Assembly: GCA_963920765.1 (NCBI GenBank)
Contig: OY987243.1
Span: 19,153,419-19,217,418, forward strand
DNA length: 64,000 nucleotides
DNA from: Ulota crispa
Taxonomy: Eukaryota > Streptophyta > Bryopsida > Orthotrichales > Orthotrichaceae
Direction of reading: 5' to 3'
In this document: positions 1 through 64,000 of the stretch, in pieces
How the letters are laid out: every line of letters starts with the position of its first letter
How positions within the stretch are numbered: the stretch's first letter is position 1
Program-made: the position numbers and the translations under genes
The notes under the pieces: generated by a model
The model's database searches: none
What the model was told of the DNA's origin: nothing
The model's input: the letters and a program-made list of their open reading frames with translations, nothing else

Positions 1-204
1 GCTGCCCAAATAATTTTGGGTAGCATAATTTTGTACCAGATATCCGATTGGGGAAAAAATTACATCTCCACTTCCATCTCCACTTCCAAGATACATACTT
101 GCACCTTGTGTAACAATTTTGAGAACATCCAATAAAAATTAACTTCATATGACGATACCCAATTTCTCAAGTGGCGGTTGAACAGCCACTTGGTCCTTTA
201 GGGG
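1..204. mobile_element. right end of a TTAA-flanked MITE (left end outside window)
   Basis: The segment ends TGGTCCTTTAGGGG at 204, followed by TTAA at 205-208. The same 18-base end closes the element at 12767-13534. The left end lies before the window or has been lost, so the size is unknown. Confidence 0.4.
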
Positions 205-768
205 TTAAGGCAAGATCCTAACGATGCCTCAAATAATGCAAGGGGATGGTGTACTGTACAGTGTGAAATCTACTAAAGATTGTTTTTCATTGAGAGTCAA
301 GGAACCTCAAATTGGTTGATTCTTTAAAACCAATTCCAAAGCTTTTGAAACACGGAATGTAGAAGTTCCATAAAAATTAGTAATAAAAGAATTGGTTTAA
401 CATAAACCTTATTTCAAAACTTGGATGTGCAAAGAATGAAGGGCCAATTCATAACCTTGGAATAATTGCTGGATTTCTTTGCAATTATAGTTCTTCAAAT
501 TAAAAACATATACTTTTTGGTTAATTAACACCAAAGGATGGAAATAATGGAACTGAAATCTCAACAACTCTACCTGGTCTCTTTCTTTACGAAATTTGAG
601 TGAATTTTTCAAGTGTTGGAGTTTTGGCCTCAACTTTGTCATCAAATGACATTTTAATCACAAGAGAAATGACCCTTGTTTTTTTTGTTGTAATGAGTTT
701 TTGAAGATATTTTTGAGGCCATATGAGCCAAAATTTTGGTTCAACATGCCCCAAGTTTTAAGTTTTAA

Positions 769-1066
769 CCCGAACGCTGGGTTAGTCACTGCAACTAGCC
801 TGACTATAGTGAATCTATAGTACTTTTCATTTCCTCAAATGTTGTCCTTGGTGTGCCAAGTGTTCAACTTTTGCAAAAGTCAATAATACATGCTGACCTC
901 ATGAAAATTGAAAGGACAACATGAGACCTAACACCGCATCTTTGAATCTTCTCACTATTTGAGTTACCTTGTATTTGGTGAGGTTACTTTTTACCTTCCA
1001 TGATGGACCATATGTTTATGGTCAATTCCGAAAAAAATCAAGTAAAAACCTGCATTTTTCTGTCCT
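769..1066. mobile_element. decayed TTAA-type MITE, right end not visible
   Basis: TTAA at 765-768 is followed by CCCGAACGCTGGG. The interior (about 830-1066) matches the interiors of the copies at 18696-19035 and about 50110-50464. Shared landmarks are the 'cttctcac...ttgagtt' segment and 'ttccatgatgga.cata'. No matching right terminus was found, so this copy is probably truncated. Confidence 0.5.
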
Positions 1067-2374
1067 GCAGAATGTTTTTCTCGGCCAGAGGACGGAAACT
1101 GCAAAATCAACCTAGCGGGAAACGTGGTGCTTCATACAAATGCTAAGAATGTTGAGGAGTTACAGATTTCTACTTTATATGATATTTATGTAAGGAAAGC
1201 TAGAGTGAATCGCATACCATGTTTTACTTGAATTATGTGTACAAGTTTTGAATTCGAATGTGATAGGAAACATCGTTTACACCAAACACATGCAATAATC
1301 ACTGCACTTCATGACGAAGAATTTCGTTTTCGCTTCCATAATTTGCTGAAAACAGGGGAGAATTGTTGCACGTGGTTGATAGAATGTCAGTTCTGCCGTC
1401 CCAAGTAACGACTCTCGAGCAGCCGTAATTGAGATCTGACGCCTCAACCAACACCCTTGTAATGAAAATTCCGGGTAGATGGCTAACGTAGCATGATCTT
1501 ATTCACAAACGCATTAGTGATCCACATTCCTTTTCTGGAAAACCACGTCTGGCTTCGGTACCTGCTTTTCAGCTTCGGCAAGCCCAAGTTCGCGCAATAC
1601 TACCAGTACTATGATGTTGGTGGATGATAGACAACTGAGCAGCAGACGTAATAAGGGATGTCTAATCGAAGAAACCGTCTTCAAATGACAAACTTGAACT
1701 GCATCACAAAATCGTCCGAAAAGTAACCTTTTGGTATTGCTTGCAAAGATCAAACAAATGAGTATTCAGACATCATGCATGTCAAGAGGCAGTAACCTGA
1801 AATTCTACCCGGAGCCGACTATTCCAGTGTATGAGTAATCTAGCTTCAGGATAAGCCGCATTATTGGGTACAACGCAAGGCCAATCTGATACAAGGATCA
1901 CACTCTAAGAACAAGAGGACATCATTTGCCAGATCTTTCGACGTACTGCCATCCCATCCAACGGTACTGTGAGAAGCCTAAAATCCTAGATCCACAGCAA
2001 GATATCCAACAACATAGCTCCATACGTTACAGAATTGAAATGCAATATCTCAATCTACTAAAATTATGTTTCACAACATGTTTTACGATCACAAAAGTAG
2101 AAGACAAAAGCCTTAAAGCCCAAGCGGATGATGTAATTCACTAGTGGTTCTCAATTGTTCGACTTATTAGTTTATATTGAGCGAAGGCACCCATATAGCA
2201 TAGCACCTAGTTAATCCCCAGGTACTTGAACAATTAGGGTTAAGGTGTTACCATGAGCGAATATACAGTCAGAAGATACACAAGCATAAAAGAGACTAGA
2301 AACAGGAGACACAGAAATCACTAAACAAGAGTTTCGAATATACATTTTGAGACAACTCGTCGTTAACACATATT
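1067..2374. other. no gene recognised; downstream flank of CYC1
   Basis: Ordinary mixed sequence with only short, overlapping open frames (the longest is under 80 codons) that match nothing I recognise. I see no repeat family, tRNA or transposon terminus. The last part is the 3' flank of the minus-strand CYC1 gene. Confidence 0.5.
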
Positions 2375-2380
2375 TTTATT
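2375..2380 (-). terminator. candidate poly(A) signal of CYC1
   Basis: AATAAA on the minus strand (TTTATT on plus), about 150 bases past the CYC1 stop codon and within an A-rich stretch. The spacing suits a plant near-upstream element, but plant signals are loose. Confidence 0.45.
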
Positions 2381-2528
2381 GAGACACTAACAAATTCCTT
2401 AGATTGTGTGAAGGCAGACAACCTGATGCTGATTCCCAGCGTAGTAGGAAATTAGACCTAAATCACGGCCAAGAAGAGCCCAACTGCAGTAGTAATCAAC
2501 ACTCGAAGAGAGACAGTCATCTTCAATT

Positions 2529-3479
2529 CTAGTTCACCACGTCAAACACAAGCTTCCTGGACTTGATTGGAGCCCACCGAAACCGCTTGTAATACCCAGC
2601 CTGAAGCAATGCCAAAGAAAGTACAAAAATCCACTTCGCTCCTGCCAGCTTCCGCTCGTCCATTTCGGGTTCAGCTGCCCACGACAAGAACGTCACGACA
2701 TCCTTCGCCATCTGAGACTCTGTCGCCGGAGTGCTGTCCTCGTATTCCACGCCCCCATCCGTCAGCATCTTCGGCATCGCAATTGCACCCCCTGGAAAGT
2801 AGGGGTTGTAATGCAACCCCTCTCTCACAGAAACCCCAGCGGGAGGTTCACGGTAACCAAGCAACAACGCGAAGACGTAATTCTGTCCGTCGTGGCGAGC
2901 CTTTGTGATCAGACTCAAATCCGGAGGGTACGCACCTCCATTCGCGAATCGCGCAGCCGATTCATTAGGGTACGGACTCTGGAAATGGTCGCTAGGTTTT
3001 CCAGGGCGCATGTACATCTCTCCTTCATCGTTCGGTCCATCTTCGAGCTCAATCTCCGCCGCGAGTGATTTGACCTCGTCCTCAGTGTAAGCCACCCCGA
3101 TCAAATCCCGGTACGCCACCAGAGAAGCGCTGTGACACGCCGCGCACACCTGCTGGAAAACCTGGTGCCCTCGACGGATCGACGAGTGATCGTACCCGCT
3201 GAGAACGCCTTCATGCGACCAAGAATACTGCGGTGCCGGCAACCCGTGCTCGGCCTCGTCTGCATACGCCACCCCTGCCAAACCTAGAAGCCCTGTCGTC
3301 CCCGCGCCCAAAAGCGCAAGACCTCGCAATCCCCGTACCCCGAAACCCTCGCCACTCGCTTCCTGCTGCTGCTGCGTGGTCGCTACGAACGCCCGCACCC
3401 CCTGATTGCCTTGCTGCAGAGATCGCGCCACGCGCGACAACGCCCGCCTCACCGGGCCTGCTGCCCCTCGGCCCGCCAT
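2529..3479 (-). CDS. CYC1: cytochrome c1, haem protein of respiratory complex III, mitochondrial precursor
   Basis: A 316-residue precursor of cytochrome c1, which carries electrons from the Rieske protein to cytochrome c in the inner mitochondrial membrane. Residues 1-73 form an Arg/Ser-rich matrix-targeting stretch followed by a hydrophobic Leu/Gly sorting segment (about 52-72) ending AYADEAEHG, the bipartite plant presequence. The haem c motif CAACH is at 112-116, the axial Met is in GGAIAMPKM (M235), and the C-terminal anchor is at about 283-297, followed by a basic tail. I chose the start MAGRGAAGPV because its length and targeting signal fit the family. The frame stays open 79 codons further upstream to an ATG at 3716, but that extension is not presequence-like. 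The coding region has no intron, unlike the two wall genes here. It is much more GC-rich than its surroundings, and a palindromic MITE begins about 250 bp upstream of the start. Confidence 0.95.
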   Translation of the reverse strand: MAGRGAAGPVRRALSRVARSLQQGNQGVRAFVATTQQQQEASGEGFGVRGLRGLALLGAGTTGLLGLAGVAYADEAEHGLPAPQYSWSHEGVLSGYDHSSIRRGHQVFQQVCAACHSASLVAYRDLIGVAYTEDEVKSLAAEIELEDGPNDEGEMYMRPGKPSDHFQSPYPNESAARFANGGAYPPDLSLITKARHDGQNYVFALLLGYREPPAGVSVREGLHYNPYFPGGAIAMPKMLTDGGVEYEDSTPATESQMAKDVVTFLSWAAEPEMDERKLAGAKWIFVLSLALLQAGYYKRFRWAPIKSRKLVFDVVN

Positions 3480-3729
3480 AGCCAACCAAGCCCGCAGGAT
3501 TAGGGCAAAGACGAGTCCGCCTTGCGAATGTGATTGTCTTGCGAGAATTCGAAGCTGTCTGTCGCAAACTTGGGGAGGAGCCGAGCGAGGAAGACGCCCA
3601 TCTAGCGACGGTGGTCGTGCTGCCTCGTCGACAATTGGATGGAGTTCTTTGGTCTCCGTCTTCATCGTCCGCATTGGATGAGAATTGTTGGGCTCCACAA
3701 TGTACGATTTCCACAATTCACACCCCTTA

Positions 3730-4250
3730 GAGCATCATCAATAGAGGACGGGCATTTGAGCGGGCCCTGGGACGGCAAAAACACAGCTATTTTTTGACTA
3801 GTGTATAATTAGGAAATGAGATTACTATCATTGGAAGTGTATACAAAAGCTCGTCAAACAAATAAAATGACATATGGTATTGGAAATTGGACTAATGAAC
3901 TAAAGCCCATTGAAAAAATAACTAAAGGACAAATAACACGATAAACCATGTCTAGTAAAGAAAAATTAGATAGTGGCACTCCAAATTCTGAAAATTTGGA
4001 GTGCCACTATCTAATTTTTCTTTACTAGGCATGGTTTGCTGTGTTGTTTGTCCTTTAGCTATTTTTTCAATGGGCTCTAGTTTGTTAGTCTAATTTCCAA
4101 TACCATATGTCATTTTATTTGTTTGACGAGTTTTTGTATATGCTTCCAATGATAGTAATCTCATTTTCTAATTATACACTAGTCAAAAAATAGCAGTATT
4201 TTTCCCGTCCTAGAGCCCACTCAAATGCCCGTCCTCTATTGATGATGCCC
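3730..4250. mobile_element. 521-bp palindromic Tourist-like (PIF/Harbinger) MITE
   Basis: The ends are GAGCATCATCAATAGAGG and its complement (GGGCATCATC on the other side), flanked by TTA at 3727-3729 and 4251-4253. The whole element folds back: its midpoint, 3990, is also the centre of the inner hairpin CCAAATT-ctgaa-AATTTGG. The arms are about 258 bp and nearly identical. TTA target duplication and GAGCATC ends are known features of plant Tourist elements. It lies in the upstream region of CYC1. A half-copy is at 51328-51600, and a relative with the same ends is at 35126-35439. Confidence 0.9.
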
Positions 4251-4742
4251 TTAGAAATTTTAAAATTAAAACAAATTAGTGCACTCATAGTAAACTAGAA
4301 CTAACAAAGAGTCTCAAACTTTCGGGAAAACAGAATTCCTCTGAAGGCCCATTCTCATTGCACAGTTGGATGTGTTTAGGTGAGAATCTTTTTGTCTTCT
4401 TTCTTGATGTGGGTCCGCCAACATGGGTTTGAAATGAGTTTCTCAAACATATTTAGAATGCGTCACTAAAACAAGTTCTCTTGTATGATGCATTCCCCCA
4501 TTTCAAGTAACTAATGAGAAGGTTCCATGTATGACCTTAAAAGGTGGTAGTAATGATGTGGGACCTTCTTGGTGGTGGGGTTTTGAAACTTTCTTGTGGT
4601 TTTAGTCTTTGCTTGTATATTTTTGTTCATGCACATTCCTCTCACGCATCTTGTCAATGAGAATGAGATTCATTGTGACTCATTTTAGAATAGTGAACAC
4701 AGCTGACAAACTATTGGTGGACATCCCGGTGAGAATGGGGCA

Positions 4743-4884
4743 TGAGGTAAGCTCACCCATACCTGAGCGGTACTTAAATGTGAGCGCTATGTACTCAGGT
4801 TGTTCATTTCAGAACTAAAATGAACAACCTAAGTACATAACGCTCACATTTAGGTACCACTCAAGTATGGATGAGCTTACCTTA
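4743..4884. repeat. 142-bp inverted repeat (foldback)
   Basis: Two arms of about 66 bp (4743-4809 and 4816-4884) pair with only a few mismatches around a short loop near 4813. I see no clear target duplication, so its origin is unassigned. Confidence 0.75.
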
Positions 4885-7051
4885 GCATTTTTGAAAGAAA
4901 CTAGAACCGTTTTCTCATGCAAAAGGTGTGAAAATTTGCAAGCATGAGCTATTCTTGCATGAGAAAATTAGGAAAGTAGCAACCAACTAGTTTTGAAAGC
5001 ACTACATTAGTTATTTTCATATAATATAAAGGGCCAAAGGAAAAAATTAACTACTTGCAAAATGTATCAAGTGTCACAACTACATAGTGTGCACAAAACT
5101 AGTTGGTTCTTATGACAAAACCCTATTTTGCATGAATAATAGTTGGTTGTCTCTTGCAAAACAATCAGTTTTGTGAGCAACGAACTCAATTTCCTTGAAT
5201 TTTGAAATTTGGTAATGAAATGCTTCTTAGGCTCTTATATGTTTTGCACACATGAATCGATTCGGAAATATTTTTTCTTAGTGCACAGAAGGACTGGCCT
5301 CCATTTTTCCTGGAATCTCTTATTTTCTAGTATGTGAATTCTATGATGGAAAGGTCCATAAATTTTACTATAATTGTATAAACCAAAAATTCGCATTTGT
5401 TTTGTAGTTGGTCATTTCATCTCTTCCCACCACAATATTCTACGTCAAAGTTTTTGAATCTAAACACAAACTCAAAATTTTCAAATTTAGCCGATTGTGG
5501 TAAACTTCTAGTTTCCCACATGTTTTTCTAAGCTAGGTGAAAATCTTAAACTTTTCACTGGAGGTTCAAATACTAGAAAAATAAAGAATCCTGAAAAAGA
5601 TGGAGATGGGCCATGTGTACTAAGTCAGAAGGCTTGTAAATGGACCATCTAAGCGAAAGTTCGCTTCGGTAGAAAAATCCGGGCAATTTGGTAAAATGGA
5701 AATATTTTTGGTAGAAAGTCAAAGAAGAGACAATTTTGTGGTCATTTAGTTTGAAATTTTTTGAGCTAGTATGAATTAACTACAATTTATCAAAGCAAAT
5801 GGCACATAGGTAGCTATTCTTGGTCATAGGTGGTAGCATTCATGACGCAAAGGTGGCTTGTAAATGAAGCACATGACTCCTAAAAGCAACCACTGCAAAG
5901 CCAAGAAAGTCCCAATAAGGCTCTTAAAGGGTGCAAGCACCCATTCCATGTTCAAATACTCAACTTATGATTGAGAACACGTTTTCATTTATTTTAGTAT
6001 GATGTATATCTATATATTACTAAAAGACAAATATGAACAAAATCATGACCAATAAGCACACTCAATGAGACACAATATTATATTCCATGCTACCCATCTT
6101 GCTCTTTTCATGAGGATATCATGCACTATTGACTTTTGAAACTTAAAAAAAACAAAATTTTAATGGGTGGGCACCTACCACACCATTGTAGAAACCACTG
6201 TAAAGGGCAAGCATGGCCTCCCATCCAACGTTCAGGGGTTCAGTTCCTAAAACAATGCATACACAAGTACGATTTTTCAACATAAAAAATGTGACCCATT
6301 TAAGAACCTTTGTGCATTATTTTTATGACCCCTGTATGGTCCATTCAAAATGCCCACTCTAGATTAGAGCCTCCTACCTTAGAAAACACACCTCCAAATT
6401 GATTGTAGTTAGTAATGCTATGCACATGAATCCATGTGAATGGTATTTGCAAATTAATTACAATATTTTGGAAACAATAATTGTAGAATTTTAGAAAAAA
6501 TATAGAAAACTTTAAATGACGTGTAATTATCTTCTTTCCATAATAGAACAGGATGTCCGTATGTATGTATTAGTTCATTTGCATCCACACCCTGTTCTAT
6601 TGTGGAAAGAAGATGGAGGCATGCATCCCACATGCATCCATGTTCTATGCATTCCCAAAAAATAAAAGCATGAGCCATGGGGGCATGCATCCCATGCATG
6701 GGGCCATGTGGGGAGGGTGATAAAAATAATTCCCGGATTGATATCTCATTTCGATTAAAAATTCAAAGTTCATGTTAATTTTTTTGTTGAGTTCTTCACT
6801 TAGAGCTATTATGGAAAAGAAAATTGAGATTTTATGTTAATTTTTTCCAAAAACTCAGAGAAATCACTCATTCCTCAATGTGTTTTTGCTGATCAAAATG
6901 TTTGAAGTGAGCCCGAAGGGTGCTCGGGTTATACTAGTTCAAAGATAACATGTTCTCGCACTCATTGGATCGTATAAATAAGAAATGGTGTGAAATTGAA
7001 TGGCACGACTAATGCATTTAGGGTGTGTGGATGAAAACGATTTACCTGATC
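4885..7051. other. AT-rich intergenic sequence, no gene recognised
   Basis: No coding frame of note, no tRNA and no clean transposon ends. A short inverted duplication occurs around 6530-6620 ('atcttctttccataatagaacagg' arms), with the AT-rich insert between its arms repeating 'atgtatgt'. Otherwise I see nothing in it. Confidence 0.5.
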
Positions 7052-7055
7052 TTAA

Positions 7056-7975
7056 CCCCTAAATGCCTAAGGGTGTTTTTTCTTGTTTTCGAAAGGTAGT
7101 TTTGAAGTTTTTGAACTGTGTTTGTAAGGTGTGTTTGTAAGGTTGTTATTAACATCAAAATAAAATTGTAATTGTTGAATCTTCAACTTCAAGGCTTTTA
7201 GATGGCGCTACTCAAAAAAACCCATTATGGTCATGCAGATTTTAAGATATTTGTGATTGAATGATGATGAGTATAGAATTTTTTTCTTTTTTTGGAGTCG
7301 CTCAAAACTTCAAATGCAAATTGGTAACTTTTGGATACAAAATTGGGAAGCAAACGCTTAGGATGCTTTTGTGTTTATTGTTGTTACTGCAAAACTAATG
7401 GCCCTCCTTCCAAATTCATGACCATAGTTTCACAAATGAGCTTGCAACGTAACAATCAAAGTGCAAACCCCTAATACAAAAAAAAAAAAAAAAAAAAAAA
7501 AAAAGCTTCAATTATTGACCAAAAACCAATTTGAATGAAAAAAAAACCTATGGTAATTGGATTCTAATTTTTATTACAAAGATATTCCAAGTGAAATGAG
7601 TCCAAAAGCACTTTTAGATTTCGTTAGATGTCAAAATTTCAGCAAAAAGGCCCTATGCCCAAGGGAGTGCCCAAAGGAAATCTTCACCTTTTGCTCAACT
7701 TCATGCCCGTATTTTCAATGTGGAAACTTCTCATAGGCTCTGTGACACTATTCACAACACTATTCATGACACACAATATATGCTTGCGGTTTACATTCAC
7801 AAAAAATAATTGGAATAAGATATGGAGGAAGTTGAATTTGAACGGTGAAGCTAACATCAGTGCACAGCTATTCCAAAAAGAACTTGAAAACAATAAAATC
7901 TATGTCTTGAACAGAGTTTCAAAGTTTCATGAAGTTTTTTGGACACCCAAATTGGGTGCCTTGGGCATTTAGGGG
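7056..7975. mobile_element. TTAA-flanked piggyBac-like MITE, 920 bp
   Basis: The left end is CCCCTAAATGCCTAAGG and the right end is the complement of CCCCTAAATGCCCAAGG, with TTAA at 7052-7055 and 7976-7979. The interior is AT-rich and non-coding, and contains a 24-base poly-A run (about 7480-7504). It shares internal sequence with 52210-53015 and has the same size class as 20822-21750. Confidence 0.85.
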
Positions 7976-8158
7976 TTAAGTTTCTCTGCAGATCTTATTC
8001 TAGATAATTTTCTTCCTTTTCATTTGGTTTTTTTTTTTTGCAAGGATTGCTTTTGTGTGCTATCAGCTTTTGTTTCTCATTTCTATTAAACTTTTCTAAT
8101 CATTATTTATTGTAATTTAGGTGAACTTGAAAGCCGCCTTGGAGTTAGGGCTGCTTTA

Positions 8159-8785
8159 GACTTGGGTATAGTAATCTTACAAATTTTTTTGCAGTGAAAT
8201 TTCAACCAACTTTAGGACCTTCCAAACGCCATAATTTCCTCAAAAATTGTCCATTTTTGAAACTAAAAATTGTGTTGGAATAATACTAAAGGCTACTACA
8301 TGATTTGATAAAAAAAAATCTGAAATTTTGTAAATGATAAAAAAAAATTGGGCTACTTCCTATATAGTGTACTTCCACTTCTTGCCAAAATCACCGCTTG
8401 AATTTGATTGAGCTACACCACCACCAATGGCCAAAAAACAAGCAAGAAATTATACACATCATTCAAAGAGTATGAAATGAGGTATCTATGGAGCAACTAA
8501 AAACTCTTATTACAAGTATGCCCAATCAATTCAAGTGGTGATTTCTGCAAGAGGTGGAAGTACTAGATGGTAAACACAATATAGGAAGTAGCCAAACTTT
8601 TTTTATCATTTGTAAAATATCAATTTTTTTTTATCAAATCATGTAGTACTCCTCTATGTGATTCCAATGCAATTTGCAATTTCAAAATTGAACAATTTTT
8701 GAGGAAGATATGACTTCTTAAAGCTGCTGAACTATTGGTTGGAATTTCACTGCGAACAAATTTGTAAGATTACTATACCTGACTG
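8159..8785. mobile_element. Tc1/mariner-like foldback MITE, TA target
   Basis: The ends are GACTTGGGTATAGTAATC and the complement of CAGTCAGGTATAGTAATC, flanked by TA at 8157-8158 and 8786-8787. Long imperfect arms face each other (for example 'ctacttcctatat' near 8350 and 'atataggaagtag' near 8580). The outer bases CAGTCGG/AGG with TA are shared with 28327-30109. Confidence 0.75.
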
Positions 8786-8787
8786 TA

Positions 8788-10958
8788 CACTAGAAGCGGC
8801 CATGAAAACTTGGGGCCATTTTAACCATACTTTCAGCTCAAATGTCCTCAAGAACGATTCCAACTGTCCATTATGATTACCGTATAATGGGATCAATTCT
8901 CTTATGTACAAAGACCGCAAGGCCAAAAAGTTGAGGACACTTTTGCAAATTTTAGGAGGAAAGGGATAAACAAAAGAGAACAAGAAGAGTCATTGACATC
9001 TTGGTTCCATCTTACAATGGTGATTATCTCAAAAAAAATTATTCAAATTATAATATTTTTAGAAACTTTTGACAATATCCTCAAGATCAAGAGTTGGCTT
9101 CTTATATTTGAAGGACCCAAATTTCGGAATTGGAGCTATGTCAAATATTGCTGTTTAAACTTTAAAATATGGTATGAAAATTAGGCCTTGGCTCATAATG
9201 GAAAGGCCTTGAGCTTGATTTTAGAAAATTAACCGATCAGAATCAGGAACTAAAAATCAACCTCAAATTGTAGAGTAAAGCATTCCTTGGATGCAACCTT
9301 GATGAAGATATATTGAGTTTGCTAAAATGATGTTTACACAAAGTTTAATCTGCTATTGTGATATGCTATCTTTTATCTATTTAGTCGATGTTTGTATTTA
9401 TACCTTAATTGTTGTTTGTATCAACTCTTGGTTTAGTTTTGTATATGGAATGGAAGATGTCAATGTTGCTTTTTTTACTAGATTCAAATACCACTTGCAA
9501 AGGAACAATACACTAATAATGATATTTATTGTTGTTTTTCTAATAGTGCTTGTTATCTTTCAACCCAATTTATGTAATCTGCTGTTTCAGGGCTATTATT
9601 TGTGTTTACATGTGTTATTGATCAAGCCCTTGTTCTATCACTCTCCTTTACTACTTTTCACTAACTATTACATTGTTTATTCCTCGGGTGGATCACTCTT
9701 TGTATGTTGGGTACCCCACGTGCGGCAAGGAGTAATTTATAAGGGGCTATTTAGTTCCTTGGGCCAAATAAAATGGTCTCCATAATTATATAATTGGGTC
9801 AAATGGTTAATTTTAGGGCACTCTTTAATTACTTATAAAGGTTAAGCAGTTTTTTTTTTCTTAGGCTATCTTCTTTATAATTGAAAATTTTGAATTGTTA
9901 AGTAACTTGACGATTTAGGCTGTAGGGGTTAGGGTATGAATGCACTATGCTTTCATAAGTAATTTCAAGACAAAGATCAAATCATTCATGGAAATATACA
10001 ATGCAATTAGAAATGCCTCTTCACTCCAAAAATTCAAGAGTAAATCAACTAAGAGTCAAAGCATGTGAATGAACTGTGTTTCCATTAATGTATTAAAAAA
10101 ACCCTATTGGGCACAAGCCAAATGAAACAAGCTGAAACCTAGAAGGCTGGAACGTGCACCCTAACACCAAACAACAAAACCTTGATCCAAAAGTGAAGTA
10201 AACAATAACCATTCATCCACATTTGTTGCCCTCATTTTTCATCACCCAACACTTGGCACCCTCATTGGAACATCAGATACCCTATACCCACCAAAAATGC
10301 AATAGGACCATAGGATACCCTACAATAATGGCCCCTTAATTACTTGTAAATAAAAGTAATGAGGCAAGTTTAAAACCTACCTATATTACTTATATTCAAC
10401 TTTGCCATTTGAATGAACCCTTTCTTAGTTGAAAATTTTTTATAATTATTACATCAAAAGAATAAACCCCTCTTCATATTATGCCGCACATCAAATCTAA
10501 AATGCGTTAAGTTATCTCCCGGGGATTTATTCAATGCCTCTCACTCTTGCTCTTGTGCGTGTCATGCAATCTTGTAATTTCCTTTCTTTGTTTGTGTTGA
10601 GCTTTGCGTGCTTTCGTCTTACGTAATACGTTTTACTTCTCAAGAATTTAAACTTCTATTGCAACTCCTTTGTTCTCTCTTTTCCAAATTTTTAAGTCAA
10701 TATTTTTGTTCTTTTTGCAAGTGGAGAGGGTTTATTGTGTAGTGCTAGTCTTTGCACGACATATAGACTTACTTCTTCCTATCACAACAAAGCAAGGTAT
10801 CAACTGTTGGCACAATTTGGAAACCACCAAATGAGCAAGAAAGAGTGCTAAAATCTATAAAACGGGCCACCAATTGGGTCTTAAGGTTTTATATTAGGGC
10901 TGGTCCAAACAGTCTTATTGTGCCAAACCATCAAAATTAGACACAAGCCAAAAAAAAA
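8788..10958. other. AT-rich intergenic sequence, no gene recognised
   Basis: This holds a 152-codon hydrophobic open frame (9327-9785, plus) made of AT-rich low-complexity codons, which I do not believe is a gene. The segment about 10490-10800 has a different, more even base composition and ends near GGTATCAACTG. It could be a worn solo LTR, but no inverted TG/CA ends or target duplication could be fixed. Confidence 0.4.
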
Positions 10959-10959
10959 G

Positions 10960-11517
10960 AGAAAAAATCAAAAATTCTCTTCAATTCTTTCAAAATATCA
11001 AATGTACTCCTATATTATTTGAAATATTAAAGATGTCCGTGGTTTTGTGTAGAAATACAAATTATACTTTTAGTTCTTTGAGACCCTCAATTATTATGAA
11101 ATATCAAATGTACCCTTGAATTAATTGAATTAGTATCCTTAACTCTCTTATGCCTTTTCTTGCAAATTTTGTAAATATTTGGATGATAATGAAAGTACAA
11201 AAACTAAATGCAAATTGAATGCAAGCCAAATATTGGAAGCAAGCTCATTAAGCTATATGTAGGGTGTTTACATGGAGATCTATTGTGGTTAAAGCCATTG
11301 CAATGATTACATAGTAATTTTTGTTGTCATTGTGGTATTTAAAAAAAGTTGCAATAAAGAGGCACAAAAAACTAGGGGTATTAATGATATTCTCAATGAT
11401 AACTAGGGCTATTAATGATATTCTCAAAAATAACTAGAGATATAAATGATATTCCTACACAAAACCAAGAGTATTTTTTATATTTCAAATAATATAGGGG
11501 TATATTTGATATTTTCC
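10960..11517. mobile_element. inverted-repeat MITE, 'tacccctatattatttga' family
   Basis: The outer arms repeat short phrases of the form 'atatcaaatgtacccctatattatttgaaatat' on the left and their complement on the right ('aaataatataggggtatatttgatatttt'). A better-preserved copy is at 33474-34017. The right arm contains a local duplication of 'aactagggctattaatgatattctcaa'. The superfamily is not assigned. Confidence 0.55.
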
Positions 11518-11943
11518 TAAAAAAGGTCACTACAATGCATCAAACCAATTTAAGAACATGCAACCGATTGTTAAACTAAACTTGAGTCATCAATTCCCAA
11601 GGGGTTTATATTAGGCTTCAATAAAATTAAAAGGCCCAATTTCTAACCCACTAAGTTATATTGTGAATTCAGAATGGAAGGCCGTAACATGAAGTGACCC
11701 TTAACTACAAGCATTTCAATTACAAATGCTCACATTTGCTGAAGGATACGCTTAGCCTACACTTCGATCAATTTCTCTTTATATCTTTTTTACTTTTCAC
11801 CCTCCCTTTTCATTATTTTCCTCCCCCTTCCAGAGTTGCTGAATTAGACGTATATAATCGTGGATATCAATATGGATCTTCCGTTTTAGTGCAACCTAAA
11901 GATTATAAAACTTTCAGGTAATACATTATCTGGGTTAACTTAA

Positions 11944-12747
11944 CCCCTCACCGCCCAAGAGGCCCAAAACTGTCCATCACTGCATTTTCATTTGGAAATG
12001 ACTGATTTTCTTGAAGGTTGAAGATTGATTTTAGAGGTTTTTTTTTAAATATTCTTATGAAGTCTTGTTTTAGTATCAAAAATCTGATTTTGAAAATGAA
12101 TGATTATGATTTGTCTATTCAAGATTTTGTGCAAAGGTGTCCATTGCAAATTTTCACTTTTTAGTGTTGAGAGCTCTTGGAAATGAGCCTCAAGTACACT
12201 AGAACTTGGAGAAACAATCATATTAGAAACTTAATTAAAAAAGTTGTAGAGTAGATTTTAAGAAGCCATAAATTGATTAGGGTTACACATGTTGTACTTT
12301 ACATACTCATTTTTTGTGATATTCTCAATTGTAACACTACAAGGAAATGGTGTCCAAATTGCCATGCCTTAATTGACTAAATGTGTCCAAATTGACAAAA
12401 AAGTGTCCTAATTGACAAAAAAAATGTCCTAATTGACATGTCCCAATTGACAAAAAATGACCAAATTGGCAGTGTTCCCTTGTAGTGTGAATTTTAGATG
12501 TGAAAAGAGGATTGGAAGACTTCAAATCACTTTCACAGTTTTAACACCCACGTGATCAAATGTTATAATCTTTCAATCCATAAGTGATATTGTTGTGTTT
12601 TCTTTTCCTATATGCTCTCTAACATATCTACTTTGAAAGTGTATGGCTATAATTTAAAAAAAATTAATGCAACTCATCAAAATGTTGCCATTTTGTTCAT
12701 CCAAGAGCAGATTCTGAGATACCCAAAAGTCCATGGGCGGTGAGGGG
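11944..12747. mobile_element. TTAA-flanked piggyBac-like MITE, 804 bp, hosting a CACTA-ended insertion
   Basis: The ends are CCCCTCACCGCCCAAG and the complement of CCCCTCACCGCCCATG, with TTAA at 11940-11943 and 12748-12751. The interior is shared with 31320-31961, 51605-52190 (reverse) and 63653-64000 (reverse). A 153-bp element at 12335-12487 interrupts it, which explains its extra length over the 642-bp sister at 31320. Confidence 0.85.
12335..12487. mobile_element. miniature element with CACTA-type ends, nested
   Basis: It begins CACTACAAGGAAA and ends with the complement (TTCCCTTGTAGTG). The inside is short repeats of 'gtcctaattgacaaaa' and its complement. CACTACAAG is the classic end of plant CACTA (En/Spm) transposons. 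The flanking triplets are TAA and TGA, so no exact 3-bp duplication is visible. Similar units are at 13956-14074 and 55604-55733. Confidence 0.65.
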
Positions 12748-12766
12748 TTAATCCAGGCCACCTTAA

Positions 12767-13534
12767 CCCCTAAGCGTCTTGCTAAGAAATTTTAGCATAT
12801 CTCCAAAATGAAACCTTCAACGCATTTCCCAAGTTTTTGGAAAGTTGAACAAGTAATCACATAATCCAAACCGGTCATTCTATACCCAACTATAAATCAA
12901 ATTTTTTTGACCAATTTGATTTCACATCCAAGTAAATTTGCAAAATCCCCACCATTGAGAATCTCATGTTTTCCAATTTGGGCAACAATTCAAAATATGG
13001 ATTTTGGACTTTCATGTAATATTTTCTCAAAAAAAAGATTTACCTAATGGCTGATCCCATGAGATTGTGTCTTGCTATACTTGATGGAAAAATAAACTCC
13101 ACAAATGGATAAAAACTCCAAAAGATATGGTCACTCAAAGTAGCTAGATTCCACTAGCTCCTTACTTTAGAGCTATAAAAACCTTGCCCAAATCAAGAAA
13201 AGAAAAGTGACACGTCACTAAACTTCTCCCTTGTACAATACGAGACATGAGAGCACCCATCCCATTTTCTCTGTAAGCCGCTCCCTTTGTTTGCCCAAAG
13301 ACATTCTTCTCCTAATTGTTGAAAAAATAGAATATTTTCCATATTCCATGTAGAATCTAGAACAAAGGAGGCGCTTCAAGGAACAACAAGCCGATCAAAA
13401 ATGTTTCTTGAACTAACAACTCCATTTGGACTTGACTGGCACACCAATATTTGAGCTAAAAATGCATGTTTTGTATACTTTCACACCTCCAAGCACCTCC
13501 TTTGGCCATATTGGGCTCTTTGGTCCTTTAGGGG
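12767..13534. mobile_element. TTAA-flanked MITE, 768 bp
   Basis: It starts CCCCTAAGCGTC after TTAA (12763-12766) and ends GGTCCTTTAGGGG before TTAA (13535-13538). It sits 15 bp from the previous TTAA element. Only about eight terminal bases are perfectly inverted, so the pairing of these two ends is likely rather than certain. Confidence 0.65.
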
Positions 13535-13955
13535 TTAAAAGTGGTAAATCCACTTTTGTCCACAATTAGCTTAAAAGTGGTAATTGGTAAGAGTTAAAAG
13601 TGTTTATAACCACTTTTAATCATTTTTTCATTTGTATTGGTGCCCACAAGCTTATTTGATTCAAACAGGCAAATATTTTTTATTGCAAATCACCTTTCAA
13701 AAACAAATTGGTGATGGACTTGCAATATATGTCTTTCTCCTATCCAAAAAGGGAAAATTTGAACTCCACAAATGCAGTATTTGAGAATAGTGTGGCAACA
13801 CCTCCCTTCCAATCAAGCAGGATTCAAATTGCTACTTGACCAGCTTCCAACCAGCCTCAAATGTAGTCTAGTGGTTGTAATTGTCAAACACAATAGCAAA
13901 ACCATTACCCTCCAAGTATGGTGTGTGCATGACTTTGTGGTCCATCTAAACTTGA

Positions 13956-14074
13956 CACTACAAAAGAAAGTTGTTAACTTGGACATCTTTTTGTCACTTT
14001 GAACATTTTAATGTCACTTTAGACACAGTTAGTCAAATTGAATGTGTCAATTCAAGCATTGTTTTCTTGTAGTG
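13956..14074. mobile_element. 119-bp miniature element with CACTA-type ends
   Basis: CACTACAAAAGAAAG at the left and TTTTCTTGTAGTG at the right. The interior carries scattered 'tgtcactttgaaca' and 'gtcaaattgaatgtgtcaa' units in inverted arrangement. No clear target duplication. Confidence 0.55.
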
Positions 14075-14239
14075 ATACACGCAAGCTGGAGAGCATGGCT
14101 AGGCAAAATCCGACACAAGGCCAATTGGCAAATGTCATCTTGGACTACAATGGTTGGCAAAGAAGTGGGGTATGGTGGAATGGAAAATATTTGCAAAGAA
14201 GTGGTGAACCCCATACACAAGTGGTGTATCCATCCAAAC

Positions 14240-14479
14240 AACGCTATTTTATGAGCGTAAAACAATGAGCCCATGCAAAGTGAGCCAAGATTTTGTGAGC
14301 TAACACCAATTGTGAACTCAAAATTAATAGAATTTTTTTAAAATAGTAAGTTTTTCAAGAGATGGATGTTTATAATGCACATTTACAATGACCTATGTGC
14401 ACGTTTATAGGTGAAATCTAATATTTTGATTATAAATCTAGGCTCATAGCTCATGTATTCCTGCTCATGATTTAGCATT
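14240..14479. mobile_element. 240-bp inverted-terminal MITE ('GCTATTTTGTGAGCG' family), copy 1
   Basis: The left end is AACGCTATTTTATGAGCG and the right end is the complement of GAATGCTAAATCATGAGC. The sister at 54596-54834 has cleaner ends (AATGCTATTTTGTGAGCG) and the same length and interior order. Superfamily unassigned. Confidence 0.7.
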
Positions 14480-14676
14480 CCTCATTATCATCCAAAGACT
14501 TAAAAGTGGTATATCACCAAGCTTAAAAGTGGTAAATATTTATAGATTTCCACTTTAAGGTGCCCTGGGTTAATCCGTTACTTCCCGATGTTATGTGTTG
14601 CTCACAAATATATGAAGGAAAGGAGTTAAATCTTCTTATTATCCTCTAAGCTTAGTCCGATTCACTTACCGTCCCA

Positions 14677-14715
14677 TGCAGCAGTAGTTCCTCCATGAAA
14701 GGGAACACTGCTGCA
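14677..14715 (-). ncRNA. strong hairpin inside the snoRNA transcription unit
   Basis: TGCAGCAGT-a-GTTCC pairs with GGAACACTGCTGCA around a 10-base loop, giving 14 perfect pairs with one bulged A. It lies about 120 bases downstream, in minus-strand sense, of the C/D snoRNA. It could be an RNA-processing (RNase III) stem, part of an H/ACA RNA or a chance structure. Strand is assigned only from the neighbouring snoRNA. Confidence 0.4.
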
Positions 14716-14834
14716 GATTCGGTAGAGGACAGCAACATTTTCTAAGCTCACATTACCATCCCATACACTTCATCCCCCTGACTCGCAATTGAGAAGTGCG
14801 GTGGCAACATTGTAAAACAGATTTAGTCCCGCGA

Positions 14835-14935
14835 AGAAGCAGACGTCAGATAGGAGCGAAAGACTAATTTCTGAAATTAATCAAGGCCGCAGTCCGGCTC
14901 ATTTGAACTATGCTAAGCATCACTCGTCTGCTTCT
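14835..14935 (-). ncRNA. C/D box snoRNA guiding 2'-O-methylation of 25S rRNA
   Basis: Minus-strand layout: terminal stem strand AGAAGCAGACG, box C (GTGATGC, 14923-14917), body, an 18-base guide (14867-14850), box D (CTGA, 14849-14846), then the closing strand CGTCTGCTTCT read on plus at 14925-14935. The 11-bp terminal stem is perfect. The guide is complementary to the highly conserved large-subunit rRNA segment AUAGGGGCGAAAGACUAA, with 17 Watson-Crick pairs and one G-U pair. By the box D+5 rule it would methylate the second G of GGGG. Box C differs from RUGAUGA at the last base. No convincing C'/D' pair is seen. A telo-box/TATA promoter lies about 1 kb upstream. Confidence 0.82.
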
Positions 14936-15870
14936 TCTCACCACAAATTATACATCATAGGATTGCAAGGTCACAGATCGTCCTAGTCAAATGTGTGGTC
15001 ATCAATATGGGTTTCAGAGTTAACCATAATTTGATTGATCATCACAGAACTTGTCAAAGACAGCGAGAATCTACAAGCATGTGGAATAGTAGGGACAAGT
15101 GCTGACTTTATCCATAAGTTCGTCACAGGTAGACAAATATCCCATGGTGATCTAACCAGTATCCTACGAAAGACAAAGACTTTAGTATTCAACGAATCAT
15201 CACGCGACAATGCCACTTAATTGTATCCTCGTTACTATTATGACATCGTCGTCTTTTCCACACATACTTCACCCAACACAACGAAATCTCGGACCAACAA
15301 AACTGTCGCATCGTAGTTTAACATGATTTCTCACCAGTTTGAGAAACCAGCTGATATCAACGCATTTTTTTCTCTGAAGAGAAACAGCCCTAACCTCCAA
15401 GGGAAGGTGATTAAGGTCCCTGTCCGCTTCAACGAGAAAGGATAACTGATAACGAAAATAGATGCTTCTAAGAGAGATTAAATGCCACCGACAGTCACTT
15501 GCTGTGGAATACTAAGAGCAAATCTGAACTCGATCAGAAGGATGCATGCAACATACATAACATACAATACACCAAAGATTTCGCCACCCTCCAATAACGT
15601 CATAAAATAAACAGCTCGCCAGTGGCACTAATCAGTACTCTTTTGCGATGAACTTGAAAACCCTAGTTGATAGCCAAAAGAAAACGAAATCGGATCACCA
15701 CCAGGCGACGGTTTTCAATGCATCATCGATTCCGTAATCGACACGCTCCGTTAGCACAAGTCCAGCATCACCATTCACCGAAACGAACGAGCTTAATCCA
15801 ATGACGACAAGACACCGGAACAGAGTCGCTGAGAGCCGCAACTTTAGAAATGCAGAACGCGCAAAACCAC
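14936..15870 (-). ncRNA. probable non-coding host transcript of the snoRNA (extent uncertain)
   Basis: The sequence between the telo-box/TATA promoter (15871-15894) and the snoRNA has higher GC than the repeats around it, and contains no repeat family and no convincing coding frame. The longest minus frame (15695-15949, 84 codons) starts upstream of the predicted TATA. Two further GTGATGA (box C) matches on minus lie near 15043 and 15196 but lack a matching box D and terminal stem. Plant snoRNAs are often made from such promoters as polycistrons. Confidence 0.4.
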
Positions 15871-15894
15871 ATATAATGGGGGCAATTAGGGTTT
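15871..15894 (-). promoter_or_regulatory. telo-box plus TATA promoter of the snoRNA unit
   Basis: On the minus strand AAACCCTAA (15894-15886) is followed about 9 bases later by ATTATAT (15877-15871). Telo-boxes just ahead of TATA are characteristic of plant snoRNA and ribosomal-protein promoters. Here they point toward the C/D snoRNA. Confidence 0.6.
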
Positions 15895-16078
15895 GGGAAT
15901 GATTCTCGTCGGCGTTGACGACGTCTGTACACCTAGATGAGGATGTCAATATGAACGATTTTCGTCAGTGAAGATGATTTCTGTTCATCCGGTCTTGCCT
16001 TTGCTTGGGGAATAAAATGCGCCTAGGCAGCACGCGGGCACTGAGGCATTCGAGGAGATTCTAAAAGTATACTGTTAA

Positions 16079-16289
16079 CCTGTGAAGGGCCGTTGGGCTC
16101 TAGAGATTCGGTACTAAATACGGTTGCCACCAATATCCAGAAGTTTGAATTAGTTGGTAATTAAGTATTACAACCATACATATTGAAGGGCTGTACAATG
16201 GTGGGTGCATAATTTTTTTGGAAAGCCCTCAGAGCAACTCAAATACAACTGTACATACAGTCACAGATGGCCGATGGGCCGTTCAAGGG
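16079..16289 (-). mobile_element. short TTAA MITE (224-bp subfamily), reverse copy
   Basis: TTAA at 16075-16078 and 16290-16293. The interior is the reverse of the copies at 36426-36649 and 61015-61238 ('tacaacccttcaatatgtatgattgtaac', 'gggctttccaaaaaaattatgca'). At 211 bp it is slightly shorter. The outer bases have drifted to CCTGTGAAGGGCC. Confidence 0.8.
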
Positions 16290-16551
16290 TTAAGCCTTTA
16301 GTTGAGTGCGTCACAGGTATTAAACGCCCGAGGGCGTAACGCAACCCAGGGCTTAAGACAGCGTTAAGCCATGCCCGTTTCTCTCTCGTGTCTCTCGGTG
16401 TGAGTTCAATCTTGTCAGCACACAACGATTTCAGGTGCTTAACAATGCCATGCACAATTAAGTTTTTAATTGTGCGATACACAATTAACAAGAATTTGCT
16501 GCTCTATTAAACGTGTCAGTTCCTATATGCAGAAACCTCAGCAAGGCTTAA

Positions 16552-16794
16552 TCCCTAAGCGCCTAGCTCATGATCTAGGATTTAGTTACCAAGCGGGGAT
16601 GCTTGGGTTTTAATGGTCATTGGAAAACCAAAGTACAACTTCTCCCTTGACGTCACATCTTCATAACTGTATAATAGTATCCTAGTCCGACCCTCTCCCT
16701 CTACACTTAGGATTTAGGGGTTGAAATGTTGACATAAGTAAAAGCCTTTTCTAGATTATGAGCGACAGCATCCCGTCGATGGGTCGTTTAGGGG
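16552..16794. mobile_element. TTAA-flanked MITE, 243 bp
   Basis: It begins TCCCTAAGCGCC after TTAA (16548-16551) and ends GTCGTTTAGGGG before TTAA (16795-16798). Inverted segments around 'ctcatgatctagg' and 'ctagattatgag' extend the terminal repeat. Distinct interior. Confidence 0.7.
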
Positions 16795-16925
16795 TTAATA
16801 GCTCCAGGTAACTTTTGACTTTTGGATGAACGGATCAAGTTCTTTATTCCAACGGTCACCTGTCTCATCCTCTTACATCCAAAACCTTTCCATTTTCCCA
16901 GTGCATTATCGATCAAATGCCTTAT

Positions 16926-17533
16926 CATACTAACTTACCGGTACTAAAATCACAAGGCCTTTGTTGTATCACCCATGCACCTCTATAATATCATATATGC
17001 ACCTTTGTAATATCACATATGTAATATTTGTGATATCATACTACTAAAATCTTTGTGAGTTTTGTAATATCACATCTTGACCTTTGTAATATCACATATC
17101 CAAGATTGTGATATTATCACATAGATACAATTTGAAGACTTACTAAATTTTTTACTTTGCATCCTATCAAATACATGAAAATCCTAATAAAATCCCAATG
17201 GTGAATGCATAGCGTAGCAAGTGTCAACCGCTAGTCATGCTACTAAAATCACAAGGACCTCTTTAATATCACATACGTGACCTCTGGAACATCACATATC
17301 CACCACACATGTATCATACTACTAAAGTTACAATGATTTTGTAATATTACATCATTCTTTACCTTTGTAATATAACATCTCCAATCTCTATGATATTATA
17401 GATGTAATCACATTGACCTATGTAATATCACATGGACTTATTGCTAAATTTCCTTTGCATTCAATCTAACATATAAAAATCTTAGTAGAATTCCATTGGT
17501 GAATGCATAGCATAGCAAGCGCCAACCACTAGT
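16926..17533. repeat. two-copy tandem duplication, about 300 bp per copy
   Basis: Copy 1 (about 16926-17236) and copy 2 (about 17237-17533) both run from 'catactactaaaatcacaagg' to 'gaatgcatagcgtagcaag...cgctagt'. Each is filled with 'tttgtaatatcacat' phrases. Diverged, non-coding. Confidence 0.7.
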
Positions 17534-17538
17534 ATTTT

Positions 17539-18689
17539 AGGGAAAATCTCATGGATACCCCTAAAATTTGCTATGTTTGCATAAATATCCCTGCTTTTTC
17601 AGAAATTGCACATATACCCTTGGATTATGATATTTAGGCATTTCTTTGTTGTGCTTGTACCACGGCTTGTACTTCCTTCATGATCAATGTCAGAGAAGTG
17701 AATGTAATGAAACAAAAAAGGAGCAATGTGTGCACAAAGGAAGAAGGGGAAGGGTGATGGCACAATCAGGGTACCCAAAAAGGACTGCTTAATTCCGATT
17801 TGGCCATACCCATGATACTTCTGCTATTTATTACGTTTTATTAGAGAGTGCTATGTCCTCAAATTTTTGGCAAGAAGTTCCTTAAACTTGTAGATTAGTA
17901 GAAATAAAAAAACACACGTTTTCAACTAATGAATGCTATCATGTCCAAATGAGCAATTTTGTAAGAAGTTTTGGAATTGTCTCATTTCATCAAAATGAAG
18001 TAAAGGACTAATCCAAACTACAAATCTGGTTAGTAGGAATTAGGTTAATACATTTATAGTTGTGCAAGCTTCTATGGTCCATGAATTTAAAGTGTATTAG
18101 TCCATACATTATTAAAACTAGTTGTGGTGAATTCTTTTAGGGGCATTTCATGCAAGTTTTCCACGTCCAATAAAGAACATTAAAACTTTGTAAATTTTCT
18201 TTTTAAGTGGCAAAAGCATGCATATATGCTTGTTTCTAGGTACACATATGGTCAAAATTATAAAAATGTTAATAGTTCATTTTAGGGAGCCATTGTAAAT
18301 TACAAGTCAAAAAAAGGCCTGATCATGACATTTGGGTTCTAATCACTTTTATGGTGTGAAAAAAAATCAAAAAAGTCCTTTTGATGGAAGGAACACTTTC
18401 TAGATGAATATCTTAAAGTAAGGAAAGCTTAAGAAAAATGTCTCATCACTTGCAAGTTCAATTTTTTTCTTACACAAAAATAATCTGGACTCACAAGTCA
18501 AGAGTCCTATATGGAGGTCTAGGGAGGCCATATTGGGGTACCCTAATTGTGCTATCACTTGAAAGTAGCATGCACAACAAAATAAACGTCTGAATTTTTG
18601 GTCATAGGATATTTGTGCAATTTCTAAAAAAGCAAGGGTATCTATGCAAATATTGCATACTTTAGGGGTATCCATGATTTTTTTCCTAT
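17539..18689. mobile_element. long member of the 'ttcatggataccc' inverted-repeat family
   Basis: The terminal parts (17539-17730 and 18540-18689) are those of the 300-bp copies at 23550, 35857 and 37678: 'agggaaaatctcatggatacccct' at the left and its complement at the right. The middle 800 bp is unrelated to the short copies. It could be a longer parent-like form or a later insertion. No transposase frame is visible. Confidence 0.55.
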
Positions 18690-18695
18690 ATCTAA

Positions 18696-19035
18696 CCCTT
18701 GAATGCTTGGCTGGTCCTTGGAGCTCTCCAACTAGAGTTGCTCTACAATGATGTGGAATGTGTCCACATAATATAATAGTGTTTTCAAAAGTGCAAAGGT
18801 CAATAGGGCATGCTGCCCTCACAAAAACTTCAAGTAGAATAGCATGGAATCTAACATTGTTCTTATGAATCTTCTCACATATTGAAGTTTTTAAAATTTG
18901 AGGAAATTCAATGAGGCCATTTTTGATATTCCATGATGGAGCATATCTCCATGATTACTTCTAAAAAAGATTGGATAAAAATTTCCTTTTTCCCATCTTA
19001 CAAGGTATTTCTTGGGCCCCTTGCACATTTAGGGG
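18696..19035. mobile_element. TTAA-type MITE, 340 bp
   Basis: It begins CCCTTGAATGCTTGG after CTAA (a one-base change from TTAA) and ends CACATTTAGGGG before TTAA at 19036-19039. The interior matches 769-1066 and 50110-50464. Confidence 0.7.
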
Positions 19036-19287
19036 TTAAAATTTCTCCCTTTTTTAGAGTCCTATAATGCCATAAAAGGGCCCTTTGGAATCTAAAGTAT
19101 TGATTATTGTTGCAAGCTTGGTAAGAAGCATAGTCCTTTGTTAACAAGGCAAAAAATCCTCCCAACTCACCAAGATTGAGTTGAGATTGCTATGAATTTT
19201 CTTTTACAAATGATGTGGTTTTAACAGTGTCAAAGAATCAAAAGTATTTACTACCTTCAAATAATTTCCTAGCATTTTGTATAGAGG

Positions 19288-20124
19288 GGTGATTGCAAGA
19301 AACACTTGTACTACATTTTGTCCCGTCTCCCACGGGTGGGAGGTAATGGGCTTGTATCTTTTGCATAACAAGTTTTTTTGATCTGAAATATCAAAGTAAG
19401 GTGAACATCAAAGTTATTGATGTTCAATAATTTTTGCGGTTTTTTTTTAAATTATTTTACTATTTTTAAACAACCCCCAAATAGGTGTCTACCTAGGCCA
19501 TTTTGGGGGTTTTTAGTACTACATTGGGTCTGAAAAAGCAAACTTGCTGCCACAAATCAGGGTAATGATTTAGAAAGCATCATTACAAAGATCTGTAGAC
19601 CACTTTTACAAAACTCAAGATCCTCTACCCTGTACACTGTCTCAAAGCAGACATCGTATCTCCCTGCATTGGTGAAAAAAAAAACTTCCTCCAAAAAGTA
19701 CTTGCATCACTTCAAGCCAATTGAAGAGATAAAAAATGGCAATTTTTTGTTTTAAATTTTAAATTTTTTTTGTAATTACTAAAATTGAAAACATGGCAGC
19801 CTAAAAATTATGGTAATTTCTGCTCCACATGCCTATGTAGTACTCCCCTTCATTTACTGGCATTACATAGTACCACTAACCACTAACATCATTTAAGGAT
19901 GTGAATTTCTTTTCATCCATTTATTGAATTGCCATTATTGATAATTGACCTTCCTAAATGACATACCACGTGCCTCATTCTCAATAGATTTGGGATGGGA
20001 GGGACGACTTAGACTTCCACTGCAAGGATGCTGTGTAGTACATGTAATACAAGTAGCACTGCTAGTATTACACCCAAAAAGAGGCATTTTGAGATAAAAT
20101 TGTGAAGTGTTTCTTGCAACTACC
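19288..20124. mobile_element. 837-bp inverted-terminal element ('TTGCAAGAAACACTT')
   Basis: The left end is GGTGATTGCAAGAAACACTT and the right end is the complement of GGTAGTTGCAAGAAACACTT, a near-perfect 20-bp TIR. TAGAG occurs beside both ends and may be the target duplication, though one extra G on the left leaves the exact border open. Non-coding interior. Confidence 0.65.
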
Positions 20125-20269
20125 TAGAGATCTATTAGGATTTGCTAATGATTACTAGATGTTTGTATCATTCTTAGTGAAATTAATAGTATTCATTAGT
20201 ATGAATTAATGGTCTTTGGTTGGTCTTTTTGAAGCCATTGCATCATATTACAACTTTTTTCTTGTTTAA

Positions 20270-20624
20270 CCCTTGAGCGCCAGGGTTTTTTTTTCAGCGA
20301 CACTTAATGCAGTGTTGTCCTTGCAACATTGGGCTATATTTAGAGGGAAGGCTTGTCATGGGCCAAAATTTGTCAAAGGTGGCAACCAAAAAAATGGTTG
20401 CTGAGCGCCTAATCGACATTATACTGTCCATGGGCCCACAAGCTTTATCTTACTTTTTTTCTCAATCCATACGGTGAAAACAGTCATGGTTGGTCCCCAT
20501 CAGTGAAGGTAGTCCTTTTTCAAATCTTGCGATTACTGTTTTTGGATGTAATTTTCGAAGCTATGGTGGCCATCAAACCCTCCATTTTCTCCTAAATCCT
20601 AAAATAATTCTGGGCGCTTAGGGG
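20270..20624. mobile_element. TTAA-flanked MITE, 355 bp
   Basis: The ends are CCCTTGAGCGCCAGGG and the complement of CCCCTAAGCGCCCAG, with TTAA at 20266-20269 and 20625-20628. Confidence 0.8.
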
Positions 20625-20821
20625 TTAACAAACAATTTTAATGGTTTTAGTGGACACAAATCTGCACAAAAAATCACTCACGCAGGAGGTGTGTAAGCAT
20701 AAGTTAGAGGGCACAGAAAAGGAAAGGTGTAGAACGGGTAGAGGAAAATCATTTGACGAGTGTTGATTTGCTTCCAAATTTTAAATCATTAATGCTTCCT
20801 AGTGTCCAAATCATACCTTAA

Positions 20822-21750
20822 CCCCTAAATCCCTGAGTGTCCCCTCGGGGGGACAAATGGGATTTTGGGCAGGTACCTGCAGCTTCAATTTTTGTTTTGA
20901 TTTTTTGAAACTTATTTTGAAGATAGGAAAACACATTAGTTTTTGGGAAATATAATTTTTATTCCAATCCATGCCCAAAAGCAAAAGTTGTGCATAGATA
21001 AGCAAAATTTTATGCAAATTGGATAGCAAATTTTTTTTACAAAAACTTGAATTTTTTTTATTTTTGTTTTATTTCTCATAGGTTATAGTTTTGTCTACAT
21101 TTGAAGCTTTGATCCATTTCATTTGGACTGGTTTTGAGAAAGTTATGGACAATCTTGTTTTTCGGGCAGTTCAAGCATCTTCTTGAAAAAATAACTTATA
21201 AACTTCATTTTTGAATGCAAGTTTAACATTTTTTCAACAAAAATTGTTGAAAAGGTTGAAGTTTGCTTGCTAGAACAATCTCACCATTGGGATTATTGAG
21301 TTTCAATTCCATTGCAAGGTTATTAACAATTTAAGTTTTTGTTCAATCTCATACTGTCTTCTACCTAATGTTTTTTTTAAGAATGAAAATTAAGTATTTT
21401 TTGTTTTTGATTTTTTTCCAAAGATTCTCAACTCAAGTTTTCACTTTAAAAAAATACACCTCAAAATTTTGTGGTGCAAAAATTTTAAGTTAAAAAAGTT
21501 CAAAGTCAAATAGTCTAATCATGCAAGGTGCAAAAAAGTTTGTTTTTTATACTTTGAATGCAAATATCATGCAATCTGTGCTATCAAAGTTTTTGAATTT
21601 TTATTTCCACATTCTTATACTAGTATAGTATAAGATCCCACAGTTAGATATGCAAAAAGACCAATTTTCAAATTTTATTTTTTTTCTTTACAATAAAAAT
21701 GGCAATTTTGAATGTTTTTTGACAAAATAAAGGCCCCAGGGATTTAGGGG
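20822..21750. mobile_element. TTAA-flanked piggyBac-like MITE, 929 bp
   Basis: The ends are CCCCTAAATCCCTGAG and the complement of CCCCTAAATCCCTGGG, with TTAA at 20818-20821 and 21751-21754. Same size class as 7056-7975. AT-rich, non-coding. Confidence 0.85.
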
Positions 21751-21754
21751 TTAA

Positions 21755-23549
21755 ACATGTACCCATCCATCTCACTCTACTCATACATACGTGCTTTTAC
21801 AACTCTATACCAATATGTAGATATTTGCTAGCGTTAGAAATCCTAACCAAATGGGATCTTATTATATGGAAAGCGGACCAGCTTAAATGGGCCCTTCTAC
21901 AATAATCTATTGTATAACAGAAAATAGTGGCGATCCTTTTACTCGTTTCGAAACTGTGTGGGAGAAAACCAAAAATATTTTATTTCATGGGTAGGAAACA
22001 AAAAAATACTTTAGTGTGTGGGTAAAGAACAAAAAAACGTGTTCCGTAAGTGGGTTTGAAATTAGATTGCGTGGGTAAAAAATGAAAAAAAATTGATGCA
22101 AAATAAAATAAATTTTTACTACCTGAAAAACGTTTTGCATAATTGGGCCTAAAATTATTAATTTACCTTCCATCATACTCACGGGTACCTATACTAGGAT
22201 GAGGGATAAAAATACCTACGGAATGATGCTTTGCTCCAACCGTGTACACTTTCAAAATCTAACCGGTCATTTAGCCATTTCAATCTGCTCTCTGATTCTC
22301 CGCGTCACTGAGGCCCAGAGTTCGTGTTTGCCGTTGCTTTCTTGAGGGCTGGTGTGTATTTGGTGCGGGTGCACAATTGCGTGGAGCCGAGCTGAGAGGG
22401 TTGTTAGGAGCTCATGTGAATGAGTCTCCTGTCCACAAGTTCTTGGATCTGTATCCTCTCTTTGGTGAGGAGAGTATCCCCGATAGTACAATCATGCTTT
22501 CCTATGCTGCGATCATTGGGATATAAATTATGTCACTCTCCTTTTGTTTCTGCGATGTTCGATTGTGATTAGAATTACTCGCTATGATTGGTTGTAAGCT
22601 TATTTGCACGATGTGTATCACAGTGAACGAGCGTAACGAGGGTGAGGAGAACATGCCAAAAATGTCGCTAATTTCGTATGTATATATTTTCTTTATCAAA
22701 GACGAGTCGGTTGGCATGTGCCGAGCCGTTTCTCTTACGTCTTTTTCTCCGCTTTGAGAGGCATCTCCTGAGCTCTCACTGGCGGCGTTATTGGAGGCTA
22801 CATTGTAGCCGAGCTAAACTTCTCCTTGTAGCTTAGCTCTTAAACATATAAGTTCCAAGATACAGGGAATGGCGATTGCTGGATAAACGGACATGGAGTA
22901 TGTGATACTGGCAACGATGAATAATTGTTTCCAAGGCTCTCGGTTGTTTAGAAAATCCGACGAGATTTCTTTCTCCCATTCGCAATTTGAATGTAGCTGC
23001 GTTGACACCAACGATTTCCCGTTCATGCATCGTGTCCAAAGTATTTCTACTTTGTCGTCAAGAATCATTTGTATCGGAGAAAACGCTTTGAAGATGTAGC
23101 TGCGATTAAGCTTGGGAAGATTTTTAGTGATTCAAATTTTCTTCCATCGTCACTGAAAAGCTTCTGGTACTACTGTATCTAGGGAGCGTCGCTGACTCTC
23201 GTGTTGTTGTGCGTTTGCATAGCTTAGAGCGGAGGAGGACAACAGCGGAGGTGTTTCATGCTTTTATTTTCAATGTTTCCCTCTTTTTGTTTTTACCAAA
23301 CTCCTTCTGGTAAGCTTATTAGCTGGTATGTTCCGTTGCCTCTTACGCCGATATTCGTCAGCATAATTTGCATGTTAATAAAGACTGCCGGCAGCAAGTT
23401 TTCCTTCACCTGCATTGCACACGCGCAGGCTTAATCTACATGAGTGTCATTCTTCGATACAATTGCTGATGTTTCTCTTTCTTCGCTTGGCCATTGCTTT
23501 CTGTAGTAGCCGTGGTCCTTTAAATGCAACATTGTTTGTGATATTTATT
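21755..23549. other. single-copy-looking sequence, no gene recognised
   Basis: From about 22240 the base composition becomes more even than in the repeats. Overlapping open frames of 60-85 codons occur on both strands (for example 22814-23068 minus). None has a domain I know and none stands out from its shadows. It could hold exons or UTRs of an unrecognised gene, or be the remains of one. Confidence 0.35.
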
Positions 23550-23857
23550 AGGGGTAATTTCATGGATACCCTTGAAGTTTGCAATATTTTCAGAGATATT
23601 CTTGCTTTTTCAGAAATATCACAAATATTTTTGGACCAAAAAATTTAAGCCTTTGTTTTGTTGTGCATGCCACTTCCCTTTGTGCGCATGCATAACAAGA
23701 AAGAAGTAGTGTGCGCGCAAAGAAAGACGGAAGTGACATGCATAACCAAACAAACGCCAAATTTTTTTTGGTCCAGGGAAATTTGTGATATTTTTGCAAA
23801 AGCCAAGGTATTTATGAAAATACTGCAAACTTCAGGGGTATTCATGAAATTTTCCCT
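23550..23857. mobile_element. 'ttcatggataccc' inverted-repeat MITE, about 308 bp
   Basis: It folds on itself from AGGGGTAATTTCATGGATAC to its complement. The centre carries 'cacttccctttgtgcgcatgcataac' and its complement. Sister copies are at 24478, 35857 and 37678, and the long form is at 17539. Confidence 0.7.
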
Positions 23858-24347
23858 ATTTATCAATATGCTTTCTGGTCTTACGACCTACCCTCGAGAG
23901 CAGCACAGGTGGACGGGGATTCATAGGTGAATTTTTTGCGATGCTCTTCTGGGGCATTGCTGTCTTCCTTCATCAGGCAGCTTCCGTGGTTAATCGGTGA
24001 GTGTCGATGTCTCTTCCATGCCATACAGGTCGTCTAAATTGCTGTGCGCACACGAATTTTTCGGTTGCAGCGGGGCATGTTAACCCGCACATTTGTAAGG
24101 GCTTTCCGGAGGGAATAAATAAGCAGGGAATGACTCCAGCACGCGCACGGATGTGAGCTTAGGGTTCAGGAACTCAATGGCTCACAGTTTGTTTAGTGTT
24201 CAACTTGCTGATGTTTCTCGACTTACCCATTGACATGTGCACTTCGTAGTCGAAAAGTATGTAATACTATATAATCAGAAGTCGCGAGAAAGTACACCAC
24301 CTGTCTTAAGCGCTTTTCACGCAGATCTTGAGCAGATATGCTGACGT

Positions 24348-24419
24348 GGAGGTATAGCTCAGTGGTAGAGCAATCGGCTGCAGTCCGATAGGTCAGCGGT
24401 TCAACCCCGCTTGCCTCCT
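24348..24419 (+). tRNA. tRNA-Cys(GCA)
   Basis: A full cloverleaf. Acceptor strand GGAGGTA pairs with TGCCTCC. The D arm is GCTC-AGTGGTAG-AGC. The anticodon stem ATCGG/CCGAT encloses the loop CTGCAGT (anticodon GCA), and the T arm is AGCGG-TTCAACC-CCGCT. The discriminator is T, as usual for Cys. No intron. A T-rich run follows directly (Pol III stop). Confidence 0.95.
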
Positions 24420-24477
24420 CTTTCTTGCGAAGTATTTTATTTTGTTTGAACGAGGATCATATTTTATTTTACAAGTA

Positions 24478-24695
24478 CCCCGTTTGTTTTGTTGTGCATA
24501 TCACTTCCTTCTCCTTTGTGCACACACTACTTATTTCTTGTTGTGCGTGCGCACATAGGAAGAAGGGAAGTGGCATGCACAACAAAACAAACACCTAAAT
24601 TTTTTGATTTAAGGGTATTTGTAAATTTTTTTTAAAAAGCAGGGGTATTTATGAAAATATTGTAAAATTCAAGGATATCCACAAAATTTTCTCTA
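24478..24695. mobile_element. truncated 'ttcatggataccc' MITE
   Basis: Only the inner left arm and the full right arm of the family remain, ending 'ccacaaaattttctcta'. It lies 58 bp downstream of tRNA-Cys. Confidence 0.6.
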
Positions 24696-25666
24696 TTTGA
24701 AATCCAAGTTTTTGAATACATCAAGATAGAGCCAAAATGTCTACGAGTTTAGGCCTAGTGAGATTGGTGTGGCCCATGTTAGAGGCCACGCTAATATGCA
24801 AAGCCGAAGTTAACATTTGGTCAAAATACCAAAGGATTTTTTTTGTTTGGGGCGATAATTCGCCAAAAACTTTTTTTTTTTAAAAGCTTGAAATCAGCAC
24901 TAGAGCTAGTCAAAACACTAAATATGATGTGCCAAAATTCACCAATGAAGGATCGCTTTTGCTCTCCTTTTCTCACATGTCACACCACAATCATTTGCTT
25001 TAGATGTCTTTTTGCACTAAAAAGCTAGGGATTGCATGTGGAATTCACCAAAAAGTAAATAAAAGAAGCCAAATTTGCGCCACTTAAAAAAAAAAAACAA
25101 TCGCCAAACTAGCACCAAACACAAAATTCCAATTTAAACACACTACATTTAGTAGTTGATCCATCTCCTATTGTCTGCAAGTTAGTAAATCGATGAACGA
25201 GTAGTGTCTTCAAAACTTTTCATTTGGTTGTCGTAAAGAGCACATGGGATGTGCACTCGAATTTTTGGTTCGCGATATGTGCAACTTGTCCGGTTGCACG
25301 CTCATTGTTCGAAGCACAATTTCAACGGCTTCTATTCCAGCAAACGTTGAACAAAATTCTCCTGGTCATGCACATCCATACCTTGACGCTGAACTTCTGA
25401 GGACAAATGATCCTGAGAATGGAGACTTGAGCCTCGGCTTGGGCTCATTTACCGTCGGGATACACGTTGTTTCTGGGCCAGGGCCAGACGCCCATCCCAC
25501 GGGATTGTATTAACTTGCACCAAGTCTGGATCTGCAGATCGTCATTTGATGCAGTTTGTGAGAGCACATTGCTAGTCGTCCAGATTATTTCACTTCAGCT
25601 ACAAGAACGGAAGAGAGCGGATTCCAAGATTTGTTCTCCACAAGTAGACGTTCATACTTCACAGAG
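24696..25666. other. intergenic, no gene recognised
   Basis: AT-rich to about 25190, then more even composition to 25660. An 89-codon frame (25244-25513, plus) and an overlapping one (25467-25772) have no features I recognise, and I do not call them genes. Confidence 0.4.
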
Positions 25667-25899
25667 CACCATATTCGTTAAATTGGGAAAAACGAAGGTA
25701 CCATTTTGTACTCCACCTCAAACCTCAAAAAGTTACTTTAAACTAGGTTGGAAGGTATCAGATTCAGTGTGAGCCACTAAGATTTTTTTCCTTGCAAATT
25801 CCTCCTCTCAAGTGAGGGCACGTGTACCAAAAAAACATGGCAAGCTCATCTCAATGTCCCAAAATGTACTCTTTTTCCCAATTTAAGGAATATGCTGTG
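25667..25899. mobile_element. inverted-repeat MITE ('ATTCGTTAAATTGGGAAAAA' family), intact copy
   Basis: The ends read CATATTCGTTAAATTGGG and its complement. The inside carries 'gtactccacctcaaacc' and 'cctcctctcaagtgaggg'. This uninterrupted copy is the reference that lets the empty sites in 36244-36724 and 60959-61438 be read. Confidence 0.75.
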
Positions 25900-26022
25900 T
25901 CAGTGAGTAATTTGAAACCCTCGTTTATGTAACAGCAAATCTTATCAGGGTTCCAATCTTCTGATAGTAAAATCTGACTTCCATTGCCAACCTGTGAGCA
26001 TCTGACATACAAGTGCGTAGCT

Positions 26023-26095
26023 GGGGATGTAGCTCAGATGGTGGAGCGCTTGCTTAGCATGCGAGAGGAATATGGAAGTCGATTCCACACTTCTT
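26023..26095 (+). pseudogene. decayed tRNA-Ala(AGC)
   Basis: The 5' half is a textbook nuclear tRNA-Ala: GGGGATG acceptor, AGCTC D arm, and an anticodon arm with TTAGCAT (AGC). The 3' half has degenerated. The T arm pairs poorly, and the expected CATCTCC acceptor strand reads ACTTCTT, which cannot close the stem. Probably not functional. Confidence 0.75.
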
Positions 26096-26110
26096 CAGGA
26101 AATTTAGGAT

Positions 26111-26184
26111 GCTTCTATAGCTCAGTTGGCTAGAGCACCCGTTTAGTAAGCGGGAGGTCCTGAGTTCAGCTCCCAGTGGAAGCA
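26111..26184 (+). tRNA. tRNA-Thr(AGT), possibly weakened
   Basis: Acceptor GCTTCTA/TGGAAGC pairs fully with discriminator A. The anticodon loop TTAGTAA gives AGT. The T stem CTGAG/CCCAG has one A-C mismatch, and the T loop TTCAGCT has G where the near-universal A58 is expected. That position also lies in promoter box B, so expression may be impaired. It is 15 bp from the decayed tRNA-Ala. Confidence 0.85.
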
Positions 26185-28326
26185 AGCCTCACTCATCAAA
26201 ACGCATGAACAAGCTCTAGGCAATTTGATTTACACTTTCCTTATGCTGTGCTTCCATGCCACTTTTACCCTAGTTTTGAGATCAAACAATAGAATTAGAT
26301 TCTTTGCAAATAGGACTTGAATATGAATTTGTTGCTCCAATATTCCTTTGTAAATGAGGTAAATGAGTTGGTAGATTAAAAGACTATTACTTTGCTTTTT
26401 GAATTCGGGGTTTGTTGCAAACATGTTTCTGCATTTTTCGCTATTTTGTCCAAGGTTCACTTTCTTTGAAGTTGATAAAGAAGTCTTATACATTATCCAT
26501 ATACTTAAGTTACACGTCTTTTAAGGGAGTGTGGGGGTCATGTCCTCGGATCCATGTATTTAAGGATTGTTTTGCCTTTTTTGTTATTTTGATAAAAATA
26601 TTTTGTTTGGTTAACTAGATGTTAACATTATGTTGTTTAATTTTTCTGTAGATTGTTTTGTTTCTATTGATTTAAGAAATCTTGTCATTTGATCATGACA
26701 ATAGTGTTTTTGGAGTCAACTCTTGTACAATTGCAACCGATGTCTTCCTTGACCAAATCTACTCTCATGTTTGAGCAACAAATGTTGGGCTCATCATGTT
26801 AGTTTCTTTTAATTTTTCTCATTGAATGCCTAATTGAAAGATGAACTTTAGATGTTTCATGTGTCAAATATAAAAAAATGGTTCAACAAATTCAGTGAAG
26901 CCGCTTTATGTGCTAATTGGTCATAGCTATGAATTGTACTTCATATAGACCATCCAATGTAAGGGCCTCAAGGTGGGTATTTTGACAATTTCAACTTTAG
27001 TTTGTTCTATCAAACTGGAATACTGCTAAGCGCGCATTTCCTTGCTGGAAGATTTAGATTCTAATCATATTAATGTATATTGTAGTAGTCTTCCCACCAC
27101 TATACCATAGTAATGACAATAAGCATTTTTTGGAGTTTAGCTAAAATCAAAAACCCAATACTGGTACACTAAATAGCTTATTGTTTTACTTGCATGTGGT
27201 GATTTTGAGGCTATGAGGTTGAAGATACTATTATTTTTTGTCAAATATAATATGAAAGCTAAGTAAGAAGAGGCTTATTTTGTTGTCCAATATTATAGAG
27301 TAAACAATTTTTTGGCATCTATAGAAAATCTTCTCAATTGTCATGGTTGAAAATCCTAAACCGGCCTTTACAAGTTGTATACATTTAGTACAATAGAATA
27401 GAACAAATCTCAAAAAAATTATAAAAAAGTGAATGAGTTGCAATTAGAATAGGTTTTTGTGTCCTACTCTTGAGCACAATAAAAGAAGACTTGTGCAGTC
27501 TCTCTGTCATATCATGATACACTCTTTCTATTTATAAACAATTTTTGAATTTTTGATGCACTTTTATGAAGTCATTGCAATTTTTAATACTTGATGGCTC
27601 CTTTTGCTCTTCCAGATTGTTTATTATTAAGAGAGTAAAAAATGTTTCATCATTTTCTTGACTCTTGAACTCTCTTTTGGACTTCCAATAAACATAGTGT
27701 ATAAACAAGCTCATCCCTTCACCTTTGTGAAAGACACACATCATATGTAATTAAACATGTATGGAAATAAGAAGCTAATTCTATATATTTTTGGAATTAT
27801 ATGCAAAATCTCACAAGACCACCCATGTTTTGCTCATAAACCAAGAGATTTTTTTACGTTTGCCTTGCATAATCTATAGTTAAAAGAAAAATCCAGAAAA
27901 TCCAAAATTACATGAGTTATAGTTCACATGTAGATAAATGTGGCACACAATTTTGTTTAAAAAAAAAGGTCAAAGAAACATTTATCTAAGTTCTAAGTTT
28001 TTGTAAGGCCCCTGTTACACTGGAGCCAAAAAGTCATGGAGAGAAAGATTTCAATCAATGAGAACTTTAGGAATTGAGAAGACCCGTTACTTTAGATTGG
28101 AATTTTTTTTCAAGGGACAAGAAAATGAAAAAATAAGATGGAGAACACTTTAGTTCTCCATGATAATGAAAAGCACAAGTTTTGGGTCCTTGGAATTATA
28201 ATCAAGCCCAACTAAAGAGGTGGGTCTTACTAAAATTTTGGAGGACCAAAATCCTTGTAGTCAATCAAAAAAATTTGAAAAAATAATAATAAATTAATTA
28301 TTATTAATTTGACCCTTCTCACTTTA
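26185..28326. other. AT-rich intergenic sequence, nothing recognised
   Basis: No coding frame above 90 codons, no transposon ends that I can pair, and no RNA gene. Confidence 0.5.
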
Positions 28327-30109
28327 TAGTTGGGTCCATTAATCTTACAAACTGCCATTTTGAGGAATCCATATTTTTAAATGAAATGTGGAGTATAATT
28401 GGTGTATTTTTGTCCAAAAATTTATTACTGTATTCTCACTTAATCCCAATCAAGCATACCAAATATCAATTTCAGAAAAGCAAAACTTCATTTGTGGTGA
28501 AATTTTAAAGCAAAACTCCATGGTTTTACAAGGTATTTTATTAAAAACAATTGGTGGTGAATTTCTGAGATTTGATTTCATGGGTACAAAGGAAACATCC
28601 ATATTCACATCTTCCATGCTAAAAAATACTCCCTTAACCCCTTAGGGCCGCAGGAGGCAGAAACTGACTTTGTAGGTTTTGAAATGAAATTTAGGGTGTT
28701 TTACCAATTTTGGATCATGGGTTGACCAATTACAAACATGTAAGGAATGAAGTCTATTTTCACGCACACTTGTTTGATCAAAGTTTGGAATTACATTTTG
28801 TTGTAGAGAGAGTGATTCATCAGAAGGGGTATCGGAAAATTTGAGTGTTTAGTACAAATCACTCACTAAAATACCAACAAGAGGGTGACATCACCTGATG
28901 TCTTTAGGGACCAAGTAAATAGTGCCATGACAACAGCCAACCCAATTTTTCTTTGGCTTTGTACCTCCAATCTAAGCTTTTTAATCCTTTTAGGGTTGCA
29001 CAACAAAAATCACTTTTACGGTGTCACACTTCTTTTAAAAGAAACACATGGTCATAGATCAATACTATTCAAATAACTTGTCTAGTTAGGTTTTCTAACC
29101 ATACAAATCTTGTTTTTCTAAAAATGATCAAAATTTCATCATCTTTTCCACAATTTTTGCACCCTAACCACCCATGCCTTTCCTTCATCAAATACAACAA
29201 ATGGTACAACTTTTTCCCAAAATCCTAAGTTCAAGCCCTTCAACATGTCATGTATAAGAGAAGTGCACAATTTCAAAATCTAATTCTACTGTAGTTGCTT
29301 GTAGGAGCCATATATTCAACTTGTACAATCCAAACTTAATCCAATGCACCACCTTTCACTTAACTGATGTAGCACATATCATAACTAGATAGGTCAAAAA
29401 AACTTATGTGCTTATCTTCCAAGACCGCAGTTTACATCGGTACGGTTGGATTGTGCTTTTTACGTTTGACCTAATTGCAAAAAAGCCTAAAGCAATTAGT
29501 TTATCTAAAAGAATAGCCAGCTTGGAAAGCAGGCGGCCCTAAAGGGTTAAGTAACAAAAATTTGATCAATACAAGATTCAATGAAACTTGTGATAGGCCC
29601 AAATCTTGAATTTTTATTTTATTGTATGAAAATCAAATTTTGTTGCTTGACTCAAATATTGTGACTAAGTTTGTATCTTTGAACATGATTTCTTAATTAC
29701 TTGATAAAAAGCTAATTAAAAAATAAATCTATGTATTTTACAAGATTTGGGCCTATCACAAGTTTCATTGAATCTTGTATTGATCAAATTTTTGTTACTT
29801 AAGGGAGTATTTTTTAGCATGGAAGATGTGCATATGGATGTTTCCTTTGTACCCATGAAATCAAATCTCAAAAATTCATCACCAAATGTTTTTAATAAAA
29901 TACCATATAAAACCATGGAATTTTGTTTTAAAACTTCACCACAAATGAAACTTTGCTTTTTTGAAATTGATATTTGGTATACTTGATTGGGATTACGTGA
30001 GAATGCAATGATAAATTTTTGGACAAAACTATACCAATTGTGCTCCACATTTCATTTAAAAATCTAGATTCCTCAAAATTGCAATTTGTAAGATTAATGG
30101 ACCCGACTG
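28327..30109. mobile_element. Tc1/mariner-like foldback MITE (870 bp) split by a TTAA element
   Basis: The outer ends are TAGTTGGGTCCATTAATC and the complement of CAGTCGGGTCCATTAATC, flanked by TA at 28325-28326 and 30110-30111. The arms are strongly complementary over more than 300 bp. The left arm is cut at 28637 and resumes at 29551, while the right arm is continuous through 'gttacttaaggg' (about 29804-29815). This gives the sequence of the uninterrupted site. Confidence 0.85.
28638..29546. mobile_element. TTAA-flanked piggyBac-like MITE nested in a palindrome (909 bp)
   Basis: The ends are CCCCTTAGGGCCGC and the complement of CCCTTTAGGGCCGC. TTAA stands at 28634-28637 and 29547-29550. 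Because the host is a palindrome, its other arm shows that the target held a single TTAA (ccc-TTAA-gtaac). This is the clearest proof in the window of a TTAA target-site duplication. Confidence 0.92.
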
Positions 30110-30348
30110 TACAATACAATAAGAAGCCCTACCTCCAAAAGCCAACCTTTCAAAGGCAAGCTATGGCCCATGGAAGATTTTCTTCATAGCTTCTCACCTC
30201 TAGTGTAAAGAGGGCTAAATCCCCTTCACATGTTCAAGGTTTTACTTGTACTATTTAATACTTCAAAAACCACAACATTGGTGTCCACATATGTATTATG
30301 CACAAAGGGATAATGTTGAGCGTCCAAAAATCAATTGCAAATAAATAA

Positions 30349-30904
30349 AGGGTCTTGATACTGCCACCCCCCCTCTTTTACATCATTGTTCAAATTTTAG
30401 TGGTTTTTGGGACTTTTAAAAAAAGAAAAATTAAAACTAAATATGTATAAAACCAAGTGATTTCTTTTTGGTATTTTGCAAAAAGATAAGTTGCAATCAA
30501 AAAATTTGATAGAAAGGATAATAGAGTGTTTTCTTTTCTTATTAAAAAATTTCATTGCAACTTATCATTTTGAAATACCAACCAAAAATCACTTGGTTTT
30601 ATACATATTTAATTCTAAATTTTAAAAAATAAATTATCCCAAAAACAAATAAGAATTGAAAAATGCTGTAAAAGAGGGGGTGGTAGTATCAAAAAGGAGG
30701 GTGGTAGTATCAAAAAGGCGGGTGACAATATCAAAAAGGGGGGTGACAATATCAAAAAGGGGGGTGACAATATCAAAAAGGGGGGTGACAATATCAAAAA
30801 TGGAGGTAACAGTATCAAAAATGGAGTGATAGTATCAAAAAGGGGGTGGCAGTATCAAAAAGGGGGTGGCAGTATCAAAAAGGGGGTGGCAATATCAAGA
30901 CCCT
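30349..30904. mobile_element. foldback MITE with an internal VNTR
   Basis: The ends are AGGGTCTTGATACTGCCACC and its near-complement (GGTGGCAATATCAAGACCCT). The body to about 30680 is an inverted repeat ('ataaaaccaagtgatttct' against its complement). The last 220 bp before the right end is a 20-21 bp tandem array. Possible target duplication TAAA. Confidence 0.75.
30680..30896 (+). repeat. 20-21 bp tandem array, about 11 units
   Basis: Unit 'atatcaaaaaggggggtgaca' and variants. The units are copies of the element's own sub-terminal sequence, so the array probably grew by slippage at the right TIR. Each unit has a run of 4-6 G. Confidence 0.85.
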
Positions 30905-31125
30905 AAAATAAATACATCTTAAAACTATTGGAAGCACAGAATTGGAGACTAAAATTCTCAAAGTCTAGGAAGCAAAACCTCTTGATTAAACTCTAATTTT
31001 TGGAAGCGGAAGCAAAGGACCAATGTATTTAGCATGTGAAACATCTAATATAGGAATGTTAGTGAGGACCCGGGTGATTCCAACTGTACTTTAAAAAAAT
31101 TCAATGCTTCTCTACACTATATATT

Positions 31126-31176
31126 GCATTTAGGTTGCCTTGGCAATTAGGTTGCCTTGGCAATTAGGTTGCCTTA
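31126..31176. repeat. three tandem 17-bp units
   Basis: gcatttaggttgccttg, then gcaattaggttgccttg, then gcaattaggttgcctta. Confidence 0.9.
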
Positions 31177-31319
31177 CCCTAGTAAGTTACTGCATGACTT
31201 AGCACTTGGCCACTTGGAAGTGCATGAAACTCTCTAAATACTTGAATTTCACATGGTTTATGACTTGGAAGTTGTTAGTTTGTCTTTCTTAACTTCAATG
31301 TTGTTGGCATGCCATTTAA

Positions 31320-31961
31320 CCCCTAAATGCCCAAGCAACCAGATTTGAGTTGCAACAAAACTTTGAAGATGAATAAAACCTTATCAAATCACTATTTTCA
31401 ATTTTTTTTTGATATAAGTTGGATTTGAAGTCTATTTTCAACATCAAAAATCTGATTTTGAAAATGAAAATTGAAGATTTTTCTACTCAAGAATTTGTAC
31501 AAGGGTATCCACTGCAATCTTGAGTTTACTAGTGTTGGAAGATCTTGAAAATGAGCCTCAAATACACTAGAACTTGGAGAAAAAATCTCATTAGAAATCC
31601 ATTTAAAAAAATATATAGGAGTGGGTTTTGAAAACCGTAGATTGATTAAAGTTAAACATGTAATGACCTCAAATCTCATATTTTTTTGGTAACCAACTTT
31701 TTAGATTTGACATGTGAAATGAGGATTAGAAAACTATAAGTCACTTTTGCAGTTTTAACACCCTCAGGTTCAAACATTATAATCTTTCAAACTATAAGTG
31801 ATATTGTTGTGTTTCCTTCTCCCATGTAATCTCTAACATGTTAGTTTAAACTTATACGGTTACAACTGAAAAAAACTTGATGAAATTTTTGAAAAGGTTG
31901 GTTGATTGTTTTGTTTTATGGAAAGTCCAAGAAGCTCAGATAGGGCTTGGGCATTCAAGGG
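31320..31961. mobile_element. TTAA-flanked piggyBac-like MITE, 642 bp
   Basis: The ends are CCCCTAAATGCCCAAGC and the complement of CCCTTGAATGCCCAAGC, with TTAA at 31316-31319 and 31962-31965. The interior is the uninterrupted counterpart of 11944-12747. Confidence 0.87.
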
Positions 31962-31965
31962 TTAA

Positions 31966-33473
31966 AAACTATTTGTTGCAAAAAAAGTTATGAAATTACT
32001 GTGTGTAAAATGTCAAGAAACTATCGTGGGGCAACCTAAACGCAATATTCAGTGTAGGAAATAACAGACTGTTCTTCCGAGTTGGACGGTTTTGTGGGCA
32101 ACAGTTCAATAACCGATTTGTTCCTGCAAGCTTAGGGCATTTCTACATGACCTCAAAACTTCATTGTTGCGGGAAATGAAATGTTTCTTGTTTCTAACAT
32201 TGGTTACCTCTTTCTTTCAATTGTCCAATTAGGTAAATTAACTTTTCAACTAATGACATGTCTACTTGTTTGTAAAAGCATAGAGATTCTCCATCATTGA
32301 TTATTCACCCTATTAAATTGTGACAAAAAAAAGATAGAATTGGAAGGAGTTTTCTTGATTGGGAAAGTTGTAATTTTTGCCATGTCAATTTTTTTGGCAT
32401 TAATTAATTAATCCCTTTTCACCCTAAAGTCTCTTTAGCCTATTTTTTCTATAGCTTGTTTTTTATGCTTTTATTTCATTTAAATTGTGATCAATTTGAA
32501 ACAAGATTGCAACAAAAGTTCTTGGAGCATGAATGCATGATCTATGGCATGTTATAGCCACTCTATATTGATGAGTGAGGAGATCCAAAAACCAATAGAA
32601 AGTCAACTATATGAAATGCCAAAAAAATTGATTGAAATCTGTATGAACTAAATAAGAACTATTTAGATTTTCTTAAATGTTTAATTATAGTACAAATATA
32701 TAAACAATATTTGATGCTTGCATTAAAAAACTAGTCAAAAAAATGAGAAATATAAAAAATTTATTGAGGAAACTCATAATCTCCCTAGACACTACTATGT
32801 ATTCTCCCAAATTCTACTAATCAATATTTTCATCCTCAAAAGGTTTACGTCTTTCAAGCCTTGCCCTTATTGGTTTGGACATCGAAGATTAGGTTTTACC
32901 GCCACTTATCTAGATGTCTTCATTTGATTGTTTGAAGTACGTCTTACTGATGGTGTTTCCCCACATGGCAACTTGGCAAGAGGTAATGAATTCTACTGAC
33001 TATTTTTTCTCATCAGCCACTGATGTAGTATTTGACTAAACTTGAACTAATCATGCAGTTTAGTGTTTTGTTGGAAAGCATATTGGAGGTCTCTAAATGT
33101 TGAAGGTCGTAGGTCTTTGAATGTTTTGAATTAATTATCCAATGTTTTGCATAAATTATCCAATGTTTTGCATAGATCTCTTGAAGTCTTGATGTTTGGT
33201 ATGGATATCTTGATATTGGATTATTATTAATGAACTCTATATAGTCCAAAGTTAGTTGAAACATTAATTTGACAAAAAAATCTTATTAGGTAAAAATGCC
33301 ATATTTACCTAAATGTGGGCTTTGTGAAGTTCATAATTGACACAATCCTAAGAGGCATAGGAGAATTTAAAGGAGTGTTTAATTTGCACAAAGAAATCCC
33401 TTAATAAAATTTACCTTTCATGCCTTGCCTCTTTTTGAATGCCATGACATCAATGATTCTCCCAATAAATTCA
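31966..33473. other. AT-rich intergenic sequence, nothing recognised
   Basis: A short local duplication occurs near 33120-33180 ('aattatccaatgttttgcata' twice). Otherwise there is no gene, RNA or element that I can support. Confidence 0.5.
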
Positions 33474-34017
33474 AGGGAAAATATAAAAATACCCTTCAAT
33501 TCTTTCAAAATATCAAATATACCCCTATTTTATTTGAAATTTAAAAAACACCCTAGGTTTTGTGTAAGGATATCAATTACATCCCTAGTTACCTTTGAAA
33601 ACATCTGATATCTTTAGTTTTCTTGTGCCTCTTTATTGAAAATTTTGTAAGTCACATTTGCACCAAAGACATAGGCAAAGAAAATAGTGTTGTTCAATCA
33701 ATGTAACAGCTTTGGCCACAATAAACTTAAATGCAAAAACCCTATATAAAGCTTCAAGAGCTTACCTCCAAGATTTGACTTCCATTCAACTTGCATCTAG
33801 TTTTAGCAATTTTTGGCATTGACATCCCAATATTTTCAAGATTTGCACTAAAGAGGTACAAGAAAGCTAAGGATATTAGATCTTTTCAAATATAACTAGG
33901 TGCTAGGATTATAATTGATATTCTTACACAAAACCTAGAGTGTTTTTTATATCTCAAATAATATAGGGGTATATTTGATATTTTAAAAGAACTGGGGGCA
34001 GTTTTGATATTTTCCCT
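33474..34017. mobile_element. inverted-repeat MITE, 'tacccctatattatttga' family, 544 bp
   Basis: The left end AGGGAAAATATAAAAATACC faces the right end complement AGGGAAAATATCAAAACTGC. The arms then share 'aaatatcaaatatacccctat' and 'aaaacaccctaggttttgtgta'. Sister at 10960-11517. Confidence 0.75.
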
Positions 34018-35122
34018 AAATTCAATTCTCTAAATCCATATGTACATGAATATTCCATATATGGGTAAATATAGCATGAAGTGGGTTTCTCAAATCAAAT
34101 AGCTGAAATAGACCTTGTTTCCTTTTGTTTTTAATCAAAGCCCCTTTTTAACCCTTGAACGCCCTAGAGGACTAAAAGTGTCCTCCTAAACCCTCCCTAA
34201 CCTCAAAAATTGGGTTTTCCAAAAATGTGAAGCCAATTCTTAGCCCAAGGGTCATTGTCAAATTTTATTAAAATATGATTATTTGAATAAAACACATTCT
34301 TTTGAGATACTCAACACCATAGGATGGGGTAAAAATATCAACAATTCTCCCACATCTCTTTTTTATTCTCTTTTCTCCTGAAGTTTCAAAATTTGCTCTA
34401 GTGGCCTCAACTTTTTGGCCTCAAAACCTTTACATACAAGAACAAGAGAGTTAACCCACACTATATTCATATTATTATGGGCACTTGGGACCGTTCCTTG
34501 GGGCAGTTCCTGAGGTCATTTGGGCTCAAATTTTGGTTGGAGTGGGCTCAAATTTTGGTTGGAGTGAGCTCAAATTTTGGTTGAAATGGGTTCAAATTTT
34601 CATGGCCTTGACTCCTCGTGTAAAGCGGCCCTTAGAGGGATTAGTTGCAGTCTTGTTTCAAAGTACAAGTTCTGAGAAATGAGTGTTTGGATTAACGATG
34701 CAGCTGTCCTTGAATCTTGGGATGCCCATGTAACAATCAGTGGATGGAATTTCTGTGGAGTAATTGGAAACCGACGAGAGGTTGCTCTGACCTTCCGGTC
34801 CTGGTTGGAGTTGGAAACCAGATTTACTAACTTGGGCGTAGAGTTAGATCAGTTCCTCATGGAAATCCAAGCCAGTGCAGAATTTGTGTTTCCGTAATGT
34901 GGGCAGCACCGCAGGGCCGTCACGTACTGACTTGCAACGCAACTCGGCTCTCAATCTTGGGCTCATCGCCGGTTTCACCGCCATAACTCGTGTCAATAGC
35001 GTGGCCCCTGCAGAAAGAGTACTAGACTTGCTTTTCAATGCCGGCTCATCTGAAACGTAACCACTTTCTGATAATCCGTCAACGCCCGCTGTACAGTACA
35101 ACATGGATGCTTTGGTGGGAGA
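34018..35122. other. intergenic; orphan TTAA-element left end and a single-copy segment
   Basis: TTAA (34148-34151) followed by CCCTTGAACGCCC looks like a left terminus without a partner. 34500-34600 has three imperfect copies of 'ggctcaaattttggttggagtg'. The segment 34670-35110 has even composition and several 60-86 codon frames on both strands, none recognisable. It may be a gene relic. Confidence 0.4.
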
Positions 35123-35125
35123 TTA

Positions 35126-35439
35126 GAGCATCTCCACCGGTCCAGACTTGCTCAAAGTTTTCCATCTGGTTTGGCTAGGCCTGAAGGCTCTCAATCTCCA
35201 CCCATGCTCTTTGAAAAGATGGTCTTACACTCCAACACACCTCATAAATAAGCAATTGACCACTTATTTAGGGAAGTAGAGAATAAAGCTCGCTAAACTT
35301 ATGGTGAATAGTGCATGAATAGTGGCTTGGAGAGTGGCTTGCTATACTCGCCGAATAAGAGAGTTTGAGAGGGTTTTGAGAGGGGCATGGCTACTTTTCA
35401 AACACTTTGAGGGAACCAGAGCCACGGGTGGAGATGCTC
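35126..35439. mobile_element. Tourist-like (PIF/Harbinger) MITE, 314 bp
   Basis: Perfect ends GAGCATCTCCACC and its complement, with TTA at 35123-35125 and 35440-35442. Non-coding interior. The ends are those widely seen in plant Tourist elements. Confidence 0.92.
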
Positions 35440-35486
35440 TTACTCTAGTACTCAAAAGTCGAATTGAATTCCAAAGGGCAATTTAA

Positions 35487-35817
35487 CCCCTAAATGCCTG
35501 AGAACATCATATTTGTTAATTTGGGTCAAAACGGTCATTTTGGGACTTCTGAAAATTTGGGAAAATTGGGGTGATCACCCCAAACCAAGCCCCTTTGGTA
35601 CACGTGTCCTCACCTGAGAGGAGGAATTTGTGAGGGAAAAAATCTTAGTGGCTCAAATTGAATTTGATACCTTTGAATCTGGTTTGAGGTGACTATTTTG
35701 GATTGAGGTGGAGTACAAAATGGTACCTTTGTTTTTCCCAAATTAACGAATATGACGTTTGAGGCACCAAATTCTAGTAAAAATCACCAAAAATTTGGTG
35801 CCTCAAACATTTAGGGG
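35487..35817. mobile_element. TTAA-flanked MITE carrying a nested 'ATTCGTTAA' element
   Basis: TTAA at 35483-35486 and 35818-35821. The left end is CCCCTAAATGCCTGAG and the right end is the complement of CCCCTAAATGTTTGAGGC. Most of the inside (35503-35760) is a complete copy of the 'ATTCGTTAA' family, so only about 75 bp of the original interior remain. Confidence 0.75.
35503..35760. mobile_element. 'ATTCGTTAA' family MITE, nested
   Basis: It runs from AACATCATATTTGTTAATTT to the complement of AACGTCATATTCGTTAATTT and keeps 'cctcacctgagagg' and 'gaggtggagtacaaaatgg'. It sits inside the TTAA element around it. Confidence 0.75.
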
Positions 35818-35856
35818 TTAAAACTCTTATGCTAAACCAAATTATGTATAAATTAA

Positions 35857-36179
35857 AGGGAAAATTTCATGGATACCCTTGAAAGTATGCAATATTTGCT
35901 TAGACACCTTTGCATTTTCAGAAATTACTCAAATATCCTTGGACCAAACATTTTGGGCAAGTGTTTTGTTGTGCATGTCACTTCCCTTCTTCCTTTGTGC
36001 ACTAGTTGCTTCTTTTTTGTTTCATTACATTCCCTTCTACAACATTGGTTATGAAGGAAGTACAAGTGCAACAAACAAATGCCTAAAAATTATGGTCCAA
36101 AGATATTTGTGCAATTTATTAAAAAGCAAAGATATCTGCAAATATTGCAAATTTCAAAGACATTCATGAAATTTTCCCT
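35857..36179. mobile_element. 'ttcatggataccc' inverted-repeat MITE
   Basis: AGGGAAAATTTCATGGATAC at the left and its complement at the right, with the family's 'gttgtgcatgtcacttccc' centre. Confidence 0.75.
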
Positions 36180-36243
36180 TCATTCAATTCCTGCCTCAAT
36201 ATTGGCATTGTTCATCTCCAATTCCTTCTCTTTTTGTTATAAA

Positions 36244-36724
36244 CCGTTATTCATTAAATTGGGAAAAACAATACATTTTGGGACTTTCAAGAATTCAGGT
36301 GATCACCTAAATTCCAGCTCACAGCATTTTTTTGGGTACATGTACCCTCACCTGATAGGAGGAATTGACCAGGAAAAAAATCTTAGTAGCTCAAATTGAA
36401 TTTGATACCTTTGAATCTGATTTAACCCCTAAACGACCCAAAAGTCCTTTGCGGTTGTATGTATAGCCGTATATACTGACGTATTTGAGTTGCTCTGAGG
36501 GCTTTCCAAAAAAAATTATGCACCCACCATCATACAACCCTTCAATATGTATGATTGTAACATTTAATTTCCAACTGATCCAAACTTTTGAATATTTGTT
36601 GCGACCATATTTGGTACCGTATCTCTATAGCCCATGGGCCCTTCCGGGGTTAAAGTAACTTTTTGGGTTTCAGGTGGAATACAAAATGCTTCCTACATTT
36701 TTCCCAATTTAACGAATAACACGT
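36244..36724. mobile_element. 'ATTCGTTAA' MITE interrupted by a short TTAA element
   Basis: The ends GTTATTCATTAAATTGGG and its complement flank a body that is cut at 36425 and resumes at 36650. Joining the flanks restores 'gatTTAAagtaac', matching the intact copy at 25667 (reverse), which has one TTTAAAGTAAC. Confidence 0.8.
36426..36649 (+). mobile_element. short TTAA MITE, 224 bp
   Basis: CCCCTAAACGACCC to CCCTTCCGGGG, with TTAA at 36422-36425 and 36650-36653. Same length as 61015-61238. The target is readable (see host element): one TTAA became two. Confidence 0.92.
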
Positions 36725-36766
36725 TTTATGGTTCGTTATGGTTGAAAAGGATATTCGCCGCCTTTC

Positions 36767-37108
36767 TTACACGAAGAATTGTGAATGCTGAGCTGCGCAA
36801 AAGCAGCAAGTTACACCACCATCTTTGGGTTTCCGGTCACTACATCCTCGTGACAGTCGTGAGTGTATGAATCGGAAGGGAAAGGTGTTTGTTTTCGGTG
36901 GCAAAATGGAAATTGCGGCTCCCAAACTGAATGCCGAGATGGTGCCCGCAGACTCGGTGTCCGAGAATAGGCATATGGGCATGCGTGATTGGGTTGCTAC
37001 GCACTGAAATTTCGGTCGCCGACGAAATGCAGGCGCAGGCTTTCGAGTAGTCTGGTGTGTACTGCTCCTGAAAATTTCCCCGGTGACAAATGTTAAAAGC
37101 GATTCCAA
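36767..37108 (-). CDS. hypothetical 113-residue open frame, unrecognised
   Basis: The longest frame in a more GC-even segment (about 36740-37300). The predicted product starts MESLLTFVTGEIFRSS and has many Arg, Ser and Thr in its first 45 residues, followed by a hydrophobic stretch (about 58-70, AGTISAFSLGAAISIL). That could suit an organelle-targeting first exon, but I recognise no domain. The opposite strand is also open for 60 codons. It stops 43 bp from the end of a MITE. It may be a gene relic or chance. Confidence 0.2.
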   Translation of the reverse strand: MESLLTFVTGEIFRSSTHQTTRKPAPAFRRRPKFQCVATQSRMPICLFSDTESAGTISAFSLGAAISILPPKTNTFPFRFIHSRLSRGCSDRKPKDGGVTCCFCAAQHSQFFV

Positions 37109-37677
37109 CCTAATCTTACAGTACTCTATTAGAAAGAGATGCGAAATTTTCGGAGATGGTCTCCGATGGCTTGAAACTTTTTGACTTTTGGCATGTCAGC
37201 GGGTAAATTCCCAAGTTCGGTTACCGTCGATTCTGGAGATTCGTGTAATGTTCATTGGAGAAACTCAACTGTTTCTCGGTTCCTTTATCTTTTTACTTTG
37301 TAAAACAGACGAGCCTCCATAGTGCTAAGTTGCTAACCCATGCTGAAAGCCAAAACATTTATTTCAAGTTTCCTTTCACTACCATCACAAAACATACAAA
37401 GGAAATGACTGAGAGGTAACGGCTAGGCTCTCTGTATCCCACTATTTAATATATCTTAAGTAAAACAATATGTGGATGATAGTGAAATTTTTAAAATAAT
37501 AAAACCACACAGAAAGATGGTACTGGTCACTGGGTACCAAAGATGAAAATTTGATAAAGCATGGATGTGGAAAAGTGACGAAATCGTGTTCAATAACAAC
37601 GAACCTGTATCTACAGGTAAATATCTTCCTAATTCTGATTAGTTACTATCATAAAAAGCTCAACTGTAAATTTGATT

Positions 37678-37982
37678 TAGAGAAAATTTCATGGATACCC
37701 TGTAGTTTGCAATATTTACATAGATACCCTGGCCTGCTTTTTCAGAAATTACACTGAACCAAAATTTTCAGGTGTTTGTTTTTGTTGTGCATGCCTTTTT
37801 TTTCTTCTTCCTTTGTGCACACGTTGCTTCTTTTCTGTTTCACCACATTGGTCACGAAAAAGTACAAGCACAACAAATAAATGCCCAAAAATTATGATTC
37901 AAGGGTATTTGTGCAATTTCTGAAAAAGCAGGGTATCTATGTAAATATTGGAAACTTCAGGGGTATCCATGAAACTTTCCCT
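37678..37982. mobile_element. 'ttcatggataccc' inverted-repeat MITE, 305 bp
   Basis: 'agaaaatttcatggataccc' at the left and its complement ending 'gaaactttccct' at the right. It lies about 140 bp upstream of the GH9 TATA box, so it forms the distal promoter. Confidence 0.72.
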
Positions 37983-38118
37983 TGTTTTAATTGCGTCACT
38001 GAACGGAAGTGACTCTATGGATTCTGGAAAGTACTGTTTCTTTTAAAGGCAAACGGCGCGCCTGCCGCCTCCCGTGATTTTTCATTGTCAACGTTGCAAG
38101 TGGGTCCACAAATGTTCA

Positions 38119-38125
38119 TATAAAA
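38119..38125 (+). promoter_or_regulatory. TATA box of the GH9 gene
   Basis: TATAAAA, 158 bp before the start codon, in a GC-rich setting. This would place the transcript start near 38150 and give a leader of about 130 bases. Confidence 0.6.
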
Positions 38126-38186
38126 CGCTCCCGCCTCGTTTCATTTTGCAGCTCATCGGCTTTCGACTTCGGTATTCATGAGCTGA

Positions 38187-41066
<2,880 letters not shown>

Positions 41067-41076
41067 GCTTAGCTGA

Positions 41077-41561
41077 ATTAGGGTTTCTGTCCATGGTGGA
41101 GAAGATCAGAGGAGGACGCTTGATCTAGCAACACTTGGATCAGTCGTACTTTTGCTCCCGGGTTTTCCACTTCGATCTTTGACTGTGTGACGTTGAGAAT
41201 CGGTTCTAGTGCTCGTTACAAATTAGGGTTTCTGAAACATCTTTTGTGTGTTCCGTGAACACTCAGGCCACTAAGGTTTGCAAGGAAGATGGTTCTGAAG
41301 CAATTATCTACTAAAGTAGGGTTTTTGTTCGTTGCATGATGAAGTTTGTGGAGAAACACAGAGGACCCTTGATCTAGGATCTAGAAATGGCCTGGATCAT
41401 GTGTGAAATCTGCTCCCGGGTTTGTCCACTTCACTCGTGTAACCGTGACATAGTAGTGCTAGTGAGTTTTAGGGTTTCTGAAACATCCGGCAGTACGTGT
41501 TCCGTGAACACCCCCGGCTAGAAATGTTAGCATGTGCGGTGGTTCCGAACAATCAATATAA
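41077..41561 (+). repeat. tandem duplication in the GH9 3' flank
   Basis: Copy 1 (41077-41312) and copy 2 (41314-41561) share, in order, 'tagggtttctg', 'cttgatctag', 'ctcccgggtt.tccact', 'agggtttctgaaacatc', 'tgttccgtgaacac' and 'ggttc.gaa'. They begin 11 bp after the stop codon, so the duplicated unit is probably 3' UTR. Confidence 0.8.
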
Positions 41562-42537
41562 GCTTCTCGATCACGGTTTTTGCCTTGGTTGAAAATGCTA
41601 GAGAAAATCGAATTTTGGGTAAACTGGACTCATATCTTTCTCATTTTGGAATGATGCTTCATATTATTGCTTGATTTATTAGTTCATGGAGGACGGGGGA
41701 CTGCCCTTGAAGAGACCCTAAACCCAAATGAAAGCAGCCCGTTTCAATACTGATTTACTCTTGTCTGATCAGTATTTGAGAAGCTAGTATTGACTATTAC
41801 ATCTGCTGTGAGCCCCTTCTACTGTGGTTGGTTCCTGTTCAACGCAATAAAGCATCAATCAAAACGTAATCTTACTTGTGAATTCCTACGTTCAAGAGCT
41901 TTCGAATATGACTCTGGTGGATAACAAAACAAACTATTGACTCCAGCTTTTACGTTGTCCACTCAGTATCCTTGCAACGAGCTTCTAACATTTTGGGCCC
42001 ATGTACAAATTCAAGGTAGATCCAATTATTCAAAATTCCGTTTTTCTACCTTTTATTGATCTACACATTGTCTTCCATCGCCAGTTTATATTTTGACGAA
42101 GTCCCTGACATGAATCACTTCAGTAGCTTATTCACAGCACAGCCCCCTCATTAGTTCAATGTGTGAAATTAATTTCAAGGTTTTTACATGGTTGATAATT
42201 GAAATTTTGAAAAACGTTTTTACATTCGTAAGTGGGTGTGTCAAGCATGGAATGTCAAACCGTAGGAATTGGTATACTTCTCATGCTAGTCACAAGTTTC
42301 AAGCCTTAGGAAAACCAAACTTTCTTCAAGCGGTTTTCTTGCGGAAGAGGGAGATTTGTTATGCAAAATTTAGGGTTTTCATTAGAAAATCAAGAAAGCT
42401 TTCTGCACCTACGAAAGTGCACAAAAGTGACAAGCATGGATTCTCTAGGGAGTACGTGCTATAGCGTGAGCAAGGATCCGTAAGCCTTGAGTTTGGATTC
42501 TTTGTCAGAATGTTACATTTGACATATAACCATGTAC
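41562..42537. other. GH9 3' region and intergenic, no gene recognised
   Basis: This contains AATAAA at 41846-41851. If used, that would give a 780-base 3' UTR including the duplicated block. A 101-codon frame (42159-42464, plus) has no recognisable features. Confidence 0.4.
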
Positions 42538-42656
42538 AGTACAACCCTTTAATATGTATGGTTGTAACACTTAATTTCTAACTGATTCAAACTTTTGAAT
42601 ATTGGTTGCAGTCGTATTTGGTACTGTATCCTTAAAGCCCAAGGGCCCTTTAGGGG
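42538..42656 (+). mobile_element. truncated short TTAA MITE (right half)
   Basis: It has the 'tacaaccctttaatatgtatggttgtaacac' centre and the right end GGGCCCTTTAGGGG before TTAA (42657-42660). The left half is missing. Confidence 0.75.
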
Positions 42657-42709
42657 TTAATTAAGAAATTTATCCTAAATTCTTAAGATTTAAACTAAAA
42701 TCTCTTTAA

Positions 42710-43509
42710 CCCTTGCACGCCTCAGCAACAGAATCTTGTCGTTGGAGATTGAAAAAACAAGATTTACTTAGTTTGGATGGGAGTGTACCATGCTGAAATT
42801 TGTACCAACGTTTAGGGGAGTGGGTTCATGATTTACTGGTAGTGGGGGTTTAGGGAAGGTAAGTGGTTGTATTGGATTTATGGGTAGTGGCAATTAGGGT
42901 GTAGAGTTTTGGGTGGGCCAATCCAACCGGGACCACCGGGGAGAGCCGATCGTGTACGCGTGAGTCCATTTTGGCTCCACAGGGAATGTTGGCAGTTGGG
43001 ATGAAATCGCATGAACAAGGAGCTGCGAAGCTGTATGAGGGGAGAGGACAGGGAGGGGAGAGGACGTGTTAGTTAGCCTGTACGTAGCACCCAGCGACCA
43101 CGTCCAAAGAAGCGGAGAAGTAGGTGTATTCAAGCCTGTCCATGAGGCCAATGCATCATCAAAAAATTTTGAAAATGCTCAGCATGTGAGGTAACCCAGC
43201 GCCCAAGAGCTTGCCAAAATTACAAGTCCAGATTCCTCTTATACAGCCAGTACTGATCCACGCAAGCCCTCAACCCACCAAATATTGACCCCTTCCAACA
43301 AGGTCAACGCCCAAAGTTGACCATTATAATCTTTTTTTCTGAGTGGTGAAACCTGGAAGAGTTTGGAGAGTCTGATCTGTGGTGTTCTCAAGAAGCTATT
43401 CTTGTGGTAAAATTCTTTGGATCCAACTTTGCTGTCCACGGGTTCAATTTCAATGAACCTACCTCCTTACAGGCGCCCATCCCCGCTTCACGGCCAAGGC
43501 GCTCAGGGA
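42710..43509. mobile_element. TTAA-flanked element, 800 bp, distinct interior
   Basis: CCCTTGCACGCCTCAGC after TTAA (42706-42709) and the complement of TCCCTGAGCGCCTTGGC before TTAA (43510-43513). The interior has fairly even base composition and is not shared with other copies here. An 85-codon minus frame (42894-43151) within it is not recognisable. Confidence 0.6.
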
Positions 43510-43513
43510 TTAA

Positions 43514-44159
43514 CATGCTTTATTGGAAGTAATGGATGGTAACTTACTAACTTTTTTGTAACTCTCAACTAAATTTCAAACGTGGTCACGTCATGGAGAG
43601 CAACATCCCCTCAGAGTTAGCTAAGAAGGAGCTTTCTGAGCGGGAACATCGCCTTGAAGCCTCGCTTCAAATTTCAATTTTCAAAAAGATGGCGGGTAAC
43701 TTAGATGGAAAGGAATTTCTGTAATTTAGCTTAGAGCAGCTCTTGATTAGTTGAGTGGTTGCTTGTGAGTGGTTTGGTGCATGCTTCCTTGCTAGCCAAT
43801 TTTGCAGATTCTTTAAGTTTGTGATATTATCACGTGAGGTGATTTGCGATGGCATTGGGATAGAGCAGTGTGGGCTGTGTGGCCTAGCGTGGTGCAAGGA
43901 TTTCTAGAGTGTAGGACGGGATTTGATGGAGCATTTAGGAGACGGAGGGAAATGGTTGTGCAGAGTTGTGGTGAGAACTGTTTGGGGGTGCAATCCAAGT
44001 ACAGTGAGCACTACAAGTAAGGAGAGCACTTTGGACATTAGTCTGCACAAGGAAAGCAATCTAAAGAGCTTTTTGAACGAGTTGAGCATTCGTAGCAAGC
44101 TGAACATTTTGAACTATTTTGGCACACTTTGTAGTCCAAGTAGTCCAATCTTGAACAGT
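43514..44159. other. even-composition segment, no gene proven
   Basis: A 43-codon frame at 43593-43724 (MESNIPSELAKKELSERE start) and other short frames. It could have been upstream exon sequence of the pseudogene beyond the minisatellite, but nothing I recognise supports that. Confidence 0.3.
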
Positions 44160-44710
44160 CCCTGCAGCAATCTAAGTTAGAGCCCAAACAATCCCTGCAG
44201 TAATCTGAATCAGAGCTCAAACATTTCCTATAGCAATTTGAGTCTGATTCCAAGCAGCTTCCATAGCAATCCAAGTCAGAGCCTGAGCAGTCAGAGCCCA
44301 AACATTTCTTGTAGCAATTTGAATTTGATCTCGAGCAATCCCTGCAACAATCCAAGTCAGAGCCCAAACAGTCCTTCAAGGAATTTGAATCAACGCTCAA
44401 ACAATCCCTGCAACAATCTGAATCTGATCCCAAGCAATCCTTGCAGCAATCTGAGTTAGAACTCAAACATTCCCTATAGCAATTCAAGTCTGATTTTGAA
44501 CAGTTCCTATAGCAATCCAAGTCAAAGACCAAACAGTCCCCTAGCAATCCAAGTTAGAGCCTAAACAATCCTCGGAGCAATCCAAGTCAAAGCCCAAACA
44601 TTTCCCATAGCAATTCGAGTCTAATCTTGAGCAGTCTTTGCAGCAATCCTAGTCAGAGTCTAAACACTCCCTCCAGCAATCCAAGTCAAAGCTCAAGCAG
44701 CCCTTGCAGC
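44160..44710 (+). repeat. 15/30-bp minisatellite, first part
   Basis: Degenerate tandem units alternate 'agcaatccaagtcag' and 'agcccaaacagtccc'. On plus one frame reads Ser-Asn-Pro-Ser-Gln repeats. On minus a frame of 169 codons (44038-44547) reads Asp-Cys-Cys-Arg-Asp-Cys-Leu repeats. It continues at 45184 beyond an inserted element. Confidence 0.9.
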
Positions 44711-45183
44711 TAGGGTTGTTACATTGGGCAAGATTTTGCTGTTGGACAAAACAAGCAGACGAACGGATAGGTCCAAATGGGGTGGTTGTCCACTCTAAAA
44801 TCAAGAAGTGGATGTTCTGGCGTAAGTGCAAGGTTCAATAAAAGAAAAACAAGGATAAACAACTACCACAAATTGCAACAACTAGGTCACTAGAACTACC
44901 TTGCAATTGCATAAAAAACTACACAACAACTGCACAACAACTGCACAACATTTGCACAACTACAATCTAGTTGTGTAGTTGTTGTGCAGTTGCAAAGTAG
45001 TTCTGGTAACCTAGTTGTTTTAGTTTGTGACAGTCGTTTATCCTTGTTTTTCTTCTAGTGGTTGTGTCTAAACCCATACTGAAATAATATACAAGAAAAA
45101 AATGTATCTATGTCAGTGCCTTGACCATTTATATTTGCATCGGACGGACAGGCAAGTTAGAATTGGTCCAATGTAACAACCAT
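44711..45183. mobile_element. hAT-like MITE, 473 bp, inserted into the minisatellite
   Basis: The ends are TAGGGTTGTTACATTGG and the complement of CATGGTTGTTACATTGG. An 8-bp direct repeat CTTGCAGC flanks it (44703-44710 and 45184-45191). Removing the element and one CTTGCAGC joins the two minisatellite blocks into a normal unit. TAGGG-type ends and 8-bp duplications are hAT hallmarks. The centre (44837-45057) is a large foldback ('gaaaaacaaggataaac...' arms). Confidence 0.85.
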
Positions 45184-45745
45184 GCTTGCAGCAATCCGAG
45201 TCAGAGCCCAAACATTCCTCGTAGCAATTCGAGTCCGATCTCAAGCAGTCCTTGCAGCAATCCAAGTCAGAGTCCAAACAGTCCCCTAGCAATCCAAGTC
45301 AGAGCTTGAGCAGTCCTTACAGCAATTTGAATGAAAGCCCAAACATTCCTCGTAGCAATTCGAGTTTTATTTCAAGCAATCCAAGTCAGAGCCCAAATAG
45401 TCCCCGCAGCAATCTAAGTCTAATCCCGAGCAGTCCTCGCAGCAATCCGAGTCCAATCCCAAGCAATCCTTGCAGCAATCTGAGTCAAAGCCCAAACATT
45501 CCCTGCAGCAATCTAAGTCCGATCCCAAGCAATTCCAGCAGCAATCCAAGTCAGAGCCCAAATATTCCCCACAGCAATCCAAGTCCAATCTCGAGCAGTT
45601 CTTGCAGCAATCCATGTCACAGCCCAAACATTCCTCGTAGGAATCTGAGTCCAAGCCCGAGTTTGAGCTTAAGCAATCCCCACAACAATCTGAGTCCAAA
45701 TCCAAGCTCAAGCAGTCCGCGCAGCAGTCCAAATCCGGAGGGAGT
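45184..45745 (+). repeat. 15/30-bp minisatellite, second part
   Basis: Same units as 44160-44710. A 172-codon plus frame (45252-45770) and a 151-codon minus frame (45367-45822) both exist only because the 15-bp period keeps frames open. The frame that runs into the pseudogene reads Gln-Ser-Lys-rich (...QSAQQSKSGGSPSPTWKLL). Confidence 0.9.
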
Positions 45746-48375
45746 CCGAGCCCAACATGGAAGCTGCTAGACAACTCTAAGAATAGCATGTACAAGTTGT
45801 TGAAGTGGGAGATAAATGGCACTTGGAATAGGAAAAACTCAGAGATGAAGTTTTGGAACTTTGATCAATTGCAGGTTGGTTTGTTCCTTTTTTGGTTGGT
45901 TTGTGATCAGTGTAAGGTTCGTGCTCTGAGTTTTCAAATGTTCTTTCTTCTCTATGCAAAGAGCAAAAATAAGTGTTTGTAGTCAATATGTTTATTCAAA
46001 TGTTTGTGTTCTTTTATTCTCATTTTTGTAGGACAAATTTGACACGCATGATTATTGTGTTTTTAATTTCTCAACAATACCACGCTTTAAGAAAAGATAA
46101 AGAATAGTGGAGATTGTGGCTGGGCAAGACATTGTGTTTGCACTGACATACATCGGGAAATGTGTTGCTTTTAGTAGAGGTACAACTTGTGCTGCCTACG
46201 AATTTTTGAACTTTACAATGTTAAACTTGAAAATTTTAGCATTTTAGCAGTGTTTTTATCCACTTGAGCTAAAAGTGAAAATCTCATTTGGGATCATTGC
46301 TCATAACCTGCATCACATGTGAATTTTATTGACAATAGAATTCTATGACTTGGTAGTCACAAACAAGAGGATAAGCCTTCTCAACATTAGTCCTTGTGAA
46401 GAAGTTTGCCAACTTTTCTACAACAAAATGAACAATTCATTAATCCTTGTAATCGTGTATGCACCTGAGTACTTCTACTATTCAAAATGTAGAACAACAC
46501 ACATTGAGTAAGTACTATAATTGCAATCTATAATTCTCTATGCATGGGACAAGTAGATGGGTTTTTTTACACATGTAACTTTGTGCGCTGAAATTTGTAG
46601 CTTTGACTGCATATGAGCAAAATCTTGCTTAGGAGGCATTTGGTTCTGAATTTGAGTTGCTCAGCTTGTATGGGTAATTTTAGAAGTATGCTCAGGTTAG
46701 TTTGTGACATAGTACAACATGTTTTAAATTTATTAGGTTTTGCATTGCTACGATTATGTTCATGCTCTCAGGTACTTCTGAAGGGAACAGCCTAGCATAG
46801 GATTCCCGTTGTTTGAGTTGGAACCAATCAATTTCTCTGGGTTTATTAAGTTTGATGATGTTAATAGGAAGGTTCTCACATGGTGTGCAAAAGTTAGGTA
46901 CTCTATTATGTATTTAAATGTTCTTTGCAATGCAAGCATTTTCTTGTAGCAAGTATAGTCTTGAGTGCCACGTTACAAGAATCTGAAGCTATCTTGGACT
47001 TACTTTTCAAAGACTGAAGGTAACAGTAGTTGTGAATTTCTAATTATTTTTCTTGTGATGCTTTGTGTGCAAAGGTTGTTTTAGTTTATGAGGCTCTAAG
47101 CTAGTTTTCTATCAAAAAGATAGTTCCTCAATATTGACTTTGGAAGTGGGGTGTTGAAAATAGAATCCTTAAGGTTTTTGATTTGAAGAATTATACAATG
47201 TTGTATTCTATATTTGCCAAGCATTTGGAAGAGATCAAAATAAGGTATTCTCCCTTTGCTTATTTTTGAATACTAGATGCAGCGATTTGTTTAGTTTGGA
47301 TTTAATAAAATAATAACTTGTATGTTTTTTTTTTCTTTGATATATATGTATGTATTTTTTTTGTCAGCCCTAGTATTGTGCTGTTAATCTTTGAGAGGGC
47401 ACAATGCCATGTGCCACTAAAGATACTGTCCATAGAGGATGGTTTTGTTCTTAAGGTCTTCAATCATCCGCAGCATTGTAACAAGGAGGTAAAGATCCTT
47501 CAACAATTCAATGAGAAGTTGTTTGACAAGCAAGAGAACAAAAATCTTTAGATTCTTTGGATGTAAGCAATTTCTGCAAACACACCAGCCTTAGATTTTG
47601 CATGAGGTTTATCTCCACCTTATTTTGAAGAAGGAATTACTCTTGTCCTTTAGATAAATACTTCATGATGGATGCTACAATTAGTCCACAAAATTGCTTA
47701 ATTAGGATTCCTGATCTGTGTGGCAGATAATGAAAAATGAATTGATAGAAGTCAGCAAAATAGTGTTCATGACGCCTTCATTACTCTTCTTCCTGTATGA
47801 ATATCAGCTCTTCAATGCATTTACCTAGACTATAGATGTGTGGAACTTTCGAGGAGAGTGCGTTAGTTCATGTGATGACCATGTGCTGTGGAAACAAGTC
47901 CACTATTTACGTGACATCTGCATAACTAGTGAACAAGATCTTATTGTTTCTTACTGCGAGGAGTATAAATACAACTTTGGTAAAGAAGGTGCAACTTTTA
48001 CTTATTTTGATTGTGGGTTGGGATTATGTATGTGCTACTCCTGATTTTTTGAAGAAAGAGATTGATAGTTTTGGCATTTTGACCACATATGGGCCACAAA
48101 AGGTTTAGAATCACAGCTTGGATACGCTCCTTTCTCATGTTGTGAGCATGCATTGGTGTATAAACATCAGCAACATCTTGACTAGAAAATGTCTTGCCAA
48201 GATTAAGGCAAATGATGCAAGTGTTGGTATCAACCTTTGTGCTCGTGCCAATTCCTCAGGCATCTGGAGTTCAGTGGAAGAAGCTCTAGAAGGCATTACC
48301 ACCTTGTTCTACAACTAAAAGCTTGAGATCTATATTGGAAATCAAGATAGGGTAGTTCATGTTTGGTCTTACTAG
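45717..48375 (+). pseudogene. decayed intron-containing copy of a conserved plant beta-propeller (WD40-like) gene
   Basis: Collinear exon remnants, still separated by intron-like gaps, match a long single-copy plant protein with a C-terminal beta-propeller that I recognise by pattern but cannot name securely. The blocks are SPSPTWKLLDNSKNSMYKLL...FWNFDQLQ (45717-45872); DKFDTHDYCVFNFSTIPRFK...VAGQDIVFALTYIGKC (46032-46215); LFYNKMNNSLILVIVYAP...KCRTTHIE (46330-46508); GFPLFELEPINFSGFIKFDD (about 46773-46897); RILKVFDLKNYTMLYSI (47153-47245); VPLKILSIEDGFVLKVF...QQFNEKL (47368-47560); VWNFRGE...ITSEQDLIVSYCEE (about 47735-47985); and NISNILTRKCLAKIKAN...DRVVHVWS (48155-48375). In-frame stops fall at 46098, 46779, 47549, 47826 and 48316. 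Retained introns mean a segmental duplicate, not a retrocopy. Confidence 0.8.
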
Positions 48376-50109
48376 GTACATCTAATGTTTGAATGCATAA
48401 TTTCTAAGGTGGTCCTTTTTGAAAATAGTACAAGAACCCCGGAACTTTTAGATTAATGAACAAATTGATACTTACTCTGTAACTATCCTTGGGATAGTCA
48501 TGTTCAACTACATTTATGGTCATATTTTGCACTTAGGACCCTAAAAAGGTTTGATAGAATAAATTGGTCTGAATTCTAAGTCCATTGAAATGAAAAAATT
48601 CAAAACATTTGTGAACTCAAGCATTCAATTTAAGGAGGATTTTATAACTGAGCGGCTTGGTAACTTGGTATACATGAGATTAAGTTAGTGGCAAATTTAC
48701 GGATGTTGTTTTCTAATTGATTAAGAGATATTTTGTATTTTTTTTTACTTTGTGAACTGATAGTAATGAAAAATTGATTCTTATTTTGAAAGTGTCTGTG
48801 ACTTTACAGTTGCACACTATTTATCTATGATTATTATTATAAAACCCAATTAATATATGGATTTTTTGAGGACCAACTTTGTCTTCACAAGGGAGAGGAG
48901 TTTGAACACCTTTAATCCTGAAAGGACAGTGTTGGGTTGAAAGGAGCCGCCTTGGGAACACACGGGGTGTTTGGTTGCGATTGTGTGTGTGATTGATGAA
49001 TCTTCACGCAGACTCTAATAAAATTCTGCAGAGCACCTGCTCTGCAAAATGGGCCTCTTCTACTACCAACTCAATTTTTTTTCTTCTAGAAAGCAGCTAC
49101 TCTCCTGAATGAACTTCTTCCTCTACAGATTTTACAAAGGGAAATTCTACAGAGCACTTGTTCTGCAAAATGAGATCCTCCTCAATTCCCCTAATCCATC
49201 CAAAAATCTCAAGACCTATAGTCTATCAACTCCCAATTCTATGAAACTCTCAAAATCTATGAATTTTCCAAAATCTATGAAAAACTCCAAAATCTCTTAA
49301 CCTTTCAAACAACAAAATTATCTAAAAAATCTTCTAAATAGAATGAATGATAACAATCTAAAAAGTTAATCCAACAAGCTATCACACATAAAATTTTCAA
49401 AAGAAAATATCAATCTCATCAGAAGTTATGACTCTCCAAAGTTGTAACCACTCTCTCACAAAAGACAGCCAACCTTTATGCCTTTACTCCTTCATAACTT
49501 TCTTTTTAAAGCTTCAAATCTTAACTCCAATAGCCTTTTAGAAAGCTAAGACAAAGAAAAACACACCATCCAAATTTTGTTGCAAAATAATGGGCTGAAT
49601 GTCAACTCTAGCTTGTCAAAGTCTCAGCCTTGTACCCCATATGACTTGGCTATCCTCAAATTCAAGCAATCATAACTTTTGCATCTTAGTTCCAAATCAA
49701 CCTTACAAATATAATTTGGAAACATCTCCTCACCAAAAATAAGCTCTCAAAATTACATAGACAAAAAATACAATAGACAAAATATACTTAATCCAGGAAC
49801 TATCTTCCCTTTAAGGTTTGGCTTTTGCTACTAACAGTTAATTGCTACTCATATTCAACTCCCACTTACTAAAGAGAAATTTTACTTTACTTTTCCACCA
49901 TTTCTAAAATAAAGTGCATGTTAAGTCATCCTCTAACCATGTTTAACCTCTACTCAAGATTGTTATCCTCTTATCCTCTCCCGCTTTCCAAATCCAATCC
50001 ATTTCTTTTAGCAATTTTATTTAATTCAAAAACAAAACGTATCACCTATTGAAAATCAAACATATTTAATAAAGTCATGAAAGTTTACATGATGGAATAC
50101 TTTCCATCA
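48376..50109. other. AT-rich intergenic sequence
   Basis: No gene recognised. The phrase 'attctgcagagcacctgctctgcaaaatggg' occurs twice (about 49023-49055 and 49142-49172), each copy holding the palindrome GCAGAGCA-cc-TGCTCTGC or a one-step variant. Confidence 0.5.
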
Positions 50110-50464
50110 GGACAATGGATGGATCACCGTGGCTTGCCCTGCCTGTAGTTGTCTACAATATTTTACACATGGGCACCAGTAGTATTGCTTCAAAAAGTTG
50201 GAAAAGTCAACAATGCCTGGTGCCCTCATGAAAATTGCAAGGAGGGCAGCTTGGGAACTAACACCATATTTCTGAATCTTATCACAATTTGAGTTACAAA
50301 AAAAAAAGAATGCATCTCAGGAGGTAATTTTTTGTCTTCCATGATGAACCAAGTGTTTATGGTCACTTTTGAAAAACAATGAGATGAAAAATAGCTTTTT
50401 TTTGAATTACATAATCTTTTTACAGAGCCGGAGGACATTTTTTGTCCTCCTGGACGTTTAGGGG
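50110..50464. mobile_element. TTAA-type MITE, left end unclear
   Basis: It ends CCTGGACGTTTAGGGG before TTAA (50465-50468). The interior matches 769-1066 and 18696-19035. A near-terminal hairpin (GGAGGACA..tttttTGTCCTCC) precedes the end. I could not place the left terminus. Confidence 0.6.
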
Positions 50465-50468
50465 TTAA

Positions 50469-51327
50469 GGCCATGACATACCAACAAAACAACGTTTTGT
50501 GGAAATAAAGTGGTGATATTTACTTTTTTGTATAGAAGTAAGTAGATTCTTTAAATTTTTAGACTCAATTTTCTTGTTTGTCTCAAAGTGGTAGTTTTGA
50601 GTCTTCACATATCTTTGTCTCTAACCTCCTATTCTTGAGTGGTGAAGAGGTTATCTTTAGAAAAACAACACATGGAACTTTGAGTAAAATGGTTGTTGCC
50701 CAAATTTGCACAAATACCATTTAATTTTCTGTTTGGTCCAAACCTGCTGTTTGGACCGTGTGCTCTTGGTGTTACTCTTTGTTCAGCAATTTTTTCAAGC
50801 CTTTTTGTTGATTGTATGACATGCACACAAGATGCATGTGTGACCGTGTGTAAGGAAAAATGAATAAAATCATCCATGTGTGCATGTTCCTCTATAACAT
50901 CTACGAATATTAGTAACTTCCATCCAAAATTTTAGCAGGAATAGTGTTTACTTTATAGCAGTTTAGCAACTCCATCTATATTTTCACCTAAAGTTTTTAA
51001 TGGTGAGGGAGCCAATGCCAAATCGAGGTTAGAATCTAGCAAAAATTTGCCAACAAAATACATTGGGCTCGGTATACTGCAGATCAATGTGTATAGGACC
51101 AAAGTGGAAAAGCTCAGCTCTTCTCACAAACAAGGGTGAAAGTAAGAATTTTCCTATATTTTGTAATTGATCAACTTTACCTCCTGTCTGACTCTAGAGA
51201 AAATTGGGGTTTTTGAACACCAAATGAATTCAAAGTTTGTAAATTTAGTCTGCTGTGAAGTTAATAACTCTTCCAAATTATTTAAGACTAAACCCAAGCC
51301 TTCCTCCATAGCCATACAATTACATAA
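50469..51327. other. intergenic, no gene recognised
   Basis: Short frames only (up to 82 codons, 50629-50877 minus). No RNA gene or paired transposon ends seen. Confidence 0.45.
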
Positions 51328-51600
51328 GAGCATCATCAATCCAGCCCTATAATGAAATCACTAAAGATAACATTTTTTCAATTGGTGTATAATTTGAAAG
51401 TGCGATTACGATCATCATAAACGTATACAAAAACTCTTTAAAATGATATAGGAAATTGGAAATTGGACAATCAAAATAAAGCACACTGAAAGCAAGGTAA
51501 ATTAAAAAAGAGACAATAAATCAAGCTTTAGAGGGAATCTATGGTAATGGCACACCAAATTTTAAAATATTTGGTGTGCCATTATCTTGGATTTTCATTC
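51328..51600. mobile_element. half of the palindromic Tourist MITE
   Basis: It starts GAGCATCATCAAT after TAA and follows the left arm of 3730-4250 through 'gtataatttgaaagtgcgattac' to the central hairpin (ggcacaccaaat..atttggtgtgcc, 51549-51580). The right arm is gone. A TTAA element starts immediately at 51601, so its arrival or a later deletion removed the arm. Confidence 0.8.
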
Positions 51601-51604
51601 TTAA

Positions 51605-53015
51605 CCCCTCAATATCCAAGGCCTTTTTTGAGCTTCATGGAGTTTTCTCTAAATTAAATATGAAACCAACATTATGATAAGTTTTACCAGTTTATTTTAA
51701 ATCAATTACCATACAAATTCAAACTAGACAGTTTAGAGATCACATAGGAAAAGAAAACATAGCAACATCACTTATGGATTGGAAGATTATAACATTTGAT
51801 AATGAGGGTGTTAAAACTGCAAAAATGATATGAGGTCTTTCAATCCTCTTTTCACATGTCAAATCTAAAAAGTGGTCATCAGAAAAATCTAAGGTTAAAG
51901 GACATAACAAATATAACTCTAATTATTCTATTGCTTTTCAAATCTCCTCTAGATTTTTTAAATGAATTTCTAGTGTAATTTTTAACTCAAGGTTAGCGTA
52001 TTTGAGACATATTTCCAAGAGCTCTCAACACTACAAAAAGTCAAAGACTATTGCACAAAATCTTGAATAGAAAAAACATAATCGTTCATTTTTAAAATTT
52101 GATTTTTGATGCTAAAACTAGATTTCAAAAAGAATACATAAAAATGTACTACACAAATAGCAACTCAGTTGAGTTTCATTGACCTTCAAAGTATTTTTGA
52201 CACTAAAAGTTAGTGCAAACATGTATTAAAACAAAAGTATAGCCATAGGATCTTGAACTTCACCAAGGCCTTTAGATGGTGCTGCTAGAAAAATCTCCAA
52301 GAAAGCCACTCATATTTTAAGATATTTGTGATTGAATGTAGATGAGCATGGAATTTTTTGGTTTTTTTAATTGCCCAAAATTTTCAATGCAAAAATGGCA
52401 ACTTTTGTGTTCAAAAATGGGAAACAACCACATATGATCATTTGTCACTTCAAAATTAAAAACCCCCCTTCCAAATCCATGACCACAATTTCACAAATGA
52501 GCTTGCAATGCAACTATCAACAAGCTACCATCTAAGCTTAGTACAAAGATTTTTTTAATTTCAATTATTGACCAAAAATCATTATGAACAAAAGGGAACC
52601 ATTGAAACCTTGAATGAGTTTTTATTTGTATAACAAAGACATTCCAATTGAAATCGGCTCAAAAAACACATATGTACTTTATTAGATGATGAGTTTTTAG
52701 TAGAAAGGCTCTCACTACCAAGAACAATGCATAAGGGAGACTTTTACTTTGTTCTTAAATTATTGCCTATCTTTCCAATGTGACAATTTGTCATAGGCTC
52801 TTAAGTGACATTATTCATCACATTTTTTAGTGCACAAGAAATATGCTTGCAATTTAGCTTAAGCCACAAACAATTTGAATATGGTATGGAGGAAATTAAA
52901 GCTAATTTCAGGATGCAGCGGGTTCAATTTTTTTTGAAAACAACCAAATCTCTGCATTCAGAAAGATTCCAAAGTTTAGTGAACACCCAAGTTTGATGCC
53001 TTGAGGATCTAAGAG
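51605..53015. mobile_element. composite TTAA element made of two subfamilies
   Basis: TTAA (51601-51604) and CCCCTCAATATCCAAGGCC open it. 51605-52190 is the reverse of the 31320-31961 type. 52210-53015 is the forward 7056-7975 type, ending 'gatgccttgaggatctaagag' with a worn TTAG. Two neighbouring elements probably fused by deletion of their facing ends. Confidence 0.65.
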
Positions 53016-54595
53016 TTAGTACAAAACACAAATATCAAAAACTTTGACAAATTTTAAAAGCAACACTTGAATCCATATTGTAAAAATCCTAAACATGACA
53101 TGTACATCTCAGTCAAAAAAGCATAGTCGTGGAAAACATAAAACTGATAAGAGTAAAGAAAAAACCAAATTCAATAAATTGGGACAATATCCGCATTTTG
53201 GAACTTTTTACTACGTTGGAAGGGATCTATTGAAAAATGAAGACATCTCAAAAAAAAAATCTTACTACAATCCATATTACATATAGAAGGTTCCAAATCA
53301 AAATCCTTTATCATCTTCAAGATTAAAAGTAGGAAATCGTATCTTTATCCGTGGTTGTCCATAAGTGCATTCTGCACCAAAATCAAAATTTAACATGAAT
53401 TAGATTACTTGGAGTTTAATTTGTCTCTTTCTTTATAATGCAAATGCTCGATTGAAAATCAGTGTCTCAAAATCCTAATTGGGGTCTAAATTGTGGAAAA
53501 TAGGCAAGTTGACATTACCATGACCAAAATATTGAGCAACAAAAGGCTCTTTGAAAGATTCCGCCCAAACAAATGAATTGGGTGCACTTTAATTTTGTCC
53601 TTCCAACAATGAAGCCTTGAGAAGCAAAAGGTTTACTTTGCACAAGGAAGTGAGCAAAACTACACCAAATATTCAGCATTTGAGTTACAACAAATTCATT
53701 TGTACAAGGGAATTGATATATGTACCATCCTTTTTCAACTATTCTACCACACTTACTATATATGGTTAATATTTATGATATTGAAGTGTAAATCACAAAA
53801 AAATATCATTAATTTGATAATACACTTTGACATAGATGTTGCAATTTTAATTTTGTTTTTTAGTTCATGGTTTGGCTCATAATATCAATTTAAAAATCTA
53901 AATTATGCTTAGTTTAATTTTAAATTTTTTTGGGGGCTTGATTTGGAGAGCCATCTAATTTTTTGGGGAATTAGTCAACATTCAATGGAATGCATCTGAA
54001 GTCAAATAATGTTCAAAACTCAAATTTTCTTCTGTTTCCACAATAGAATCCTCAATGCCTTTCAAAAAATCATATTTTCATAATATAGTTTCTTGTCTCT
54101 TAAAAGACTAGTCATATCCGGATTTTCCCCGTAAGGGGTGTTTCAAAAAATAAAAGACTAAAATAGGTACTCCCATAAGTGTGAGTTTAAAGGTTTTGAA
54201 CATGATGACTATTAATAAATGTCTAGCAATTTATAGGATCTTATTAGCAATAGAAAAATAATGCGTTTGCACTTTTGAATGTATTATTTGGATACTATGA
54301 GAAGAAGTTGTGGATTTTTAAAGAGCAAACTGCCATTGCACCCATAACCAACATTAAGGTTTCATGTTCACATATTGTATATCCTTGTCATTACATCTAT
54401 TTATTTCCACAGATTTTTCAAGATTTCAAAGGTGACGGCTATGAGGACACTAACACTTAATATGGGTGTTCCTACCTTAGTCATAATATGCAAAGCTTGT
54501 TTACAAGGTGCATTGAGGATGCCCTTGGTCATCCAAACCAATTTTTTAAGAAATCCACTAGCAATAGTTACACTAAAGTACAGACAATGCTATTT
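53016..54595. other. AT-rich intergenic sequence, nothing recognised
   Basis: No coding frame above 80 codons, RNA gene or paired termini. 53170-53260 resembles part of the 'ATTCGTTAA' family ('caataaattgggacaat...ttttggaac') but is too worn to delimit. Confidence 0.4.
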
Positions 54596-54834
54596 TGTGA
54601 GCGCAAAATGGTGAGCGTGTGCACGGTGAGCCAATATTTGATGAGCAAGAATCAATTTTTGATCTCAAAATCAATAGAAAATCTTTAAAAAAAGCAAGTT
54701 TATCAAAAGACAAAAGTTCAAAATGTACAATTATAGGGTCCTATGTACATAGTTATAGGATAAATTGAGTATTTTGAAAAAAAATCTTTGCTCACAGCTC
54801 ATGGCTCTCGGATTCCCGCTCACAAAATAGCATT
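54596..54834. mobile_element. 239-bp inverted-terminal MITE ('GCTATTTTGTGAGCG' family), copy 2
   Basis: The ends are AATGCTATTTTGTGAGCG and the complement of AATGCTATTTTGTGAGCG (perfect 18 bp). Same interior order as 14240-14479. Confidence 0.85.
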
Positions 54835-55603
54835 CCCCAAACTACAATCATCTTCTAGACGTGATTTTGGCAATGTAATTGATATCAAAATTCAATATTA
54901 CAATTTTAATAGAAGAAGGTATGTGCATACTACATGTATAGAAAATTTTCATAGAGTTTGGTGAAATTTTGAAATTATTGTAATTTTTTGAAGTAAATGT
55001 TAAAAAATTCATATCAATTATAAAATGTATTCAATTATGCCAATATGTTATAGGATGCAATTCACAATGAAGATCATCATGGTGGAATTTTTCTTCCCAT
55101 GTTATTAAAATTTATAAAAGCAGCCACCCCATGGTAATAGGTGTTCAACTTGTGATAATAACATATTTTTTGAAACTAAAATATTTCAAAATTTCAAAAT
55201 ATTAGAAGAAACTAGGTTTGGTAAAATTTATATTGCTAGTTAAGTTCAAACCCAAAATACATCATCTTGAGAGTTCACACTAAGTTTTGGTAAAAAGACC
55301 CTCAAAACTTAAAATACACTAAACAGTGGTGCATCTCTACTACAGTACTACTCAATTGGCAAGATGAATCAATGTGTGAACATTGTGCATGCTAAAGCTA
55401 TTCATGTACATGTACTAGAGTGCATTTTCTATGTCCCAACGGAATCTAGGATGAGAAATAGTGTTATTCCACTTCCACAATAACATTAATCATCCAAAAG
55501 CTAGAAACTGGTCTCAACGACGTTTAAAGGTTAAAACAACCGCAAACTTTTGTGATGAATAGGTTTATTCAAGGGTCAGGTGGGTAAGCCCTTTCTCCTT
55601 AGG
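54835..55603. other. AT-rich intergenic sequence, nothing recognised
   Basis: No gene or element that I can support. Confidence 0.5.
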
Positions 55604-55733
55604 CACTACAAGGAAACCATGGTCAAATCTACAAAAAGTTGACAAAGATTGTGACCTAATCTATAGTATATTGTAGATTAGGTTGCAATCTTTGTCAACT
55701 TTTTGTAGATTTGACCATGGTTTCCTTGTAGTG
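55604..55733. mobile_element. 130-bp perfect-arm foldback with CACTA-type ends
   Basis: CACTACAAGGAAACCATGG to its exact complement, with arms of about 60 bp (one or two mismatches) around 'ctatagtatattgtag'. It would give a strong hairpin if transcribed. Flanks AGG and GGC show no exact 3-bp duplication. Confidence 0.75.
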
Positions 55734-56545
55734 GGCATCCCCATTGGTGCCCTCCCAAGATCTGACACACACCTAAAGTAGATGGAAAATGCTAAGGATC
55801 CTTTCAAAACCCTTTGAAGACACTTTGTCTTTTGGTTTCTAGCAAGAGTCTTCCAAAACACTATTCATCATTATTGTATTCATCCTAGATTTAGTGAACT
55901 TTATCCTCTACTTTCCTTGGTAAGTGATCAAATGATTATTAATGGGGCATGTTGAAGTGCAAGACCACATTTTTGAAGCGCATGGGTGGAAATCTAGGGT
56001 TTTTTTTCTTGGCAAATTTTTGCCTAAATCTTACCTCAAATTGACAGTGACGATTGTTACACTAACAAATTTTGATGAAAATTTTGATGAAATCACCAAC
56101 TCCCTCTTTCTGCAACCACCTAGTTTGCCAGATTTTGGATGAAAGTAGCTTATACTAGTAAACTTATTGGACAAACATGCTTACATCATTCATTCATTCA
56201 TTCATTCCAACATTAGTCAAACTTTCCCTACCTGTGTGTGCTAGTCGCTCTACCTTGTTAAAACAAAAAAAACGCTAGTGTAAATCAAGGAACTTGAGGG
56301 GAGGGCCTTCAAAAATAGATGGAAACCTTTGAATGTGCATTGACCATTGTATGAGGAGTACCAGCATTTATTTTCAAGTTAGCTAGTTGATTTTGAGAAT
56401 TGCCGAATTGAATTCAAAAGTTTAAAAAAAAAAACACCTACCATTTAAGGGGAAAAAAAGAGAGTATTCTTTATTTTCTATAGGCTTAGCCGGGAGAATA
56501 TTCTAGAAAACCAATTGACCCAAGAGAATGTAGGATATTGACCTA
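55734..56545. other. AT-rich intergenic sequence
   Basis: This holds an (ATTC)5-like run near 56188-56210. Otherwise no gene or element recognised. Confidence 0.5.
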
Positions 56546-56549
56546 TTAA

Positions 56550-56901
56550 CCCCTAAACTGCCCAAAACCCTTTGCGACCGTATGTACAATTGTATATATA
56601 AACATATTTGAGTTACTTTGAGGGCTTTCCAAAAAAATTATGCACCCACCATCATACAACCCTTCAATATATATGATACAACCCTTCAATATATATGATA
56701 CAACCCTTCAATATATATGATACAACCCTTCAATATATATGATACAACCCTTCAATATATATGATACAACCCTTCAATATATATGATACAACTCTTCAAT
56801 ATATATGATTGTAACACTTAATTTCCAGCCAATACAAACTTCTGAATATTGGTTGCAACCGTACTTGGTACCGTATATCCAGAGCAAGGGCCCTTGAGGG
56901 G
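56550..56901 (+). mobile_element. short TTAA MITE expanded by an internal tandem array
   Basis: CCCCTAAACTGCCC to GGGCCCTTGAGGGG. TTAA is at 56546-56549, with TTAT on the other side (one base changed). Without the array it would be close to the 224-bp size of its sisters. Confidence 0.85.
56656..56809 (+). repeat. seven tandem 22-bp units inside a MITE
   Basis: Unit acaacccttcaatatatatgat (56656, then every 22 bases). The last unit has one change. The unit occurs once in every other copy of this MITE, so the expansion happened in place. Confidence 0.95.
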
Positions 56902-57484
56902 TTATGCTAAAAAAACTTCCCGGACTGTGGCGAGGACCCGTGGAGACGCCCTGAGAACCGGTGATTGAGGATCATTGTTTTTCGGAACAATTGTAGCTGA
57001 CACTTTACCATAGCAACCAATGGAAAGCAACTGGCACTTCGGGCTCTCTATTTGTGCCAATAGCACGAGCAAAAATCGAAGCCACAATTGGCCTGAAGCC
57101 GGAAGCAATGCCGCACTTCCTGCAAGCTTCTGGAGATTTTGGGATTTGACCGGCAAAAAAAAGTTGAGGGAGATTTCGAAAGTCTCTCAAGAAGTGGAGA
57201 TCTTCAAAATTTTCAAGGCCTGCAGTCTGGAGGTTCTGTGGTCATGGAGCTGCTTCTATTGTCAGATTCATACGACGATAGTGCGTCGTTGCCAATGCCA
57301 GGTCCATTGAGTTTAAAACGATTGTCAGCTGTGCGCAAGCAAAAGGCATAGCCTTTCTCCCTCCGCCAGAACCACTGGTTCAAGTGAGAGAGAGTATGCC
57401 TAATGCACTTTTTAGGGTTCAGAGTGCACCGGGGGTGCAAAACGCCTGATTGAACGTCGGCATTGAGCTCCACGGTGCACTGAA

Positions 57485-60400
57485 ATGGCAAGCAACGTGC
57501 TTCAGAATCTGCTCTTGCTGGCGCTAGCATTATTTCAATGCTCATGCTTCCAGGCGAGATCTACGCCGGGAGACTACGAAGGTCAATTCTCTTTGCCTCA
57601 AGAGTACCAGACCGGTCTAGAATTTTCTCAGACGCCAGTGTTCGACAACACCGATCGATGGAACACCCCATCCGACGTGCCGAGCTTCAATCAATACTAC
57701 TCCGCATCGATTGGCGATGATGCTAATGGTTGGGACCCCGTCCAGGAGAATGCTCTGCCGTTTTCCTTCGAAGGAGACCAGCAGTATAGCATGTTCGCAT
57801 CCACGAGCCAGAGCGAGCTCTCTGAAGGAGAGTCTGCAACGACCGCTGGAGATGAGGCTAGCAGCGACATTACTGCGGAAGTTGAACTCTCTGGTCTCCG
57901 AGATGCAGCTTACGAAGAGAGCGAGGTCTACTTCGACACCTCCGATGCAGGCACAATCTACAAAGCTCCTGATGACGAGTAAGGTTTCGAATTCTTGCAT
58001 CCGTTGTTTTTCCTCAATGGTCGAATTCGTTACACTGGCATATATGTCACAGAGCGCCAACACCGTGACGTTTCAAGTACTCTTACACTCGAGCTTTTGA
58101 GTCACCACAGCCCCAAAAACTAGGATTGATATGTCTCAATTAGACGACTGAAATCTTTCCGTTTCAACGAACACCAGTTTTTGTAAGCAGATGAGTCTAG
58201 AACTATCAGGAACATCTAGCTAGTGCTTGACATATGATCACGAAGACTCTAGTGGGAGGAGGAGCACGTTAGAACGACACCGGGAAAGATATTGGGATGT
58301 TATCAGAATCTTGTGGTTGTAACATGCCCAAACGACATTAGTGTCGTTGTAATGCATTAGAACGACATTCTATAGTATAGATTATGGCATTCTGGAGTAG
58401 TATCTAGAGAACGGTGTTGTTTCTGGTTTAGCATTTGCTTGCACCTGTGAGTTGTGGCTATTGTGTCAGATTCTGATGGATTTATTTGCATTTGTGGTGC
58501 CCAGTGGCTTGAGCCTTCAAGCATCGGACTTTATGAGCGATCCTACGACAGTGGACGGAATGCTGGCGTCGCTAGCGGAGGACATGGGCGGATGCGGCAC
58601 TGGGAACCCGATCGACGACTGCTGGCGGTGCGACGCCAACTGGCGCAGCCATCGCAAGGCGTTGGCGTCGTGCGTGACGGGGTTCGGTCGAAACACGAAA
58701 GGAGGCACGAGCGGGATCATCTATACCGTCACCGACAGCTCCGACGACGCGGAGAATCCGACCCTCGGAACCCTGCGCTACGGCGTCACCCGAACCGCCC
58801 CTCTGTGGATCATCTTCGAGAAGAACATGACCATCGCCCTCGCCGGAGAGCTGTGGGTGAACTCTTTCAAGACCATCGACGGTCGCGGCGCCCAGGTTCA
58901 CATTGTCGGAGCGCAGACCACCATCCAAAACGCCAGCCACGTGATCGTGCACGGGATTCATATCCACGACATGAAGGCCACAGGTATGGACATATTCATT
59001 ACACTGGCATGTTCAAAATCTGCACCCAAATCTACGACATTCAAATGCACACTCAGAGCTCTGAATATAACAAAGCTAACCCCGCCTGGCATCTGAGCAT
59101 CTTTGTTTCTCTTTTGCCGATTGGAAAAGATTTTTTAGTACCTTAATAAATATTTTTTTGCATTGTGTAAACCAACTTTGAAATTTGAAGTGCTGGTTAG
59201 TAGTTCAGGGGTAGTAGTGTGGTTATGCTAGGACTGGTCTAGATCTGTGGTTCTGACGGGTGTCTGAATTTTATTTATGCATATTGAAAATTTGCCATTT
59301 TTTTATGAATATGGCGATAGGACCCACGGCTGTCCGTGTGAATGAGACGGGCGTGGTGATTCGTGTGAAGTCCGATGGAGACGGTCTTCACATTTTGAAC
59401 TCGAAGAACGTGTGGGTGGATCATTGCTACCTGGCCCGAGGCCCCGATGGCTTGCTGGATGCCACTCGTGGGTCGAACTGGATCACCGTCTCCAACAACG
59501 TGTTTGAAGACCAGAACAAGGTAAATGCCAGAACTGGTGTGACTAACTAGGGCTCTGACTAATTAATATTCAGGAAATTTGAACTTGTTTTCTGGTGTTC
59601 GTGAAATGTGTGGTTTTGTTTATGGTTATAATCGCACATTGTTTGCTAAATGGCAGTATTTCAGAGCACCAAAATTTGACATCCTAGTGCTCAAAATCTT
59701 TGAAAACTAGTTTGCATCCAGCGATTCGACCTTTGAAAACTCGGTAGTGCAATGCCCCCTGTTGTTCCAGAAATGCCAAAAAAAAAAAAAACAATGGGAT
59801 GTTGATTTTCACCTACCTGTTAGTTAAAAACACCCCAATGATATGTTTAATGCTGTTTCAAAACTCGGGGTTTGCACTAACACAGGGATTAGGAGGACTC
59901 TCGGGCGGGTCACAGGGGTCTCGAGGTGGTCAACCTAAACCTTGAGTTCTATAATCTAGGTCTAGTATAGACACGAGTTTCAAATGGGCGACTCAAACTG
60001 GCTCTGGTTCCTCAAAACTCAGCCTTCGCTACGAACATAAATTCTGTGGAATACCTCCATTTTAACAAAACAATCGATTGCAGGTGATGTTGTTTGGATC
60101 GAGCCCTGATTGGACTGCAGACACGGGCATGAGGGCGACCGTGGCGTACAACAGATTTGGAAAGGGCCTCATTCAAAGATTGCCACGGTAAGTAACACAA
60201 TAAGTCTACCGAAGCAAGCGTGTGCTCGTGAGAGTGCGTGCAACTTCACAGACTAGGTTTAGTGTTTGTATTAAGCGTTACTGGAGATATTTTAAGCATA
60301 TTTACCTTGTTCAAACGCAAGCATGCGTATTAATTAAAATCTCAGCTTTAAGGTTGGCACTTAGAAAAGTACTCTTCTGATAGAGCAGATTATTTTTTTG

Positions 60401-62281
60401 GTATGTTCAGGTTGAGGAGATTTATGCATTAGTCCTAAGGTACTGAAATCCATCGATGTTGAAGAATCATGGCTTAGTTAGGTTCAATGGCATAACCAGC
60501 AGCACAATGGTTTTTTGCAATTCCTCTAAGGCATTTGTTAGAGTGGCATTGAAGTGATGGTCTGTATGGTTGTGTAATGCAGATGCCGCTATGGCACGTT
60601 TCATGTTGTCAACAACCACTACTCAGACGGGTGGGGCTTGTATGCAATTGGAGGCAGCGAAAACCCTATGATTCTTAGTCAAGGGAATGTTTTCAATCCT
60701 AGTAAACGGAGGGAGGTAAGTCCCATATTGTTCTTGCCTTGCCCCACCATGAGATGAAGCTAATTCAGTCTCACAAAACCTTATATTTGTTATATATATA
60801 AAAACGTGCGTGCATAAAACTATTCAGTAGTGCATGCAAAGAACTTCAAGCATTAAATGTAGGTTTACGTCTTGTTTACTGATTGTACGATCTAAAAGTC
60901 TTTCTCCATCATGATGTTTGGTTCTCCCTTTTATTCTTTTGAGCTATATTCATTTGTAACACCATATTCGTTAGTTTGGGAAAAACAAGTGTCCCACTTT
61001 CTACTCCACCTTAACCCCTGAACGCCCCGAAAGCCCTTTGCAGTCGTATGTATGTCTGTATGTACAAACGTATTTGAGCTGCTCTTAGGGCTTTCCAAAA
61101 AAAATTATGCACCCATCATCATACAACCCTTCAATATGTATGGTTGTAACACTTTAATTTTTGCTAATTCAAACTTTTGAATACTGGTTGCAACCGTATT
61201 TGGCACTGTATCTCTATAGCCCAAGGGCCCTTCAGGGGTTAAACCCAAAAAGTTACCTTAAACTAAATTCAAATGTATCAGATTCAATCTAAGCCACTAA
61301 AATTTTCCCTCACAAATTCCTCCTCTTAGGTGAGGACACGCGTACAAAAAAAACATTGAGCTCGATTTTAGGGGATCACCTAAAACCTTGAAAGTCCCAA
61401 AATGTACCGTTTTTCCCAAATTATCAAATATGATGTTTTGTGAATGTTGGTGTCTATTCCTTTTAGAGTTGTTACTTGGATTTTCAACTCTTGACACTGG
61501 TAAAATGTTCCATTTCCTAGATTTTAGTATGGAAAACTTCTACCTCCATTGAAAAAGTGTTAATATGTTCTTAGCAAAAGTATTGCAAGCAATGCAATTT
61601 TGATTCTATGTTCCGTCATAAATTTTCATGTTAATTTTCATGCCCTAGGCATTCACTGTCGACTTAGATTTTAGAGCTCATACCACAATCCTAGTTTCCA
61701 AAGCTTTGGGACACTTCAAAACTCATATATATTAGAATGTGTAGTTAATTTGCCCAATTGAACCCTTAGATGAATTCTTGGCTTAAAGTCAAGGACTTTG
61801 GGGCATTGAATTTTTGTGCCTGGAATTGTAGTTGTCAAAATCATGAATACTCAAACGTTACAAATTTAAACATGTAAGTTGTTTTAACAAATATAACCAT
61901 ACATGAGAAAACACATTTTCTGTGTAGAAAACGTGGATCACACTAAAATGTGTATCACGTTTGATGATATCTTGGTGTAACTTTCTACTGAGTGGTAACA
62001 AGTCCTTTTAATGGCATGAAAAAGTATACTTCATTTGCTTTGCTTTGCTTTGCTTTCAGGTGACAAAGCACATCGACGACGACGGACCCCTTTTCGAAGG
62101 GTGGGAGAAGTGGAACTGGGCATCCAAGGGCGACATTTTCCTGGGTGGCTCCTACTTCACAGGCTCCGGCTTCGACGCCCTCCACGTCGACAAGTACGCC
62201 GAAGCATTCAGCACTTCCCCGCGCCCGGCTCAGCTTGTGCCTGGCATCACCAAAAACGCAGGCCCCCTCACCTTCACCTAA
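57485..62281 (+). CDS. pectate lyase (PL1), secreted, with long acidic N-terminal region, six exons
   Basis: Exons 57485-57978, 58505-58983, 59321-59520, 60084-60187, 60583-60715 and 62060-62281. All are GT-AG with matching phases, giving 543 residues. Cleaves de-esterified homogalacturonan by beta-elimination in the wall, with Ca2+. Residues 1-24 look like a signal peptide ([16 protein letters not shown]). Residues 25-165 are Ser/Glu/Asp-rich with no known fold. The PL1 domain starts at about 190 with [13 protein letters not shown], then [24 protein letters not shown] (343-346), WVDH (356-359) and DGLLDA (367-372), which supply the calcium-site Asps. [16 protein letters not shown] (422-437) carries the catalytic-type Arg. 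The join of exon 1 to exon 2 rests on phase (GA|T), consensus sites and the need for a signal peptide, and is less certain than the rest. Intron 5 (1344 bp) holds two nested MITEs. Confidence 0.9.
60959..61438. mobile_element. 'ATTCGTTAA' MITE in intron 5 of the pectate lyase, split by a TTAA MITE
   Basis: The left part (60959-61010) ends 'ctactccacc' and the right part resumes 'acccaaaaagttacctt' at 61243. The intact copy at 25667 reads 'ctccacctcaaacctcaaaaagttac' across this point, so the host had TCAA/TTAA once. The element ends face each other as in other copies. Confidence 0.8.
61015..61238 (+). mobile_element. short TTAA MITE, 224 bp, nested in the intron element
   Basis: CCCCTGAACGCCCC to CCCTTCAGGGG, with TTAA at 61011-61014 and 61239-61242. 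Identical in length to 36426-36649 and inserted about 20 bp from the equivalent site of the same host family. Confidence 0.92.
62034..62059 (+). promoter_or_regulatory. pyrimidine tract made of TTTGC repeats at the last 3' splice site
   Basis: Four TTTGC units followed by TTTCAG form the acceptor of exon 6 of the pectate lyase. A microsatellite thus serves as the polypyrimidine tract, so its length may vary between individuals. Confidence 0.7.
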
Positions 62282-63486
62282 TCTAGACTCCTTAATACTC
62301 CCCCAGACTAGTACTCTCCCAAAGTTCTTCATTCCAGTGCAGCGCACTGGGTTCTGATGTTGCCCGGGTATGTTGCCATTGCTTGTGAATTAATGTCGGT
62401 GGATATCCCATCGAGAGGTGAGAAAGCAAACCACAGTCAGAAAGAAAGGAATTCCCTTGGAATGGCTAGCAACCCCTGAGTGGTGGACCTTGTGTGTCAC
62501 GGTCGCAACCTCCTCGCTGCTACTGTTAAGTTAGTAGCTTGTGAACAGGTGGGTGATGAGTTGCTAGTTCTCACCAGCTTGTTTTGTAGACTAGGATTTA
62601 ATTATACGACTGTGGTGATGCCATTGCCATTCAGAAACTGCAGAAATAGCGTTGTAGCGAACAAGCGCTGAGGCTTGGGTATCTTGCGCACTATGCTTAA
62701 TATTACTGTGCTACGCTAGTCATCGTTGGCTTTGCGTTGGTGGGCACTTGGAAATTACAAATTGGAAGATTTCAATGGTCCGAATCTACGAGCGTCCTTT
62801 TGCATTTCTTAACGGGTGGAAGAAATCATTCTGCTTTTGGACGTGAGTATCGGAAAACTTGTCAGACTTTTTAAAGTTTGATTTGGAAATAAGGTGCTGA
62901 AGTACAAAAGTGGTTATGATCTTTGTAGCATTCATTGGCTTGTTTGTTGAGTAAGGTCTTGCTCAAACTTCTTGATCCATGGCCGGCCTTTATGTCATCA
63001 CAAGGACCTCTGTGAGATCAAAGACTCAAAGCTCAAGACCTTCAAATCGTATTGTATACCGATCACACTCCGTAAGCAGCCGCCAGAACTCTTCGACTGT
63101 CAATAATCAGCCTTGCATGAATTCTAAACAGACGCTAATCTCTCGCATGAACAACTGCAGGCACACCATCAGCGATCCAGTGATATTTTTAAGGACAATA
63201 AGAATTCTATTATTAAAAAAAAGATTAAAATGCAAGATGCCAACGCTCGATGCTTTACTGCGTTCAACTGCTTCATGCACCAAAAGCCTAGCAGTTCCAA
63301 TGCGCTCGAACCAAGACACGAGCGAATCCTGAGAAGAGCTCGGAGCGAGGCACCTGGACAGCAGGCACGGCCGCGGGAGAAATATCGAGTTGGAAGCGAG
63401 TTAGCCAAACTGTGAGAGAAAAAACGAGGGGGAAGGCGATGGGGGAGAGCTGCTGCGGATACCGCAACACTAATGCGGTGCTAGAG
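62282..63486. other. pectate lyase 3' flank and probable 5' part of a minus-strand gene
   Basis: Even composition with no repeats. On minus, 63494 back to about 63110 holds three overlapping frames of 68-79 codons. 63169-63408 reads MANSLPTRYFSRGRACCPGASLRALLRIRS, Arg-rich as in organelle presequences, with a possible donor (GCA|GTAAAG) near its end. Not recognised. The telo-box array at 63487 supports a transcript on this strand. Confidence 0.3.
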
Positions 63487-63546
63487 GGGAGCAATTTAGG
63501 GTTTCGGGGAGCAATTTAGGGTTTCGGGGAGCAATTTAGGGTTTTG
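63487..63546 (-). promoter_or_regulatory. three tandem telo-boxes (20-bp period)
   Basis: The unit gggagcaatttagggtttcg is repeated three times, each giving AAACCCTAAA on minus. Telo-boxes mark plant promoters of translation, ribosome-biogenesis and snoRNA genes. Direction is inferred from the open frames to the left and a repeat element to the right. Confidence 0.55.
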
Positions 63547-63652
63547 GAGAGGGGGACAGAAAAGACAGCAATCGGTGGTTGTGGAGGACATCGCTAAGGA
63601 ACCTCTTTTTCCCTTTTTTTTTATATACTTGTTCATAGGGTTCACACTTTAA

Positions 63653-64000
63653 CTCCTAAATGCTCAAAGGTTTTTTTGAGCTTCTAGGAATTTGCTCTAA
63701 ACTGATCAAAAAGTCAATATTTTGATAAGTTATATCAGTTTAAAAAAATTGTAACCGTACAAATTCAAACTAGATATGTTAAACATCACATAGGAAAAGA
63801 AAACACAACAATACCACTTATGGATTGCAAGATTATAACGTATGATCAAGGGGGTGTTAAATTTGCAAAAATGACTTTGAGTCTTTTGATCCTCTTTTCA
63901 CATGACAAATCTAAAATCTTGGTTGCCAAAAAAATATGAGGTTAAAGGACATAACATACATAACTCCAATCCATTTACAATTTTTGAAAATCTCTTTTAC
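63653..64000 (-). mobile_element. TTAA-type MITE running off the window
   Basis: TTAA (63649-63652) then CTCCTAAATGCTCAAAGG. The interior is the reverse of 31320-31961 ('agattataacgtatgatcaaggg', 'cctcttttcacatg'). The right end is beyond the window. Confidence 0.8.

Follow-up and report, generated by a model that had tools for sequence, protein, structure and literature searches.

The window, the whole 64,000-nucleotide stretch of DNA analyzed here, contains reading frames for a cytochrome c1 and for part of a GH9 endoglucanase. A third frame is pectate-lyase-like by eye and has no Pfam match. The structure chains closest to the cytochrome c1 are presumably those of Arabidopsis and mung bean. 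The genome also encodes a LEAFY DNA-binding domain with KPKMRDYVHCYALH (L091 and L092; G000:C4:16277526-16279258), the Asp of which we take to be the moss-type residue; one of the two stretches has a TAG. By this LEAFY gene, the host is probably a moss.

A long inverted repeat of a high-copy family, the host foldback, occupies positions 28325-30111 (unstranded; 874 bp once the insert is subtracted). The initial annotation recognized this foldback repeat and placed it at 28327-30109, limits that are corrected here. Self-comparison of the window pairs its arms at 28325-28637 with 29799-30111 (91%) and at 29547-29608 with 29741-29802 (100%). The left arm is interrupted by a 909-bp insert at 28638-29546 with TTAA on each side (28634-28637 and 29547-29550, both unstranded), and the other arm is intact, as previously read. 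Junction letters are ATACTCCC-TTAA-CCCCTTAGGGCCGC...GCGGCCCTAAAGGG-TTAA-GTAACAAA, and the complementary strand of the intact arm carries CCCTTAAGTAAC once. The insert is annotated as a non-coding piggyBac-type MITE on the forward strand, with a left terminal inverted repeat (TIR) CCCCTTAGGGCCGC at 28638-28651 (forward) and a right TIR at 29533-29546 (reverse; inward reading CCCTTTAGGGCCGC). The insert ends agree with the initial annotation. In the window copy, the last C of CCCCTTAGGGCCGC deviates from the family consensus CCCCTTAGGGCCGG.

Genome copies of the host foldback were surveyed by scoring the best 40 of 2854 first-look candidates. Among the matches listed, paired arms mostly span ~860-880 bp. 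Six of seven copies read (window and L082-L087) start with GTACAGTYGGGTCC or a near variant; the window copy starts with TATAGTTGGGTCC. The foldback terminus is the complement of its start, and its right edge is GTAC or ATAC. Either these four bases are a palindromic target comparable to TTAA, or they belong invariably to the repeat itself.

At least 39 near-full-length copies of the MITE, the window copy included, are present in the 275-Mb genome, a lower bound obtained by scoring the best 40 of 187 first-look candidates. The others are 86-92% identical to the window copy. TTAA followed by the left-end pattern occurs 167 times in the genome at up to 3 mismatches (79 forward, 88 reverse), and the reversed control pattern occurs 0 times. 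Forty copies were fetched, and L020, L047, and L048 were excluded from the 37-copy counts because an end is missing or disrupted. The TIRs are short and begin with CCC (CCCCTTAGGGCCGG / CCCTTTAGGGCCGC). A CC[C/T]T-type TIR motif is given for piggyBac in passages of PMC2872659 and PMC10813416. Identity among the 37 copies is 86-95%, and the family looks old because even the closest pair is only 95% identical. C-to-T changes in these copies affect 25% of CG, 22% of CHG (CTG 31, CAG 20, CCG 13), and 5.8% of CHH positions, the pattern that would be expected as a mark of plant-type CHG methylation.

TTAA is found on both flanks of 31 of the 37 complete copies, and the remaining 6 are altered on one side only. 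The next base outward is A in 17, G in 12, T in 5, and C in 3 copies on the left, and T in 16, G in 11, C in 5, and A in 5 on the right. The target-site duplication is therefore 4 bp, TTAA, since the four bases recur on both sides and the adjoining bases are not fixed. With outer bases this variable, a longer motif concealing a duplication of only 2 or 3 bp is also disfavored.

Uninserted sites were read at two loci. Nine other foldback copies have both arms among the matches listed; six were picked by arm spacing, site unseen, and all six (L082-L087) have exactly one TTAA at the insertion site. At the second locus, MITE copy L027 sits within a 224-bp repeat that is also found in the window. 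L027 itself reads CATACATA-TTAA...TTAA-A. In three paralogues aligned across the junction, the corresponding letters are CATACATA-TTGA-A, with a four-base site that differs from TTAA at a single position and is not duplicated. A fourth paralogue (window 56904-56783) ends too close to the junction, and L017 and L023 were dropped as further empty sites since their junction alignments are too divergent. The single four-base site implies that one became two and that the TIR does not include TTAA. The initial claim that one TTAA became two is thus borne out by the six empty foldback copies, the L027 paralogues, and the other arm of the foldback itself. Its stated counter-possibility, a TTAA fixed within the TIR, fails against the 37 copies and the empty sites.

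From one site alone, TA, TTA, and TTAA duplications are indistinguishable, and the insert might be read as a Tourist-like MITE (PIF/Harbinger, 3-bp TTA/TAA) or a Tc1/mariner MITE (2-bp TA) with a preference for TTAA-like context. This is very improbable: four bases, neither three nor two, are duplicated around 31 of 37 copies with a variable base outside, the same four are kept once in empty sites, and the transposase linked to the family is that of piggyBac.

PF13843, the piggyBac domain, matched the genome 120 times, on contigs C1 to C11 and always above cut-off (best E 1.3e-73; 116 of 528 candidates scored). With four loci appearing in two rows each, the matches represent ~116 transposase loci. 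The domain was found in 0 of 14 control genomes. Most transposase frames contain stops. Locus L069 has a stop-free frame of 389 aa (PF13843 E 4.1e-67). This frame enters the profile at position 30, and its beginning has therefore been lost or is encoded by a separate exon. Two solved structures, piggyBat (2.6e-24) and T. ni piggyBac (7.6e-20), match it by sequence, and the three acidic motifs of L069 align in place with those of piggyBat. The DDD catalytic triad is intact in L069, and L078 and L079 each deviate at one position. Across 32 rows (25 distinct loci), D1 is kept in 28, D2 in 23, D3 in 27, and the next D in 28. A strict C-terminal Cys pattern, which introns or decay may hide, was found at 1 of 24 loci scanned (23 distinct), L066, and in none of the L069 clade in that scan. 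In L066 a Cys-rich motif, presumably resembling the piggyBac C-terminal domain, lies downstream of the transposase domain on the reverse strand at ~2812. Two other loci (G000:C1:1180697-1182079 and G000:C8:19570986-19572215) carry the piggyBac domain in two stretches and have long open frames of 563 and 472 aa with few or no stops. They are possibly intron-bearing younger copies or host-adopted genes.

The MITE was linked to one transposase clade by DNA comparison. L059, one of 20 transposase loci first fetched, matches the MITE interior; the initial 1.5-kb flanks were too short to include most element ends. In the wider stretch of this locus (L069), the transposase is preceded by MITE positions 2-159 and followed by positions 406-912, so that the order of the MITE is preserved. 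The three nearest transposases (L078, L079, and L080) are 71-77% identical to that of L069, and beyond this clade the best identities drop to 51% over a partial alignment and 49% over almost the full length. In L078, L079, and L080, with elements of 5433, 7102, and 5609 bp, the transposase is enclosed by the left and right MITE ends, and TTAA flanks each element at either end. The L069 element is ~5.5 kb, and both of its TTAA are changed. Thus all four transposase copies of the clade (71-100% identical) are framed by both MITE ends in the right order. No transposase is encoded by the MITE itself, and in these related full-length elements a DDE_Tnp_1_7 transposase lies between the same ends. 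The MITE corresponds to ~260 bp at the left and ~510-610 bp at the right of the 5.4-7.1-kb elements. Because both ends stand in order around a piggyBac transposase, it is a piggyBac relative that has lost its interior. L081 was rejected as a partner: it has an L078-like left end and no transposase match in 7.5 kb.

Another 26 transposase rows (24 distinct loci) were compared with the MITE consensus and showed no match. Of these, the 3 with 8-kb stretches (L088, L089, and L090) are the fair control because the other 23 have only ~1.5 kb per side and perhaps lack the ends. L090 has its own TTAA ends around the transposase at 920 (CCCCTCAACACCCC) and 6573 (TCCCTCAACGCCCC). The corresponding ends of L088 lie at 29 (CCCTTAGAGACCACC, close to the stretch boundary) and 6635 (CCCTTTAGCGACCATGG). 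For L089, a left end was not found in the 8-kb stretch. Between L049 and L058, 90.5% identity extends as far as a TTAA-CCCTTCATTGCC end and breaks off there.

The initial annotation had assigned the insert to the piggyBac superfamily and proposed a genome search for DDE_Tnp_1_7 transposases with TTAA and matching ends. That search was run and recovered L069, L078, L079, and L080. The assignment is supported by the transposase in elements with the ends of the MITE, the TTAA duplication, and the CCC ends. Kolobok and Sola3 also duplicate TTAA, and a MITE of either origin would require the piggyBac transposase between matching ends to be a coincidence. Such an origin is most unlikely, as four of four elements of one piggyBac clade share end and subterminal sequences with the MITE on both sides in the right order, and CCC ends suit piggyBac as described in the literature. 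The elements with these ends encode a DDE_Tnp_1_7 transposase, contrary to the refuting outcome named in the initial annotation, in which the ends would belong to a transposase of another superfamily.

Over longer aligned stretches the linked elements are ~68-73% identical to the MITE consensus; they are therefore relatives rather than demonstrated direct parents. The transposase frame is broken in three of the four, and among themselves the elements are 67-73% identical over longer alignments. The MITE burst is probably younger than the linked element copies, judging from MITE copies that are 86-95% alike against 67-73% for the elements. This difference, the decay of the linked clade, and the many divergent transposase copies in the genome would also suit a piggyBac-ended MITE last moved by a different piggyBac clade of the same genome. 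Cross-mobilization of this kind is a minority reading, though a more credible one than a foreign superfamily: the MITE shares up to ~500 bp of subterminal DNA, beyond the ends, with its own clade, and the two other transposase elements with ends read terminate differently.

The insert is best explained, at a probability of about 95%, as a non-autonomous, internally deleted member of the piggyBac family in a land-plant genome, probably that of a moss. piggyBac transposons are excised at their TTAA edges and pasted via a 4-bp staggered cut. By analogy, a transposase from a 5.4-7.1-kb piggyBac element would bind the CCCCTTAGGGCC ends in trans. The MITE would be excised at its TTAA edges and reinserted into a new TTAA through a 4-bp staggered cut.

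Other TTAA-bounded elements lie in the window. Seven candidates with CCCCTAAAYGCCC-like inverted ends (7052-7979, 11940-12751, 20818-21754, 31316-31965, 35483-35821, 36422-36653, and 61011-61242) are probably more piggyBac-type MITEs. The one at 20818-21754 is a 929-bp TTAA element with 3427 first-look genome candidates; the best 40 were scored, all near full length, and the others are 88-91% identical to it. MITE copies L013, L028, L033, and L040 abut the TTAA edge of other TTAA elements, back-to-back, and the window edges of those adjoining elements are at 11940, 20628, 31965, and 7052. It seems rather likely that piggyBac has undergone a large and long-diversified radiation in this probable moss, with >100 transposase loci, numerous clades each bounded by distinct TTAA-CCC ends, and thousands of TTAA MITEs, and is one of the main DNA-transposon groups there. 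Such a situation is otherwise described mainly in animals.

Widely used in genome engineering, piggyBac is mostly treated as an animal, fungal, and protist transposon. More than 100 widely divergent transposase matches in an apparent moss provide native plant material for testing descent against horizontal transfer, and for asking how plants silence piggyBac and how its MITEs affect genes. The link between MITE and transposase offers a route to classify the other TTAA-CCC repeats of the genome.

The initial annotation described piggyBac as rare or unreported in most land plants. This is only partly right. A passage of PMC12732532 calls plant occurrences occasional. "Unreported" is too strong because published papers already list piggyBac in land plants. 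Passages of these papers place PiggyBac among superfamilies present in every group surveyed, including land plants (PMC4438587), among plant DNA transposon superfamilies (PMC10794571), and among angiosperm MITE superfamilies (PMC10004981), and state that it occurs in plants (PMC2874221). A fern has 1230 annotated hits (PMC6890710) and a grass a single 75-bp hit (PMC8319324). No description of piggyBac elements native to a moss was found in the openly licensed literature, supplementary files aside; two "piggyBac" text matches in a paper on the moss Niphotrichum are the word "piggybacking". The kind of element is known; the novelty lies in tying the MITE directly to a transposase, in the empty sites, and in the scale reached in an apparent moss.

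Like members of the piggyBac superfamily such as T. ni piggyBac and piggyBat, the elements described here combine TTAA duplication, CCC-starting ends, and a DDE_Tnp_1_7 transposase. Unlike those two, they have a plant host, probably a moss, and CCCCTTAGGGCC ends, and the copies examined are mostly decayed. The 5.4-7.1 kb of the linked elements falls within the 1.23-9.51 kb given for animal piggyBac elements in a passage of PMC10813416 and exceeds the length quoted for T. ni piggyBac (2.4-2.5 kb). The coral CMITEs and AmiPB piggyBac elements presented in a passage of PMC2872659 likewise place non-autonomous CCC-ended TTAA elements beside piggyBac transposases in one genome, and the AmiPB2 end CCCTTTAACGCCC resembles the ends found here. 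The coral CMITEs are ~100 bp, whereas the MITE here is 909 bp and in a plant. Angiosperm PiggyBac MITEs also form a named plant MITE superfamily; the passage of PMC10004981 that names it includes neither a transposase partner nor empty sites, both of which are present here.
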